The notes under the pieces: generated by a model
What the model was told of the DNA's origin: nothing
Databases searched by the model: none
The model's input: the letters and a program-made list of their open reading frames with translations, nothing else
Assembly (NCBI GenBank): GCA_011364975.1
Contig: RDOE01000001.1
Coordinates: 48,707-112,706, forward strand
Origin: Promethearchaeota archaeon
Lineage (GTDB): Archaea > Asgardarchaeota > Lokiarchaeia > Sigyniarchaeales > SOKP01
Direction of reading: 5' to 3'
Length of the DNA stretch: 64,000 nucleotides
Shown: positions 1-64,000 of the stretch, one piece after another
Layout of the letters: each line of letters opens with the position of its first letter
How positions within the stretch are numbered: position 1 is the first letter of the stretch
Translations under genes and position numbers: made by a program

Positions 1-656
1 GAAACTCTACTTGCTTTTGGACCAAACCTTTTCAGAATGTTTATTATTTTTCCAACTTGCCCGATATTTTTACCTGACATAATTAATGCTAAATTCCCTT
101 CTTTAAACTTCAATACCTTCAATATTTCTTGTTCTGGGATTGAAATCTTTAAAACATCCATTCTGTTATATACGTCTTCTTTTGGGTTCTTAGGATCTTT
201 TACTCTTATAAGAATATTCCTTCCGTCGTGAAGATTTAACTGAAGATGGCCTCCTTTAATCGTGCTTTTTTGGTTAATTCGGCATAACTTAAAATTACTT
301 TCTGATTGTGTTATTTCATATAAGATTAAACCATGATGGGAATCAGGTAATATTCTAAAATGTTTATTGGATCCTTCAATACTTAATACATCCATCAGAC
401 CTACAGGATAACCTTTATCTTTTACAACCTTACCATCAATTTTAAAATTACCTAATCCAATCAATTTTTTTGCTTCCCTATGGTTATCAACGATTTGTAG
501 AAGATCTCGAACGATATGTAATAGGGGTAAACTAAATCGTGAAGGATGTGGGCCAGGGGATGGTTTTACAAAGAATTTACCATGTTTTCTCTTAATCTGT
601 AAAAATTTTGGGGTATTTAACCTTTTTAATGTCTTTTTTTCTCCATGACGTGTCAT
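1..656 (-). CDS. rps4e: 30S ribosomal protein S4e (eS4), partial, 3' end outside window
   Basis: Not in the ORF track because the stop lies beyond base 1. The reverse strand from the cat at 654-656 reads MTRHGEKKTLKRLNTPKFLQIKRKHGKFFVKPSPGPHPSRFSLPLLHIVRDLL..., typical eS4. It directly follows uL24 as in archaeal operons. Confidence 0.95.
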   Translation of the reverse strand, partial: MTRHGEKKTLKRLNTPKFLQIKRKHGKFFVKPSPGPHPSRFSLPLLHIVRDLLQIVDNHREAKKLIGLGNFKIDGKVVKDKGYPVGLMDVLSIEGSNKHFRILPDSHHGLILYEITQSESNFKLCRINQKSTIKGGHLQLNLHDGRNILIRVKDPKNPKEDVYNRMDVLKISIPEQEILKVLKFKEGNLALIMSGKNIGQVGKIINILKRFGPKASRV

Positions 657-662
657 TTAATA

Positions 663-1091
663 TTACTCCTCCGATTTTTTTCCTTTTTTTGGTGATATTA
701 GTCCTTCTTCCTTGAAACCGTAAAGAGCTTTTCTATCAATAATTTTTGCTCTCCAAGGATCTAACTTTTTCTCTTTTTCTAATTTTGTAATAACTATTTT
801 TGATATATGAACAGTAGGATGAAATTGAGTTCCATCAGCTTTATCAAAAGTTACCTCCTTGATTTGTACTCTTAAATCATTCGTAACTTCAATAACTTCT
901 CCCTCAAAATCCTTAAATTCTCCTTTTACTACTCTAACTTGATCCCCTACTCTAATAGGTAATGATTTAATACCATATTCCTCTCTTACAAAATCGGCTA
1001 CTCTAGTGGATAATAAATTTGATCTATTGTGATTTTTAAAATTAAATAATGCCTTTCTTTGCTTCCGAGGTTGTTTTGATTGTATTTTCAT
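663..1091 (-). CDS. rpl24: 50S ribosomal protein L24 (uL24)
   Basis: KOW motif 'VGDQVRVVKGEFKDFEGEV', N-term 'SKQPRKQRKALFN'; operon position. Confidence 0.97.
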   Translation of the reverse strand: MKIQSKQPRKQRKALFNFKNHNRSNLLSTRVADFVREEYGIKSLPIRVGDQVRVVKGEFKDFEGEVIEVTNDLRVQIKEVTFDKADGTQFHPTVHISKIVITKLEKEKKLDPWRAKIIDRKALYGFKEEGLISPKKGKKSEE

Positions 1092-1112
1092 TCCATAACA
1101 CTTCCATTTCCA

Positions 1113-1538
1113 TTAAATTATTAATGATGAGATCGATGCTAATCGGGGAAATAATTCTGCGGCTTCCCTCGCAATAGGACCTCTAATTTCGGTCCCTTTG
1201 GGATCTCCTTCTTTTGTTATTAATACACCCGCATTATCTTCAAAACATAATCGAGTTCCATCTAATCTTCTATATACCATTTTCTGTCGAACTATAACCG
1301 CTTTCATAATTGTTCCACGTAAATCTGGACGTCCTTTTTTAATGGTCACAGAACAAACAGATCCTACAGTTGCTTGAGGTAATCTTCTAAGACGTGTTTT
1401 TGCATGATCAACATTTATTATTTGAGCGATTTTTGCGCCAGAATTATCTGTGATAAACATTTGAGTACCATTTTGTAATCCATAGCTTGTTCTTGCTCTC
1501 ACTTGCTTCTTTTTTCCTGTTTTTCTTCGCGTTCCCAT
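1113..1538 (-). CDS. rpl14: 50S ribosomal protein L14 (uL14)
   Basis: 'GTQMFITDNSGAKIAQIINV...GTRLCFEDNAGVLITKEGDPKGTEIRGPIAREAAELFPRLASIS'. Confidence 0.98.
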   Translation of the reverse strand: MGTRRKTGKKKQVRARTSYGLQNGTQMFITDNSGAKIAQIINVDHAKTRLRRLPQATVGSVCSVTIKKGRPDLRGTIMKAVIVRQKMVYRRLDGTRLCFEDNAGVLITKEGDPKGTEIRGPIAREAAELFPRLASISSLII

Positions 1539-1904
1539 TTATTCAGCACCACTCTCAATTTTATCCAATAATATGAATGCCTTTGTTTTAGAGATTTTTC
1601 TGCTTTCACCTATGCGTACTAAATCTCCTATATTAATTTCGTTTCTTAGGCATGATGGTAAATGACATGGTAGACGTGAATTACGTCTTTCATATCTTTG
1701 ATATTTTCTAACAAATTGAACGTAATCTTGCCTTATTATGACAGTGTTTCGAGACTTTTTACTAACTACTACTCCCTTAGTTATTTTTCCCCTTATTCTG
1801 GTACTGCCATGAAAAGGACAATATTTATCATCACATTCTCTTACTCGAGGGGGATTCACTCCCGGGATTCCTATATTTCTAACACTCATTATTTTTTTAA
1901 CCAC
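1539..1904 (-). CDS. rps17: 30S ribosomal protein S17 (uS17)
   Basis: 'DDKYCPFHGSTRIRGKITKGVVVSKKSRNTVIIRQDYVQFVRKYQRYERRNSRLPCHLP' typical of archaeal/eukaryotic S17. Confidence 0.97.
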   Translation of the reverse strand: MVKKIMSVRNIGIPGVNPPRVRECDDKYCPFHGSTRIRGKITKGVVVSKKSRNTVIIRQDYVQFVRKYQRYERRNSRLPCHLPSCLRNEINIGDLVRIGESRKISKTKAFILLDKIESGAE

Positions 1905-2182
1905 TTCTTCTTTTTTAAACTTCTCAATCTATTTTCAGGAATACCAATAATATTAATTCCATCAACCTCCAACATTCCTTCCTTAAGAACAAAGCGAAAA
2001 ATATAATCTTTTTTAATATATTTTTTCATTTCATGATTTTTTATAGTTATTAGCAAATTTTGAGTGTCATCGATTATGCTTCCGATATCTAAAAATCCTT
2101 CATTGGTCTTTTTGAACTTAGCTTTTGCATAAACTTTAAATCCAATTAAATCATGATATATTAAGTATTTGGGACTAATCAT
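1889..2182 (-). CDS. rnp1: RNase P protein component 1 (Rpp29/Pop4-like)
   Basis: Small protein between uL29 and uS17, 'LIGFKVYAKAKFKKTNEGFLDIGSIIDDTQNLLITIKN...FRFVL.. VDGINIIGIPENRLRSLKKK' matches the Pop4 fold pattern. Overlaps uS17 by 16 nt. Confidence 0.88.
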   Translation of the reverse strand: MISPKYLIYHDLIGFKVYAKAKFKKTNEGFLDIGSIIDDTQNLLITIKNHEMKKYIKKDYIFRFVLKEGMLEVDGINIIGIPENRLRSLKKKKWLKK

Positions 2183-2193
2183 TTTTGTTCACT

Positions 2194-2403
2194 TCACTTC
2201 TTTTCATTTTTTACAGTAAGAATTCGAGCAATCTGCTTTCTTATCATTTTAGCTTTAGCAGGATTATCTGCAATTCCCCCTCCAGTCTGTTGACTGAAAA
2301 GCATCATTAATTCTTCTCTTAATGAGAGTAAAGTTCTTTCTCTCTCTCTCTCATCCATTTCTCTAACTTTTTGAGCTGTAATTAAATCTGTCATTATTTG
2401 CAC
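2194..2403 (-). CDS. rpl29: 50S ribosomal protein L29 (uL29)
   Basis: 'LITAQKVREMDERERERTLLSLREELMMLFSQQTGGGIADNPAKAKMIRKQIARILT'. Confidence 0.95.
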   Translation of the reverse strand: MQIMTDLITAQKVREMDERERERTLLSLREELMMLFSQQTGGGIADNPAKAKMIRKQIARILTVKNEKK

Positions 2404-2421
2404 CTTTAATTAAATTATAAA

Positions 2422-3213
2422 TTACTCTCCTTCTTGTTCTTCTTCATCGGGTTCTAATGAGATTTCAGATACATCCTCTTCTTCAACATCTTCAAATAAT
2501 TCTCTCTCTTCGTCAGTAGGTTCTCGCTCATCCTCAGCAATCTCATATTCACGTTCTATTCTTGTCTTTCCCTTTTTAGCTATTATCTGAGCTTGGGCTT
2601 TAGCTAATGCTTCCTCATCGATTTTCACGGTATCACCCATTTTCGTATCGGCTCGCATAATTTTTACAATTATTCCTAATACTCCACTTTTTTGAATACA
2701 TTGGGCAACACCTTTATCAACACCTACTTGTGCAGGCTGACCTGATTTAGACATCGTACCTGCTCGAAAGATACTAGTACGTGCTCGCTGAGAAGTTACT
2801 TTTCCTGAGACAACTACTTCACACCCTCTTGCTCCCGCATCCATTACCTTTCTTAAAATATAATAACCTGCTCTACGATAATGTCTTCCTCTATCAAGAG
2901 AATAAGCTAATCTCTCGGCCATAATTTGAGCATCTAAATCGGGATTAGGAACTTCCTCAACCTCTATCTGTGGCATTTCAAGACCGAATTTTTCTTGTAA
3001 TACATCAGTAATTTCTTGAATTCGCTTTCCGCCCTTACCAATGACGAGTCCCGGACGGCTTGTCTTAAGCGTTATTCTCACACCTAAGGGGGTTTTTTGG
3101 AGTTCTACTCCAGCAAATCCTGCTCTTACTAATTCTGAACGTAAATATTCATTAATTTGCATCATCTTGATACCTTGTTCAATGAAATGTTTGGCTAGTG
3201 GCAATTGTTTCAA
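2422..3213 (-). CDS. rps3: 30S ribosomal protein S3 (uS3) with acidic C-terminal tail
   Basis: KH motif 'LVIGKGGKRIQEITDVL', 'RGCEVVVSGKVTSQRARTSIFRAGTMSKSGQPA'. Confidence 0.97.
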   Translation of the reverse strand: MKQLPLAKHFIEQGIKMMQINEYLRSELVRAGFAGVELQKTPLGVRITLKTSRPGLVIGKGGKRIQEITDVLQEKFGLEMPQIEVEEVPNPDLDAQIMAERLAYSLDRGRHYRRAGYYILRKVMDAGARGCEVVVSGKVTSQRARTSIFRAGTMSKSGQPAQVGVDKGVAQCIQKSGVLGIIVKIMRADTKMGDTVKIDEEALAKAQAQIIAKKGKTRIEREYEIAEDEREPTDEERELFEDVEEEDVSEISLEPDEEEQEGE

Positions 3214-3256
3214 CCTGAGTTTTTTTTATATTTATTTTATATTTTTTATATTTCAA

Positions 3257-3736
3257 TTAACTTGGAAATTCATAAATGACAATTTCAACATGACTTAAAT
3301 GCCTAAATTTAGCGGTGGATCTACCATGTGCGCGAGGGATATAACGTTTTATAATTCTTCCTTTATGAGCAGCAGCGTGGATAATTCGGCATTGTTCGAT
3401 ATCTAAACCTTTATATTCTGCATTAGATTCTGCAGAAGTTAAAATTTCATATACTCTGGCTGCCGCTTTTTGGGGATATCTTCCCGCATACCATTTAAAT
3501 GGCTTAAGATCTTTTTTGTGTGCTTGTTTTTTCTTATATCTACGAAATGGAACTGATTGTTTTAATTGAATAACCTTTTCTAAGAATGTCTTTGCTTGCT
3601 CAACTTTCATACCTTTTATTACTGCACAGATTTCTCTCGCATGTTTAGGCTTTATCCTAAGATCTCTACCTGATGCTTTTGCCAATCTATCAGCATCATA
3701 CTTTTGTTCTGCAAAAGAGTAACCCCAATTAGGCAT
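3257..3736 (-). CDS. rpl22: 50S ribosomal protein L22 (uL22)
   Basis: 'RDLRIKPKHAREICAVIKGMKVEQAKTFLEKV..GRYPQKAAARVYEILTSAESNAEYKGLD...RAHGRSTAKFRHLSHVEIVIYE'. Confidence 0.97.
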   Translation of the reverse strand: MPNWGYSFAEQKYDADRLAKASGRDLRIKPKHAREICAVIKGMKVEQAKTFLEKVIQLKQSVPFRRYKKKQAHKKDLKPFKWYAGRYPQKAAARVYEILTSAESNAEYKGLDIEQCRIIHAAAHKGRIIKRYIPRAHGRSTAKFRHLSHVEIVIYEFPS

Positions 3737-3850
3737 CTTTTATCACTTATATTTGAAATTTTTGTTAATTTTTATTGATTGTTGTAATTTTTTATTAATT
3801 GATTTTTAATCCGAATTTTTTTAATTCAATACTGGGTAGAGTAGATGACT

Positions 3851-4384
3851 TTACTTTAATGGCACATATTTACTGGATCTAGTAGCACCAATTCCGGGGG
3901 ATCCATGCTGTACTCGTTTGCGTGTCAAAGAGAATTCTCCTAAATAATGGCCAATCATTTCAGGTTTGATTTCAACAGTTTCATAGCTCCTTCCACTATA
4001 AACTCCTATTTTTAGACCCACCATTTCTGGAAAGATTAACATATCTCTTACGTGAGTGCGTGTTAGTATATCTTTTCCTCTCTTTTTTGCCCGGTAAGCT
4101 CGTCTCAATCTTTCTAATAATTTCTTTTGCCGGGGAGGTAACCCTCTTTTTAAAGATCTCCGTGCTCTTGCAGGAAGTAACTGTATAAATTCATCCATGC
4201 TCATCTTTTTAAGATCTTCAATCGTAAAACCTCTATAATGGAATTTAAGCCTATCTCGTTCAGCCTCTAAATCTAATTCATCTAGGTCTTCTTCTTCTTC
4301 AATTTCTTCTGATGATTCCTCTATTTCTTCTTCAAGTTCTTCTTCCTCATGATCCTCTTCTTCTAATTCCTCATCCGGAGTCAT
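3851..4384 (-). CDS. rps19: 30S ribosomal protein S19 (uS19) with acidic N-terminal extension
   Basis: '[35 protein letters not shown]...[68 protein letters not shown]'. Confidence 0.96.
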
Positions 4385-4616
4385 TTTTCCACCAAGTAAC
4401 TTGTTTTATTTATCTAATTTTAATATTTATTTGCGATTTTATTTTGACGTTGTAAGGAAATTAGTTATCTATTAAATTTTAATTTTATTAAAACAAGGGA
4501 AGTAAAAAGCATAAAATTTAAAAGGTTGTAATGTGAACTTCGAGGAAACCTAATAAATCACATATAATTTTTTTTTATCGAGAAATATAGCATCGATTTG
4601 ATCCTATAGAAGCACA

Positions 4617-5291
4617 TTAAATATAATTATTTGGATTATAGACCCTTTCAATATCCTTCTCATCGAATTTACCACTCCATTCTTCATGAATCTTGACAAA
4701 AGCCTCAGGATCCTTATTTGGGTTTATAACACAATGATACATGTTTATTCCATTAACGAATTTATATACATTCTCAACATAATACCATACATTATTTCCA
4801 TTAATTATTATAGGTTTTCCTGCAAGTATTTCCCATTTTTCAGATCTCTGAGAATGAATTTGAATAGAAATCCCCATTTCAGGTTTGATAAATATTAAAT
4901 TATGATCAGGATATGTGAATTTTATACTATACCATTTAGATAATGTATCTATATACCCATTAGGAACATTATATTTTTGAGCAAACAATTCTGGGTCAAA
5001 ATTTTCCTGTTTTGAATGTTCATATTTATAGGGATTATATATGACTTCATGAGTTGAAATATCATCATTATATTGTACTTTAACCACCGTATTCTTCTTG
5101 TTTATAATCATATAGAATTTATGAGGGTCTATAGATAAATGTGTGAGGTTTAAATTTTTTGTTATGAATTTGGTATGATTAATAATAAAGAGGTTATCTA
5201 AGTCCTCAGAATCAAAAGATATTTTGAGTAATTTAGATCCATTTTTCCTAAGTTCAGACCCCCTCTCTGATCCTATCACTTCCTCATACAT
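4617..5291 (-). CDS. Hypothetical protein (224 aa), overlaps end of the ribokinase gene by 1 nt
   Basis: Long ORF directly after the ribokinase ORF on the same strand with a TAATG-type junction. No family recognised. Confidence 0.65.
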   Translation of the reverse strand: MYEEVIGSERGSELRKNGSKLLKISFDSEDLDNLFIINHTKFITKNLNLTHLSIDPHKFYMIINKKNTVVKVQYNDDISTHEVIYNPYKYEHSKQENFDPELFAQKYNVPNGYIDTLSKWYSIKFTYPDHNLIFIKPEMGISIQIHSQRSEKWEILAGKPIIINGNNVWYYVENVYKFVNGINMYHCVINPNKDPEAFVKIHEEWSGKFDEKDIERVYNPNNYI

Positions 5292-6274
5292 TAACGCTCA
5301 TCTCCTTTAAGGCTTTTATTATATTCGTTAAATCGCATTTCAATTTCATTTTTAAATGGCATAGATTCTTGAGCACCTGTTTTTGTTACTGCAATTGATG
5401 CTGCTGATATAGCATATTTTACAGAATTGATAATATTCTCCCCTTGAGAAAGTTTGCTGGCTAAAACTCCATTGAAGCAATCACCGGCGCCTACCGTATC
5501 AAGAGCTTTAACTTTAAATGCAGGTAATTTCATAAAAAAATTTTCTTCAATTTGATAAATGACCGCTCCTTTTGGACCTAGAGTAGTAATTATATTTTTA
5601 ACACCCAATTCAGAAATATTTTTTGATGCCTGAAGTATTCTTTTTTTCGGATCATCGGATAATGGTTTTAGTTTAAGTAATGAATTTAGTCTGAATAACT
5701 CTCCTTCATTAGGAATTATTAAATCAAGTTTTTTCAAAATTTCTAAAGGAATAGGCTTTAAGGGAGCAGGATTAAGAATCTTAATAACTTTACCGGTATT
5801 CGCTATTTCGAAAATCTCTAAAATGGTCTCTATGGGAATTTCCATTTGAACTATTAGTACAGAAGCGTTTTTTATTATATTCTCCTTTTTTCGTACATCT
5901 TCTGGAGTTAAGTTAAAATTAGCCCCTGGAGCCACACTTATAATATTTTCTCCATGTTTATCGATAATAATAAAAGCTATTCCACTTGATTCGTGAGGAT
6001 CTCTAAAAATGTGTGAGGTATCAATTCCTTCCTTTATTAATTGTGAAATCATTTGCTCTCCGCAAATATCCGTTCCAATCTTTCCAATAAAAATAGTTTC
6101 TGATCCAGATCTCTTACATGCAACCGCTTGATTAGCCCCTTTCCCCCCTAGGTATTGCTTAAATTTACCACCTGTTATAGTTTCACCCGGTTGAGGTAAT
6201 CTATCTAAATATATATTGAAATCCATATTACTTGAACCAATTATTAGCACATAATTACTACTAACATCCATCAT
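5291..6274 (-). CDS. rbsK: PfkB-family sugar kinase, ribokinase-like
   Basis: 'GGKGANQAVACKRSG' and C-terminal 'DTVGAGDCFNGVLASKL' PfkB signatures. Confidence 0.9.
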   Translation of the reverse strand: MMDVSSNYVLIIGSSNMDFNIYLDRLPQPGETITGGKFKQYLGGKGANQAVACKRSGSETIFIGKIGTDICGEQMISQLIKEGIDTSHIFRDPHESSGIAFIIIDKHGENIISVAPGANFNLTPEDVRKKENIIKNASVLIVQMEIPIETILEIFEIANTGKVIKILNPAPLKPIPLEILKKLDLIIPNEGELFRLNSLLKLKPLSDDPKKRILQASKNISELGVKNIITTLGPKGAVIYQIEENFFMKLPAFKVKALDTVGAGDCFNGVLASKLSQGENIINSVKYAISAASIAVTKTGAQESMPFKNEIEMRFNEYNKSLKGDER

Positions 6275-6461
6275 TAATTCACCTAATTCTTCAAATTCAA
6301 GAGATAATTTTAATTATTATCATAGAACTAGATACTATCACAAATAAATCTAAATAATTCTTACCGAATGGTTTTAATTTAATATATGTTTAAAAATAAT
6401 ATTAAGCAAAATAAACTTGCTTCAAACTATACTTAAATAAAAAAGATTAGAATTCACAGAG

Positions 6462-6797
6462 GTGTTCAAAATCGCAAAAGATAAAATAATCGGAGCTCTA
6501 GTTATGATTCTTGGCTTCCTTATTGCGATTATCTATACCATGGGAAGTATTGTTGATTTATTCTTCCGCACATGGGGCGGAAATCCAAATTGGGCACTTG
6601 ATCTATTTGGACCAATTGGCAATCTTCTTGATTGGAGACTCTTTGTAGTCGTACCTTTATGGATTATCGTATTATTAATAGCTATCATAGGAATTTGGAT
6701 AGGATATAGCATGCTAACCACTCCAGCGCCAGTTCCCTTAGAAGAACTCGAAGAGGAACTCGCAGCGGAAGAGGAAGCTGCTGAATCTGAAGAATAA
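6462..6797 (+). CDS. Small membrane protein, about 2 TM segments plus acidic C-tail
   Basis: GTG start; hydrophobic segments 'IIGALVMILGFLIAIIYTM' and 'LFVVVPLWIIVLLIAIIGIWIGY', tail 'LEELEEELAAEEEAAESEE'. Confidence 0.7.
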   Translation: MFKIAKDKIIGALVMILGFLIAIIYTMGSIVDLFFRTWGGNPNWALDLFGPIGNLLDWRLFVVVPLWIIVLLIAIIGIWIGYSMLTTPAPVPLEELEEELAAEEEAAESEE

Positions 6798-6881
6798 ATA
6801 ATTATCCTTTTTTTTCTTTATTTCTTAACAATTTTAACAATTATTTAAATACAAGACATAAAAAAATAATGAATGATTTAA

Positions 6882-7394
6882 CTATATTAAACATACTAGC
6901 CCAAATCTAAAGATATGATTTTTTGGTGGCCATTCGATATCTATTTGAATTTTTCGGACAGTTTCAGTGACATTTATCCCTACTGCTTCCATAGAATACT
7001 TTATATCATCTGGATATCTACAAGGAATCCCTTCGTCAATAGTACACTTTTTTCCTTCTTTTTGACAAATTCTGCAATGTCCATCCCATAAAATTTTAAT
7101 TTCATTATAATCATTTTTGTTTTCTTTTATAAATCGGGCTACCTCTTCTTCTATATCATCCCTCATAAACTCATATCGCTTAAAATATGCATTTTTATTT
7201 TTGATTAACTCTTTTTTTACATAAATTAGGAAAAATTTCTTAAATTGCAGTATTTGCTCTTCAAGATATGGCGCTTTAGGGGGACAAGCCCATGAATGAT
7301 TATAATTAGGGCATTTAAACTTCGGATTATTGCAATAAGTTTGTACTTCTGGATCAAAAACAATTGTATCCTTATTAATCTCTATCCATGGCAT
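6882..7394 (-). CDS. DUF2284-like predicted metal-binding (Cys-rich) protein
   Basis: 'CNNPKFKCPNYNHSWACPPKAP' and 'LWDGHCRICQKEGKKCTIDEGIPCRYPDDIKYSMEAVGINV'. Confidence 0.8.
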   Translation of the reverse strand: MPWIEINKDTIVFDPEVQTYCNNPKFKCPNYNHSWACPPKAPYLEEQILQFKKFFLIYVKKELIKNKNAYFKRYEFMRDDIEEEVARFIKENKNDYNEIKILWDGHCRICQKEGKKCTIDEGIPCRYPDDIKYSMEAVGINVTETVRKIQIDIEWPPKNHIFRFGLVCLI

Positions 7395-7585
7395 AAAAAT
7401 GGCGTTTTAAAATAATCTCGTTATCATAAAAAAGGTTTCTTTAAAGAAAAGATTTTTTCTTATAAAAAGCATTGAATTCTTATGAGATTTAGCTTATTAA
7501 TGCCAATTATAGATTAGGATGTATTTTATAATGCTCATCTAAATTCAACTAAGAGTTTTTATAGTCAGATGAAAATAGATAGGTA

Positions 7586-8206
7586 ATGATCATTAATGAA
7601 GTAGAAGCAACCATTCATAGTAAGATTGTTTATGTAGGTCCTGCGATGTCAGGGAAAACTACTACCTTGAAAGTGCTTTCAGAATATTATAGGGATAAAG
7701 TTGTAAATGATTTTTTGAGTATTGAGAATACATCTGGTAGGACATTATATTTTGATTATCTACTTCTATTTTTTAAGAAGAAAAGATACTCTCTTAAAAC
7801 TCATGTTTATTCTACGACAGGACAAGATTTTTATGCTATTACAAGACCTGATACAATTAGAAACTTAGATGGTGTAGTATTTATTGCAGATTCTGTCGAA
7901 GAAGCATTATCTCGTAATATTTCTTCTTGGAAAGAACTGGAACATTATCTCGGTAATGATTATTTATTTCTTCCCAAAGTAGTAGTATTTAATAAGCAAG
8001 ATTTATCACCCAAATTTGATAAAAATATATTTTTAACCGCTATTAGAAGTTATAAATACACTAATTTTGAAACCACAGAATCAATTGCTACAGAAGGGGA
8101 GGGCGTTATTGAATCATTTAGGATAATATTGAGATTAATATTAGAAACTTCACCTTATTTAAATCCATCTTATCTCAAGCCTAAAAAAAAGCAAGTATTA
8201 ACTTAA
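7586..8206 (+). CDS. Small GTPase, MglA/Ras-superfamily-like
   Basis: P-loop 'GPAMSGKTT', 'YSTTGQDFYAITRPDTIRNLDGVVFIADS' (MglA-like switch II), 'VVFNKQD' (NKxD). Confidence 0.9.
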   Translation: MIINEVEATIHSKIVYVGPAMSGKTTTLKVLSEYYRDKVVNDFLSIENTSGRTLYFDYLLLFFKKKRYSLKTHVYSTTGQDFYAITRPDTIRNLDGVVFIADSVEEALSRNISSWKELEHYLGNDYLFLPKVVVFNKQDLSPKFDKNIFLTAIRSYKYTNFETTESIATEGEGVIESFRIILRLILETSPYLNPSYLKPKKKQVLT

Positions 8207-8222
8207 TTATTAATATTCAGTG

Positions 8223-9188
8223 TTAATGCATCCATAATTCTTCAAGATCATCTAAAGCTTGTTCTTTTGCCCATATGATTTCTAGACAAAAATAATCCTT
8301 TATTATTTCTGAAAGATAATAAAGATAATCCCGGTTTATCTTGAGGTTCAAGTTTTGGTAAAGAAATTTTATTAATCTTCTAGCAGTAACAGGTTTTGTA
8401 ATTCCAATATTTTTCAAATATTCGCATATTCTCTGAGCTAACAATATATCAATTTCTTGAAAGTTTAAGTTTTCAGGTTCAATATCAGAGATAATAATAT
8501 CGATTTTATGATAATTTTTTGGATTGAGATTATCATCTATCTGGCAAATAAATGAATGTTCACATATTTTGAATTTGGGGACAAATATGCTTATATAAGT
8601 TTTATCTATGTTTAGTTTGCTTAAAGGAATTCTTAGTTTATCTTTTTTCCTGCAATATGGACATTCCACTGTAATTGTTTTCCAATTTTCACTTTCAAAT
8701 CGAATGATTTCTGGATATAATAATTTGAAATAATTATTATAAATGTTCAGAAATTCTGCTTGATATCCAGGTGATACTAAACTTAGAGCCGTTTTTCGAA
8801 AATTTTTATCTTTAATATTGAGAAATTGAGGTAACCAACTAAGTTTTTTCAAATCATTAGCAAAATCTGAAAGAATGGATTGTTTTGATTTAAGGAATTT
8901 AAAAATATCAATATATTCATTTTTAAGATTATCCTCCTTAATAATATACGAGATAAGCATTTGTTCATAACCCCCTCGCGAAAAATTCGAGTTAATTAAG
9001 AAAGAATAATTAATTGTATGATATTTTTCATTTGCCAGAATAATACAATGTTCTCTTGTGTTGAAATCTAGTAATTTATCAAATTCAATTGGCTGGTGAT
9101 CATTTAAATTTTCGTTAGAATGAAAAATTGAGGGGCCAATTATCTGATCGAAATAAGATATAACTAAAAACCAAGAAATTTGCTTCAT
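8223..9188 (-). CDS. Hypothetical protein with putative N-terminal longin-like domain and zinc-ribbon-like motif
   Basis: N-term 'ISWFLVISYFDQIIGPSIFHSNEN' resembles the longin-type 'hhhhxFdxxxGPxhhhxxP' start seen e.g. in NPRL2. 'CPYCRKKDKLRIP' CxxC in the middle. Confidence 0.5.
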   Translation of the reverse strand: MKQISWFLVISYFDQIIGPSIFHSNENLNDHQPIEFDKLLDFNTREHCIILANEKYHTINYSFLINSNFSRGGYEQMLISYIIKEDNLKNEYIDIFKFLKSKQSILSDFANDLKKLSWLPQFLNIKDKNFRKTALSLVSPGYQAEFLNIYNNYFKLLYPEIIRFESENWKTITVECPYCRKKDKLRIPLSKLNIDKTYISIFVPKFKICEHSFICQIDDNLNPKNYHKIDIIISDIEPENLNFQEIDILLAQRICEYLKNIGITKPVTARRLIKFLYQNLNLKINRDYLYYLSEIIKDYFCLEIIWAKEQALDDLEELWMH

Positions 9189-9294
9189 ACATATCAGTTA
9201 AGTTTTAGATAATATTTCTCTAAATTCTGCTATTTATAGTTCGCTTAAAATTGGAAGGGAGTCGGTTAAGCTATTAGAACAAATAGATAATACT

Positions 9295-10038
9295 TTAAAT
9301 AGAAAGTGAATTGAAATTAATACTTAGGGTTTTTAAATCGATGGTAATTAACGAATAATTATCAATTTCTGTAGAATTTGCTTTTATGGGAGTAGTGGAT
9401 ACAAAAATAGTATTTTTATCTTTATTTATAAATAAAGTATGATGTCTCCCATTAAAATTAGAATTATGATAATTAACAACATGACATTCATTAGCATTGA
9501 ATAAAAATGCATTTGCTCCTGCTCCTATTTTAACGCGTTTGAATAAATATTCTAAAGATTCTTTTAAAGTATAGTTCTTTTGAATTTTGTCAATAAGATG
9601 GCAGAGATATTTTCTTGTATCAAGGGTTGTATTCTTATTAATTATGTCTAATTTAGGATTACATAATTTATTTTCCGGAAAATACTTTATAATTCCATTA
9701 TGAGTAATTAGGTATTTTTCATGAATACTAATTGGATGGATGCTACTAAAACTTTTATTCCATGGTTTAGCTTTTCTTGCATGAACCAATAAGAATCTAG
9801 TTTTAATAGTAGCAAGTTTTTTCCAATCTGAATGATATATAGGATTTATATCTCTTTTTATGATGAGAGAATTGTTATTATGATCATCAATGTAAGCGAA
9901 ACCCCATCCAAGGTTATGATGACCAAATAAATCATATTTATGTAGATATCTCCAATGACAAGTTTTAATAAATTTTTTCAAAATACTCGAATCTATAGTT
10001 AACGGTTCTGTAGAACACTGAAAAAACATACGACACAT
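9295..10038 (-). CDS. Class II glutamine amidotransferase (YafJ/GATase-II family)
   Basis: N-terminal Cys nucleophile 'MCRMFFQCS', 'LLVHARKAKPWNKS..IHPISIHEKYLITHNGII'. Confidence 0.85.
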   Translation of the reverse strand: MCRMFFQCSTEPLTIDSSILKKFIKTCHWRYLHKYDLFGHHNLGWGFAYIDDHNNNSLIIKRDINPIYHSDWKKLATIKTRFLLVHARKAKPWNKSFSSIHPISIHEKYLITHNGIIKYFPENKLCNPKLDIINKNTTLDTRKYLCHLIDKIQKNYTLKESLEYLFKRVKIGAGANAFLFNANECHVVNYHNSNFNGRHHTLFINKDKNTIFVSTTPIKANSTEIDNYSLITIDLKTLSINFNSLSI

Positions 10039-10074
10039 TAATTGTTATTAATTAATGCAAAGTCAAAAAGGTAA

Positions 10075-11193
10075 TTAATCCATAGAAATACGATAAGCAT
10101 TAATGTATCCATTATCATGGCAAGTAATTAGAATGTTTGAAACTTTATCAAATTCAAAATCATTAATACATGAATTGTGATTAATTTGAAATAAAATTTC
10201 ACCATTTAACTCGTTTATTAGAAATAATTCTCCCTTTGTACTGCCAACAAGAACAATTTTAATTCCAAACACTTCAATATAATCGATCTTTTCAACATTT
10301 ACGTTTTTTAGGTTCCACATTATGTTAAATTTTTGGTCTAAAGCGATAACTTCTGAGGTAAATTGAATGCTTTGTATTGGAATATTCTCGTCAAGAAAGT
10401 CAAAAGAATAGGTACTTACTAATAATTTATTATTGAAAATATATGGATATGATAAGCTTTTCCAGACATAATCTACCATCATTAGAGTTTTAATTTCTTC
10501 TTTTCTTTCAAGTTCTAATATATGCAATTTTTTATCATCTCCGCCACAGACAATAAAGTTATCTTTTTCGTCCCTCACATAAGAGATCGTTCTAACTTTA
10601 TTATCAAATTGTTTAAACCAAAGTAAATCACCTTTAAGAGAATCAAAAGATCTAATAGTTCCATCATTACTTGAAGCTATTACTTCAATTTTTTCAACAT
10701 TATCCAAGCTTGTGAAAATTATTGCGTCAGAAACTCCTTCCTCAAACAATTGTCCCCATATTAAAGCTCCACTGTATGGATTTAATACACGAATACTTTT
10801 ATCTAAGGAATAAGCGATTATTTCATTTAAACCATCGTTATTTATATCACTAATTAATATACCACTAATAGATGCACCAAATTGGTGTGCCCAATAAGGT
10901 ATTAATTGAAAATCGTCACTACATTTAAAGATCCTTAATAATCCATCTATTCCACCTAAAATTATTTCCCCTTTATTATCCTTATCGATGTCTTCAATAA
11001 TTCCATCCCAAATTGCCATTTTTTCCGCAACAATGTCATCGAGTAGTAAATTACCACTAAGGGAGAATAGGAGTATTTTCCCTGATTTGGTGTATGCTAA
11101 AACATGTTTTTCTTGACCTTTAATTAGATTTCCTATGGCAATTCCCATTACTTGATCCTTAGTATTGAACTTCCAGAAATTTGTGACTTTCAA
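10075..11193 (-). CDS. Beta-propeller protein (FG-GAP/PQQ/WD40-like repeats)
   Basis: Repeated blades 'IIEDIDKDNKGEIILGGIDGLLRIFK', 'ISDINNDGLNEIIAYSLDKSIRVLNPYSGALIWGQ', 'VIASSNDGTIRSFDSLKGDLLWFKQF', 'VVLVGSTKGELFLINELNGEILF'. Confidence 0.8.
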   Translation of the reverse strand: MKVTNFWKFNTKDQVMGIAIGNLIKGQEKHVLAYTKSGKILLFSLSGNLLLDDIVAEKMAIWDGIIEDIDKDNKGEIILGGIDGLLRIFKCSDDFQLIPYWAHQFGASISGILISDINNDGLNEIIAYSLDKSIRVLNPYSGALIWGQLFEEGVSDAIIFTSLDNVEKIEVIASSNDGTIRSFDSLKGDLLWFKQFDNKVRTISYVRDEKDNFIVCGGDDKKLHILELERKEEIKTLMMVDYVWKSLSYPYIFNNKLLVSTYSFDFLDENIPIQSIQFTSEVIALDQKFNIMWNLKNVNVEKIDYIEVFGIKIVLVGSTKGELFLINELNGEILFQINHNSCINDFEFDKVSNILITCHDNGYINAYRISMD

Positions 11194-11299
11194 GATTATT
11201 AATTTGTTTTCTAAAAATTTACACTTTTATTCACTAATAATAAAAAATAATACAATTTATTTACTTTTAAAACCTAATTATAATCTAAAAACTAATTTT

Positions 11300-11743
11300 A
11301 TGATCAAAATGTCCGCTGAGAGAAAGATTGATATATTTTCTGGATTAATATTGTTACTTAGTTTTATCGCTTTTATAATGGTGATAATCGGTCCTTTTGC
11401 TTATGCTTTTATAGGTGGTTATACATATTATTATTCATGCTTAGACTGCGAAAATAGCACTCCTGGTGATTATAGTTCACAAATATTTATCTTGGTTCTT
11501 TTAATTCTTCAAATAATTATTGCTATTAATGAATTACTTCCAAATAAATTCATTAAAAAAGACACTACAAAATATGGTTTATTCATTGCATTCTTAACAT
11601 TACTTTTTACTATTGTAGGAATTGTATCTTTTGGAACGGCTTATATTGCTTATGATTGGTGGGCAGATATTGGATTTTATGGACCACTTGTCGCTGGAAT
11701 CCTAAACATACTTTTCTCTTATTTCAAACTTAAAAATAAATAA
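11300..11743 (+). CDS. Integral membrane protein, about 4 TM (hypothetical)
   Basis: Track ORF begins at 11165 inside the divergent gene's 5' end; MIKMSAERKIDIFSGLILLLSF... (ATG 11300 or 11309) is a more plausible start. Four hydrophobic segments. Confidence 0.7.
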   Translation: MIKMSAERKIDIFSGLILLLSFIAFIMVIIGPFAYAFIGGYTYYYSCLDCENSTPGDYSSQIFILVLLILQIIIAINELLPNKFIKKDTTKYGLFIAFLTLLFTIVGIVSFGTAYIAYDWWADIGFYGPLVAGILNILFSYFKLKNK

Positions 11744-11929
11744 TTATCTTTATTTTCTTTTTTTATGTCGCAATTATAAAAAGATTTTGTATTTATCTTT
11801 TTTAGAGAATTATTAAAAAAAAATTATAAAATAAGAAAGAAATTTAAATTTTTTAGACTATTCTCAATCATACTATTAATCATTCATACAATCAAACAAT
11901 ATAATTAAAAAACAACAAAGGTATGAAAA

Positions 11930-12127
11930 ATGTCATTTGGAATCGAAATTGATAAGGATGCTTGCACTGGTTGTGGTACATGCTACGAGGTTTGTCCAAG
12001 TGAGTGCTTTGGAGAGCCGGAAGGAGGAAAGGTTAACGTTATTGAGGAAAACCGAGATGACTGTGTAGGATGCAGAGCTTGTGAAACTCAATGTCCAGAA
12101 GAAGCTATTACCATTACTGAAGATTAA
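11930..12127 (+). CDS. 2[4Fe-4S] ferredoxin
   Basis: Two clusters 'CTGCGTCYEVCPSECF' and 'CVGCRACETQCPEEAI'. Confidence 0.95.
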   Translation: MSFGIEIDKDACTGCGTCYEVCPSECFGEPEGGKVNVIEENRDDCVGCRACETQCPEEAITITED

Positions 12128-12200
12128 ATAATTCTTCGAAATATTACCTTTTCATTATCATTCTTTTTTTTATTTTTATAACTAGTTCTTTTTTATTGTC

Positions 12201-14168
12201 TTATTTAAGTATTTTAACATTTTCTAATGGAATCCAACCACGTTCCCCCGTTTCTGAACTAACCCAAGCCCAACCACTTTCTTCCTTTTCAATTGTAAAC
12301 TCTTGATCCTTAAAGGCTGTCATTTCAGTTGCATCATAATCCTTTAGCATTAAAGCTTTTTTCCCGTCTATTTTTATAAAATTTTTAGGGACCCAACCTG
12401 ATTTATCAGAATCAATAATCGCCCAAATCCAACCCGACCATTCAGATTGTTTTTCTTCTACTCTTAAATTATCCCCTTTGTTTAAGATTAAGGGATCAGG
12501 AAATGATGACACGAAATCCTTTATTACTCTACACCGTCTTTTCTTCATTTTCTCTTCAAAATATTCTTTCAACAAGAAATAAGGTAAATCCCCACTTTTG
12601 AGAATTGTATCATGAAAGAACTTTAAATTGAAATTATTACCCATTCTTTCTTCCACTTCCCGTCGTAAATCTGCAATTAGGAGCTTTCCAACGAGATACG
12701 ACAATTGGTATCCTGGAGTTGTTGTCCATCCCACTACCGCTGCTTTAGCTGCTCCCTCTCCCATTTGGAGTATATTCATTAACATCTTACTAGCATCCGC
12801 TATTGATCGTTGCTTACAGTGCAATTGGATATCCAATATGATTTCCATTGCTTCCTGTAATTGCATTCCTGATAATAATTGTTGAGTTTTAATTGGATCA
12901 TGATGAAATCCTTCTTTTAGCATTAATTCTTCACAATAAAGAGCCCATCCTTCAATAGTTTCATAACTTGGGGACATTTCTAACCCTAACAATCGGATGA
13001 GAGGTGCATAAGTGTTATTGCAAGTAAAATCCAGATGATGACCAGGATAGGCTTCATGAGTCATCCAATAAGATATACTTGTATAAGAATGGCGTTCCTT
13101 TTGTGTAGGAGAGATCATAAAAATTCCAGGTTGTTCTCGATTAAAATAAGGAGGCGCATCATAGGCAGCAAGAGCAATGATTGGTATAAGGTGGAGAGGA
13201 GTTTCAATAATAACTAGCTTCTCTTGAGGGATAGTAGCAAGGTCATGATTTTCTATAAATTCTTTTGCTCGCTCTGCTTCACTCCGAGTGTATTCAAGCA
13301 CATTCTCAAACGTCGGTATTAGATCTTCTTTAAAAAACTCTTCAATTCCCTCATTAAGCGTTTTAGTAGGATATCTCTCTTTGAGAATTCGTTTCATTTG
13401 TTTAAATCCAGAGTTAAATAGCTTAGTTCCCTTTTTCATAAGTGTGTTTCGGTCCCAAGGAAGTTTCCTTAAGCTTAATAATTTATCGAATTTTTCAGGT
13501 CCTAAAGCCCAAGCAAATTCATCATTATCTACTGGTAAACTTTTTATCCATTCAATATGGGGCTGGATAACCAAGTTAATCTCTTTAATAGCTTTTAGAA
13601 GTGTATCTTTAAGAGATTCAGCAACTTCTGATGTTTTACTATAAGTTTCAGCCAGAATATGTAAAAATTTAGGAGTTGTTTGTATTTGTTCTAAAGCTAA
13701 ATCTCTCCATACTAGTGGGATCGGAGTCTCATCAAAACGAGATTGAAAATCCTTTAAATAATTTGGTAAATTTGTTAAATGGACTATGAGAGCTTCTGCT
13801 ACATCGTTAGTTGGGCCCTTTCGTTGGAATAAAAGATAAGCAATTTCTTGAAAATACGCAAATCCATTAGGGTCTTTTTTCCATAAGGGAAATGCTTCAT
13901 GCATAAACCGGTTAATATTATGATTGTATTCCATTGCTTTTAGTGAAATTTGGTTTTCGAAATTTAATTTTTCACCGTCTAATTCTTTAATTTCATCAAT
14001 CCATTGACGGAACCATTTAAGATTGTCCTCTATGTGTTCTTTCGTTCCTGATTCTACTACTTTTTCATATTCTTCTTTACCAAATTTGACAGCAATTCTA
14101 GGATTACGCTTAAAGTACTCTTCTATCCCTCTATTGACTAATTTTTCGAATTTTTGGTTCTCATCCAT
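12201..14168 (-). CDS. DUF885-family (M32/M3-like) predicted peptidase with two C-terminal SH3-like domains
   Basis: 'HEAYPGHHLDFTCNN' HExxH-like motif; C-term 'VIKDFVSSFPDPLILNKGDNLRVEEKQSEWSGWIWAII..GWVPKNFIKI' and 'ALMLKDYDATEMTAFKDQEFTIEKEESGWAWVSSETGERGWIPLENVKIL'. Confidence 0.85.
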   Translation of the reverse strand: MDENQKFEKLVNRGIEEYFKRNPRIAVKFGKEEYEKVVESGTKEHIEDNLKWFRQWIDEIKELDGEKLNFENQISLKAMEYNHNINRFMHEAFPLWKKDPNGFAYFQEIAYLLFQRKGPTNDVAEALIVHLTNLPNYLKDFQSRFDETPIPLVWRDLALEQIQTTPKFLHILAETYSKTSEVAESLKDTLLKAIKEINLVIQPHIEWIKSLPVDNDEFAWALGPEKFDKLLSLRKLPWDRNTLMKKGTKLFNSGFKQMKRILKERYPTKTLNEGIEEFFKEDLIPTFENVLEYTRSEAERAKEFIENHDLATIPQEKLVIIETPLHLIPIIALAAYDAPPYFNREQPGIFMISPTQKERHSYTSISYWMTHEAYPGHHLDFTCNNTYAPLIRLLGLEMSPSYETIEGWALYCEELMLKEGFHHDPIKTQQLLSGMQLQEAMEIILDIQLHCKQRSIADASKMLMNILQMGEGAAKAAVVGWTTTPGYQLSYLVGKLLIADLRREVEERMGNNFNLKFFHDTILKSGDLPYFLLKEYFEEKMKKRRCRVIKDFVSSFPDPLILNKGDNLRVEEKQSEWSGWIWAIIDSDKSGWVPKNFIKIDGKKALMLKDYDATEMTAFKDQEFTIEKEESGWAWVSSETGERGWIPLENVKILK

Positions 14169-14332
14169 TATCTTTTCATCTCATAAAAAAATATTGATTT
14201 AAAAAGCAGAGTTCTTTATTTTAGATTCAAACCCATATATACATTAAAGTAAAGATATATTTAAATTTTGTAGAAAAATTAATTTTGAAAGAGAGAAATA
14301 CAAGAAAGGAAATAATACGTTTTATACGAATC

Positions 14333-14356
14333 TTCGTGAAACCTCTCTTTCACGAA
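14333..14356. repeat. Perfect 9-bp inverted repeat (TTCGTGAAA-cctctc-TTTCACGAA)
   Basis: Read directly: ttcgtgaaa cctctc tttcacgaa; lies 3' of the M20 gene and upstream of the DUF885 gene. Confidence 0.75.
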
Positions 14357-14435
14357 ATTTGATGCATATCCTCTTGATATGGTGATATATCTCGAAATAT
14401 TATTTAGATGTTCTAAAAAAAGAAAGAGTTTTACT

Positions 14436-15725
14436 TCAAAGATCAGCACATAAAAAAATTATTAATTCCTTTATATAAATTAAAACTTCTTTTAATCGAA
14501 TATTCTCGTTTACACCATGTTCATTAGAACCAGTGTTTCCTAATCCATGGAAAATTATATCATCGGTTTTAAGGATCTCTGAAACGAATCCCATATCGGT
14601 AGAACCAGAAGCTCCTATTATTCTAATCTCATCTTCACTGATTTTTTGAACTTCCATCATAACTTTCTTTAATCGTGTAATATCTGGAGCATTTGGATTA
14701 GTTACCATTGGAGGATACCCCAGATTAAAAGCCACTTTTACATTGAGTAAACTACTTTTAATTTTACCTTTTTCAATAGCTTCCATAATTTCCTTTATCA
14801 CATCATCAATGTTTTCATCAGGAATATATCGTCTATTAATTGTTAGAGTACAAAGGCCTGGAACAATGTTAGCTTTGGTTCCTGAATGGATAATATCCAA
14901 ATTAAACATAGGATACATGTTTCTCTTCTCTCCAGTTCCCAAACGTGGTAATCCGGGAATATTTTTGCTTTCACGCTTCTCAACAATCTTTTTTAATTTC
15001 ATCAATTCATTAAGAATAGGAATAGTCTCTTCTAAAGCATTAATCCCCATAAAATTCATTCCAGAATGACAACTTCTCCCTATTGACTCTACTACCACGT
15101 TTATAGCTCCAGCAGTGCCGATAGGAATAACAGGGATTGTGACACCTTCCATACAGAAGACTGTACCTTTAATATACCCTTTTTCAGCAAGATATCTAAC
15201 TCCTGGCCAAACACCTATTTCCTCATCTGTACAATTTACTATGGTAATATTATACTTTGGAGTTAGATGCAATTTTTCCATAATTTGTAAGGCTAAAATT
15301 AAACACACCATAGCCCCTTTCATATCAGATGTTCCTCGCCCGTAAATTTTTCCACTTTTAATCATTGTCGCTTCAAAAGGAGGGAAACGCCATTTTTCTT
15401 TTCCATCATTAGGAGCAGGAACTACATCCATATGACCATAAAACGTTATATCTTTATCTTGATTATAATTTTTGGTGGCAATTAAATTAATTCTCGGTCC
15501 CACTAAAGGTTCAGGAGTTTGTTTTACGAGATCTTCTGGGACAATTACCTCTTCCAAGGAAAATCCTAACTTTTTAAAATAAGTGGTTAATATATCCACA
15601 TATTCACGATATGAGTTCCCAGGAGGAACAGTTGTATCAATAGCAATTAAACTTTTCATTAGATTCATAATATGATCTCTTGCTAAATTATCCACTTCAA
15701 GATAAATCTCGTCTAAATTTACCAT
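14436..15725 (-). CDS. M20-family metallopeptidase/deacylase (ArgE/DapE-like), paralogue 1
   Basis: 'DITFYGHMDVVPAP..WRFPPFEATMIKSGKIYGRGTSDMKGAMVCLILAL', 'NCTDEEIGV'. Confidence 0.92.
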   Translation of the reverse strand: MVNLDEIYLEVDNLARDHIMNLMKSLIAIDTTVPPGNSYREYVDILTTYFKKLGFSLEEVIVPEDLVKQTPEPLVGPRINLIATKNYNQDKDITFYGHMDVVPAPNDGKEKWRFPPFEATMIKSGKIYGRGTSDMKGAMVCLILALQIMEKLHLTPKYNITIVNCTDEEIGVWPGVRYLAEKGYIKGTVFCMEGVTIPVIPIGTAGAINVVVESIGRSCHSGMNFMGINALEETIPILNELMKLKKIVEKRESKNIPGLPRLGTGEKRNMYPMFNLDIIHSGTKANIVPGLCTLTINRRYIPDENIDDVIKEIMEAIEKGKIKSSLLNVKVAFNLGYPPMVTNPNAPDITRLKKVMMEVQKISEDEIRIIGASGSTDMGFVSEILKTDDIIFHGLGNTGSNEHGVNENIRLKEVLIYIKELIIFLCADL

Positions 15726-15810
15726 TTTAGTATAACCCTTCTATAATGTTATTTTTATAATTTTAAAAAAGTATTATTGCAAAATGAAATCTCACTCTGC
15801 TTAAAAAACC

Positions 15811-17097
15811 TTAGAAATCCCCACAAAGAAAAGCAAGAATTTCCTTGATGAATTTTTTCATATCCTTGATTCTAATATTTTCATTAACACCATGAGTATT
15901 TGATCCACCATATGTTACCCCCCGAATTATAATATTCTGAGTATTTAATAATTGAGCTACAAACCCAACATCAAACGTAATAGCCATACCTTGTTTCCGA
16001 ATTTTATTTTCTGGAATATTATGAACCTTTATGATGATATTTTTAATTTTTTGGACATCAGGGGAATTAATATCAACTTTAAATGAAGGATAAGAATAAT
16101 CAAACCGAACTTTGACATCCAGTGCATTACTCTTCTCTTTACCTCTCTCTATTGCATCCAATATTTCCTTTTTAACGTCTTCATATTTTTCATCAGGGAT
16201 AATTCTCCTATTTATAATTAAATGACAGATTCCGGGGATGATGTTAGATTTTTGGCCAGCTTTTATTACGTCTAAGTTTAATAGAGGAGTTAAATTCTTT
16301 TTTTGAGCGACTATTGAATCTGGAAACCCTGGGATATCCTTACTTTGGCGAGATTCCACATTTTTCTTCAGTTTTAGTAGTTCAACTAAGATAGGAACCA
16401 TAGCTTCCAAAGCGTTAACACCCATAAAGCTTAATCCTGAATGAGAACTTCGTCCTATAGTTTCAATTTCAACATCTAAATTTCCTGCAGAGCCCATAAG
16501 TAGGATAGGATCAACTGAAAAATCCATACAAAAAATTGCTCCTTTCGCATAACCCTTTTCTGCCAAGTATCTGGCGCCGGGGTAAAATCCAAGTTCTTCA
16601 TCGGTACAACTTAGTACATTGATATTATAGTTCGGAACAATGTTAAAATCTTTTATAATTCGAAGTGCTAAAATTAAGCAAACCATTGCTCCTTTGTTAT
16701 CGCCAACACCTCGCCCAAAAATTTTTCCACCTTTTAATGTAGGTTTAAAGGGAGGGAATTTCCATTTATCATCTCCTTGATCAACCGCTGGAACAACATC
16801 CATGTGACCAAAAAATGAAACTTCTTGTTTTTGCCCAAAATCTTTTGTTGCTACAAGATTAATTCGAGAGCCTTCAATATTGTAGGGTATTTGGTTTATC
16901 AAATTATTTGGAAGGATAACCTCTTCTAATGTATATCCTAATTCTTCAAATATTGGACAGATTGCATCAATATATTCCCTATATGAATTTCCTGGTGGAA
17001 CAGTAGTGTCAATGCTACATAATGTTGTTATTAATGACATAATAGTCTGTTTATCGATCTTATCGACTTCTTCAAAAAGATTTTCTAAGCTAATCAT
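15811..17097 (-). CDS. M20-family metallopeptidase/deacylase (ArgE/DapE-like), paralogue 2
   Basis: 'VSFFGHMDVVPAVDQGDDKWKFPPFKPTLKGGKIFGRGVGDNKGAMVCLILALRII'; strongly similar along its length to 14436..15725. Confidence 0.92.
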   Translation of the reverse strand: MISLENLFEEVDKIDKQTIMSLITTLCSIDTTVPPGNSYREYIDAICPIFEELGYTLEEVILPNNLINQIPYNIEGSRINLVATKDFGQKQEVSFFGHMDVVPAVDQGDDKWKFPPFKPTLKGGKIFGRGVGDNKGAMVCLILALRIIKDFNIVPNYNINVLSCTDEELGFYPGARYLAEKGYAKGAIFCMDFSVDPILLMGSAGNLDVEIETIGRSSHSGLSFMGVNALEAMVPILVELLKLKKNVESRQSKDIPGFPDSIVAQKKNLTPLLNLDVIKAGQKSNIIPGICHLIINRRIIPDEKYEDVKKEILDAIERGKEKSNALDVKVRFDYSYPSFKVDINSPDVQKIKNIIIKVHNIPENKIRKQGMAITFDVGFVAQLLNTQNIIIRGVTYGGSNTHGVNENIRIKDMKKFIKEILAFLCGDF

Positions 17098-17212
17098 GAT
17101 TTTATAATAATTATAAAGTTTATGTAGAGAAAACGTAAGATTTTTTTAATATTTAATTAATCGAAAGAATTTGCTTTATTTTATGACAAGGTTTATAAAA
17201 GTAATTTATTTT

Positions 17213-18322
17213 TTACCATAATAATATTTTACCACATTTTTTACAAATTCCTTCATTAATTTGCATATTAAGACAATTTTGGTGATACTGAGTACCACAA
17301 GATTGGCATTTATAAATCTTACCAGTATAATCGCCAAAATCATAACCACAATACTCACACTTATTTGCAAAAGAAAAATTGTTATCGTTTAAATTAACTT
17401 CTACAATTTGAGTGGTCCCTGTTAATGCTGAGTTAGCATTAGAAGGAATAAGGTATTGATCATTTTGAGGCATTTGTGCCCATTGATGTTGTTGCGAAGG
17501 TTGATCTTGCTCCCAATTAGAAACATAACCGGGAGCTGGTTTTTTGGATATCCCTATCTTCTGAGAGATTTTCTCGTCTAAAATGTTAGTTAAAATTAAA
17601 GCTGAAGCGTATTTACCTTTAACACCCCCTTTTTGTAAGTGAGTATGGGAAATCATATGAATCACACGCCCACCTGTCTTTCCATAATCAAAATAACAAA
17701 ATACAGGAGCTTCACCCCATTTTTGTTTGATTTCCCAAGATACAATTAATACCTTAACTTCAGGATTTAGTACTTGAATTGGAAATGATCTCGTTTCAAG
17801 CCACCATTTGAATTCAGCGTTTTTAGCATTTTTTGATACTCCTTTTTGCCATTTATCTTGCTGTATTTCACTTATAACTCCTTCTAAAAAAGGGTGATTT
17901 TGCTCAAGAATTTGACATGATACTACAGCATCTGCAGTTTTTGCACCATTCCATCTTATAAAACCAGGAAAAATTACTTCAACAATGTGTTTAATTGCCC
18001 AATCTGTCGTAATTAACCACCCTCCTTTAAGTGAAACATACTCACTAACTCTTGGTAATGCAGAGCTAGGAATTTGATCTCCAGGGCATCCTATCAAAAC
18101 AACATCAAAGTCACCAAGATTGTATTTCATAATTTCCGTTGGTTTGATTGTTTCATGCTTTGCAGCATACATATGGTCTACCACTTTTTTTGGTTTCTCA
18201 TAACGACCTTCGATTGCTAAGATTTTACCGTGTTTTTCAACAGCCTCTACAACATCTTTCTTATTTAAAGCTTCCATTTTCCGTTTTTTTACTTCAGAGT
18301 ATAAATCCTTCCAGCTACTCAT
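17213..18322 (-). CDS. GATase/ThuA-like N-terminal domain protein with C-terminal RING/PHD-like zinc finger
   Basis: 'FDVVLIGCPGDQIPSSALPRVSEYVSLKGGWLITTDW' ; C-term 'CEYCGYDFGDYTGKIYKCQSCGTQYHQNCLNMQINEGICKKCG'. Confidence 0.6.
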   Translation of the reverse strand: MSSWKDLYSEVKKRKMEALNKKDVVEAVEKHGKILAIEGRYEKPKKVVDHMYAAKHETIKPTEIMKYNLGDFDVVLIGCPGDQIPSSALPRVSEYVSLKGGWLITTDWAIKHIVEVIFPGFIRWNGAKTADAVVSCQILEQNHPFLEGVISEIQQDKWQKGVSKNAKNAEFKWWLETRSFPIQVLNPEVKVLIVSWEIKQKWGEAPVFCYFDYGKTGGRVIHMISHTHLQKGGVKGKYASALILTNILDEKISQKIGISKKPAPGYVSNWEQDQPSQQHQWAQMPQNDQYLIPSNANSALTGTTQIVEVNLNDNNFSFANKCEYCGYDFGDYTGKIYKCQSCGTQYHQNCLNMQINEGICKKCGKILLW

Positions 18323-18414
18323 TTATTCATCATCTATTTTAATGTTATAAAGAATTTAATGTTATTTTTATAAGTAATAAAAGATATTACATATTTATAT
18401 TTTCATGGAAGTCG

Positions 18415-19926
18415 TTGAATATGGAAAATTTAAAAGAACTAGGAGATCCTCAAGAATTTTGGGAATATATTTACGCTATATCCAAAATTCCACGATGTTC
18501 TGAACATGAGGAGCATATAAGGAATTTTGTCTTAAATGAGGCTGAAAAGATGGGTTTTGTTGCTGAAAGGGATGAAATTGGAAATATTGTAATAAGAGTT
18601 CCTTATCCCTCAGCTATCGAAAAAGCTACTCTAAAAGTTGTGTTACAATGCCATATGGACATGGTTTGCGAAAAAAATGAAGGACTTGACCATGATTTTT
18701 CTAAAGATCCTTTAAAATTAAAGTTAATTGAAATTGAAGGTGAAAAATGGTTAACTGCTGAAGGAACTACTCTCGGGGCGGATAATGGTGTAGGGATTGC
18801 ATACAATCTTGCTATTATGAAAAAAGTGTATGAAGGGAGTTTAGATCTAGGACCTCTTGATTTAGATTTATTATTCACAGTTGATGAAGAACAAGGGCTA
18901 ACTGGTGCTAGTAAAATGAATAAAGGCTTAATAAGCGGAAAGTATTTGTTAAACCTTGACTCTGAAGAAGATGATAAATTTACAATTGGTTGTGCTGGAG
19001 GTAGAGTTTTTACAATTGAAACTAAGCTCGAAGAAGAACAACTAATTGAGATTCAAGAAAGTCTAACAGGGATGAGAATTGATATTTTTGGACTGATTGG
19101 AGGACATTCAGGTACTGATATCAATAAAAGAAGAGGAAATGCAATAAAAATATTAGTAGAGATCTTATGGAAACTCAATACCAAATTTTCAATTTATATC
19201 CAATCATTAGAGGGTGGAAATAAATCTAATGCTATTCCAAGAGAAACTCATGCTATTTTATATATTAACAAAGCACAATCTACTAAAATAAAAGAGTTTA
19301 TTGAGGAGATTTTCTCGAATATTAAAAAATTATATTTTGGCACTGAATCAAACTTAGCTATATCTATTGAAGAATTAGATGAAATTGATGGAACAACGGT
19401 GTTCAGTAAGCAATTCCAACTTAAATTCATAAATATTTTACATCTAATGCCGAATGGCCCTGTTTACTTACATCCTACTAGTAATGGATTAGTACATACT
19501 TCTTTAAATTTAGCTTCTATTCATACTTTAGAAAATTCTATAAAAATACAAATTAGCACTCGAAGTTTAACCGAGTATGATAAGGATGTGTTATTTGAAA
19601 AAGTTCAAACACTTTTAGGATTATCTCACTTAGATGCAAATATAATTATTAATACAGTATATCCTTCCTGGCCTCCAAATTTTCAATCTGAACTGGTAAA
19701 AAAATCAAAAAAGATATACTATGAAATCTTTAATGAAGAAGTTACAATCCAAGCGATTCACGCGGGATTGGAATGTGCATATTTTGCGGATTATTTTCCA
19801 AAAATGGAAATGATCTCACTTGGTCCAAATGTAATTGGAAATCATTCTCCAGATGAAAGATTGAATGTTCAAAGTGTGGTAAAAGTATGGAAATATTTGA
19901 TAGCGTTATTAAAAAACTTGATTTGA
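18415..19926 (+). CDS. pepD: Aminoacyl-histidine dipeptidase (PepD, M20)
   Basis: 'EFWEYIYAISKIPRCSEHEEHIRNFV', 'LQCHMDMVCEKN', 'TTLGADNGVGIA', 'DEEQGLTGA', 'IGGHSGTDINKRRGNAIK'. The in-frame ATG at 18421 is a likely start. Confidence 0.93.
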   Translation: MNMENLKELGDPQEFWEYIYAISKIPRCSEHEEHIRNFVLNEAEKMGFVAERDEIGNIVIRVPYPSAIEKATLKVVLQCHMDMVCEKNEGLDHDFSKDPLKLKLIEIEGEKWLTAEGTTLGADNGVGIAYNLAIMKKVYEGSLDLGPLDLDLLFTVDEEQGLTGASKMNKGLISGKYLLNLDSEEDDKFTIGCAGGRVFTIETKLEEEQLIEIQESLTGMRIDIFGLIGGHSGTDINKRRGNAIKILVEILWKLNTKFSIYIQSLEGGNKSNAIPRETHAILYINKAQSTKIKEFIEEIFSNIKKLYFGTESNLAISIEELDEIDGTTVFSKQFQLKFINILHLMPNGPVYLHPTSNGLVHTSLNLASIHTLENSIKIQISTRSLTEYDKDVLFEKVQTLLGLSHLDANIIINTVYPSWPPNFQSELVKKSKKIYYEIFNEEVTIQAIHAGLECAYFADYFPKMEMISLGPNVIGNHSPDERLNVQSVVKVWKYLIALLKNLI

Positions 19927-20013
19927 ATTTCTAACAACATTTTCTTTTCAAGAAAAAAATTTTAATGCTAAAAAAGTTTATAGAATTAAGAGGAAAAAAT
20001 ATTTAAAATTATT

Positions 20014-20529
20014 ATGCAGAAACAAACATCAAATAAAGAAGAAGTAAGTGGATCAGAAACGATCTTTGAAAAAATAAAGGATAAAACACCTTGGATTTTT
20101 GGAAAAACCTTAAAAAAACCAAAAATTTTATTTCCTAGAATGAATAGAGGGAAAATGGATATCCCGTTACCAGGTAAATCTATAGCTGTGATTGCTGTTT
20201 ATGTTGTATTGTTTCTTCTCCAAACAGGGATCGTTTATTTAATTTATCGTGATCCTCCTGCGTTAGGAGCAGATCCTACTACAGGTGATCCCCTTTTTCT
20301 CTATCCTGATATTAATGAATCATTTATTATCGAAGGAATTGTAGCTTCAATATTTATATTTCTTTGTTCTGCAGGATTTATAATGCTATATCAAGCATCT
20401 AAATATGTGTACAATAAAGCTATAGCAATAAGAATTTTGGTTGTGGGAATAGTTTTGATCTTAGCTGCTTTTGGAGCTTTACAAGCAATGACGAGTATAA
20501 AATTGGGTGAAAGACTCTTCAACATCTAA
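20014..20529 (+). CDS. OSTC/DC2- or OST3/6-C-terminus-like oligosaccharyltransferase subunit homologue
   Basis: 'MDIPLPGKSIAVIAVYVVLFLLQTGIVYLIYRDPPALG...PLFLYPDINESFIIEGIVASIFIFLCSAGFIMLYQASK...LVVGIVLILAAFGAL.AMTSIKLGERL' parallels remembered human OSTC '[78 protein letters not shown]'. Confidence 0.75.
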   Translation: MQKQTSNKEEVSGSETIFEKIKDKTPWIFGKTLKKPKILFPRMNRGKMDIPLPGKSIAVIAVYVVLFLLQTGIVYLIYRDPPALGADPTTGDPLFLYPDINESFIIEGIVASIFIFLCSAGFIMLYQASKYVYNKAIAIRILVVGIVLILAAFGALQAMTSIKLGERLFNI

Positions 20530-20674
20530 TTTTTGACTTTGTTCTCTTTTTAATATAAAGTTAGATATTTTTATCTAAAATAGTGTAAGGAGTAAATCTT
20601 AATTTGATAAGATGGGTCGAGAAATAAAAAAAAAGAAAAAATTGGTATTTCACTAAAAAAAATTTGAATGATTT

Positions 20675-21076
20675 TTAACCTAATGTTGCAATATACTTCT
20701 CATAATCTGATTTAGAAAGTAAATTACCTTTTTCAGATCCCCAATTCGAGGGTTCAATTTTATAGAGCCAAGCCGCAAAAGCATCTTCATTTATTTTTTC
20801 TGGTTCATCCATTAAGGCGCTATTGATTTCAGTTACATTACCGCTAACGGGGGAATAGATGTCTCCAACCGCTTTTGAGGATTCTACAGTCGCATCTATT
20901 GGATCTGAAGTTGGTTCATCGCCATCCATAGTTATTTGTTCGAGAGTTGCACCATCAAGAGCATCTAAATCAACAAAACTTATTTCTCCCAGCTGCTCAG
21001 CAGCATAAGGAGTAAGTCCTACCGCAAATGTTTCATCATCAAACCATTGATGAGTTTTTGTAAACCATTTCGCCAT
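20675..21076 (-). CDS. gcvH: Glycine cleavage system H-like lipoyl-domain protein
   Basis: 'KTHQWF...AVGLTPYAAEQLGEISFVDLDAL' and lipoyl-Lys motif 'VESSKAVGDIYSPVSGNVTEIN'. Confidence 0.9.
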   Translation of the reverse strand: MAKWFTKTHQWFDDETFAVGLTPYAAEQLGEISFVDLDALDGATLEQITMDGDEPTSDPIDATVESSKAVGDIYSPVSGNVTEINSALMDEPEKINEDAFAAWLYKIEPSNWGSEKGNLLSKSDYEKYIATLG

Positions 21077-21209
21077 AAATTATCCATCTCTTTCTGATTA
21101 ATTTTAAAATTATTAAATAATTGAATTTATGTGAATAATAGAATTAATTATATCAATAATATAAAATTTTTTTATTAAATTAAATCTCATTAAACAATTT
21201 TTCAAAGGT

Positions 21210-22043
21210 ATGGTCCAAAATAATATCGAAAAATTAAATTTTTATCCTCAATTTAAGAAATGGTATTTCAAAATATTACGAGCCTTTAAATTTGATTATC
21301 AAGACGATATTCGTGCCGCTGAAATTTTATCAGAAATACTTAATGAAAAAAGTAAGTTCTGGAATCCGTTGGAGGTGTTTAATTCGTTTCAGAATTATAT
21401 TCAATCGAAAAAAATGTTATTTATTTATGGATGTGGACCTAGCCTTGAAAAGACAGTAATAAAACTAAGAAAAGTTTTAGGGGACAATTTTTTTTCTAAT
21501 GTAATAAATTTCGCGGCAGATGGTGCTTCAGTATTTTTAAGAGAGAATCAAATTCCTCTTGATGCAATTTTTACTGATTTAGATGGGATCTCAAAAAGGG
21601 AGTTTGAATTAGCGCAATATGTAGTTATACATGCTCATGGAGATAATATCGATAAAATTATTAAATTTAAGGATGAAATTCTTAAATTCAAAAACCTAAT
21701 AGGTACTGTACAAGTAAACCCAACAAATATTACAATAAATCTTGGAGGATTCACTGATGGAGATAGAATTCTCTTCTTTTTAAGACCTTTATTATTACCT
21801 TATCATAAAATATTCTTAATCGGTATGGACTTCAATAGTTGGGTAGGAAAATATTCTAAACCTGAATATAAAAAGATTCAAAAAGCAACAAGTATAAAAC
21901 GAAAGAAGCTTAAATATGCCTTAAAATTATTAAAATGGCTTCAAGGGTTAATTAAAAACGAATTAATTTTTATAAATTCAAACTTAAAATCAAAAAAGTT
22001 TAGAAATATATCAATTGAAGAATTTATTAAATCTTGGAGTTAA
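21210..22043 (+). CDS. mptE: MptE-like (DUF115) 6-hydroxymethylpterin diphosphokinase
   Basis: 'FIYGCGPSLEKTV...FAADGASVFLRENQIPLDAIFTDLDGISKREFELA...VIHAHGDNIDKI...GGFTDGDRILFFLRPLLLPYHKIFLIGMDF'. Confidence 0.8.
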   Translation: MVQNNIEKLNFYPQFKKWYFKILRAFKFDYQDDIRAAEILSEILNEKSKFWNPLEVFNSFQNYIQSKKMLFIYGCGPSLEKTVIKLRKVLGDNFFSNVINFAADGASVFLRENQIPLDAIFTDLDGISKREFELAQYVVIHAHGDNIDKIIKFKDEILKFKNLIGTVQVNPTNITINLGGFTDGDRILFFLRPLLLPYHKIFLIGMDFNSWVGKYSKPEYKKIQKATSIKRKKLKYALKLLKWLQGLIKNELIFINSNLKSKKFRNISIEEFIKSWS

Positions 22044-22055
22044 TTAAGATATTAT

Positions 22056-22853
22056 TTAAATTTTGTAATCTTTAACACCACTTTTGGTTATTTTATATAA
22101 TACTTTTTTTTCTGGAAACATGGAAGATTTAACATAATGAATATACCCTTTGTCTTCTTCTTTATAACTTAAATATAGAAACTCTGAAAAGAAATGATTT
22201 AAAAATTGTTGACCAACAGGAATTTCTTTAATATTCGAATCTGCTGAGAAACTAGGAGATATTTGAGCCGTCAAAAGTGTTATTAAATTATATTTATTAG
22301 TAAGATTATTAACTTGTTCCAAGATACCATAAAAAAGAGATTTAGTTTGATAATTTGAAAAATGTTTGCTACCAATATCCAATCTATAATAGTTATTTAT
22401 TGAGTCAATTATTAGTAATTGAATCTTATGACTAATTATAATATTTTCTAACTCATTTAATTTTAGTTGTAATGCATTATTACTTAGAATTTTTGATACT
22501 AAAATATTTTTTAAAACATCTTCACTTTTAAGGTTTCTAGTTAATGATAATTCGTTAACTCTTTCGGGGCGAAAAGTATTTTCAGTATCTAAAAAAACTG
22601 ACTTAATAGAATTATAATAAGCTTGAACACAAATATGGTGACAGATTTGTGTTTTACCGGTCTTATTTGCACCAAAGATTATATATGAATTTTGAGGATA
22701 AAATCCTCCGTTAAGAACATTATCAATATTTTTTGATCCAAACTTGATATAAGGTATATGTTCTTCATTTTTTTGGATATTATTGAGCATAATTTTTTCA
22801 GTATATACTTGAGTATGCTTCAAATCACGTAAAAAAACATTATTGTAATTCAT
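22056..22853 (-). CDS. RecA/Rad51-superfamily ATPase (RadB-like)
   Basis: Walker A 'FGANKTGKTQICHHICVQAY', Walker B 'IQLLIIDSINNYYRL', 'LLTAQISP'. Confidence 0.75.
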   Translation of the reverse strand: MNYNNVFLRDLKHTQVYTEKIMLNNIQKNEEHIPYIKFGSKNIDNVLNGGFYPQNSYIIFGANKTGKTQICHHICVQAYYNSIKSVFLDTENTFRPERVNELSLTRNLKSEDVLKNILVSKILSNNALQLKLNELENIIISHKIQLLIIDSINNYYRLDIGSKHFSNYQTKSLFYGILEQVNNLTNKYNLITLLTAQISPSFSADSNIKEIPVGQQFLNHFFSEFLYLSYKEEDKGYIHYVKSSMFPEKKVLYKITKSGVKDYKI

Positions 22854-23045
22854 TTTATATTACAATCTTAATTTTTCCTTTTTCCTATTTTAAATATAGG
22901 TTAATGATTATTAAAATATTAAAGATAGATCAATAGACTAAATTTAAATAGAAAAATTAATTTTAGAGTAATTCTAAAATAATAATTATAGTATTGTTCA
23001 ATTATTAATTTAAATTTTCTAAATAAAATTTAATAACTTTTAAAA

Positions 23046-23657
23046 ATGGCAAAAAAAAAGAAGGAAGTCTGTCCTTATTGTGGAAATAGTTTTGCTTATC
23101 TAAGTCGCCATAAATGTAAAGTAAAAGATAGAGTTGAAGGTTCAGAAGATTCTGATAAATCAGACGTAGAACGAAGAGAAGAACGGAGAGAGGAAAGAAA
23201 AAAAGAAGAAGGACGAAATCTTCGAAGAAGTGAAAAAACGGTATTAGATATTATTTCTAAAGAAAAGGAAGTTTATTTTGAAGATTTATTAAATTTAACT
23301 AATTTAAATCTTATCGAGCTTGATAAAATATTAGATGTTTTAGAACTTCAATCAAAAATAAAAGTAAATCGAGAATTAATAGATGCCTCATGGACAAAGC
23401 ATATTTCATTAATCGAAGAGATTAATGTAGATGTTAAAGATCTTAAAATAGATCCTAATAAAATAGATTTCATTTTAGATATTTTCTCATATCAACCGTG
23501 CTTAACTTGCCCTTTTTCAAGTAAATGCAATGATACAAATGTGGATCAATTTAATCCTCACCATTGTATATGGCTTTCAGAATGGATTAATGAGGCCCTA
23601 GAAGGAAGAGTTTATAGAGTAAATTTTGATGAAATTCAAACAGAATTAGTAGAATAA
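23046..23657 (+). CDS. RPC34/TFE-beta-like transcription protein with N-terminal zinc finger, wHTH-like region and C-terminal Fe-S motif
   Basis: N-term 'CPYCGNSFAYLSRHKC'; C-term 'CLTCPFSSKCNDTNVDQFNPHHCIWLSEWI' resembles the RPC6/TFE-beta 'C..CP...C......P..C.Y...WL' [4Fe-4S] signature; wHTH-like 'TVLDIISKEKEVYFEDLLNLTNLNLIELDKILDVLELQSKIKV'. Confidence 0.65.
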   Translation: MAKKKKEVCPYCGNSFAYLSRHKCKVKDRVEGSEDSDKSDVERREERREERKKEEGRNLRRSEKTVLDIISKEKEVYFEDLLNLTNLNLIELDKILDVLELQSKIKVNRELIDASWTKHISLIEEINVDVKDLKIDPNKIDFILDIFSYQPCLTCPFSSKCNDTNVDQFNPHHCIWLSEWINEALEGRVYRVNFDEIQTELVE

Positions 23658-24293
23658 TTATTTTTTTTTTAAGCCTATAAGATAAATCTCATTACTTTTT
23701 TTATTTGAAGCCCTAGGTTTAAAGCTTTTCACAATTACAAAAGTTTCTTTCATTTTTTTGAAGAAGTTGTCAAAATCAGCACCCTGAAATAATTTAACCA
23801 CTAAGCTTCCTCTAACTCTTAAATATTTAGAGAGTTTAATAATTTCAAGACATAAATTTACCTGTCTTGATTGATCACTGAACTTATTACCAGATTTATT
23901 GATACTTGCGTCAGAAATTATCAGATCAATCTGGTTTTCATTAAAATATGTTTCAATCTCATTTTTAAATTGAGGATTAGTTAAATCCATCTTTATTACT
24001 TTAATACCCTCAATAGGAGTTATATTCTTTGTATCCACTCCCATTATTTTATAATGATCTCTATGATAGTATTGATCTTTATATCTCCCAATATTGTCTT
24101 CGGCATATTTTTTAGCAACCTGTAACCATGATCCGGGAGCACTACCTAAATCTAATATATAAAAAGACCTTTTAAAAATATTAAATCTATTTTGTAAATC
24201 TATAAGTTTATAAGCAGAGCGTGCTCTATAACCTTCTTTCTTAGCTTTATTATAATGGTATTCTTGTCCATGTTCTTGAGGATTTTTTGACAT
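23658..24293 (-). CDS. rlmE: FtsJ/RlmE-type rRNA 2'-O-methyltransferase
   Basis: 'YHYNKAKKEGYRARSAYKLIDL..ILDLGSAPGSWLQVAKKY..DLIISDASINKSG'. Confidence 0.93.
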   Translation of the reverse strand: MSKNPQEHGQEYHYNKAKKEGYRARSAYKLIDLQNRFNIFKRSFYILDLGSAPGSWLQVAKKYAEDNIGRYKDQYYHRDHYKIMGVDTKNITPIEGIKVIKMDLTNPQFKNEIETYFNENQIDLIISDASINKSGNKFSDQSRQVNLCLEIIKLSKYLRVRGSLVVKLFQGADFDNFFKKMKETFVIVKSFKPRASNKKSNEIYLIGLKKK

Positions 24294-24302
24294 TTTTAAC
24301 TA

Positions 24303-25568
24303 TTATTTAAAATGATTGGTATGAAATAAATTCTTTAAATCAAAGATATTTAAGTTTGTTTTAATCGATGTGAAATCAAAATGAGTCCGTGAGGCTTGAT
24401 ATCCTAAATTTCTAATGCCTTCAATTATATTTTCTAATTTCGGTACTACCTTTATTTTAAGCTCCTTACATAATTTATGGACATTATAATAAGAAAAGGG
24501 CATATTAATCTCTTCTCCTATGTAATTTAGAATTTTAGCCAATCTTTTTTTATTTGGCAGATTTAACTCTTGATTTAATTCTGATATCAATTCTATAAAT
24601 TCTTTTTGATGAATCTCTCCGACCCATAAAGGACCCGCATAAGATATATCATTTTGAGAATTACAACATAAGCATTCCAATTCGGTGTTAATAATATTAT
24701 AATTTAGGATTCTTCGAAATCCACATTTATTACAATGAATGATATAACCATAATTATCAAAAGATTCATTAATTTTTTTGATGTTTTTAAAAGTTAAACA
24801 GAAAATGCGTATGAAATGTTGGGAATAGAAGGTTAATAGGGGAATTATTCCTAATCTATTTACATTAGCTATTCTTGCTGTAAAATGTAGTAAAATTCTT
24901 GCCCCAATTTCTTTAGAATACTCATTGTAAAGCGATTTTGATAAATATTTACGAAAGCATGCATCCGGTTTAATTCCAAACAAAACTGCTGTGTCAGTAG
25001 CAGTTATACAAATAAGACTCATGCTTTTTTTGAGTGCTTTAAATGCTGCATCAAGATATATATTTGGTGTCCCAAATGGATCAATTGAAATAACGTCTGC
25101 TTTCCCCGAATTATCTGATTTTAACATGTGGTTCTGATTAATTTCTGAAAATAAGAAATTGGCATCTTTATTTGATATAACAATCTCTATATTTGAATTA
25201 TTTAATTGATTTAGATGTAAATTCTTTTCTATTAGATTTAGAGTAATTGGATTCATATCATTTATGTAAATTTTCTTAATTCCTTTACATTCTAATGATA
25301 TTCTTATTGATCCGATTCCTGAAGCAGCCATAGAATCAACTATAGTTATTGGTTTTTGATTGTATAAGTTTTGATAAGCCAACAAAGATAAAATAGTTAT
25401 ATCTCTATTTATTATCATTCTTTTGTTATAAAATACATTCATAGATTTGGAAGGAATTTGTTCTGCATCATTCTTATGAATATAAAAATTGGCTAATCCT
25501 TCCTTTATTTTAATATAGTTTTGATTATCCATAGTTTTGAGATCAATATATGAAATTCTAAAAATCAA
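24303..25568 (-). CDS. trm1: tRNA (guanine26-N2)-dimethyltransferase Trm1
   Basis: 'SMNVFYNKRMIINRDITILSLLAY', 'VDSMAASGIGSIRISLE', 'VISIDPFGTPNIYLDAAFKALKKSMSLICITATDTAVLFG', 'GPLWVGEIH'. Confidence 0.93.
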   Translation of the reverse strand: MIFRISYIDLKTMDNQNYIKIKEGLANFYIHKNDAEQIPSKSMNVFYNKRMIINRDITILSLLAYQNLYNQKPITIVDSMAASGIGSIRISLECKGIKKIYINDMNPITLNLIEKNLHLNQLNNSNIEIVISNKDANFLFSEINQNHMLKSDNSGKADVISIDPFGTPNIYLDAAFKALKKSMSLICITATDTAVLFGIKPDACFRKYLSKSLYNEYSKEIGARILLHFTARIANVNRLGIIPLLTFYSQHFIRIFCLTFKNIKKINESFDNYGYIIHCNKCGFRRILNYNIINTELECLCCNSQNDISYAGPLWVGEIHQKEFIELISELNQELNLPNKKRLAKILNYIGEEINMPFSYYNVHKLCKELKIKVVPKLENIIEGIRNLGYQASRTHFDFTSIKTNLNIFDLKNLFHTNHFK

Positions 25569-25583
25569 TAATTAATTTAATCT

Positions 25584-26570
25584 TTATAATTTTAAAAAGA
25601 GGCCAACTGCTTTCTTGTTGCCGAGTAGTCCTCCACAAGTCTGAGTATGAATTTTTGAAACATTAAATTTTGTTAATAATTCTACGTCATTTATGTATTT
25701 CACATTATCTTGTTCTTCAATTATAAAAAATTCACCACCGAGTGTTTTTATAATAAAAGCTAATGGTAGCCACTCATAGTAGAGTCTTATTTTTGCTTTT
25801 CCATTCTGTAAAAAATAAGAATAAATTCCACCATAATTTATTATGGCATGGAAATCACCTACGAAACTTCCACTATACCTATCTTTAAATTGTTTTTTAA
25901 TTAACTGTTGTTCATATTCTTGACATTTCTGACTCCATAATCGTGAATCTCCTCCTAAACATCTTATTCCTCCTTGAGCAATATCGGGTAAAGATTTTAA
26001 TTCTTGAAAGACATAGTGATAAAATGTCATACTATAAGGGGAATTATCAAGAATGAATTCTGCTACTATTTCATTTATTGCTAAAATCAAGTTAGTAAAA
26101 ATACCATACAGTACGTAAAAACTACATATTATTTGTCCTTGTTCATTATAGATGCCGACAATCGTTCCAACGGTCCTATTAACTTTAACATTCGATGATC
26201 CATCAACTGGGTCTACTGAAATACCAAATTTACCATCTCCTAATACTGGTTCTGCCTCTTCAGAAGCAATAAACAGAAAGTCATTATCACTCTCTTGAAG
26301 AGCTTTCAGTATTATACTGTGAGTTAAAATATCTTCATGAATTTGCTCTTCTTCATAAATATTCTTTCCTTTTTCACTTGTCTTTTTAATGTTCATTCTA
26401 TGTTCAATTTCTCGTGAAGTAATACCTCGTTCTAATAATCCTCGAATAGGAATAGTTGCTTCGGCAATTGTTTCAATAATATTAATCAAGGAATTTCTAT
26501 ACGCTATCTTTTGGGGGACATTTTTATCTAACCACTTTGATAATTTAACTTTTTCACTAGTTTGAGGCAT
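25584..26570 (-). CDS. fbp: Fructose-1,6-bisphosphatase, class I
   Basis: 'FGISVDPVDGSSNVKVNRTVGTIVGIY', 'RYSGSFVGDFHAIINYGGIYSY'. Confidence 0.88.
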   Translation of the reverse strand: MPQTSEKVKLSKWLDKNVPQKIAYRNSLINIIETIAEATIPIRGLLERGITSREIEHRMNIKKTSEKGKNIYEEEQIHEDILTHSIILKALQESDNDFLFIASEEAEPVLGDGKFGISVDPVDGSSNVKVNRTVGTIVGIYNEQGQIICSFYVLYGIFTNLILAINEIVAEFILDNSPYSMTFYHYVFQELKSLPDIAQGGIRCLGGDSRLWSQKCQEYEQQLIKKQFKDRYSGSFVGDFHAIINYGGIYSYFLQNGKAKIRLYYEWLPLAFIIKTLGGEFFIIEEQDNVKYINDVELLTKFNVSKIHTQTCGGLLGNKKAVGLFLKL

Positions 26571-26720
26571 CTTATTATTTCATTTAAGTAAGTAATTTTA
26601 ATTCAAAAATTATCATTTAGTATTATATAATATTCAAACCTATTTCTAATTTTTATATGGAAATTTACAAACCGAAATCTCTCAAAATCTTTAACCTTAG
26701 AACTAATAATTACCACTTTT

Positions 26721-27410
26721 TTAATTATTAAAACCATTAGAACGAAGAGTTTGCGTAAATTCATCTTTAGAATGGTTATTTTTATCAAAAAGAATAAATT
26801 TTCGTTCATTGAGCCTGTTAGTTCTTTCAATTTTCATAGAATGGGGCACCCAGTAATCCATTACGTTTCCACCAGCCTCAACTTGTATTATTTCACCATC
26901 AACTGATTTCTTACTCATTTCATTAATAATGACTATATTAATTCCATAATTTTTATTCAAATAAGCAAGATTACCTAAAATCGTATTCAACTTATAATTT
27001 AAAATGAAGTTTTTATCTTTTTTTTCTTGGTTTAATTCTAATCGATACAAATCAGTAAGTGAATCGATTAGGATTAAGTTGATTTGTTTATCCTTGCTTT
27101 TATTATTCTGAAGTACATAAAATTCTAAATTAAAGGAAAGTTGATAAAGATCATTAAAATCAATAGAATTAATCAATAATATCTCTGATAATACTTCTTT
27201 TAGTTGTTGTCCGAATACATTTTTAATTTTCATAAAAGGAAGATTAGGTTTACTATAGATAAAAATACTTTTATAATTGTTTATTTTATTTTGGAGTAAA
27301 AGTTGTAAGGATAATATCGTTTTTCCTACTCCAAAATCGCCCCAAATTGAAAAAATTCTCTGGTTTCCTTTTTGGATTCCAATAAGATTTTGAAAAATTT
27401 TTTGGAGCAT
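26721..27410 (-). CDS. RecA-superfamily ATPase (RadB-like)
   Basis: Walker A 'WGDFGVGKTILSLQLLLQ', Walker B 'INLILIDSLTDLYRLEL', 'GINIVIINEMSK'. Confidence 0.75.
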   Translation of the reverse strand: MLQKIFQNLIGIQKGNQRIFSIWGDFGVGKTILSLQLLLQNKINNYKSIFIYSKPNLPFMKIKNVFGQQLKEVLSEILLINSIDFNDLYQLSFNLEFYVLQNNKSKDKQINLILIDSLTDLYRLELNQEKKDKNFILNYKLNTILGNLAYLNKNYGINIVIINEMSKKSVDGEIIQVEAGGNVMDYWVPHSMKIERTNRLNERKFILFDKNNHSKDEFTQTLRSNGFNN

Positions 27411-27458
27411 AATTCTAAATACAAATTTTTAATTTTATCATTGATTTATATAATTAAT

Positions 27459-28310
27459 TTGAGTAAGAAACCTTTATATATCTTAACAGAGAATCTTAAT
27501 TTTTTTTATAGATTAAAAAAGGAACTAGATAGAAATAACATCAAATATAAGATTTTAAATATTGGAGGGAAGGTCCCAGCTTTTTCTTCAATCATTCTTT
27601 CCACTTTAGATGAAACTTCTTATTGTTATGATGAAATAAATGATCTTGTTGTGCTTCCTTATTCAAAAACTCAAAACTTTGAGCAATATATTTTACAAGT
27701 AGTTGCGGCCTATAGAATTGGTTATAAAGAACAGTATTCAAATGTGATGTTTTCGATTGATCCTGGTACTAAATATATTGGTGTTGCTACCTTCATAGAT
27801 GATTATTATTTAGAATCTCGTACATTTTATACCAAAGAAGATACAGTTGCATATATTAGAAAAATTTCAAATTTACTTCGATTTAGTGGTTCAAAACCAG
27901 TAGAACTTTATTTTAAATTTGGAAGTGGTGTTTTAGGACTAAGTTATGAGATCATTCAAGAGTTATTTTCTAAATTGAATAAGGAAGCCATAAAAAATGT
28001 CTACTTAGTAGATGAGATCAGTACTTCTAAGAATAGATTGACACTTAATAATAAAAAGGTTCCTAAACATGAATCAGCAGCAATCCAGCTTGCTTTAAGA
28101 GGGGGGTTAAAGATTAATGAGTCGAATTTTGATCAAATCTTTAAAAAGGTTAAATATGAGCAAATTAAGAACTTTTCTGTAAAAAAAGATTATTTTAACC
28201 GGTTGAAGGATCAAAATATCGATATTAAACTTATTGCTGAAAAAATATTGAATGGTAATTTATCTCTTAGTGAAGCAATGAACATCATTAATAGTTATTT
28301 TATAGAATAG
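27459..28310 (+). CDS. RuvC/RNase H-fold-like protein (putative nuclease)
   Basis: 'VMFSIDPGTKYIGVATFIDDYYLESRTFYTK' (RuvC-type beta1 Dxx..G.A) and 'VPKHESAAIQLALRGG' (RuvC-like C-terminal acidic helix). In-frame TTG at 27459 is a more plausible start than track start 27372, which overlaps the divergent gene. Confidence 0.6.
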   Translation: MSKKPLYILTENLNFFYRLKKELDRNNIKYKILNIGGKVPAFSSIILSTLDETSYCYDEINDLVVLPYSKTQNFEQYILQVVAAYRIGYKEQYSNVMFSIDPGTKYIGVATFIDDYYLESRTFYTKEDTVAYIRKISNLLRFSGSKPVELYFKFGSGVLGLSYEIIQELFSKLNKEAIKNVYLVDEISTSKNRLTLNNKKVPKHESAAIQLALRGGLKINESNFDQIFKKVKYEQIKNFSVKKDYFNRLKDQNIDIKLIAEKILNGNLSLSEAMNIINSYFIE

Positions 28311-28478
28311 CAAATATTTAATTTGATGAATTAATACTTATGGTTAAATAAATCGATTTTTAATTTTGATCTGATTGATTTATTTTATTAGGGGATTTTT
28401 TAAATACAGTTTGATAAATAATTAAGCCCCAAATATGATATTCGTTATTTAAAAATATATTACTTTGAGTTTGCTGAA

Positions 28479-29612
28479 ATGATCCGATTTAAAGGGATTG
28501 ACATTTTTAGAGGTCTTTGTATTTTTTACATGACTTTCGGGCACATGCTACATTGGTGGCTTTCAAAAACAGATTTTTGGCTTTATGAGTTTCTATGGAA
28601 TATTGGGGCGCCTATTGGGGGTGGAGGATTTTTATTAGTCTCTGGTTTAAGTGCTTCACTCTCATATAGAAAGCAAATTGCAAAAGCACAAAATTCTAAT
28701 GAATATGATATAAAAAGAGCTAGAAATGAATACTTGTTGAGAGCTGTAGAAATTTTTATAATATCTACAATTTGGAATACGTTTGGTTATCTTTATTTAG
28801 GATTACCAGGAATTTGGTTATGGTTTGTGCTACAAACAATATCGGTTTCTCTTTTAATGGCATGGCCTTTATTTAAAACTACTAAATCGTTCAGGCTATT
28901 AATTTGCTTCTGTTTTTGGATAGGAAACGAAATAATTCTTGGTTTATTATCACCTCATTCTGGTGAAGAGAATGTTCTTGGGGTTTTCTATTTTATTTTA
29001 TATAACAGTCCAGAACAAAATGTAATTTTAGGATATTTTCCATTTCTTCTTTTAGGAACCATTTTGGGGGATATCTTATTTGAAGCAAGCAATATTAAAG
29101 ATCCAACTGCACAATCAATTTTTTTAAAGGCTAAATTCATTAAAACTAATGGATTTAGCGGATTAGTTTTAATTTTATTAGGGATTTTTCTAAATTATCC
29201 TGCTTTTATGAATAAAGAGACTTTCTCCTCTCACATGTTCATAGTTGGGATTGAACTCATTATTATTTCATTCTTGATATATCTAAAAGATCTTAAAAAT
29301 TATAGGTTTAGAAAGAAATTTACTTTTTTTGAGTATTATTCATACTACTCCTTTACGATTTTTCTTCTTCACCATCTTCTATTCTTTTTATTTCAACCGC
29401 AGTTTAATGCTTTGGAAATTTGGTTATACATTGTCCCAATCATGAGTTTGTGGACGATATTATTTCGGTTTATTTATAAAAAGGTGGGGAAATATGCTTC
29501 TGTTAAATTTATATTTAACAAAATAGCAGTTAATTTAGCTAAAAAAATGGAAACAATTAGTCTTGGTAATTTGAGGAAGTTAAAATCTATAAAGAAAATT
29601 GAGTTTGTTTAA
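28479..29612 (+). CDS. DUF1624/HGSNAT-like multi-pass membrane acyltransferase, paralogue A
   Basis: 'RFKGIDIFRGLCIFYMTFGHMLHWWLSKTDFW', 'GGGGFLLVSGLSASLSYR', 'YYSYYSFTIFLLHHLLFF'. Confidence 0.82.
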   Translation: MIRFKGIDIFRGLCIFYMTFGHMLHWWLSKTDFWLYEFLWNIGAPIGGGGFLLVSGLSASLSYRKQIAKAQNSNEYDIKRARNEYLLRAVEIFIISTIWNTFGYLYLGLPGIWLWFVLQTISVSLLMAWPLFKTTKSFRLLICFCFWIGNEIILGLLSPHSGEENVLGVFYFILYNSPEQNVILGYFPFLLLGTILGDILFEASNIKDPTAQSIFLKAKFIKTNGFSGLVLILLGIFLNYPAFMNKETFSSHMFIVGIELIIISFLIYLKDLKNYRFRKKFTFFEYYSYYSFTIFLLHHLLFFLFQPQFNALEIWLYIVPIMSLWTILFRFIYKKVGKYASVKFIFNKIAVNLAKKMETISLGNLRKLKSIKKIEFV

Positions 29613-29690
29613 ATTTTTTGAACTCTGTGATTTTTTTAAATTGAATCTAATTTATTTTATTGAAAAAAGTTAAAAAGTGAAAATGAGTAA

Positions 29691-30812
29691 TTGAAACTTA
29701 TGAAATTTAAACCCAGAAGATTTAAGAGTATAGATATATTCCGAGGGATGTGTATGGCTTGGATGTTTTTAGGCCATTTACTCGATTGGTGGCTTAAACC
29801 TGAATACTTTTTCATTAGAAATTCAGCTCACATGTTATTAGATTCAATTGGAGCTTCTGGGTTCTTATTTATTTCAGGAGTGAGTATTACCTTATCTTAT
29901 AGGAACCAGATGTATAGAGTTGAAACGTTAAAGAGAATCTCATATTTTCGAATTAGACTTTCATATTTCATCCGTAGTTTATTATTACTTTTGATAGCCT
30001 TTTTATATAATACTGCTATTGCAGTTTCAATAAAAAATCTTTCTTGGATTTGGAGTTGGTTTATTTTGATGACTGCTGCCTTTTCTTTGATGATGATGTG
30101 GCCACTTTTTAAAACTCCAAAACTTGTTAGGATATTAATAGGATTTTTTTTATGGTTCTTGAGTGCTTATCTTTATAGTATTTTATCCCCTTATCAAGGC
30201 AACTCAAATTTATCAGGTATTTTCTACCATATCCTTTTTAACACTGTCGATCAAGATCCCTTTATAAATTTCTTCTCATTTTTCTTGTTTGGAACTATTT
30301 TTGGAGAAGTTCTCTCATCTTCTAATTTTGAAGCAGATAATGAAAAATTTAAAAGATATTTAAATAAACATATCATCAAGCCTTCCTTATTAATCGGTCC
30401 TTTGTTAATTTTAACCGGAGTCGCCCTAGTTTTCCCTAGTTTTCTAATAAGAAGTAGTCTATCTTGGTTAATCTACACTTTAGGAATTGATATTACTATT
30501 TTAGTGATATTGATTTTTTTTGAAGAAAATGGATTTTTCAATACTAAGAAAAGTTATAGATTTTTGTTTTACTACTCATATTATTCATTTACTGTTTATT
30601 TAGGACATCATCTATTATTCTTTGTTTGTGTCAATTGTTTTAATGCTGTAAGCATATGGATCGCCGTTATTTTGACATTCATTTTATTTGGTTTAATCTT
30701 AAAACAGATATATAAACTATGGGGTTGGAAAGCGTCAATAAAGTCAATAATTGGCCGTTTAAGTGCTTATCTCGCTAAGAGAATTGATTTAAGTAGAAAT
30801 AATTCCTTCTAA
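29691..30812 (+). CDS. DUF1624/HGSNAT-like multi-pass membrane acyltransferase, paralogue B
   Basis: 'RFKSIDIFRGMCMAWMFLGHLLDWWLKPEYFF', 'GASGFLFISGVSITLSYR', 'YYSYYSFTVYLGHHLLFF'. Confidence 0.82.
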   Translation: MKLMKFKPRRFKSIDIFRGMCMAWMFLGHLLDWWLKPEYFFIRNSAHMLLDSIGASGFLFISGVSITLSYRNQMYRVETLKRISYFRIRLSYFIRSLLLLLIAFLYNTAIAVSIKNLSWIWSWFILMTAAFSLMMMWPLFKTPKLVRILIGFFLWFLSAYLYSILSPYQGNSNLSGIFYHILFNTVDQDPFINFFSFFLFGTIFGEVLSSSNFEADNEKFKRYLNKHIIKPSLLIGPLLILTGVALVFPSFLIRSSLSWLIYTLGIDITILVILIFFEENGFFNTKKSYRFLFYYSYYSFTVYLGHHLLFFVCVNCFNAVSIWIAVILTFILFGLILKQIYKLWGWKASIKSIIGRLSAYLAKRIDLSRNNSF

Positions 30813-30890
30813 TTTTTGAATTAAATTTATATCGTTATTATTATTTAATATGCTTACTGTTAAAATAATGAATATAGAGACGGGGAATTC

Positions 30891-32018
30891 ATGGAGAGAA
30901 TTAATAGCATAGACAGTGTTCGTGGCATGTGTATGTGGATAATGATCTACGGCCACATGTTAGATTGGTGGATAAATCCAGCAGATATATGGTTTAGAAA
31001 TTGGTTATATGCATTCTTAGAACCAATTGGAGCCACAGGATTTCTATTTGTTTCAGGAATTAGTACAAGTTTAGCATTTAGGAGTAGTTACATAAAAAGA
31101 GAGACTTCAAATAACTTCAATGTTAAATTAACTAAATATTCTTATTTCTTTAGAGCTTTTTTGATTCTTTTAATTGGTTTCGTTGTTAACTCATTTTCTC
31201 TTTTAATGTTGAAGGGTTCTATTTTTGATATTTGGAGTTGGCTTGTCTTACAAACTATTGCTATCTCATTAATTTTTTCTTGGCCATTCTTAAATAAATC
31301 TAAGCTTTTTCGAATAATTTTAGGACTCTCCCTTATATCAGTAAATCAAATCATACTAACTTACCTTGATCCTTTTAAAGGACAATTTAATCTTTATGGG
31401 GTATTATTTCATTTTTTATTTAATCCGCTAAGTCAATATATAATTTTATTATATTTTGGTATCTTTTTAATCGGTACTGTTCTAGGTGAACTAATATTCA
31501 ATATTAATATCTCAAAGACCCAACAGGAAAGATTATATAACTTTAAAAACAAACTTTTTAAGAAATCCTTATTATTTGGAGGTATTTCAATAGGATTTGG
31601 ATTAATTTTTGCTTTTCCGAATTTCTTAATTTTAAATACCTTATCTTCCATTATCTATTCTATGGGAATAATATTAGTGTTGATAACATTACTAATTTAT
31701 AGAGAATTAGCTGAAAAAATTAAGCTTAAAAGAAGTTATCGATATCTTTATTTTTATTCTTATTATTCTTTTACTATATATTTAGGACATTATGTTATCT
31801 ACTCCTTATTTTTGGATCAACTTAATTGGATAATATTCATGATTCTAGTATTTGGTGTTGCAAATGCAATTACTACCTTTTTATTAAGAACAATATATAT
31901 AAAATTAGGGAGTAAATTTTCTTTGAAAACGGGGATAAATACAATGAGTTTTATGTTAGCTATGAAAATTGTAAAAAGAAAACAGCATAAAACAATTAGT
32001 CTCGCAACAGATATATAG
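30891..32018 (+). CDS. DUF1624/HGSNAT-like multi-pass membrane acyltransferase, paralogue C
   Basis: 'RINSIDSVRGMCMWIMIYGHMLDWWINPADIWF', 'GATGFLFVSGISTSLAFR', 'FYSYYSFTIYLGHYVIYS'. Confidence 0.82.
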   Translation: MERINSIDSVRGMCMWIMIYGHMLDWWINPADIWFRNWLYAFLEPIGATGFLFVSGISTSLAFRSSYIKRETSNNFNVKLTKYSYFFRAFLILLIGFVVNSFSLLMLKGSIFDIWSWLVLQTIAISLIFSWPFLNKSKLFRIILGLSLISVNQIILTYLDPFKGQFNLYGVLFHFLFNPLSQYIILLYFGIFLIGTVLGELIFNINISKTQQERLYNFKNKLFKKSLLFGGISIGFGLIFAFPNFLILNTLSSIIYSMGIILVLITLLIYRELAEKIKLKRSYRYLYFYSYYSFTIYLGHYVIYSLFLDQLNWIIFMILVFGVANAITTFLLRTIYIKLGSKFSLKTGINTMSFMLAMKIVKRKQHKTISLATDI

Positions 32019-32144
32019 AATTAAATAATGTCCGCAAAACTATATTAATAAACTCAATTCACATAATAATATATGTTTTTAAGAAGAAATATAAATTTGG
32101 ATGTTTTTTGATCTGAAATGAATTAATATTAACTTCACGAAGAA

Positions 32145-32918
32145 ATGAAAGAAAGATTAGATTTACTAGTAGTAGAACGCCGTTTAGTAGAAAGCAGAAG
32201 TAAAGCACATTGGTTAATTAGAGAGGGTTTAGTCTCTGTGGATGGTAAAATAATTATTAAACCAGGAAAGTTAATTCATAATTATTCCAAAATCGAATTG
32301 ATAAAAGAATTTCCGTATGTTGGTCGGGGCGGTTTGAAATTAGAAGCTGCTTTAAAAAATTTCACAATATTACCTAAAGATAAAGTTTGTGTTGATATAG
32401 GAGCCTCAATTGGTGGTTTTACCGATTGTTTACTAAAGCACGGAGCGTCTAGAGTATATGCGATTGATAGTGCCACTGGTTTACTCCATCCTTCTTTAGT
32501 ATGTAAACCTGAAAAGGTAATAAAACTTCTTGGAGTCGATGCTCGAAATGTAAACACATTAAATGAAAAGATAGATATAGTCACTATAGATATTACTTTT
32601 GCTTCACTTAAATCAATACTACCGAATGTCTTAAACTTCTTGAAAAAAGATGGAGATATTATTGTTTTAATTAAGCCTATTTTTGAAACTGATTTCCATA
32701 ATTTAAATAAATTTAAAATTATTACAGACCCCAAATTATTGATTAGAATATTGGACGATTTGTTCAAATGGTGTATCGACAATGGGATCTATCTTAAAAA
32801 TATTATGAAATCTCCTATTCCAGGTAAAGGAGGCTCTATTGAATTTTTAGCTCATTTTAAAATGGAAAAATTACCTAATTTTAAATATGAGAATATTTTA
32901 AAGAATATAGTAAAATAG
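32145..32918 (+). CDS. tlyA: TlyA-family rRNA methyltransferase (S4 + FtsJ domains)
   Basis: 'KERLDLLVVERRLVESRSKAHWLIREGLVSVDGKIIIKPGKLI', 'PYVGRGGLKLEAAL', 'VCVDIGASIGGFTDCLLKHGASRVYAIDSATGLLHPSL'. Confidence 0.93.
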   Translation: MKERLDLLVVERRLVESRSKAHWLIREGLVSVDGKIIIKPGKLIHNYSKIELIKEFPYVGRGGLKLEAALKNFTILPKDKVCVDIGASIGGFTDCLLKHGASRVYAIDSATGLLHPSLVCKPEKVIKLLGVDARNVNTLNEKIDIVTIDITFASLKSILPNVLNFLKKDGDIIVLIKPIFETDFHNLNKFKIITDPKLLIRILDDLFKWCIDNGIYLKNIMKSPIPGKGGSIEFLAHFKMEKLPNFKYENILKNIVK

Positions 32919-32932
32919 CTTTTATTTATAAT

Positions 32933-34102
32933 TTAATGATTAGGGTAAGAACGGAAGAGTTTTCCCCAATCAGTCTTAAAAAATTCCTTTATCCTCTTTC
33001 TTCCGATTGAAGGATACCAAAACATATCATGATAAACTAAAGATAACATAATTGGTACGGTGAAGAATAGTTCGTTCCTCATTAGTGGGTTTAAAAATTG
33101 AAGTGTGCCTTTTCTAACCATTTGATCACCCCAAATTACTAAACTACGTTTAACTTGAAATTTCCAGTCTATATCTGAAACATTCTCTCCAATTATATCT
33201 ATCTGATCAACATCTCCACATCCCAATCCTTCATCATGGGCGAGTTTGATTGCGGGTAACTTTAAAGGTTCAAAACCCATCATTTTAGCGACAACCGCAT
33301 CTACCGCTACTTGGTCATATCCTGCTAAAAGATAATTTTTTATACGTGGAATCATGGTTCTCGGTCCAGCACCATCTCCGCATACTGTGCCATCTACGAT
33401 GGCTAATATGTGCGGATGAATCTGTTTTTGAATGATAAGCAAATCCACCAATACTTCAGACATATATTGATGGCTAAAGTGTCTCCTCTTTGTCAATAAT
33501 CCACCGAAAGCATTTTTCATTGCGCATGTTATTCCTCCATTTTTCATTTCACCTTCCGTATGTTTTAGGTCACCTCCTAAAGCGCCTGTATGCCCGTGTG
33601 TTTTCATAGTTGGAAGGTGGATAATTGGTTTACCAACATAAAATTTTGGAATTTTAAATCCTTCCGGAAATATTTTTGAATCGAGAACATGAAGATTTGT
33701 AGCTTTAAGATTAATAAATTTAGATCGTAGAGATTCATAAGGCACGAAAGGAATGCGTGTTAGAGGGACAAATCTCACCCCATATTTTTTAATAATTGGA
33801 TTCCATTTATTACCTTTCAATCCTTTTTCAATATTAGTAACGACTGTTCTATTTTCAGCAGTAAATAAATTTTTGGGAGAGTATCCATCTTCTATTAAGG
33901 TTTTGAGTACCCCTTCAAGTTGCCAAGGGGGACTGGAACAAGAGGGAAAGAATTTTGACCAACTTAAGTTTAATTTAATAATAATTTTATCTGTAGTATT
34001 AAAAAAATTCTGATAGTTTGCTAAATGTATTAGGTTTCTATAATCATTTAGGATATTCTCAGGTGAGGTTTTTAGTATAAATATTTTAGATTGATTAGTC
34101 AT
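32933..34102 (-). CDS. DUF362-family protein
   Basis: 'KIIIKLNLSW', 'IIHLPTMKTHGHTGALGGDLKHTEGEMKNGGITCAMKNAFGGL', 'GYDQVAVDAVVAKMMGFEPLKLPAIKLAHDEGLG'. Confidence 0.85.
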   Translation of the reverse strand: MTNQSKIFILKTSPENILNDYRNLIHLANYQNFFNTTDKIIIKLNLSWSKFFPSCSSPPWQLEGVLKTLIEDGYSPKNLFTAENRTVVTNIEKGLKGNKWNPIIKKYGVRFVPLTRIPFVPYESLRSKFINLKATNLHVLDSKIFPEGFKIPKFYVGKPIIHLPTMKTHGHTGALGGDLKHTEGEMKNGGITCAMKNAFGGLLTKRRHFSHQYMSEVLVDLLIIQKQIHPHILAIVDGTVCGDGAGPRTMIPRIKNYLLAGYDQVAVDAVVAKMMGFEPLKLPAIKLAHDEGLGCGDVDQIDIIGENVSDIDWKFQVKRSLVIWGDQMVRKGTLQFLNPLMRNELFFTVPIMLSLVYHDMFWYPSIGRKRIKEFFKTDWGKLFRSYPNH

Positions 34103-34258
34103 AATTACTAATAAAAATACTTTATAATTTATGTTTTTTTTTAATCTCTCTAAAATTGAAATCAGAATAAAAAAATTAAACTAGTTCAAGATAATATGTG
34201 TTTACCGCATTAAACTAATGAAATAAAGAATAAAAGTTATAAAAATAAATAATTTTAA

Positions 34259-35308
34259 TTAATCTGAGATATATTCCATTCCTTCATAAGATTTTTTTTC
34301 GGATCTCATTGGATTACAATACATGTAATGATCTCCGCCTAAATCTATTTTTACAGGGTTCCTTAAACCACATCCTTCATGATCAGATACTTCTGGACAT
34401 CTTGGATGAAATGCACATCCAGAGGGAGGGTTTATAGGACTAGGTACATCTCCTTTAAGAATAACTCGATTTATTCTAGATTCTGGATCGAATGTAGGTC
34501 TTGCCGATAAGAGGGCTTTTGTATAAGGATGTGTAGAATTATAGAATACTTCTTCTATATTTCCGCCTTCGACAAATTTCCCTAGATACATTACTTCGAT
34601 ACGATCACCTATATGTTGAATAACACTTAAATCATGTGTTATAAAAAGATAGGATAAGTCGAATTCTTTTTGTAAATCCTTCAGTAGATTTAAAATTTGA
34701 GCTTGAACAGATACATCAAGAGCTGAAGTTGGTTCATCTAGTATTATAATTTCTGGATTACAAGCTAATGCTCGAGCAATTACAATCCTTTGTTTTTGTC
34801 CACCAGAAAATTCATGAGGATATCTATCCAAATGTTCATTTTTCATAGAAACTGTTTCAAGGAGTTCTAAGACACGTTTTCGAATTTCTCTTCTCTTTTT
34901 CATTCCCATAAGCAGACGTAGTGGTTCTCCCACAATATTTACTACTTTCCATCTGGGATTAAGGGAAGAGTCAGGATCTTGAAAGACCATTTGAATTTTT
35001 TTCCTATATTCTTTTGTAAAATTGTTGTCTATTCTTTTTCCTTTATACCAGATTTCCCCTGCTGTTGCTGGAACAAGGTTTAATATAGTATTTCCAATAG
35101 TAGTTTTACCGCATCCACTTTCACCTACTAATCCAAGAGTCTCTCTTTTATAAAGATTAAAAGATACTCCGTCGACTGCTCTAACTTCTCCAATTTTTCT
35201 TTTAAGAATTCCACCATAGATTGGATAGTATGTTTTTAAATTCTTTACTGAAAGAATTATATCTTCAGATTTATGTGAATCAATCGGTATTTCTTCACTT
35301 ATTGTCAT
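34259..35308 (-). CDS. oppF: Oligopeptide/dipeptide ABC transporter ATP-binding protein (OppF/DppF)
   Basis: Walker A 'GLVGESGCGKTT', 'YPHEFSGGQKQRIVIARALACNPEIIILDEPTSALDVSVQAQ', C-term 'PPSGCAFHPRCPE'. Confidence 0.95.
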   Translation of the reverse strand: MTISEEIPIDSHKSEDIILSVKNLKTYYPIYGGILKRKIGEVRAVDGVSFNLYKRETLGLVGESGCGKTTIGNTILNLVPATAGEIWYKGKRIDNNFTKEYRKKIQMVFQDPDSSLNPRWKVVNIVGEPLRLLMGMKKRREIRKRVLELLETVSMKNEHLDRYPHEFSGGQKQRIVIARALACNPEIIILDEPTSALDVSVQAQILNLLKDLQKEFDLSYLFITHDLSVIQHIGDRIEVMYLGKFVEGGNIEEVFYNSTHPYTKALLSARPTFDPESRINRVILKGDVPSPINPPSGCAFHPRCPEVSDHEGCGLRNPVKIDLGGDHYMYCNPMRSEKKSYEGMEYISD

Positions 35309-35340
35309 TTTCTTTTCCTCTTTAAGTTTTAAGTTAGTTT

Positions 35341-36612
35341 TTATACTTTACCTGATAATTCAAACTCTTCTTCTTCCCACTCATATTTAGGTGAGTCTTT
35401 ATATTCTGGATCATATAAGTGGCAAGCAATATAATATTTATCTGCTATTTCGAGAAACCTTGGTTTAACTTTATCGCATACCTCAAGTCTAAAATCACAT
35501 CTTGGATGAAATCTACAACCTGAAGGCGGATAAATTAGATTTGGGACCATTCCTCTAATAGTCTTTAACTTTTGATCCCTTTTTTCTATACTTGGAATAG
35601 CACCAATTAGTCCTTGAGTATATGGATGTTTTGGTTTTTTAAATAATTCAACTGCTGTTGCATATTCAACAATATTACCGCTATACATTACCGCAACGCG
35701 ATCACACAAATCTGCAATAATGCCTAGGTCATGAGTGATCATCAAAATAGAAGTCTGAAATCTGTCTTTTAAATCTTTCATTAAATCAAGAATTTGAGCT
35801 TGAATTGTAACATCGAGCGCAGTAGTAGGCTCATCAGCGCATAGAAGGACGGGATTACAGGTTAATGCCATAGCAATCATAACTCTTTGTCGCATTCCAC
35901 CACTTAGTTCGTGAGGATATCTTTTTAAAATCCCCTTTGCATCAGCAATTCCGACTTCATTAACTATTTTTTCAGCCTCTTCCAAAACTATAGTTTTTAT
36001 AGTTATAGCGCCTTTCATCTTTTCCTTAATAGATTCAATTTTCTCATTGATTTCATTTATTTCTTCAGTGTTTAATCTTTCCGCTTCATCTTTTAGCTTT
36101 TTTTGAAGTTCTCTTACTTCTTTCATCCGTACTCTTCTGGTCTCCCTACGTTCTTGTAAAACACCTTTTATTCTGTCCTTTTGATGTAAAAGGAATACTT
36201 CTCCAATTTGATTTCCCACCGTCATAACTGGATTAAGAGAATTTAAAGGATCTTGGAAAATCATAGTAATTTTATTTCCACGATAATTCCTCATTTCTTT
36301 TCTACTTAATCCAACTAGATTTTTGCCATTTAGGGAAATAGTACCCTCCATAATTTTTCCAGGAGCTCTAACTAATCCAAGGATTGAAAGTGCAGTTACT
36401 GATTTTCCGCAACCAGTTTCTCCAACTAGTCCAAGAACTTCATTCTTGTAAATATCAAAAGAAACGCCGTCAACAGCCTTTACAATCCCCTCTTCTGTAA
36501 AGAAGTAAGTTTTTAAATTTCTTACTTCAATAAGAGGTTTCCTTATCTCTTCCTCTTTTTCTTCAAATTCTTCAATACTTTCTGCTTCCTTTCCATTTTC
36601 TGAATCGATCAT
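35341..36612 (-). CDS. oppD: Oligopeptide/dipeptide ABC transporter ATP-binding protein (OppD/DppD) with helical insertion
   Basis: 'GLVGETGCGKSV', 'YPHELSGGMRQRVMIAMALTCNPVLLCADEPTTALDVTIQAQ', 'PPSGCRFHPRC'. Confidence 0.95.
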   Translation of the reverse strand: MIDSENGKEAESIEEFEEKEEEIRKPLIEVRNLKTYFFTEEGIVKAVDGVSFDIYKNEVLGLVGETGCGKSVTALSILGLVRAPGKIMEGTISLNGKNLVGLSRKEMRNYRGNKITMIFQDPLNSLNPVMTVGNQIGEVFLLHQKDRIKGVLQERRETRRVRMKEVRELQKKLKDEAERLNTEEINEINEKIESIKEKMKGAITIKTIVLEEAEKIVNEVGIADAKGILKRYPHELSGGMRQRVMIAMALTCNPVLLCADEPTTALDVTIQAQILDLMKDLKDRFQTSILMITHDLGIIADLCDRVAVMYSGNIVEYATAVELFKKPKHPYTQGLIGAIPSIEKRDQKLKTIRGMVPNLIYPPSGCRFHPRCDFRLEVCDKVKPRFLEIADKYYIACHLYDPEYKDSPKYEWEEEEFELSGKV

Positions 36613-36646
36613 CGATTAAATCCTTTGTAGTTTATTTTAAACAATT

Positions 36647-37648
36647 CTATAAATTCCTAAGACGTGGATCAAGAGCATCTCTTAAACCATCCCCAACCAA
36701 CATGAATCCAAGAACAGTTATTAATATCATAAGACCCGGCCATAGGGATGCATAAGGCGCCATAACGATATGCCCTCTGGCAATATCGATATCTCGACCC
36801 CATTCTATTAAATTTACATCGCTATACCCTAAAAAGGCTAATCCCGCAAGGCTTAATATTATTCCTCCAATATCAAATGTAAATGATATAATTATAGGTT
36901 GTATACAATTGGGCAAGATGTGTCTAAACATTATTCTCCAATTTCCAGCACCCGCAACTCTCGCCGCTTCAACATAAGGTAAGGCTCTTGCTTGAAGAAC
37001 AGATCCCCGAATTAATCGTGAATAATATGGTATACCTAAAATACCATATGCAAGCATGATATATTCCATTCTTTGACCCCAAATAGCAATAAATACCATC
37101 GCTAAAATTAATCCAGGAAATGCTAAGAAGATATCAATAATTCTCATGATAATAGAATCAATCCAACCCCCATAGTAGGCAGCGACAACCCCCACAATAA
37201 CTCCAAAAATAACACTAAACGTAATTGCAGGGAGAGCAATCGTCAATGAGGCTCTCGCGCCGTATATCATACGTGATAATACATCTCTTCCAAATTCCGT
37301 TTGACCGAGAGGATAATTTATTGAGGGAAGCCCCCACGAATTACCTGGGAGTCCATTAGCTTGTTCAAATGTATAAGGAGCGATCCATTCAGGGAATACC
37401 GCTAAAGTTACTACAACAAATACAATCCCTATACCTGTAAGGGTAAGGACAGATTTGAGCCTTCGTATAAATTTTCTTTTACTTATTGATTTTTCATATT
37501 CAAGTTCTCTTAAAGATAACTCATCTATTCGTGCTCCAGGTATTAATAGAAATTTCAGATTTGAAAATAGCCATTTTAGCATTGTTTTAATTAGGTTTTC
37601 TTTTTTTTCTTCTTTTTCCAATCTTGTTTCATATACTTGTTCTGTCAT
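36647..37648 (-). CDS. oppC: Oligopeptide/dipeptide ABC transporter permease (OppC/DppC)
   Basis: 'LGQTEFGRDVLSRMIYGARASLTIALPAITFSVIFGVIVG', 'EAARVAGAGNWRIMFRHILPN'. Confidence 0.95.
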   Translation of the reverse strand: MTEQVYETRLEKEEKKENLIKTMLKWLFSNLKFLLIPGARIDELSLRELEYEKSISKRKFIRRLKSVLTLTGIGIVFVVVTLAVFPEWIAPYTFEQANGLPGNSWGLPSINYPLGQTEFGRDVLSRMIYGARASLTIALPAITFSVIFGVIVGVVAAYYGGWIDSIIMRIIDIFLAFPGLILAMVFIAIWGQRMEYIMLAYGILGIPYYSRLIRGSVLQARALPYVEAARVAGAGNWRIMFRHILPNCIQPIIISFTFDIGGIILSLAGLAFLGYSDVNLIEWGRDIDIARGHIVMAPYASLWPGLMILITVLGFMLVGDGLRDALDPRLRNL

Positions 37649-37666
37649 TTTTTACCAACTCATATT

Positions 37667-38683
37667 TTAATATCTAATTCTTGGATCTATAAATCCATAT
37701 ATTAAATCTATTCCGAGATTTATTACGATAAAGACAATTGTGGTTAAAAATACAATTGCATTAAGGAGCCAATAATCGGTGTTTTGTATAGCTTGGATCA
37801 AAGCTTCACCCATACCATGTAAATTGAAGGTCGTTTCAGTTAAAACAGCACCTGAAAGTAACCCACCAAAATTCAATCCAATGACAGTGACCGTCGGGAT
37901 CAAAGCATTTTTACGCGCGTGCGTGTTAATCACATCTCTTTCTTTACATCCTTTGGCTCTAGCCGTTCTAACATAGTCTTGTTCTAAAACTTCTAACATA
38001 CTAGAACGTGTCTGTCTGGTAATTGAAGCAATTGTAATGAAGGATAGGCAAAAGACGGGTAAAATTAAATGATGTAAGTAGTCTGTAATTAAATACATTC
38101 TTCCTGATAATAAGGAATCAAATATTCGGTTGAGAGTAATCACTGGGGGATCACCAATTCCCGCAGTTTTATAATTTGCTGTTGGAAACCAATCAAGTTG
38201 ATACGCTAGAAAATATTGCAAAATGAGGCCCATCCAAAAAACTGGAATCGATACACCAATTAATGCAATACCCCGTAAAACCGTATCTTTCCATCTATTT
38301 CGATTAGTTGCTGAAATAACTCCCGTTTTCAATCCGATTATTGAAGCTATTATAATGGCAAAAATTGCGATATCAAAAGTGCGAGGAAACCTTTCCATAA
38401 CAATTACCCAGACGGGTTGTCCTTGAGCAAGGACAAACGAAGTCCCCCAATCTCCCACAAACAATCTACCAATATATAGGAAATACTGCTGTATGATTGG
38501 TAAATGTAAACCAAGTCTTTCATATGCGATTCGATAATCTTCGGGGTCAAATCTATCTGGTAAAGACGCTAAAACAGGGTCACCAGGCATTAATCGTGAT
38601 AATATGAAGGTTATTGTCAATACCCCAAATAAAACAGGGACCGCTGCTAATACTCTCCTAAGAATATATTTAAGCATACTCAT
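37667..38683 (-). CDS. oppB: Oligopeptide/dipeptide ABC transporter permease (OppB/DppB)
   Basis: 'YILRRVLAAVPVLFGVLTITFILSRLMPGDP', 'DYVRTARAKGCKERDVINTHARKNALIPTVTVIGLNFGGLLSGAVLTETTF'. Confidence 0.95.
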   Translation of the reverse strand: MSMLKYILRRVLAAVPVLFGVLTITFILSRLMPGDPVLASLPDRFDPEDYRIAYERLGLHLPIIQQYFLYIGRLFVGDWGTSFVLAQGQPVWVIVMERFPRTFDIAIFAIIIASIIGLKTGVISATNRNRWKDTVLRGIALIGVSIPVFWMGLILQYFLAYQLDWFPTANYKTAGIGDPPVITLNRIFDSLLSGRMYLITDYLHHLILPVFCLSFITIASITRQTRSSMLEVLEQDYVRTARAKGCKERDVINTHARKNALIPTVTVIGLNFGGLLSGAVLTETTFNLHGMGEALIQAIQNTDYWLLNAIVFLTTIVFIVINLGIDLIYGFIDPRIRY

Positions 38684-38742
38684 AAAGTTTTAAATCACCC
38701 ACAATTTTTTAATATTTTTATAATATTCATTAATTTTTTTAT

Positions 38743-39222
38743 TTAAAGTTCGATTGTTTTAATTCTTGCGACAAATTCTTTATACTTTTGCTTCGCAAAA
38801 GCACCCAGGATTGCACTTACTAAATTTATGCCTAAGAGTGTAAGTATTGTGATATAACTCTCGATACTGCCAAAGTATAATGCAAACATTTCACCAGTTA
38901 ATTGAAAGAAATCGCGTTGAAAACTATTTATAAATATATACCAGATCCAAGACTCAATAGTGATAACCGCAATAAGCCAAATACTATTTTTAATCCCATA
39001 TTCAAAGAATTGTTCCCTAAAAGACATATAAAAAACAATTAGAACCAGAATTATCAGAGATAAAATAGAGGCTGGATTAAAAAGCACTTGATAAAGAAAT
39101 AGAACTCTATTCCCTATCGATTTTTCATAGATATTGCTAATATATCCAAAGAATACAAAATGAATCATCAAAACGGCAAGTACGAAATTTCCCTGCCTAC
39201 CTATGTCAATCTTATTTCTCAT
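38743..39222 (-). CDS. Hypothetical membrane protein (about 4 TM)
   Basis: Hydrophobic segments; overlaps the upstream ORF (39219..40100) by 4 nt (ATGA-type coupling). Confidence 0.6.
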   Translation of the reverse strand: MRNKIDIGRQGNFVLAVLMIHFVFFGYISNIYEKSIGNRVLFLYQVLFNPASILSLIILVLIVFYMSFREQFFEYGIKNSIWLIAVITIESWIWYIFINSFQRDFFQLTGEMFALYFGSIESYITILTLLGINLVSAILGAFAKQKYKEFVARIKTIEL

Positions 39223-40100
39223 AATAAATGCTCTAAATTTATTTTACTTAATTTAAAATTTTTTATAGAAAAATCTTGGTTATTTTTTTCAATATTTGAT
39301 CTTTTATTAATTATTCCTTTGTTGTTCCAAATCATAGTATCTATAGGCGCTTGGTTTTCTTCGTCTAACAATTTTTTGTTGTAAGCAAAGCAATCAAAAA
39401 GATCGTCGTATATTAAATAAGGCACGAATGTCAATTTATTAACTTTATTCTTTTTTTTATGTTCTACTTCGATGGGAATTATATCGGGGTAATATTTCCC
39501 TTTTTTTTCACGATATAACTTAACTTCTTTTAGTTGTCCCCTTTCAATTATTTGAATCTTGTTGTTCTCTATTTTTTCCTTAAAATATTTAATATTAGTT
39601 TCACAATAATCAAGGTTTTTTAAAATATATTCTTCTGATCCAATTTTAATGCTTTCATTTTCGATGGAGATATAAAATTTTAAATATTCACTGATTAAGA
39701 AATAAAAATCTTGCCTCAAACTTGGGATTTCGGATTCTAGATTGATAGAGCTATCAAACCATTTTAATAACGTGGCAAAACTAAGCTCCCGATATGTAAT
39801 TTCCTTATATTTTCTTTTGCCATAAATTATTAAATTCTTTAATCCTTCAATATAAAATTTAGTTAAATTAAAAGATAAGTCTAGCTCGTCAAGAGTATTT
39901 TCAAGAGCATTCAAATTAGGGATTAGGATAAAGATCGATTCCCCATTGGAAAGTCTGTCTATTCTCATAGGAAGAGGCATAATAGGAGTTCTAAATAAAT
40001 CAGTAGAAAAAATATCAAAATAAAATAACGTAGGGGCAAGATCGTTTTTAAAGGATTTTAATTTTGCAGGAGGACTTGCTACTCCTAATCTTGGACACAT
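39219..40100 (-). CDS. Hypothetical protein (293 aa) in the transporter locus
   Basis: Long ORF co-directional with opp genes, coupled to 38743..39222; no family recognised. Confidence 0.6.
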   Translation of the reverse strand: MCPRLGVASPPAKLKSFKNDLAPTLFYFDIFSTDLFRTPIMPLPMRIDRLSNGESIFILIPNLNALENTLDELDLSFNLTKFYIEGLKNLIIYGKRKYKEITYRELSFATLLKWFDSSINLESEIPSLRQDFYFLISEYLKFYISIENESIKIGSEEYILKNLDYCETNIKYFKEKIENNKIQIIERGQLKEVKLYREKKGKYYPDIIPIEVEHKKKNKVNKLTFVPYLIYDDLFDCFAYNKKLLDEENQAPIDTMIWNNKGIINKRSNIEKNNQDFSIKNFKLSKINLEHLL

Positions 40101-40174
40101 AATAGTATTATATTATTAGATATTTTAACAAAATACAAAAAAAAAAAAAATTTAATTTTTGCTCTTATCCCAGT

Positions 40175-41923
40175 TTATTGGGCATAGAGCGTTGCATCAT
40201 CCCAATAAACAGGATAGAAGTAAGCTCTACCCATAGCATTAGAGGGATAACCTTTTACTTTAATGTTCCAGGCATCATTATTGATTCCAGTATAACCATA
40301 AGCCCATGGCATATCCTCTTCAACAAGAAGTTGTTGGATTCTGTCATAGTAGCCTTGTCTTGTAGGTCCATTTGGCTCTAATAGTGCAGTTTCCATTAAT
40401 AACTGAACGTTGTCATCTAAGAGAAGTGGGTCTCTGCCAGCTTCAATTGCCGATAAATAACCATTATATTTCGCACCGTTCGATGCAACAGATCGATTGG
40501 TGAATAATGGGTTTATGTAGTTACTTGGGTCGTTGTAATCGGGGATCCATCCGAGCCAGTAAATTTGAACTTGATCTCTAAATCGACCACCTAATTCGTA
40601 TAAGCTGTAAATGAAGTTCGCCCAAGTACCACCGGCATCTTCAACTGCAACACCTATCATACCTAAATTATCAGTTAACACGCTTAACATATTTTCACGC
40701 ATGTCATTTCCGATATTATAGGTATAGTTAAATGTGGCAAATGGAGTAGTTGAGGCGGCAGTTGTCCATTGAGCATCAGTCCAAGCCATACTTCCATAAC
40801 CCATGCCAACCATAAGTTCTCTTGCTTTCGTTACATTGAAAGTAGCAACATTATAGCCGTCATTGGCGTATGTTATACCATTTGGAATAGGTGATTTCAA
40901 TCGGACCGCTTGCCCTTCTAACAATTCCTCAATTATGAAGGAATAGTTAAGAGCGTATGAGAACGCTTTTCTGAAGGTGGTATTAATCCAGAAGGAGTTC
41001 ATACCAAGATATTGTACACTTAATCCAGGGTTCGGATCAGTATATAGCTCAACATCTGGCTCTGCGGCAAATGTAGATAACATTGAGCCCATAGGATCTA
41101 ATAAAATATCAATATCCTCAGAAAGTAATGCATTATTTCTGATTTGAGCATCATTGATAACGGAAAAGATTAAAGTATCAATTTTTGCTCTTGGTCTATA
41201 ATAATAATCCCATGCGTGAAATCGGATTTCAACACCAGCTTCATACCCATCATAGACGAATGGTCCAGTTCCTACTAAATCACCTGTTGCAGTATCAAGT
41301 ACTTCATCAAAAGGTGTTGCGGTAGGCGAAACCATATACATAGCATTAAAGCTAAGAATGGCTTCAATAGGACCATATTGTACATTACAGGTTATATTTA
41401 GACTATAATCACCAGTTTTAGTCACTGAATCGATAATGTTAATAAAGTCATCAGTGGCAGGGTCATAATATTCATACAATTCAGCAGCTTTAGCTAAACC
41501 AAGGTCCATTAAATTAGCATAGCGGTCAAGATTCCATTTTGCAGCTGTAGCGTCAAATTTGGTACCATCATGAAACCATACATCTTGTCTTAAATCAATT
41601 TGATATACTGGTTTTGAACCTGTAAGATCCCAGCTACCTTTAGCAGCCGCAAGCGCGGGAACAATAGCCAAATCTGGATCCGTTAAATTATAAAGGTACA
41701 AACCTTCACAGACTTGATCATGAACATTAGAGGAAGCACTATCCCATGCATCCATTGGATCGAGATCTGCGGGTCCTGACATTGTGCCAAAAACAAGCGT
41801 TACGCCCAAATCTGGAGGTTGTTGAGCAGTAGGCAAGAGAAGAAGGATGCCATTTCCTGCTATGGACGCAACCGCTAGCACCGCTAAAATAATGATTGCC
41901 CAGTCTTTTTTTTCCAAATCCAT
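40175..41923 (-). CDS. Solute-binding protein family 5 (peptide/nickel-type), membrane-anchored, paralogue 1
   Basis: N-terminal TM 'WAIIILAVLAVASIAGNGILLLLP', 'LRQDVWFHDGTKFDATAAKWNLDR', 'YWLGWIPDYNDPSNYINPLFTNRS'. Confidence 0.93.
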   Translation of the reverse strand: MDLEKKDWAIIILAVLAVASIAGNGILLLLPTAQQPPDLGVTLVFGTMSGPADLDPMDAWDSASSNVHDQVCEGLYLYNLTDPDLAIVPALAAAKGSWDLTGSKPVYQIDLRQDVWFHDGTKFDATAAKWNLDRYANLMDLGLAKAAELYEYYDPATDDFINIIDSVTKTGDYSLNITCNVQYGPIEAILSFNAMYMVSPTATPFDEVLDTATGDLVGTGPFVYDGYEAGVEIRFHAWDYYYRPRAKIDTLIFSVINDAQIRNNALLSEDIDILLDPMGSMLSTFAAEPDVELYTDPNPGLSVQYLGMNSFWINTTFRKAFSYALNYSFIIEELLEGQAVRLKSPIPNGITYANDGYNVATFNVTKARELMVGMGYGSMAWTDAQWTTAASTTPFATFNYTYNIGNDMRENMLSVLTDNLGMIGVAVEDAGGTWANFIYSLYELGGRFRDQVQIYWLGWIPDYNDPSNYINPLFTNRSVASNGAKYNGYLSAIEAGRDPLLLDDNVQLLMETALLEPNGPTRQGYYDRIQQLLVEEDMPWAYGYTGINNDAWNIKVKGYPSNAMGRAYFYPVYWDDATLYAQ

Positions 41924-42228
41924 ATTATAATCACTTAATATATTTAAAGTTTTTTAACGAATTTTTTATTAGATTTGTTGTTAAATAACTACTTAATTAG
42001 GAATACTTATAAGTTTTTTCATTTTTTATCCTTAATTCCATGATCTGTTAAAAAATGGACATGAAATTTTATTGTAAACGAGAATTGGATGAGGTAAATT
42101 AACGAAAGATATTTTTTTTAAAGTACCTAAAACTTAGTGATTTATTAAATTTTAATGATTTTTTTAATAATTTGAAAGAAAATAAAAAAAAAAAGAATTA
42201 TATTTTGAATTTATTTAACACTATCAAT

Positions 42229-43986
42229 CTATTGGGAATAAAGCTCTGGAAGCTTCCAATAGCATGGATAGAAGTATACTTTTTGCATCGCATTTCCTGG
42301 ATGACCGGCTAAATCTTTATTATAGCAATCGTTATTTTTACCAGTGTATCCGAAGACCCATGGCATATCCTCTTCAACTAATAGTTGTTGAATTCTATCA
42401 TATTGTGCTTCTCTTGATACAGGATCTGTATTTAAAATTGCAGCTTCCATTAAAAGTTGCACATTATCGTTGATATCAAAAGGATCTCTGCCTGCTTCTA
42501 TCGCAGATAAATATCCGTTATAAATTACACCGTTAGAAGCGGTGGATCGATTTGTAAATTCTGGGTTCACGTAATTGCTAGGATCGTTATAATCCGGAAT
42601 CCATCCAAGCCAGAATATTTGGTTCATTTCTCGATATAAGCCAGCGAGATCGTAAGTACTTAATATATATTGCGCCCATGTGGTACCCGCATCTTCAACC
42701 TCAATACCAACAGCTCCAAGATTAGCTCTTAGTAAGATGAGAAGATTTTCACGAATTGGATTTCCGATGTTGTAAGTATAGTTAAATGTAGCAAAGGTTG
42801 AAGCTTCCCAAGCAGCATCATCAGTCAATGATAATGATGCTCCAAAACCCATACTTTGCATGATTTGCCTTGCTTTGGTAACATTATAGGTTGCTGCATT
42901 AAAGCTGTCATTAGCATACGTGATACCATTTGGAATATTAGATTTTAATCTAACGGCTTGATCTTGCATTAGTTCATGGATAAGGAAGGAATAGTTGAAA
43001 GCGTATGAAATAACTTTTCTGAAGGTAGAATTTATCCAATAGTTAACCATGCCTAAGTATTGAACGCTTAAACTTATACCAACTTGTTCTCGGATAATAT
43101 CCGGCTCAGCGTCAAATGTGGATAACATTGCTGGGGTAGGATCATCTAGAAAATCAATATCACCAGAAAGCAATGCATTATTTCTTATTTGGGCATCATT
43201 GATAACGGAAAAGATTAATGTATCGATTTTAGCTCTTGGTTTATAGTAATAATCCCATGCGTGAAATCGGATTTCAACACCAGCTTCATAACCATCATAA
43301 ACAAATGGTCCAGTACCTACTAGGTCTCCTGAAGCGGTGTCAAGAACATCATCAAATGGCGTTGATGTGGGTGAAACCATATACGCCGCATTGAAACATA
43401 AGAGTGGTTCAAACGCACCATATGGTGTATTAAGCACAAATTTTAAAGTATAATCATCAACAACTTCCGTTCTGTTAATGATAGGCGCCATAATAGCGGC
43501 AGTTTCACCAGTTGTTATGTTAATCACATCAGTTCTTACATAATATTCAAATAATTCTCCTGCTTTTGCTAAACCATGCTCCATTAAATAAGCTAATCGA
43601 TCAAAGTTCCATTTGGCAGCAGTAGCGTCAAATTTGGTACCATCGTGAAACCATACATCTTGTCTAAGTTCAACAGTATAGTTATTACTACTCCAAACAC
43701 CATAATCCGCTGCCAATTTAGGAATTATTTTTAAATTAGGATCAGTAAGATCATATCCAAATAAACCTTCACAAACCTGATCTTGTACATCAGCGGAAGC
43801 ACTATCCCATGCATCCATGGGGTCCAAATCTGCAGGCCCATCTGAGGTTCCAAAAACAAGAACAATTCCCAAATCTGGAGCAGTAGGAGCATTAGGAAGG
43901 ATTAAAAGTACACCATTACCGGCGATTGAAGCTACAGCCAAGATTGCTAAAATAATAATTGCCCAATCTTTTTTTTCTAAATCCAT
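42229..43986 (-). CDS. Solute-binding protein family 5 (peptide/nickel-type), membrane-anchored, paralogue 2
   Basis: Near-identical N-terminus to paralogue 1; 'LRQDVWFHDGTKFDATAAKWNFDR', 'FWLGWIPDYNDPSNYVNPEFTNRS'. Confidence 0.93.
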   Translation of the reverse strand: MDLEKKDWAIIILAILAVASIAGNGVLLILPNAPTAPDLGIVLVFGTSDGPADLDPMDAWDSASADVQDQVCEGLFGYDLTDPNLKIIPKLAADYGVWSSNNYTVELRQDVWFHDGTKFDATAAKWNFDRLAYLMEHGLAKAGELFEYYVRTDVINITTGETAAIMAPIINRTEVVDDYTLKFVLNTPYGAFEPLLCFNAAYMVSPTSTPFDDVLDTASGDLVGTGPFVYDGYEAGVEIRFHAWDYYYKPRAKIDTLIFSVINDAQIRNNALLSGDIDFLDDPTPAMLSTFDAEPDIIREQVGISLSVQYLGMVNYWINSTFRKVISYAFNYSFLIHELMQDQAVRLKSNIPNGITYANDSFNAATYNVTKARQIMQSMGFGASLSLTDDAAWEASTFATFNYTYNIGNPIRENLLILLRANLGAVGIEVEDAGTTWAQYILSTYDLAGLYREMNQIFWLGWIPDYNDPSNYVNPEFTNRSTASNGVIYNGYLSAIEAGRDPFDINDNVQLLMEAAILNTDPVSREAQYDRIQQLLVEEDMPWVFGYTGKNNDCYNKDLAGHPGNAMQKVYFYPCYWKLPELYSQ

Positions 43987-44282
43987 TTTTTAATCACTTG
44001 CGTTTTTTAAAGGGTTAATTTTTATTTAGATGTATTGTTAAATATGAACTCATCAATGTCAACTTTTAAGGTTTGTTAATATATTCATTGTGTTTTTGAT
44101 TGTCAATTTTTAAAGAGAAGTATTTTAAATGTTCTAATTATTTTTTTTTCTATCTGATATGAATATTAGGGATTTCTTCGAATAATTATTAAATAGAGGG
44201 AAAAGAATGGGAAACACGTCTAACATTTAATTTGAGATTACATTTTAAAAATGTCCTAATTGAAGAAAAGATAGAAATAATC

Positions 44283-45233
44283 TTAAATCCCAAAGATTTC
44301 AAGTACGGTTTCCAAGTAAAAGGAATAGAAGATAATGATAAATAAGAATATTCCAGCAATAATTATCCCTTTATCAAAAAAAGCTCGTTCAGTTCTACGA
44401 GCAATTTCGGGTTTTGCTGAGGTTAAATACATATAACGCATAATAATATAGAGCGATATGGGAATAGTAAAAATTACAATATATTGATGGATTAGTACTT
44501 GCTCTAAATCAAATAGGTTAAATTTTAATATCAAATATAGAGAGTATGTCATGAAAAGCGATGCTGCTATCATTACATGAAATTGATCTAATAATTTAAG
44601 AGAATATTGATCATATACTTTCTTATGTTCGATTGCTTTGTCCTTCCCTAAGAAAAATAGATCTCCTTTTCTTTTTGCTATGCTTAAAAACATGGCAATT
44701 TCAAAAATCGCTAAAAATAACCAAGGAGAAACATATTCATTAATAATGATACAACCTGCTAAAGCTCTCCATAAATATCCTGTTGATAAAATAAGAATAT
44801 CAATAAATGCGTGATTTTTAAAAAGATGATTATAAAGCTGTCCCGTTATAATTATTAAAATAATCATGGAAATAAAAAGAATATTTGGGATTAAGAAGAT
44901 TAATGAAAAAATCATTAAGCCCGTAATTGCTATTAAAAGAATTATAGCATAGGAAAGGGGCAGTTGACCAGAAGCTAATGGTTTCTTTTTCATTTTTTCA
45001 GGATGTTTTTTATCATGCTCAATGTCTATAATATCATTTATTATGTAATTGAATGAGGAAGCGCAACATAAAATAATAAATCCTAAAACTAAGGGCAAAT
45101 AAAGCGTTGTTTCAAATAATCGCTCACTGAAAAATGTGCCCACAAAAATTAAAACATTCTTATAGTACTGTCTTATCCGTAATAGATGCAATAAACTTCT
45201 TAATTTGCTCATATAAGTTTTAAAACTGCTCAT
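44283..45233 (-). CDS. UbiA-family prenyltransferase (decaprenyl-phosphate phosphoribosyltransferase-like)
   Basis: 'LLRIRQYYKNVLIFVGTFFSERLF', 'SSFNYIINDIIDIEHDKKHPEKMKKKPLASGQLP'. Confidence 0.88.
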   Translation of the reverse strand: MSSFKTYMSKLRSLLHLLRIRQYYKNVLIFVGTFFSERLFETTLYLPLVLGFIILCCASSFNYIINDIIDIEHDKKHPEKMKKKPLASGQLPLSYAIILLIAITGLMIFSLIFLIPNILFISMIILIIITGQLYNHLFKNHAFIDILILSTGYLWRALAGCIIINEYVSPWLFLAIFEIAMFLSIAKRKGDLFFLGKDKAIEHKKVYDQYSLKLLDQFHVMIAASLFMTYSLYLILKFNLFDLEQVLIHQYIVIFTIPISLYIIMRYMYLTSAKPEIARRTERAFFDKGIIIAGIFLFIIIFYSFYLETVLEIFGI

Positions 45234-45248
45234 ATAAATTAAATTTTA

Positions 45249-47789
45249 TTATAGATAGAAAATTCGTTGTGGTTTGAATCGCTTTAATAATTTGTAGCCT
45301 AATTTACTAAAATAACTTGTTTCAGCTTTCATTTGAATACTTACCGTTTTATATTCAAATGAGATCAATTCAAGTTCATTGTATGGTATTTTCACAATTT
45401 TATTAAAAATATTTCTGATGATCAAAAAACTCTCCTTTTCAATTAACTCATCTTGAGATTTATTATTAGTAGCCTTAAATATCAAATTTAATTCATCAAT
45501 ATATCCAATCTCCATATTATTAACGGGCTTTTTTAGATGGTAGTAAGCTCTTAGTTGTTTTGACTTTATCCAGTCAATAAGGGATAATTCCTCGTTTCGA
45601 GAGAGTTTAGTTTTCCTAATTTGAAAATAAATTTCTCTTGGTTTAATGATTAAATCTTTTAATTTAAAAGTAAGATTTTCTTTCTCTCCGCTAGAACTTT
45701 TTTCTCTTAACCTCAAACATGACTCTTTGAAATCATTAAGTATTTTCACGGTCTCACAGCTATAAATTCTTATACTTCCTTTTAATTTAAGAAAAACATC
45801 GGTATTTTCGAGATCTTCTAATAAGCTAATAGGATTTGGCATTTTTATTTTAGCTAAATTTTTGATGACCTTATTTTGATGTAAATCTAAAAATACCAAA
45901 TTTCCCTCAGTATTATTTGAATTAAACTCCACATTTATTAACTTTAAAAGACCCTCTTTTTCAAAGTAATATTGGTCATGCAGGGAAATCCATGTTTTTT
46001 CAAAAAAAGATGCATTCAGTTCAATTTGTTCATTATTGGTTGAATTATTAATAATATAAATATCCTTGTCGCATACATCGTTCTGGAACTTTATATCTAA
46101 AATTTTTCCTAAATTAAATGTTCGATCAATTTTATTTTTAAAAAGAAACTGTTTTCCGATATCTAATTGATATAATTCTTTTCTCTTTATTTTGATTAGA
46201 AAATCAGAAATATTTTCTATTTGAAATAGTTCTTTAAATTTATTAGTTGCGATGGTTTTAAATTCTAAGCGGGATTTTTCAAAAACTGCAGCATATTTAT
46301 TACGTTTTGAGTTTTTAAGGCAAATAAAGGGTAAAAGTGCTTCTTTAGTAGGTTTTAATTCCTTATCTAAAACTGCGGCAATTCGATAATAGGTGGGGGG
46401 GTGAGAATTAAGTAAATTGCTTAAAAGGGACAATCTTGAGGGTTTTATGATCGATTTATTAAGATAGTCTGCGGTATCTATGTAATTGATTATTTTATTG
46501 TATTCTGTAATCCGTTCATCACATAATAGCATCGTATTCAAACCAATTTCACGTCCAGTTGCATAAAAACTTTCTAAATTATAGAGAGCTTTTATTAATT
46601 CCTTTGAATATCCGATCTTTTTAGTTTTTAAATCTGCTTTCCCTTCTAAAATTCTCACAAAGATAAAAAGTATGATATAAATTCCAATATTTAGTATAAT
46701 AAATCCTAATAATGGAATCTGGGGATTACCAAAGGTATAATCGTAAAAGGTGGCAGGAATTCCTAATAACATTCGAAAAACTAAATCTGCAGAGGTTATT
46801 AGAGTTAATATTAAAGTATGTTTTCCTTTAGTGTGAGACAATTCATGGGCAATAATGCCTTTGATCTCGTCTCTAGGGAGATTATTTATATCTTCAGCGA
46901 TAATCGCAATCCTTTTATCTAGAAATGAACCATATGCCATCGCATTGATGATGGGATATGTTCCAAAACCAGCTTTTACCTTCCCCTTGATTCCCACATC
47001 GTTTTTGACATCATCTACTATTTTCAATAATTCAACATCTTCAATACTTTTGATTCCTAGCATTGAATCTAAAATTGGTCCTGAAATGAAGTATATTATC
47101 CAATTGACTAATATTAAAATAAAGTAGATATTGAGAAAAATTTCTGTAAAATTGAATTCAGAAAAGAGTAAAGCTTTTTGGCCGATAAAGTTAATAGGGG
47201 TATATTCATCTATAAAGGCTACTGCTAACCATGCAATAATGTATAGGAACAATGTCAGATATTCTGGTGACATAAACCGCCAAATTACTAAATATTTCCT
47301 GCCAAACAATAAAAAACCTAATCCTAGAATAATCCAAAAAGAAAATGCAAAAGCAGTATTAAGAACAATTGGATTCCCTAAATAGGTGGAAACTAAACCT
47401 GAAATAAAGATAACATTGTATGTTGTTAAAGAAATAATTAAAATCTTATTCAATACAGGATATTCTCTTAATTCATAAACACCAAACCATAGGTAGATTG
47501 AAAATGAGCCCATAATCGATGTTAATATGTCTTTTGATACAAAAAAAATTAGAAAGAAGAAGAATAAGATAGCAACAAGATCACTCATTTCGCTTCTATA
47601 ACCATTTTTAACCCAACGATAGAATTCCTCGATAGATAAGAGATAAAAAATTATTAATATAAAAAAGACCCAATCACTTACTATGTTAAGCCAATTAGAT
47701 CCAAATAGGAAAATAAATGAATATATAATCAAAGATATTGAACCAAATAAATAAGAAAGAAATATAAGAATCCTTGTAGTCTTTTTCAT
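45249..47789 (-). CDS. M48/HtpX-like membrane metalloprotease with long C-terminal region
   Basis: 'NAMAYGSFLDKRIAIIAEDINNLPRDEIKGIIAHELSHTKGKHTLILTL' zinc-binding HELSH, multi-TM N-terminus, LNSHPPTYYRI-type motif. Confidence 0.85.
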   Translation of the reverse strand: MKKTTRILIFLSYLFGSISLIIYSFIFLFGSNWLNIVSDWVFFILIIFYLLSIEEFYRWVKNGYRSEMSDLVAILFFFFLIFFVSKDILTSIMGSFSIYLWFGVYELREYPVLNKILIISLTTYNVIFISGLVSTYLGNPIVLNTAFAFSFWIILGLGFLLFGRKYLVIWRFMSPEYLTLFLYIIAWLAVAFIDEYTPINFIGQKALLFSEFNFTEIFLNIYFILILVNWIIYFISGPILDSMLGIKSIEDVELLKIVDDVKNDVGIKGKVKAGFGTYPIINAMAYGSFLDKRIAIIAEDINNLPRDEIKGIIAHELSHTKGKHTLILTLITSADLVFRMLLGIPATFYDYTFGNPQIPLLGFIILNIGIYIILFIFVRILEGKADLKTKKIGYSKELIKALYNLESFYATGREIGLNTMLLCDERITEYNKIINYIDTADYLNKSIIKPSRLSLLSNLLNSHPPTYYRIAAVLDKELKPTKEALLPFICLKNSKRNKYAAVFEKSRLEFKTIATNKFKELFQIENISDFLIKIKRKELYQLDIGKQFLFKNKIDRTFNLGKILDIKFQNDVCDKDIYIINNSTNNEQIELNASFFEKTWISLHDQYYFEKEGLLKLINVEFNSNNTEGNLVFLDLHQNKVIKNLAKIKMPNPISLLEDLENTDVFLKLKGSIRIYSCETVKILNDFKESCLRLREKSSSGEKENLTFKLKDLIIKPREIYFQIRKTKLSRNEELSLIDWIKSKQLRAYYHLKKPVNNMEIGYIDELNLIFKATNNKSQDELIEKESFLIIRNIFNKIVKIPYNELELISFEYKTVSIQMKAETSYFSKLGYKLLKRFKPQRIFYL

Positions 47790-47837
47790 TTTTATTACCT
47801 TATTATTAATATTTAATGACTTAATCGCATATATATG

Positions 47838-49196
47838 TTAATCTATCGGCATTTTACCAATTTGAGTCCAAAAATATTTAATAGAGATATAGTACCACAA
47901 TATTAAACAAGGGAAAACTATTATTAAAGAAATCAAAATATTAGTTGGAATGATAATCCCAAAAATATTAATATCTACAAAAGATATCGGCATTATGAAT
48001 GTTTTAATGGCAATAAGCAATAAATAGCCAGCTATTATTAGAATAGTCATAAGGATTATTATTCCTCTAATCCTTTTAAAAATATACATCATTAATATAA
48101 CTAGTACACCCGATACAAGCAAGAATGTTAACAAGATCATCATATCTAATCTACCAATTGTCCATTTCATAAATAAAGTTGTTAGAATTGAAAAAATACC
48201 CGCAATAATGGCCAAAATAAAAAAATTATTAACTAAATTAGGTTCCTTTAGGGTTCCCTTTACTAATATTAATCGCGGTAAAGTTAATGCGGCATCTTTT
48301 TGATCTGAAGCTTTAATATAATTATTTTCTAAGAGGATAATATCTGCTTTTTTTTCTTGAATATCTTTACTTTCAATAAACCCCTTGACGGAATAAAGAA
48401 TATAAAAACTATTGAAGACTTGAACAAGCAAGGCACAAAAGACAGCAGCTTCTAAAGCCCCAAATAAAGCTATTCCTGCAAACATAGCACCTAAACTTAA
48501 TGTTCCTACATCACCAGGAAATATTTTTGAAGGAAATTTATTGAATATGAAAAAAGGAATTATTACAGCTAGAGATATTACTGTGAATAATAAACCTTCG
48601 GTAGAATCCCATATTATTGAACAAATTAATAAAAATATTAAAGCAATAAGTGATGTGCCAGAGCCTTCTCCATTATAGCCTTCTAACATATTTACTGTAT
48701 TTGCAAAAACAGCTACGATAATTGGGGCAAGAAAGGGATAAATTACTGTTAACCTCAATTTACCAAGGTAAGGTATCGTAGGAGAATCAATAGAAATCAA
48801 GCCGTATATATTAGATAAGAAAATTATAGATCCCGTAAAAATAGTTAACATTACTTTATATCTTGAGCGTAACCTAATGCGATCATCTAGAAAACCTATT
48901 ATACCAGATAAAATCACAGTTAAAGTAAAAATTAAAATTTCATTTATAAAAGAGGGAAAGAGTAAAGTTAAAATTATTGCTGTTAACGAAAATCCGATTA
49001 AAATACCCAATCCACCTGATTCAGGAATTTCTGGTTTCGAGTTTTTATGTATATCGATGCCTACATATCCTTTTCTTTTCATTATCTTTATAATATACGG
49101 CATAATAGCATAGGTAATAACGAAACCAATAATAAAAACCAAAATTAAATAAATAATCTCCAAAAATCCCCAATTTAGTTCCGAAAGCTTAATCAT
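47838..49196 (-). CDS. Glycosyltransferase family 4 / UDP-GlcNAc-1-phosphate transferase (GPT/Alg7-like)
   Basis: 'PESGGLGILIGF', 'GIIGFLDDRIRLRSRYKVML', 'ANTVNMLEGYNGEGSGTSLIAL', 'PSKIFPGDVGTLSLGAMFAG'. Confidence 0.9.
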   Translation of the reverse strand: MIKLSELNWGFLEIIYLILVFIIGFVITYAIMPYIIKIMKRKGYVGIDIHKNSKPEIPESGGLGILIGFSLTAIILTLLFPSFINEILIFTLTVILSGIIGFLDDRIRLRSRYKVMLTIFTGSIIFLSNIYGLISIDSPTIPYLGKLRLTVIYPFLAPIIVAVFANTVNMLEGYNGEGSGTSLIALIFLLICSIIWDSTEGLLFTVISLAVIIPFFIFNKFPSKIFPGDVGTLSLGAMFAGIALFGALEAAVFCALLVQVFNSFYILYSVKGFIESKDIQEKKADIILLENNYIKASDQKDAALTLPRLILVKGTLKEPNLVNNFFILAIIAGIFSILTTLFMKWTIGRLDMMILLTFLLVSGVLVILMMYIFKRIRGIIILMTILIIAGYLLLIAIKTFIMPISFVDINIFGIIIPTNILISLIIVFPCLILWYYISIKYFWTQIGKMPID

Positions 49197-49311
49197 TTCT
49201 GTTCAAGCGAGCTACTTTTAAATCTAAATATATAAGGGAAAAATTAATCTATATTTAATAATATTTTTTATTTTTATTTTTTGTTACAATATATTTAAAA
49301 ATTAAAGAGAT

Positions 49312-49383
49312 AGCCCGGCACGGATTCGAACCGTGGTCTCGGGGTTCAAGGCCCCAAATGCTTGGCCGCTACACCACCGGGCT
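49312..49383 (-). tRNA. tRNA-Gln (anticodon TTG), no encoded CCA, no intron
   Basis: Reverse strand AGCCCGG-TG-GTGTAGCGGCCAAGCAT-T-TGGGG-CCTTGAA-CCCCG-AGAC-CACGG-TTCGAAT-CCGTG-CCGGGCT folds as a cloverleaf: 7-bp acceptor, perfect 5-bp T stem, TTCGAAT loop. A1-U72 fits archaeal tRNA-Gln rather than Glu. Confidence 0.88.
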
Positions 49384-49416
49384 ATGTTTTGTTTTAATAA
49401 ATAATAAAGAGCAAAA

Positions 49417-50040
49417 TTATAAATTATATGGTTTTAGATCTTGTTTAAAAAATTCTTCATCTAATAAATTTCTTATGGTTTTAAGGAATTTTAATTCTTC
49501 TTCTTCTTTCCTAAACTCATCAGGTAACATCTGTGGGATAGTCTCAATAATCGGGAACCATCTTTTACATTTTGGACAAAATAGGACTCCACTTTCAATC
49601 TCAATATTTACTTTTATTTTATTTAAAAAAAATAATTCAGGAATAATCTCACTTATTTGAACCGGATTTAAATTATTTAAAAAGTTTTGAATAGCTTTTT
49701 TAATTTCGTTCTGAATCATAGTCATACAGTCTTTGCTAAGTTCATTTGAGCTTCTATCATAAATATAATCAAACTCATCTATGGATTTTAATATTAAACG
49801 TAAATAATTCTCAATTTTATTTGCTTCAATAATTACATCATCTTTGATCAAAGTATCATGTTCTTTTTTTTCAATTCTGATTACGTTTTCTTGGGTTATT
49901 TTAGAAATATCTCGTTGTTTAAAAATGTCAATATACAAATTAAACTCATCAAGACTATTTTCATAGGAAAAGATGTAGAGTTTTAGAGGATAATGTTTAT
50001 CGATAGGACACGCAAGGATGTCATATAACCAAAATTTCAT
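49417..50040 (-). CDS. Trm112-like methyltransferase-activator family protein with enlarged insertion
   Basis: N-term 'MKFWLYDILACPIDKHYPLKLYIF' and C-term 'ESGVLFCPKCKRWFPIIETIPQMLPDEFRKEEEEL' match the Trm112 'GxLxCPxxxRxFPIxxGIPxML' pattern. Confidence 0.7.
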   Translation of the reverse strand: MKFWLYDILACPIDKHYPLKLYIFSYENSLDEFNLYIDIFKQRDISKITQENVIRIEKKEHDTLIKDDVIIEANKIENYLRLILKSIDEFDYIYDRSSNELSKDCMTMIQNEIKKAIQNFLNNLNPVQISEIIPELFFLNKIKVNIEIESGVLFCPKCKRWFPIIETIPQMLPDEFRKEEEELKFLKTIRNLLDEEFFKQDLKPYNL

Positions 50041-50068
50041 TGATACTCATCATATAAAAATAAAGTAA

Positions 50069-51949
50069 TTATAATAAATAACTTCTTAATTGCTGTATAT
50101 ATCTATCAATAGTTCTATCGATCTTTTTCCTTCTATTTAAAAAATCATTTGCTAATTTTTCGTAAGCTGCTTTTGAGGGTAATCTTCCTCTTTTATATCT
50201 GCTTTCTAAAAGATTAAGACTGTCGTCTACGCTCACTCTTTCAGCATCTAATACATCAAGTTTCTTGATGATATTATTAAAGGTTTCGTTGGTTTCAGCT
50301 AAAATTTTCTTAAATGGTAATATTTCCTCTTTAATTTGTTCAAGTTTGGTAGAATTTTTCGTTAAGATATTTTTATAGGTCTTTTTTGCTAATTTCTTTC
50401 TTTTTGTTTCTTCTTCCGCTTTTCTAATTTCTAAAGTCAATGCATTTTTTTCTTCATATAGAGAACAAAACTCTCGAATTTCACTAATCGGTAAGAATTC
50501 CTTCTTAAATGTCAGAATCTCTTCTTCAGATTTCCTACTTTTTGTAATTAGAATGTATAAAGATAATAATACCGCAACAGCTAGCATAATTAATAATGGT
50601 CGAAGTAATAAATCAAATAGATCGATAGTATATGTAACTAGGAAAAATTCATCTTCAATTGGACTTACATAATCGGAATAGAACATTAAGATTTTTGAGC
50701 TTCCTGATTGTTTTATCGCATTTGGAGGTGTAGAAAGATACTCTATTGACCCACATCCTTCAATAATGAGATTAATTGTTTGCTTTTTTCCCAAATATTC
50801 AAATTGGCTTGTAATTAAATTAATCTTTAAAGATTGTTGTATCCAATTCGCCGTAAAATATTCCTCAAATGGTAAATCATATGCTAAACTGAGCTTTACT
50901 TTAGAGGAAGGTGTTAAGAAAGCGCGATTTTGTACTAAATTTATTTCTAGTTTCTTTCTATTATTATCTATTGTGTTTCCAATTGTAATAGTTAATTCTC
51001 CCAGATCATCAAATACCTCAACATTTTTTGCATTATTTGGAATATTGACCGAAACAGTACGTTGATTGAAATAACCATGGTTCTGAATAAGATAATCTTC
51101 TTTTACACTGATCATTCCCCAAGGAGAGATACGAATTTCACGATTTATTTCTTCAACGTGAATTTCTGCAAACTTCAGAACTGTATCCTGAAAAAGTATA
51201 GTGATGAATTCTTTTCCGTTACGAGCATCAATAGCATCTTCAAGATTTGCAAGAAATGGTTCTAAATAATCGTATTTAATGCTTTTGCTCAAATCCCATC
51301 TATAGGTTTTCGTGTCATCTTCATTTCCTGTTGAGCCAACCCGTTCAAAGTATAATCGTTCAGCAGTACTAGGAATTTTATAACTCGTATAAATATATCC
51401 CTCAGCTCGATAAGGCAATATCGGCCAAACCGTAAACGTAAAATTCTGATGAACCTGTAAATCGGGTTCATAGAATAAATTATATGTGAAGAGGTTTTTG
51501 AACGATTGAAAGAAATATATTGTTGTAGATTGATAAGGTAAAATAGGGTTGTCAAAATATATGATAAGCATTTCAAATTTCTTCATAATTATATTCAATC
51601 GATCAATAGCTAACGAATTTTTATTCTCCCCAAAAGCCTGGTAGTAAATTAAATCATTAGAATGTCTTAAGGGTATACCTATAAAAATAGAATCTATAGG
51701 ATTTTCATTATTATTTTGAATGGTTATTTTATCTTTGATATTTACCATCCCATAACCGCTCACATTTCCAGTTCTTACTAACTCTGTGACCAAGATATTT
51801 TCTGCTCCTTCTAAACTTCCTGCTATTTTCGGAGTTTCAATTTCTTGTTGATTATATAATGGAAATTGGGAATTAGTATTAATACTTGAGATTATAATAA
51901 CAAGAAACAATAACCCACTTAAGAGAAATATATAATTCTTTTTCATCAT
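50069..51949 (-). CDS. Ribophorin I/OST1-like oligosaccharyltransferase subunit homologue
   Basis: N-terminal signal-like TM; 'VEEINREIRISPWGMISVKEDYLIQNHGYFNQRTVSVNIPNNAKNVEVFDDLGELTI..NRKKLEINLVQNRAFLTPSSKVKLSLAYDLPFEEYF' resembles RPN1 '[25 protein letters not shown]...GYNLPSYEYL'; single C-terminal TM followed by a coiled-coil tail. Confidence 0.75.
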   Translation of the reverse strand: MMKKNYIFLLSGLLFLVIIISSINTNSQFPLYNQQEIETPKIAGSLEGAENILVTELVRTGNVSGYGMVNIKDKITIQNNNENPIDSIFIGIPLRHSNDLIYYQAFGENKNSLAIDRLNIIMKKFEMLIIYFDNPILPYQSTTIYFFQSFKNLFTYNLFYEPDLQVHQNFTFTVWPILPYRAEGYIYTSYKIPSTAERLYFERVGSTGNEDDTKTYRWDLSKSIKYDYLEPFLANLEDAIDARNGKEFITILFQDTVLKFAEIHVEEINREIRISPWGMISVKEDYLIQNHGYFNQRTVSVNIPNNAKNVEVFDDLGELTITIGNTIDNNRKKLEINLVQNRAFLTPSSKVKLSLAYDLPFEEYFTANWIQQSLKINLITSQFEYLGKKQTINLIIEGCGSIEYLSTPPNAIKQSGSSKILMFYSDYVSPIEDEFFLVTYTIDLFDLLLRPLLIMLAVAVLLSLYILITKSRKSEEEILTFKKEFLPISEIREFCSLYEEKNALTLEIRKAEEETKRKKLAKKTYKNILTKNSTKLEQIKEEILPFKKILAETNETFNNIIKKLDVLDAERVSVDDSLNLLESRYKRGRLPSKAAYEKLANDFLNRRKKIDRTIDRYIQQLRSYLL

Positions 51950-52104
51950 TATTCGACAACCATCACATTCTCAAATTAACTTAAGATAATTAAAACAATT
52001 AATAAAAATTTATCATATTTTTTTCATTATTTCAAGATAAACCTTAATATTTTTGTTGTGTTAATGTTATTTAATAAAAAAATATATACAAAATTATTTT
52101 TACA

Positions 52105-52311
52105 ATGTCAACCCGAAGGAGTCAATCACGAAGGAAAAAAAGAAGAACTGGTAATGCGCCAATGCCGATGGGGGGAGCAGGTTTAATGAGATTTTTTGAA
52201 GATAGCTCAATTGGTATTAAAGTTGGACCTATTACAGCAATTTTACTATCTGTAGGGTTAATTTTGATTGTAATATTCTCTTGGTTAGGTATCTTTGATT
52301 GGATTTTTTAG
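52105..52311 (+). CDS. secG: Preprotein translocase subunit Sec61-beta
   Basis: 'RRKKRRTGNAPMPMGGAGLMRFFEDSSIGIKVGPITAILLSVGLILIVIFSWL' canonical archaeal Sec61-beta. Confidence 0.95.
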   Translation: MSTRRSQSRRKKRRTGNAPMPMGGAGLMRFFEDSSIGIKVGPITAILLSVGLILIVIFSWLGIFDWIF

Positions 52312-52359
52312 AGATTATTAATTTTTCTTATATTTCCTTCTATTAAACCTCTTATAATC

Positions 52360-52653
52360 ATGAAGGTATCTGAATTTCAAAAATTAATCAAAGAATTATA
52401 TTCTAAAAAGGATATTGAACGCGGACTTTATAAAACATTCATTTGGTTAATAGAGGAGGTAGGAGAATTAGCAAGTATAATAAAATCTAAAGAAATAAGA
52501 AAAGAAGAAATAAAAGACGAATTAGCAGATATTATAGCATGGACGGTTTCTATAGCAAATATCCTTGAAGTTGATATTGAGAGTGCGTTAATTGATAAAT
52601 ATCCAAATAAATGTAGGAACTGCAATTCTTCACCTTGTATTTGTGAAGAATGA
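52360..52653 (+). CDS. MazG-like nucleotide pyrophosphohydrolase
   Basis: 'FIWLIEEVGELASIIKS...EIKDELADIIAWTVSIANILEVDIESAL' (EExxE/ExxD) plus C-term 'CRNCNSSPCICEE'. Confidence 0.9.
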   Translation: MKVSEFQKLIKELYSKKDIERGLYKTFIWLIEEVGELASIIKSKEIRKEEIKDELADIIAWTVSIANILEVDIESALIDKYPNKCRNCNSSPCICEE

Positions 52654-52704
52654 ATTGATTATGATTTTATTAATAATTATATAAATAAGTATTGTTAGAA
52701 GATA

Positions 52705-53463
52705 ATGGCAGAAAATTGGAAATCACGTATTCACCCAGAAGCAAAAATAAATAAGGATTCATATATAAGCCAATTAGCAATTATTGGTAAAGGTGTGACC
52801 ATCGAAAAAGATGTTTACATCTCAAGCGGAGTTAAAATTTATGGTGAAACGTTAATAAAAGAAGGGACTTATATTGGAGAAGATTGCATTATTGGACACC
52901 CTCAAAGGGCTCAATTAAAAGAGATAATTATTCATAGAGAAGATATAGTTCATTCTATGGGGCCATTAACTACTATTGGTATAAATTGCACAATTAGAGC
53001 TGGAAGTATTATTTATACTGAAGTAATTTTGGGGAATAATTGTCAAACTGGGCATCATGTTATGATTAGAGAAAAAAGTACTATTGGTAATAACACACTA
53101 ATTGGTACTAAAACTGTTATTGATGGGAATGTAATCATTGGAGATTATGTAAATATTCAAACCGGTGTGTATATTCCATTATTTTGCAGAATTGGAAATC
53201 ATGTATTTATGGGTCCATATAGTAAACTTACAAACGATAAATATATGTTGCGTAAAAAATATGATTTAAAAGGAGCAATCGTAGAAGATTATGTCTCATT
53301 AGGAGCGAATTCTGTAATATTACCGGGAATTAATTTAAAAAGAGGAACAATTGTAGGAGCTGGGAGCGTTGTTACTAAAGACACTGATGAAAAAGATATT
53401 GTAATAGGAAATCCTGCAAAAGTGTTAAAAAAGATACCCGCGGATTGGAATTCATCTTATTGA
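52705..53463 (+). CDS. Left-handed beta-helix acyltransferase (hexapeptide repeat)
   Basis: Hexapeptide repeats throughout, e.g. 'AIIGKGVTIEKDVYISSGVKIYG', 'IIGDYVNIQTGVYIP', C-term 'GAGSVVTKDTDEKDIVIGNPAKVLKKIP'. Confidence 0.92.
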   Translation: MAENWKSRIHPEAKINKDSYISQLAIIGKGVTIEKDVYISSGVKIYGETLIKEGTYIGEDCIIGHPQRAQLKEIIIHREDIVHSMGPLTTIGINCTIRAGSIIYTEVILGNNCQTGHHVMIREKSTIGNNTLIGTKTVIDGNVIIGDYVNIQTGVYIPLFCRIGNHVFMGPYSKLTNDKYMLRKKYDLKGAIVEDYVSLGANSVILPGINLKRGTIVGAGSVVTKDTDEKDIVIGNPAKVLKKIPADWNSSY

Positions 53464-53502
53464 TGGAATTATGCGATTTTTTAAACTAATACTGGATGCA
53501 TT

Positions 53503-54606
53503 ATGAAGGATTCAAATAAAAAAATATGGATCGATATTGAAGAACCAAAAACGGGAATTATGTTTAATTCCCTTATTAATAAATTTCAGAATGAAAATAT
53601 AGAGTTATTGATAACAGCAAGAGATTATGATTCAACCTATCAGATTTTAGATGATTTATCCATAGATTATGTTAAAGTTGGAAGTCATGGGGGGGAAAAA
53701 TTGGAAAATAAGTTAGCTACTTATATAAAGCGGCTAAATGAGTTATTTCCTCTTGTCATAGAATTTAATCCGGACTATTTTGTAACCTTTTCATCTGTAG
53801 AAGGCCCAAGAATCTCATTTGGTCTAAATATACCCTCAATTGGATATAATGATGAACCCCGTAATATTCCTGTGTGTAAACTGATATTTCCTTTCTTAGA
53901 TAAAATAATTACGCCCGATTGTGTTCCAGAAGAGTGGTATATCCGGCTTTATGCAAATCCAGAAAAGTTAATAAGATATCATGGAATAGACGAGATTGCA
54001 TGGCTTTCACATTATATCCCTAACCCAAATGTTCTTGATATTTATGATCTTGATAAAGGTAAATATGTTATTATGAGAAGTGAACCTTCATTTGCTAGTT
54101 ATTTTATTGATGAATTAGAACCCCAAAAAACCCTTTTAAGTGAGATATTTCCACCAATATTTAAAAAATTCCCAAATTATAAATATTTCCTAATAGTTCG
54201 CACAATAGAACAAGAAACTTACTTAAAGGGAAAATTAAAGGATTTTAGTAAGGAAAAAAATTTAGTAATAACACGTTATATGCCCAATATGGTAGATTTG
54301 TGTTTCTATGGTGCACTTATTATTAGTGGTGGAGGAACAATAGTTAGAGAATCGAGTCTATTAAATGTTCCAAGTATAGAATTTTTCCCGGGCGAAACTG
54401 CACCTCAAGAGCATTTTCTTATGAAAAATGGTTTTCCATTAATTCACATTAAAAATTACAGGGATGTGATTACAAAAGCGATAGAATTTTTGACAGAATC
54501 ACCAAGAAAGAATATTTCATTCGAACAGATTAAGAAAAGAATTTTACAATTCGAAGATCCCAACGATATTTGTTTTAATATCGTGAAAAAGGCTCTCAAT
54601 TGCTAA
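53503..54606 (+). CDS. DUF354-family protein (GT-B-like)
   Basis: 'KIWIDIEEPKTGIMFNSLINKFQNENIELLITARDYDSTYQILDDLSIDYVKVGSHGG', 'LIISGGGTIVRESSLLNVPSIEFFPG'. Confidence 0.85.
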   Translation: MKDSNKKIWIDIEEPKTGIMFNSLINKFQNENIELLITARDYDSTYQILDDLSIDYVKVGSHGGEKLENKLATYIKRLNELFPLVIEFNPDYFVTFSSVEGPRISFGLNIPSIGYNDEPRNIPVCKLIFPFLDKIITPDCVPEEWYIRLYANPEKLIRYHGIDEIAWLSHYIPNPNVLDIYDLDKGKYVIMRSEPSFASYFIDELEPQKTLLSEIFPPIFKKFPNYKYFLIVRTIEQETYLKGKLKDFSKEKNLVITRYMPNMVDLCFYGALIISGGGTIVRESSLLNVPSIEFFPGETAPQEHFLMKNGFPLIHIKNYRDVITKAIEFLTESPRKNISFEQIKKRILQFEDPNDICFNIVKKALNC

Positions 54607-54607
54607 G

Positions 54608-55717
54608 TTATTCTAATAAGTACTTATTATATAAATCCACTAATTCACTCCCTGAAGTAGACCAATTATATTTATTCAATAAGCTTTGTGCATTTTTTAT
54701 TAAGTTTACACTTAGAGTATCATTCTTTATTAAACTCTGTATTTTCTTTGAAAGTAATTCTGGATTTTTTACTGGTACAAATATAACTTTATCTTGTAAT
54801 ACCTCTCTAAAAACTTTCAAATCTGAACATATAACTGGTGTTCCACAAGCTATAGCTTCTAATGGTGTAAGACCAAATCCCTCCGATGAGGAGGAGTAGG
54901 TTATAAAAATATCTGCCATTGAATAATAAATCGGAAGCTCATTTTCTTCAATATATCCCATGAAAAATACATCTTGATATCTCTTCTTCCATTCTTCATA
55001 TTTTTCCTTCATAAGGAAGTCAGGAGTTCCCCCAATCACTAGATTTAAGTTCGGGATTACTTCTTTGGTAATTTTGTAAGCACTTATAATATGTTCTATT
55101 CCTTTATAGGGTGCTATACGCCCGATATATAATATAATAGGCCCGGTAATTTCCAATTTTTCTTTCAATCTTTTTGCTTCTTCAGGATAAGGTCGAAATT
55201 TAGCGTCTATCCCATTATATATCGTTATAATTCTTTCTTTATCGACTTTAGGAAGAAAACTATCAAACTTATCTTTAACGAAGTTTGAAACTGTAATTAG
55301 GTAGGTTGCTTTTTTTGAAACGAATTTAGTAAGTATTTTTTCAAATGGAATTGCTGTAAGTTTAGTTTCAAATGGTGTGAAATCATGAATAGTACATATA
55401 AATCTCCTCTTATTAGCGAGAATAATTGGTAATGCTGCTTTAACACTATTAGCATGAATAATATCAAATTTGGAATTTTTAAGATATTTTGTAACCTTAT
55501 AATTGAATTGAAAAATCCATAAAAATCGTCTACGTGTTAAGTTAAGTTGAATAATATCGGGATTATTCAGATTAACATTCCACATCCCTGTTATTAGTTT
55601 TACACTATGTCCTTGATTCTTCAAATACTCAAAAAGGGCTCTAATTACTTTAGCTTCACCATCTGCTGTATCAGGAGAAACTGTTAAAGAAACCAAGCAA
55701 ATTTTCAATTTATTCAT
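54608..55717 (-). CDS. Glycosyltransferase group 1 (GT4)
   Basis: 'IIHANSVKAALP', 'IYNGIDAKFRPYPEEAKRLKEKL', 'ILYIGRIAPYKGIEHII', 'ITYSSSSEGFGLTPLEAIACGTPVICSDL'. Confidence 0.95.
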   Translation of the reverse strand: MNKLKICLVSLTVSPDTADGEAKVIRALFEYLKNQGHSVKLITGMWNVNLNNPDIIQLNLTRRRFLWIFQFNYKVTKYLKNSKFDIIHANSVKAALPIILANKRRFICTIHDFTPFETKLTAIPFEKILTKFVSKKATYLITVSNFVKDKFDSFLPKVDKERIITIYNGIDAKFRPYPEEAKRLKEKLEITGPIILYIGRIAPYKGIEHIISAYKITKEVIPNLNLVIGGTPDFLMKEKYEEWKKRYQDVFFMGYIEENELPIYYSMADIFITYSSSSEGFGLTPLEAIACGTPVICSDLKVFREVLQDKVIFVPVKNPELLSKKIQSLIKNDTLSVNLIKNAQSLLNKYNWSTSGSELVDLYNKYLLE

Positions 55718-55754
55718 AGGGAATTTAAGTTAAAATAGTAATTTAAAGTATTAT

Positions 55755-56726
55755 TTAAGTCAATTGTAAATACCCATCTTCAGTAATTAAAATGGTTTCT
55801 TCAGTTTGAGCAACAAAAATTCCCTTTTGTTCAGATAAAACATAATGTACCTGTAATTTTCCTTGTTGAATTAATTCTTGAAGACCAAATGAAATTCCCA
55901 TTCTAAATTCTTTTGCTAACCATCTTTCAGCGAAGGGTAAGGTTTGGTAATTTTTATTAATATAACCTAATATTTGCTTAGAAGCTTTTCTACGTAAAGG
56001 TACTCTCCCCGCATATGGATTCAATTCATAAATATAGGAGTACTTTGTATTATGAACCATACCATCTCCAGTAGAGGCAAATATTTCTACAGCATAAATT
56101 TCTCCTTCTTCCATAATGTCACCACCTTGCGTTCCTAACTCGGGTAACTGCTTTTTCCCATGAACAGTCCATCTCTCAATCTGATGTCCCCCTAACTGCT
56201 TAACTGGATTAAATTTGAAACCCTTTACAATACTTTCTATTTTTTTTCCAATTTCTCTTGTGTGAACTTTTGGTTTCGCCATCATTTTAGCAGCATCTAC
56301 AGCAACTTCTGTTGCTTGAATAATGTTTTCAAGTGATTTTTCCTCATTAAAAGAAACCGAAAATGCCGTATCTACTATATAACCATCAATATGAACACCT
56401 AAATCAATTTTAACTATATCTCCACTATTAATAACGAGTCCATCATCCTTAATTGGGGAAGTATAATGAGCTGCGGTATTATTGATACTCACATTAACAG
56501 GGAATGCACAACTCCCTCCAAGTTCCACTATTTTTGACTCTGCTTTTTCCACTAGAGCATATACGCTTAATCCTTCTTTTACAAGCGGTTTTATAAACTT
56601 TTTCACGTTCTGAGCAATGTTACCTGCTTTTTTTAAAGATTCGATTTTATATTCTTTATCTTCTTCTTTCTCTTCCTCAGAAACTTTATTTTCAGATTGA
56701 TTTTTCAAGTTTTTATTCTCATTCAT
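55755..56726 (-). CDS. map: Methionine aminopeptidase type II
   Basis: 'NNTAAHYTSPIKDDGLVINSGDIVKIDLGVHIDGYIVDTAFSVSF', 'GGHQIERWTVHGKKQLP', 'YAVEIFASTGDG'. Start moved to MNENKNLKN (56726); the track start at 56783 adds 19 unlikely residues. Confidence 0.94.
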   Translation of the reverse strand: MNENKNLKNQSENKVSEEEKEEDKEYKIESLKKAGNIAQNVKKFIKPLVKEGLSVYALVEKAESKIVELGGSCAFPVNVSINNTAAHYTSPIKDDGLVINSGDIVKIDLGVHIDGYIVDTAFSVSFNEEKSLENIIQATEVAVDAAKMMAKPKVHTREIGKKIESIVKGFKFNPVKQLGGHQIERWTVHGKKQLPELGTQGGDIMEEGEIYAVEIFASTGDGMVHNTKYSYIYELNPYAGRVPLRRKASKQILGYINKNYQTLPFAERWLAKEFRMGISFGLQELIQQGKLQVHYVLSEQKGIFVAQTEETILITEDGYLQLT

Positions 56727-56951
56727 TGGTATATCAAAATGTAAAAGTTGATAAAAATATTTTTTAAATAAGTAAAATATCAAAGGTAATATAATTAAAA
56801 ATAAATAAGGTAAACATTAATAATTAAATAAAGTTAATTTTAATAGATCATATAACTAATTAATATATTACTCATAAAACTTGATTCATAATTAAGAATA
56901 GTATTATTTGAGTTAATAACCCCATATTTTAAAATAAGGAGGCAATAATAT

Positions 56952-57323
56952 TTGTCTGAAAATATCAGTGAATTAACCGATTTGCTAAGAAAATTATCTG
57001 CTGTTAATAGTGATATAGAAGGTTCTGCTATTGTAAGCGTTCAAGGGTTACCCATTTGTTCTGTTTTAAGTAGAAATGTAAACGACGGGATAGTGAGTGC
57101 TATGTCTGCGGCTATTCAAAGTGTATCAGAACGGGCTGTAGAAGAGCTCGATCGTGGTGAATTAAAACGTATCCTTATCGAAGGCGTAAACGGGATTATT
57201 ATCCTTTCTAAGGCAGGTGAAAATGCAATTTTATGTACTTTATGTAATGCAAACGCTAGTTTAGGAATGGTTTTTCTTAATATTCAAAGCGTCTCGAATA
57301 GAATCGCTTCACTCTTAGACTAA
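56952..57323 (+). CDS. Roadblock/LC7 domain protein
   Basis: 'LLRKLSAVNSDIEGSAIVSVQGLPICSVLSRNVNDGIVSAMSAAIQSVSERAVEELDRGELKRILIEGVNGIIILSKAGENAILCTLCNANASLGMVFLNIQ'; TTG start. Confidence 0.93.
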   Translation: MSENISELTDLLRKLSAVNSDIEGSAIVSVQGLPICSVLSRNVNDGIVSAMSAAIQSVSERAVEELDRGELKRILIEGVNGIIILSKAGENAILCTLCNANASLGMVFLNIQSVSNRIASLLD

Positions 57324-57386
57324 TTAAAAGGGTTTACATAAATCCTCCTTATTAATATCAATTTAGTAAAATAAAATCACCCGATA

Positions 57387-58715
57387 ATGGCTTTAAATCA
57401 TTTAAGTGAAGAAGACTTTTATAAGAAGCTTTCAAATCATCTTAAGGCTAAAAATTTTAAGGATTTTACTAATTTAATTGAAAAATCTCCGGAATTAGAT
57501 ATTCATCTAAATCCTAGACTAATCCCAAACCGCTTTGAATATATTTCAGATTTAATATTAGATTGTTTCAAAAAAGTAGGAGAATCATATCAAACATCTG
57601 CATTAGGTGAAATTATAGATATATTAAGGTTTTGTAATCAATTCAATTTATTTGATAAAGATTTGTCTATAGAGGAAAAAACAATTATTAATAACATCTA
57701 TAACGATGTTATTTTTATTTCGAATTTATATGATGTATTTGGAAAAATAACCAATTGTTTTATCCATTATGTCAGAGTTAATCTTCCAGAAATATTATAT
57801 GGCTATCTCACTAACTTTCCATCCATATATTTTGAAAATATTGATTTGTTGGTTTATTATGTAAAAAATATTTTTTGGGATCAATATACAATTTATGGCC
57901 TTAGCGTTAAAAAGATAGGGCCTTTTAAGGGGTTTTATGATATATTTAAACGTTCTTACAATCAATCTACAACAGATTTTATTGAATTTGATATATACTA
58001 TAAATATACAAGTTTTTATTATGAATTAAATGATACTAAAGAATTTACTATAGTGAAAAGGCATTTAGTCTCCCCAAAAAATATTCTAAGTAATGCTGAT
58101 AAAATTTTAAAAGAAAATGACTATAAATTTTACAGCCTTTCAATGGTTTTGCTTGGTGGTATTGGCCCTCAGGGTCATGGATTTACTTATTCTACCCCTA
58201 AAAAAGAAGTAATTGAAATATGTTCAGACATAAGGGAAAACAATGCGATAATAATTAAGTATAAAATTTTTTTAAAAAATCAGTTTCTGAAAAAGTTGAG
58301 AAAAGAATTATCATCTTTAAAGGAAGATTTACGAGATTCAATTATTAATTATCTTGATTCAGCCCTAAATCAAAAAGAATTGATTGGATACAATAAAAAG
58401 GACAGAGTTTTAAAAATTATATCTAATCATTTAACAAATTTCACTGAAGCTTTAAAAATAAATAAACTTAACTTTGATGATTTAATCGATATTATTTCAG
58501 AAGCTTTATCAATAATCTTAAGACCTATTAATATGGTTGATCAATTTAAATGTCGAATGGATTTGATAAATGAGGGAAAATTAGATTCAGATGATATAGC
58601 TAAGCTTACTAGTTTGAAAGGAAAGTCTCATTATGATGTTTTGAAAGAACGTTTATTTTTTCAATATATTAATAATTGGTTTTATGAATTATATTTAGCA
58701 AAAAAGGTTAAATAG
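57387..58715 (+). CDS. Hypothetical protein (442 aa), immediately downstream of the Roadblock gene
   Basis: Long ORF, co-directional, 63-nt gap after the Roadblock gene; no family recognised. Confidence 0.65.
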   Translation: MALNHLSEEDFYKKLSNHLKAKNFKDFTNLIEKSPELDIHLNPRLIPNRFEYISDLILDCFKKVGESYQTSALGEIIDILRFCNQFNLFDKDLSIEEKTIINNIYNDVIFISNLYDVFGKITNCFIHYVRVNLPEILYGYLTNFPSIYFENIDLLVYYVKNIFWDQYTIYGLSVKKIGPFKGFYDIFKRSYNQSTTDFIEFDIYYKYTSFYYELNDTKEFTIVKRHLVSPKNILSNADKILKENDYKFYSLSMVLLGGIGPQGHGFTYSTPKKEVIEICSDIRENNAIIIKYKIFLKNQFLKKLRKELSSLKEDLRDSIINYLDSALNQKELIGYNKKDRVLKIISNHLTNFTEALKINKLNFDDLIDIISEALSIILRPINMVDQFKCRMDLINEGKLDSDDIAKLTSLKGKSHYDVLKERLFFQYINNWFYELYLAKKVK

Positions 58716-58881
58716 ATTTATCAAATTTATTCCATTTACGGGAAAGCTGCTCTATAGTTTCAAGATTGTTAAAAGATTGAGGAAGTTTTATTTGATTTTT
58801 AATAAATATGATTATTATCAATTTTAACTTCATATTATTTAAGGAGTATTTCTAATAATTAAGAAAAAAAAGTTTATTTTA

Positions 58882-59295
58882 TTATTTTTTTAACTTTACT
58901 TCAGTATTATTTGTTGGTCTTCTTTCAAAATAGAGGTTTTTCAATGAAAGAAGTGCATTTCCAATTCCGCCACCTAAGGCCCCAAATATAGCTGAAAGAA
59001 TTATAATTATCAATAATAATAACCAGCCGAAACCCTCACCGAAGATTAAAGCCCCGAATTGATCTAATATTAAATAAACGTTCCTGGATACTAGACCCGA
59101 TAAGATGTAAATCATCCATGATAAACTCACACCCAATGTTCCGCTTAGAATCGATCGTTTCATTGACTTATTTAGAAAACCTGAAATTATACCGGGGATA
59201 ATTACTAATTGCCAAATAGGAGCTAAAGTTAAGAGCATAGTTGCACACATGCCAATTAAGACACTAGAAATAAACCATTTATCTTCTATCCTCAC
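58882..59295 (-). CDS. Small multi-TM membrane protein (hypothetical)
   Basis: GTG at 59295 preceded by GGAGGT ('ggaggttaataaagtgagg'). The track start at 59415 would overlap the penicillin acylase ORF by more than 100 nt. Confidence 0.65.
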   Translation of the reverse strand: MRIEDKWFISSVLIGMCATMLLTLAPIWQLVIIPGIISGFLNKSMKRSILSGTLGVSLSWMIYILSGLVSRNVYLILDQFGALIFGEGFGWLLLLIIIILSAIFGALGGGIGNALLSLKNLYFERRPTNNTEVKLKK

Positions 59296-59299
59296 TTTA

Positions 59300-61888
59300 T
59301 TAACCTCCACTGGGAAAAAAGTATAATTTGGACTCAATACAAGATGTCGGAAAATTAGAAAAAGTATTAGTAAAATACTGGTAGTGATATTTACCCTGAA
59401 GGAAAAGATCTTCAAGTTGATCAGAATAATGTTTTGAATTAGAAAGGCCTCTTTGACCGGAAGGAATTACACTTAAACTATTATTCAGATTACTAAAATC
59501 AATTATCATTCGCTCAGAAGCGCCTCCTGTAGCATAACCTATTCCTGATCTAATATTTACACGTGATGGATTAACTGTAAATCCCTCTCCATCTGCTTCA
59601 TAAGGACCTTTACTTAATGAATCTAATCCAGTCAATGATGGATAGTAAAGCTGATGGAAATCACCCCATCTCCATTTCATGATATCTTCAGAACCATAGA
59701 AGTCTTCTAACCAATTTATAGTCGCATTAAAGGCTGTAAGCATTGTTTCATTTCTCGTTTCCGTAATTAAAGGAGTTGAGACATTGTCGAACCAATGAGA
59801 ATCTGGGTTTTCTTTCATAAGATATTCTAATATTACTGTTTGTGGTCTCATAGGGAAATTATAAAACCCTATTTCATCATTGAAAGTATAATCTTCAAAA
59901 AAGTCTCTCCATTTACGATATATTAGAGGAGCTGCATCATCTTTATCCATTATGAACCCCCAGTTTTCTAATTCATTCAACACATTACTTATTTTAGTAG
60001 GAGGTGTAATTCCATAGTAGTTTTTAATCACTTCAATTAGATCAGGGATAAATGCCTTTGCTGCGGTAGAATTTACATCATTTTGGAATAGGATCATAGT
60101 ATCTATATTAATCGTGCCATCTGGAGCATTATTAAGTAATTCATTTATTCTTCTTGCTCGATAACCATTAACATATTCATTTTGAAGAAAAAATTTAACG
60201 TATTCAGGTCCAGCAACCAATTGATTTGCAGAAGCTAAATAACTTTGCGCTGGATTTACGGAGCTAGGTAATTCAGCAAAAGGAACATATCCAATCCATT
60301 CTCCTTCTCCGTTTGAAGCATTATATGGAATAGAACCATTACCAGGATGCCAAATTGGTATATTAGAGTCATCTCTAATAGGGACTTTACCTGTTGGTCT
60401 AATTGCAATATTTCCATAAATATCTCCATACACTATATTTTGAGCAAGCGTTGTCCAATATTTAGACGCTTCATTAAAGTCATTTCGATTTTGAGCTCGA
60501 TCAAATCCATTACCAGCTATGAAATTGAAAAATAAATCGTTAGCAGTCCATTTTGAAGCTATTATAATATCTCCTAGAGAGGTTGGTAAACCAAAACTAC
60601 GCAAATCACTAAGGACTGGACCATGGACAGTTTTTCTAATCGTAAATTCTTCTGGTTCTTTATTCTTTATTTTAATAATAAAGTTTTCATATGTATATGC
60701 TGTTGATGTTTTATTATAAATATAGTGGTCTTCACCATCAATATTATAATAATACCAATCAAGAACATCGTATCCCGTGTTTGTAAAACCCCAACCTACA
60801 TAATCATTATGACCAACTGCAATCAATGGCATTCCCGGTATAATATATCCATAAATATGAAGTCCTGTATCTTCCGCTTTAAGATGTTGCTCATACCACA
60901 CACCCGGCATTAACCAAGCAAGATGCATATCATTACAAAGAATTGGAGCTCCAGTATTGCTCTTTGATCCATTAACAACCCAATTATTAGAACCAATTAT
61001 TTCATTTTTTTGGTTTTCGATTTTATCCTTTTCAGAATCAATTTGTTGAAGTCCATTTAAGAATTTCGATATTTCAGTCTTTAAATTATTAGTGGATTTA
61101 AAAGAGGTACCTGCTTTCATAGGGCTCTCGGGATACGTACCATAATCTGGAACTATAGGTATTTGGTATGGTAAGGGAAGTGAAAATAATTCATTATAAT
61201 ATGTATTGTTTAACGCTTCTAAAGATAAATATCTGTAAAAATCATTATAATTCCATGTCATTTGCCTTGCCATTTCTTGTGCTATACATAGAGAATCAAC
61301 AGTTGACCACGTTGTAGGTTCAAAATTTAATAAATAATATTCCAAAGGTTTAGTATCTTTATGGGTATTTATATAATGATTAATTCCGTCTACATATCTC
61401 TCAAAATTCGGATAAAACTCCATAGTACCATTATTATACATCTCTTTTAAGGCTTCATCAGTCTTCATTGCCCATTCTTCCATTCCCATCGCAAGAGCAA
61501 ACTTATCATTAGCCAACATACTCTCACCTAATATTTCAGATAATTTTCCTCTTACTTGACGTCTCCACATATCCATTTGGAAAAGTCTGTCTTGAGCATG
61601 GCAATAACCTTGAGCAAAGAACATATCGGCTTCATATTCTGCAAAAATATGGGGTACGCCCCATTCATCTCGTATTACAGATACTTCTCCTGACAATCCA
61701 GGGATATTCAATCGTTCTGCAGACGGATGTTCTCCTGGTACTTTCCAAACACCATTTCCGGGAAATAAAAGATTCCCTAATGGTGGAATACCTAATAAGG
61801 GTATAGAGAATATTGCTAGAAATACAATTGTTATTACAATAAAAGAAGATAATTGTATAATCATTTTTTTTTCTGATTTCTTCATCAT
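59300..61888 (-). CDS. Penicillin acylase (penicillin amidase) family Ntn-hydrolase
   Basis: 'VSVIRDEWGVPHIFAEYEADMFFAQGYCHAQDRLFQMDMWRRQVRGKLSEILG', catalytic 'GSNNWVVNGSKSNTGAPILCNDMHL', 'HYSDQLEDLFLQGKYH'. Confidence 0.95.
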   Translation of the reverse strand: MMKKSEKKMIIQLSSFIVITIVFLAIFSIPLLGIPPLGNLLFPGNGVWKVPGEHPSAERLNIPGLSGEVSVIRDEWGVPHIFAEYEADMFFAQGYCHAQDRLFQMDMWRRQVRGKLSEILGESMLANDKFALAMGMEEWAMKTDEALKEMYNNGTMEFYPNFERYVDGINHYINTHKDTKPLEYYLLNFEPTTWSTVDSLCIAQEMARQMTWNYNDFYRYLSLEALNNTYYNELFSLPLPYQIPIVPDYGTYPESPMKAGTSFKSTNNLKTEISKFLNGLQQIDSEKDKIENQKNEIIGSNNWVVNGSKSNTGAPILCNDMHLAWLMPGVWYEQHLKAEDTGLHIYGYIIPGMPLIAVGHNDYVGWGFTNTGYDVLDWYYYNIDGEDHYIYNKTSTAYTYENFIIKIKNKEPEEFTIRKTVHGPVLSDLRSFGLPTSLGDIIIASKWTANDLFFNFIAGNGFDRAQNRNDFNEASKYWTTLAQNIVYGDIYGNIAIRPTGKVPIRDDSNIPIWHPGNGSIPYNASNGEGEWIGYVPFAELPSSVNPAQSYLASANQLVAGPEYVKFFLQNEYVNGYRARRINELLNNAPDGTINIDTMILFQNDVNSTAAKAFIPDLIEVIKNYYGITPPTKISNVLNELENWGFIMDKDDAAPLIYRKWRDFFEDYTFNDEIGFYNFPMRPQTVILEYLMKENPDSHWFDNVSTPLITETRNETMLTAFNATINWLEDFYGSEDIMKWRWGDFHQLYYPSLTGLDSLSKGPYEADGEGFTVNPSRVNIRSGIGYATGGASERMIIDFSNLNNSLSVIPSGQRGLSNSKHYSDQLEDLFLQGKYHYQYFTNTFSNFPTSCIESKLYFFPSGG

Positions 61889-62114
61889 ACAACCTATTTT
61901 TTTTAATTTAAATTTTTTAAATCTAGCTTAATATAAATTGTTAAATCATGTTATATAAAACATTCATCTTTAGATAAAAAATTAGCCAGAATTCCTTTAA
62001 AATAAAACAGTTACAAAATAATTATAAATACTTTGAGAAGAATATAAATACATAACTTTATATTCAAAAAATTAAAATTAGGAAGTCTTTTAATAAAAAA
62101 AATTAAAAAAAGTA

Positions 62115-62846
62115 GTGAAATTAAACATGGCTATACCCACACATTTAACATTTTGGTTAGAAGGATTAACAGCTTCAAGTGTAATATTAGTTGCAGTGAT
62201 TCTCGGATTAATCTCTCTTTTTAAGTCAAAAAAATTAGGAGCAAAGCTTTTAACTTATTTAGGATTGACAATATTCTTTATTGGTCTTTTATATTTAGGT
62301 CCATTTACAGACTTCTTATTAGTTTTAATAACTAGCTCTAATATAAATGTCCCTCCTTTTGGAATAGCTTTTTATGGAATTTTAAGTTATTTATGGATAG
62401 CTCCAGCAATAATTTTAGCCATGTATATTGGAGGAGAGTTATTAATTCCTAAAAGAAAATGGATACTGATAATAATTTATAGTATCTTGGCAGTAGTGTT
62501 TGAATGGTTCTTATGGACAGATACCGCAAATACATTTCAATTCGATTTACCCACTCCAGGAGAAGAAATTATTGATTCAAACTTTAATAGAACATCTCCA
62601 GCATTCTTACTTATGGTTATATTTATTGCATCTATCATTGTTTTTCATGGAATTGGATTTATAAGTAAAAGTATAAAATCAACAGGTGTAATCAAGAAGA
62701 AATTCTTACTATTGGGGATTGGATTTTTAGTTTTTAGTATAGCTGGTGCTGGTGATTCTTTAGTTAATCCAGATATTACTCTAGTTATTGTTAGATTAGG
62801 TATGATTAGCAGTATCATCTTAATGTATTATGGATTAAAGACTTAA
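62115..62846 (+). CDS. Hypothetical seven-TM membrane protein
   Basis: Seven hydrophobic segments by eye; no family motif recognised. Confidence 0.65.
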   Translation: MKLNMAIPTHLTFWLEGLTASSVILVAVILGLISLFKSKKLGAKLLTYLGLTIFFIGLLYLGPFTDFLLVLITSSNINVPPFGIAFYGILSYLWIAPAIILAMYIGGELLIPKRKWILIIIYSILAVVFEWFLWTDTANTFQFDLPTPGEEIIDSNFNRTSPAFLLMVIFIASIIVFHGIGFISKSIKSTGVIKKKFLLLGIGFLVFSIAGAGDSLVNPDITLVIVRLGMISSIILMYYGLKT

Positions 62847-62881
62847 TCGATAATAAAGAGTTATTAAAAAATTCAATTTTT

Positions 62882-64000
62882 TTATTTTATATTTATTTCT
62901 TGAATGTAATCAAAGATAATATCAATTCTATCTTTAATGCTACCTACTAAACCTTCTTCTTCAGAAACGATTGAATTAATTGCGGTTTTTAATCCATAAT
63001 GACCCTCAGAAATTAAAACCCTAATTGGGAGAGTAAGAATATCACTAATTAGCATCAAGAATTCTTGTATTATCTTTATAATCTTTGGAAAATTCTCTTC
63101 TGTTTTTTCTATTATAGTTTGATCAGAAGACACTAATTTATCTTCTTTTTCCCTTCTTAATTCCTCCCAAACGTTATCTTTAAGTTCCGAAAAATCGATA
63201 CCAAGATTCTCCAAAGCCATCTGGGCACCCTCAAAAATGAAGTTTATATCATCTTTTCCAGTAAATTGTTTTATATTTTCAACCATCTCTATTGGCGCTA
63301 ATCCATCAAGAAAACTGATTAATAACTGATGATAATCATTAATAACGTCGATTGGGATGAAAAGAAAAGCAAAATCTTTTAATTGTTTGAAAATGTATCC
63401 GGCAACTTTTGCTAAAGTATCATTCTGTAAGATCTTCCCCAGTATACCGCCATATTCATTAAGAAGGTGAATTCCTAAAAATCCTATAATCCTTATCATA
63501 TCATCTTCATAATTTCTGAAGTAATCAAAAAAGTGCTCTGGTTCCATGTTTAATTTTTCCTCGATAAGAGTTCTTACTCTATCCTTCACAGATTCTAAAG
63601 GTTCATCAAGTAATTCTTCAATTTTATCTAAGGATAAAACTTCCTGAATTTTATCAATAAAATCTAATTTTTCTTCTTTAGGTATCTCTTCTTCTATGGC
63701 CTCTTCAAAAAGAACATCTGATCTTATATTTTGTCGAATTGGTTTAGAGGTTATATCTTTCCATTCTGATGTTTCATATATCTTGCAAGCAAATTGAAGG
63801 CAATCTCCTCCTTTAGCAATGCATTTTTTCTCAATAATATTAATACGATAATCATTCCTTTTGATTTTAAGAATAAAATTAGCAACACTCTCTAACATCC
63901 CAGTTAGTCCACATGCTAAGCCTTCTGAGTTTTTTGATTTTACTTTTTCAAAATTAAATGTATCTTCTTTGTCCAATCCATAACCCGCACAAATAGGACA
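62882..64000 (-). CDS. V4R-domain-like protein, partial (5' end outside window)
   Basis: ORF remains open upstream of the track start (which is TTG): CPICAGYGLDKEDTFNFEKVKSKNSEGLACGLTGMLESVANFI..YRINIIEKKCIAKGGDCLQFACKIYE, with the V4R-like C-terminal 'GGDxCxF' pattern, followed by a long helical region. Confidence 0.6.
   Translation of the reverse strand, partial: CPICAGYGLDKEDTFNFEKVKSKNSEGLACGLTGMLESVANFILKIKRNDYRINIIEKKCIAKGGDCLQFACKIYETSEWKDITSKPIRQNIRSDVLFEEAIEEEIPKEEKLDFIDKIQEVLSLDKIEELLDEPLESVKDRVRTLIEEKLNMEPEHFFDYFRNYEDDMIRIIGFLGIHLLNEYGGILGKILQNDTLAKVAGYIFKQLKDFAFLFIPIDVINDYHQLLISFLDGLAPIEMVENIKQFTGKDDINFIFEGAQMALENLGIDFSELKDNVWEELRREKEDKLVSSDQTIIEKTEENFPKIIKIIQEFLMLISDILTLPIRVLISEGHYGLKTAINSIVSEEEGLVGSIKDRIDIIFDYIQEINIK

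Follow-up and report, generated by a model that had tools for sequence, protein, structure and literature searches.

The 64,000-nucleotide stretch of Lokiarchaeal DNA analysed here, referred to as the window, contains a gene in which a DUF885 metallopeptidase-like domain is joined to a tandem pair of SH3 units (Table 1). This gene is probably a lineage-specific fusion of an acquired DUF885 gene with a resident SH3 adaptor pair that would now tether the peptidase. The fusion is a recent one-off, present in one genome only, a metagenome-assembled draft, and it is a new architecture built of known domains.

Architecture of the fused gene

Table 1. Features of the fused gene and its surroundings (positions in the window)
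Feature	Position	Strand	Basis or remark
Small 4Fe-4S ferredoxin, left-hand syntenic anchor	11930..12127	+	read from sequence; adjoins SH3 gene in G016
Fused gene, DUF885 metallopeptidase-like domain and tandem SH3	12201..14168	-	655 aa
SH3 repeat 2, residues 604-654	12207..12359	-	second SH3_2 stretch and model strands
SH3 repeat 1, residues 545-600	12369..12536	-	SH3_2 stretch 545-600
Junction, Met541, start codon kept from the once separate SH3 gene	12546..12548	-	alignment at the join
DUF885 domain, residues 23-535	12564..14102	-	Pfam PF05960, E 4e-61
EGWALYCEE motif, residues 406-414	12927..12953	-	aligned and conserved in orthologues and solved DUF885 structures
HEAYPGHH, putative zinc/catalytic motif, residues 371-378	13035..13058	-	intact; also in orthologues
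Leader region, probably carried in with DUF885	14169..14435	-	alignment with the DUF885 leader of G042
Palindrome/hairpin GTGAAA-N6-TTTCAC	14335-14354		within the leader region
M20-family peptidase, right-hand syntenic anchor	14436..15725	-	same neighbour in G016; family by sequence inspection

The fused protein contains a full-length PF05960 domain, with 3u24, 3o0y and 3iuk as PDB relatives, and shares with the DUF885 family the HEA-PGHH and EGWA-Y-E motifs; HEAYPGHH lines up with HEA-PGHH / HEA-PGHY of 3o0y and 3u24. By this motif the DUF885 part may be a zinc-dependent peptidase, for which EGWALYCEE would be the putative third metal ligand. The solved relatives are titled lipoprotein or uncharacterised protein, whereas the window protein has an SH3 tail and no signal peptide was apparent at its N-terminus (MDENQKFEKLVN). 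The two parts are presumably expressed as one protein.

For the classification of the tail, Pfam calls were judged against the curated cut-offs. On the 119-residue tail alone SH3_2 scored best (E 5.7e-16, 58.4 bits, cut-off 21.8) and matched in two stretches, followed by SH3_9 (E 2e-9, 37.5 bits, cut-off 30) and SH3_1 (E 2.5e-7, 30.6 bits, cut-off 22.9). SH3_16 barely exceeded its cut-off, and SH3_4 as well as the bacterial SH3b profile SH3_3 (21.7 bits, cut-off 27) stayed below theirs. SH3_2 was also detected in all 31 relatives, and the SH3 assignment far exceeds chance. The best 60 PDB matches found with phmmer bear eukaryotic-type SH3 names, with the SH3 domains of yeast Sla1 and Pex13 at the top (E 6e-6 to 9e-6). 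The original prediction of two consecutive SH3 units fused to a DUF885 peptidase is thus borne out by the two SH3_2 stretches and by two barrels in an AlphaFold2 model, and its view that the tail is of eukaryotic type rather than SH3b holds in the profile comparison across SH3_1, SH3_2 and SH3_3. The range of 12201-12600 given for the two units stands for approximately 12201-12548, the remainder being the C-terminus of DUF885.

Close DUF885 proteins (67-74% identity) were found in 5 of 97 related genomes, and all five terminate around residue 544, where the tail would start; four of them (L067-L070) end in EEKIKNL directly before the stop codon, and that of G018 ends a few residues further on. 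Absence of the tail from orthologues had been named beforehand as evidence against the prediction. All five lack it, so the fusion is not a conserved DUF885 architecture, and the original interpretation is supported in part.

The tandem-SH3 family and its predicted fold

In a profile search the tandem SH3 pair was found in 47 of 228 Asgard genomes. Apart from the tail, the matches are mostly separate ORFs of ~116 residues, many of them starting with MKKK.C, and the tail aligns with such a complete stand-alone protein. Among the 228 genomes only the window's copy (G000) lies within a 659-residue frame; other pair-bearing frames longer than 250 residues occur in G086, G162 and G192. Searches of bacterial plasmid records with tblastn gave copies aligned from end to end, again mostly stand-alone, in Rahnella, Listeria, Bacillus, Vibrio, Moritella, Sinorhizobium, Pseudoalteromonas, Curtobacterium and others. 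Their usual annotation is SH3 domain-containing protein or ligand-binding protein SH3. Beyond Asgard archaea the family thereby extends to Pseudomonadota, Bacillota and Actinomycetota. The tail shares with these small proteins its entire length, the repeat order, two tandem repeats separated by hardly any linker and the invariant Y, E, W and P residues; it differs from the mostly stand-alone ORFs of ~110-120 aa by its fusion to DUF885.

In a phylogeny built from 57 sequences, those from bacteria group together and the base is not resolved. The closest sequence to the window tail is L123 (55% identity), a placement that is not strongly supported. The tail lies nearest to SH3 proteins from other genera, again without resolved support, so that the residency of the SH3 gene is argued from synteny. 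On the bacterial relatives and the tree, and judged from sequence, the tail is a member of a prokaryotic family and not an Asgard-specific eukaryote-like invention. Because these nearest relatives form a prokaryotic tandem-SH3 family that is also bacterial, the eukaryotic-type sequence does not imply a link between Asgard archaea and eukaryotes.

Several further arrangements of the pair were observed. NYN-SH3-SH3 proteins (NYN being a PIN-like nuclease family) are encoded in G086 and G162, two genomes of another Asgard family (L063 1839-2717, L113 5978-6928), the NYN domain of the G086 fusion being detected with E 4e-21. In G192 (L112 1521-2393) the pair precedes a nucleoside deoxyribosyltransferase-like domain, and in a Pseudomonas aeruginosa plasmid protein (L080 3980-4759) a C39-peptidase-like domain, both family calls having been made by eye. 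Two bacterial copies (L079, L076) lie amid small unrelated genes (GNAT-type, deaminase, hypothetical), which recalls mobile gene-cassette arrays. Conserved partner genes were sought around stand-alone SH3 genes, and the neighbourhoods differ between groups. A phage origin of the pair was considered and rejected, the sole matches in the phage collection being unannotated records named Listeria phage that are probably host DNA. In NCBIfam no family reached its cut-off for the pair, and titles and abstracts of the open-licence literature held no paper evidently on Asgard or Lokiarchaeota SH3 domains or on 'ligand-binding protein SH3'.

An AlphaFold2 model of the tail built from 31 sequences consists of two SH3 barrels (pLDDT 90.6). 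Each predicted barrel superposes in Foldseek on single SH3 domains, at best with 1.2-1.9 Å and a target TM reaching 0.91. A further match is to 1tuc, a circularly permuted spectrin SH3. The alignments with single SH3 targets of ~60-70 residues span 113-122 columns. This splitting suggests that the predicted pair is interdigitated, each barrel being assembled from pieces of both repeats: the RT loop and first strand of one repeat would complete the barrel of the other, and the reverse. The split pattern returned in a full-length model from a different alignment, in which there is no linker between the last DUF885 helix and the first SH3 strand; the DUF885 part of that model is poor (mean pLDDT 60.5), and the domain arrangement is not readable from it. 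STAC and Grb2, tandem SH3 structures whose barrels are separate, fit the tail model only to ~14-17 Å; the barrels predicted for the tail exchange segments, unlike those of STAC. A possible precedent is the interdigitated double Tudor of JMJD2A/KDM4A, in which two SH3-fold barrels share strands between the repeats and bind methyl-lysine; the strand sharing is as predicted here, while the sequence family is Tudor and not SH3.

Covariation between first and last strands was compared with random blocks (Neff ~31). The swapped pairings ba1-be2 and ba2-be1 lie at the 99th and 85th percentile, the unswapped pairings near the 4th. The difference was positive in 300 of 300 bootstraps and shrinks among Asgard rows alone, and one of the leading covarying pairs, 58-70, mostly distinguishes bacterial from archaeal sequences. 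Covariation thus weakly favours the swapped pairing, as support and not as proof.

The residues Y611, E615, W592, P594, W633, G644, W645 and P647 are invariant in all 57 sequences and W580 is conserved in 56; mapped by eye onto c-Src, the conserved residues correspond to the groove Tyr, the RT-loop acid, the Trp and the Pro of SH3 domains. Although Sla1 SH3-3, Pex13 and Eps8 are the best PDB sequence matches, the tail differs from eukaryotic SH3 domains in lacking the conserved first ALYDY Tyr, which is Lys in the window and K/Q/E/R across the family, and in having Asn650 for the last groove Tyr in repeat 2 (Phe597 in repeat 1). At two near-invariant family positions the window copy departs as well, with Asp621 for Gly and Ala583 for Cys. 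The pair would be an old prokaryotic stand-alone adaptor whose conserved Tyr/Glu/Trp/Trp/Pro groove probably binds peptides. A search for proline-rich ligands, proposed with the original prediction, gave no lead, as PxxP and class I/II motifs occur in the 58 window ORFs at the frequency expected from shuffling. A wider reading is possible and is put forward tentatively: as a plug-in adaptor of interdigitated fold, the tandem SH3 pair would be widespread in prokaryotes, present alone or fused to NYN nuclease, DUF885, nucleoside-deoxyribosyltransferase-like or C39-like domains and serving SH3-mediated recruitment in bacteria and Asgard archaea.

Origin of the fusion and alternative explanations

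The window is collinear with the same-genus genome G016 on both sides of DUF885. In G016 the block runs from ribosomal genes over a ribokinase-like gene and others to the ferredoxin, the SH3 pair, the M20 peptidase and a PepD-like peptidase, and the slot between the M20 gene and the ferredoxin holds only a 116-aa stand-alone SH3 gene. G007, of the same genus, has at the corresponding locus a broken SH3 remnant (L126 700-834), where the collinear block stops close to the end of the contig. Between the window DUF885 and that of another genus, g8, 43% of synonymous sites differ (dS 0.63), compared with 59-76% in 20 syntenic comparisons with G016. Being less diverged than its surroundings, DUF885 is younger in the lineage than its neighbours, which indicates lateral arrival.

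The leader aligns with that of the G042 DUF885 gene with a score of 146 (best of 100 shuffles 38), while it resembles the G016 leader at the hairpin only. GTGAAA-N6-TTTCAC also precedes DUF885 in G042 and G050, and an imperfect version precedes the SH3 gene of G016. It occurs in ~7-13 copies per Lokiarchaeal genome versus 0-1 for the reversed control, and the copies are mostly intergenic, many just past stop codons or between converging genes. These positions led to the rejection of a regulon or operator reading and favour an intergenic hairpin, perhaps a terminator or a small repeat.

At the join, the DUF885 genes read GAA GAA AAA AT(A/T) AAA AAT, in most with the stop one codon later, stand-alone SH3 genes read (n)AAA ATG AAA AAG or similar, and the window reads GAA GAG AAA ATG AAG AAA. 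A recombination event within these matching A-rich stretches that kept the ATG of the SH3 gene as Met541 would explain the in-frame fusion. A DUF885 metallopeptidase gene would thus have been acquired laterally with its own leader and inserted between the M20 peptidase gene and the resident small tandem-SH3 gene; recombination would have joined its end to the SH3 start codon in frame, whereby the last few DUF885 codons and the stop were presumably dropped. In the resulting protein the pair would follow directly after the last DUF885 helix and would most likely tether a cytoplasmic peptidase, either to a partner or to substrate peptides.

As the fusion is found in one genome only, an accidental neutral event, in which DUF885 merely lost its stop codon and the SH3 pair became a passenger, is a real alternative, and conservation does not prove use. 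The recent arrival of DUF885, the complete SH3 ORF with its own Met and the missing linker between the DUF885 helix and the first SH3 strand agree with it, and translation from the retained ATG at 12546-12548 may still yield a separate SH3 protein; the frames and motifs in both parts are nevertheless intact, and we regard a purely neutral fusion as rather unlikely. That the join is an assembly or sequencing artefact between unrelated genes is highly improbable. The draft genome consists of 200 contigs, its contamination being estimated at 6%, but the collinearity with G016 on both sides means that a mis-join would require two internal breaks, DUF885 is present once in the genome, and the genes meet in frame at the SH3 start codon.

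The tail could also be thought of as an SH3b-like anchor by which a secreted peptidase binds the cell wall or surface, as in bacterial NlpC/P60 enzymes. SH3_16, the profile of bacterial dipeptidyl-peptidases, reached its cut-off, if barely, and some dipeptidyl-peptidase VI and endolysin SH3b structures are among the Foldseek matches. Against these stand the far better scores of SH3_2, SH3_9 and SH3_1, the failure of SH3_3 and an N-terminus without apparent signal peptide; moreover, archaea are not known to have the usual peptidoglycan ligand. Such an anchor is therefore very unlikely. A recruiting or localising role of the tail, as originally proposed, is plausible, and in the preferred reading of a functional fusion the SH3 pair most likely tethers the peptidase or feeds it peptides. 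The neighbourhood, with two M20 peptidases, a PepD-like dipeptidase and an oligopeptide ABC transporter (families by inspection), is consistent with peptide use.

Other features of the window were noted in passing. The two tandem M20-type peptidase genes at 14436-17097, compared with one in G016, represent a local duplication. Three tandem paralogous multi-pass membrane proteins of ~375 aa are encoded at 28479-32018; at 34259-43986, genes for an oligopeptide-type ABC transporter precede those for two paralogous substrate-binding proteins. A small GTPase-like protein (7586-8206) adjoins the ribosomal gene block; the collinear parts of G016 and G007 lack a counterpart.

Significance for SH3-based recruitment

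SH3 domains are the textbook recruitment module of eukaryotes. The present analysis points to true SH3-type pairs as an old prokaryotic protein family whose members mostly stand alone. One Lokiarchaeon illustrates how insertion and in-frame recombination may have coupled such a pair to an enzyme, the unfused state being preserved in a relative. The interest lies mainly in this prokaryotic family of tandem SH3 proteins and in the interdigitated fold predicted for it, which, if fold and ligand were confirmed, would offer a simple non-eukaryotic system for asking how SH3-based recruitment arose.
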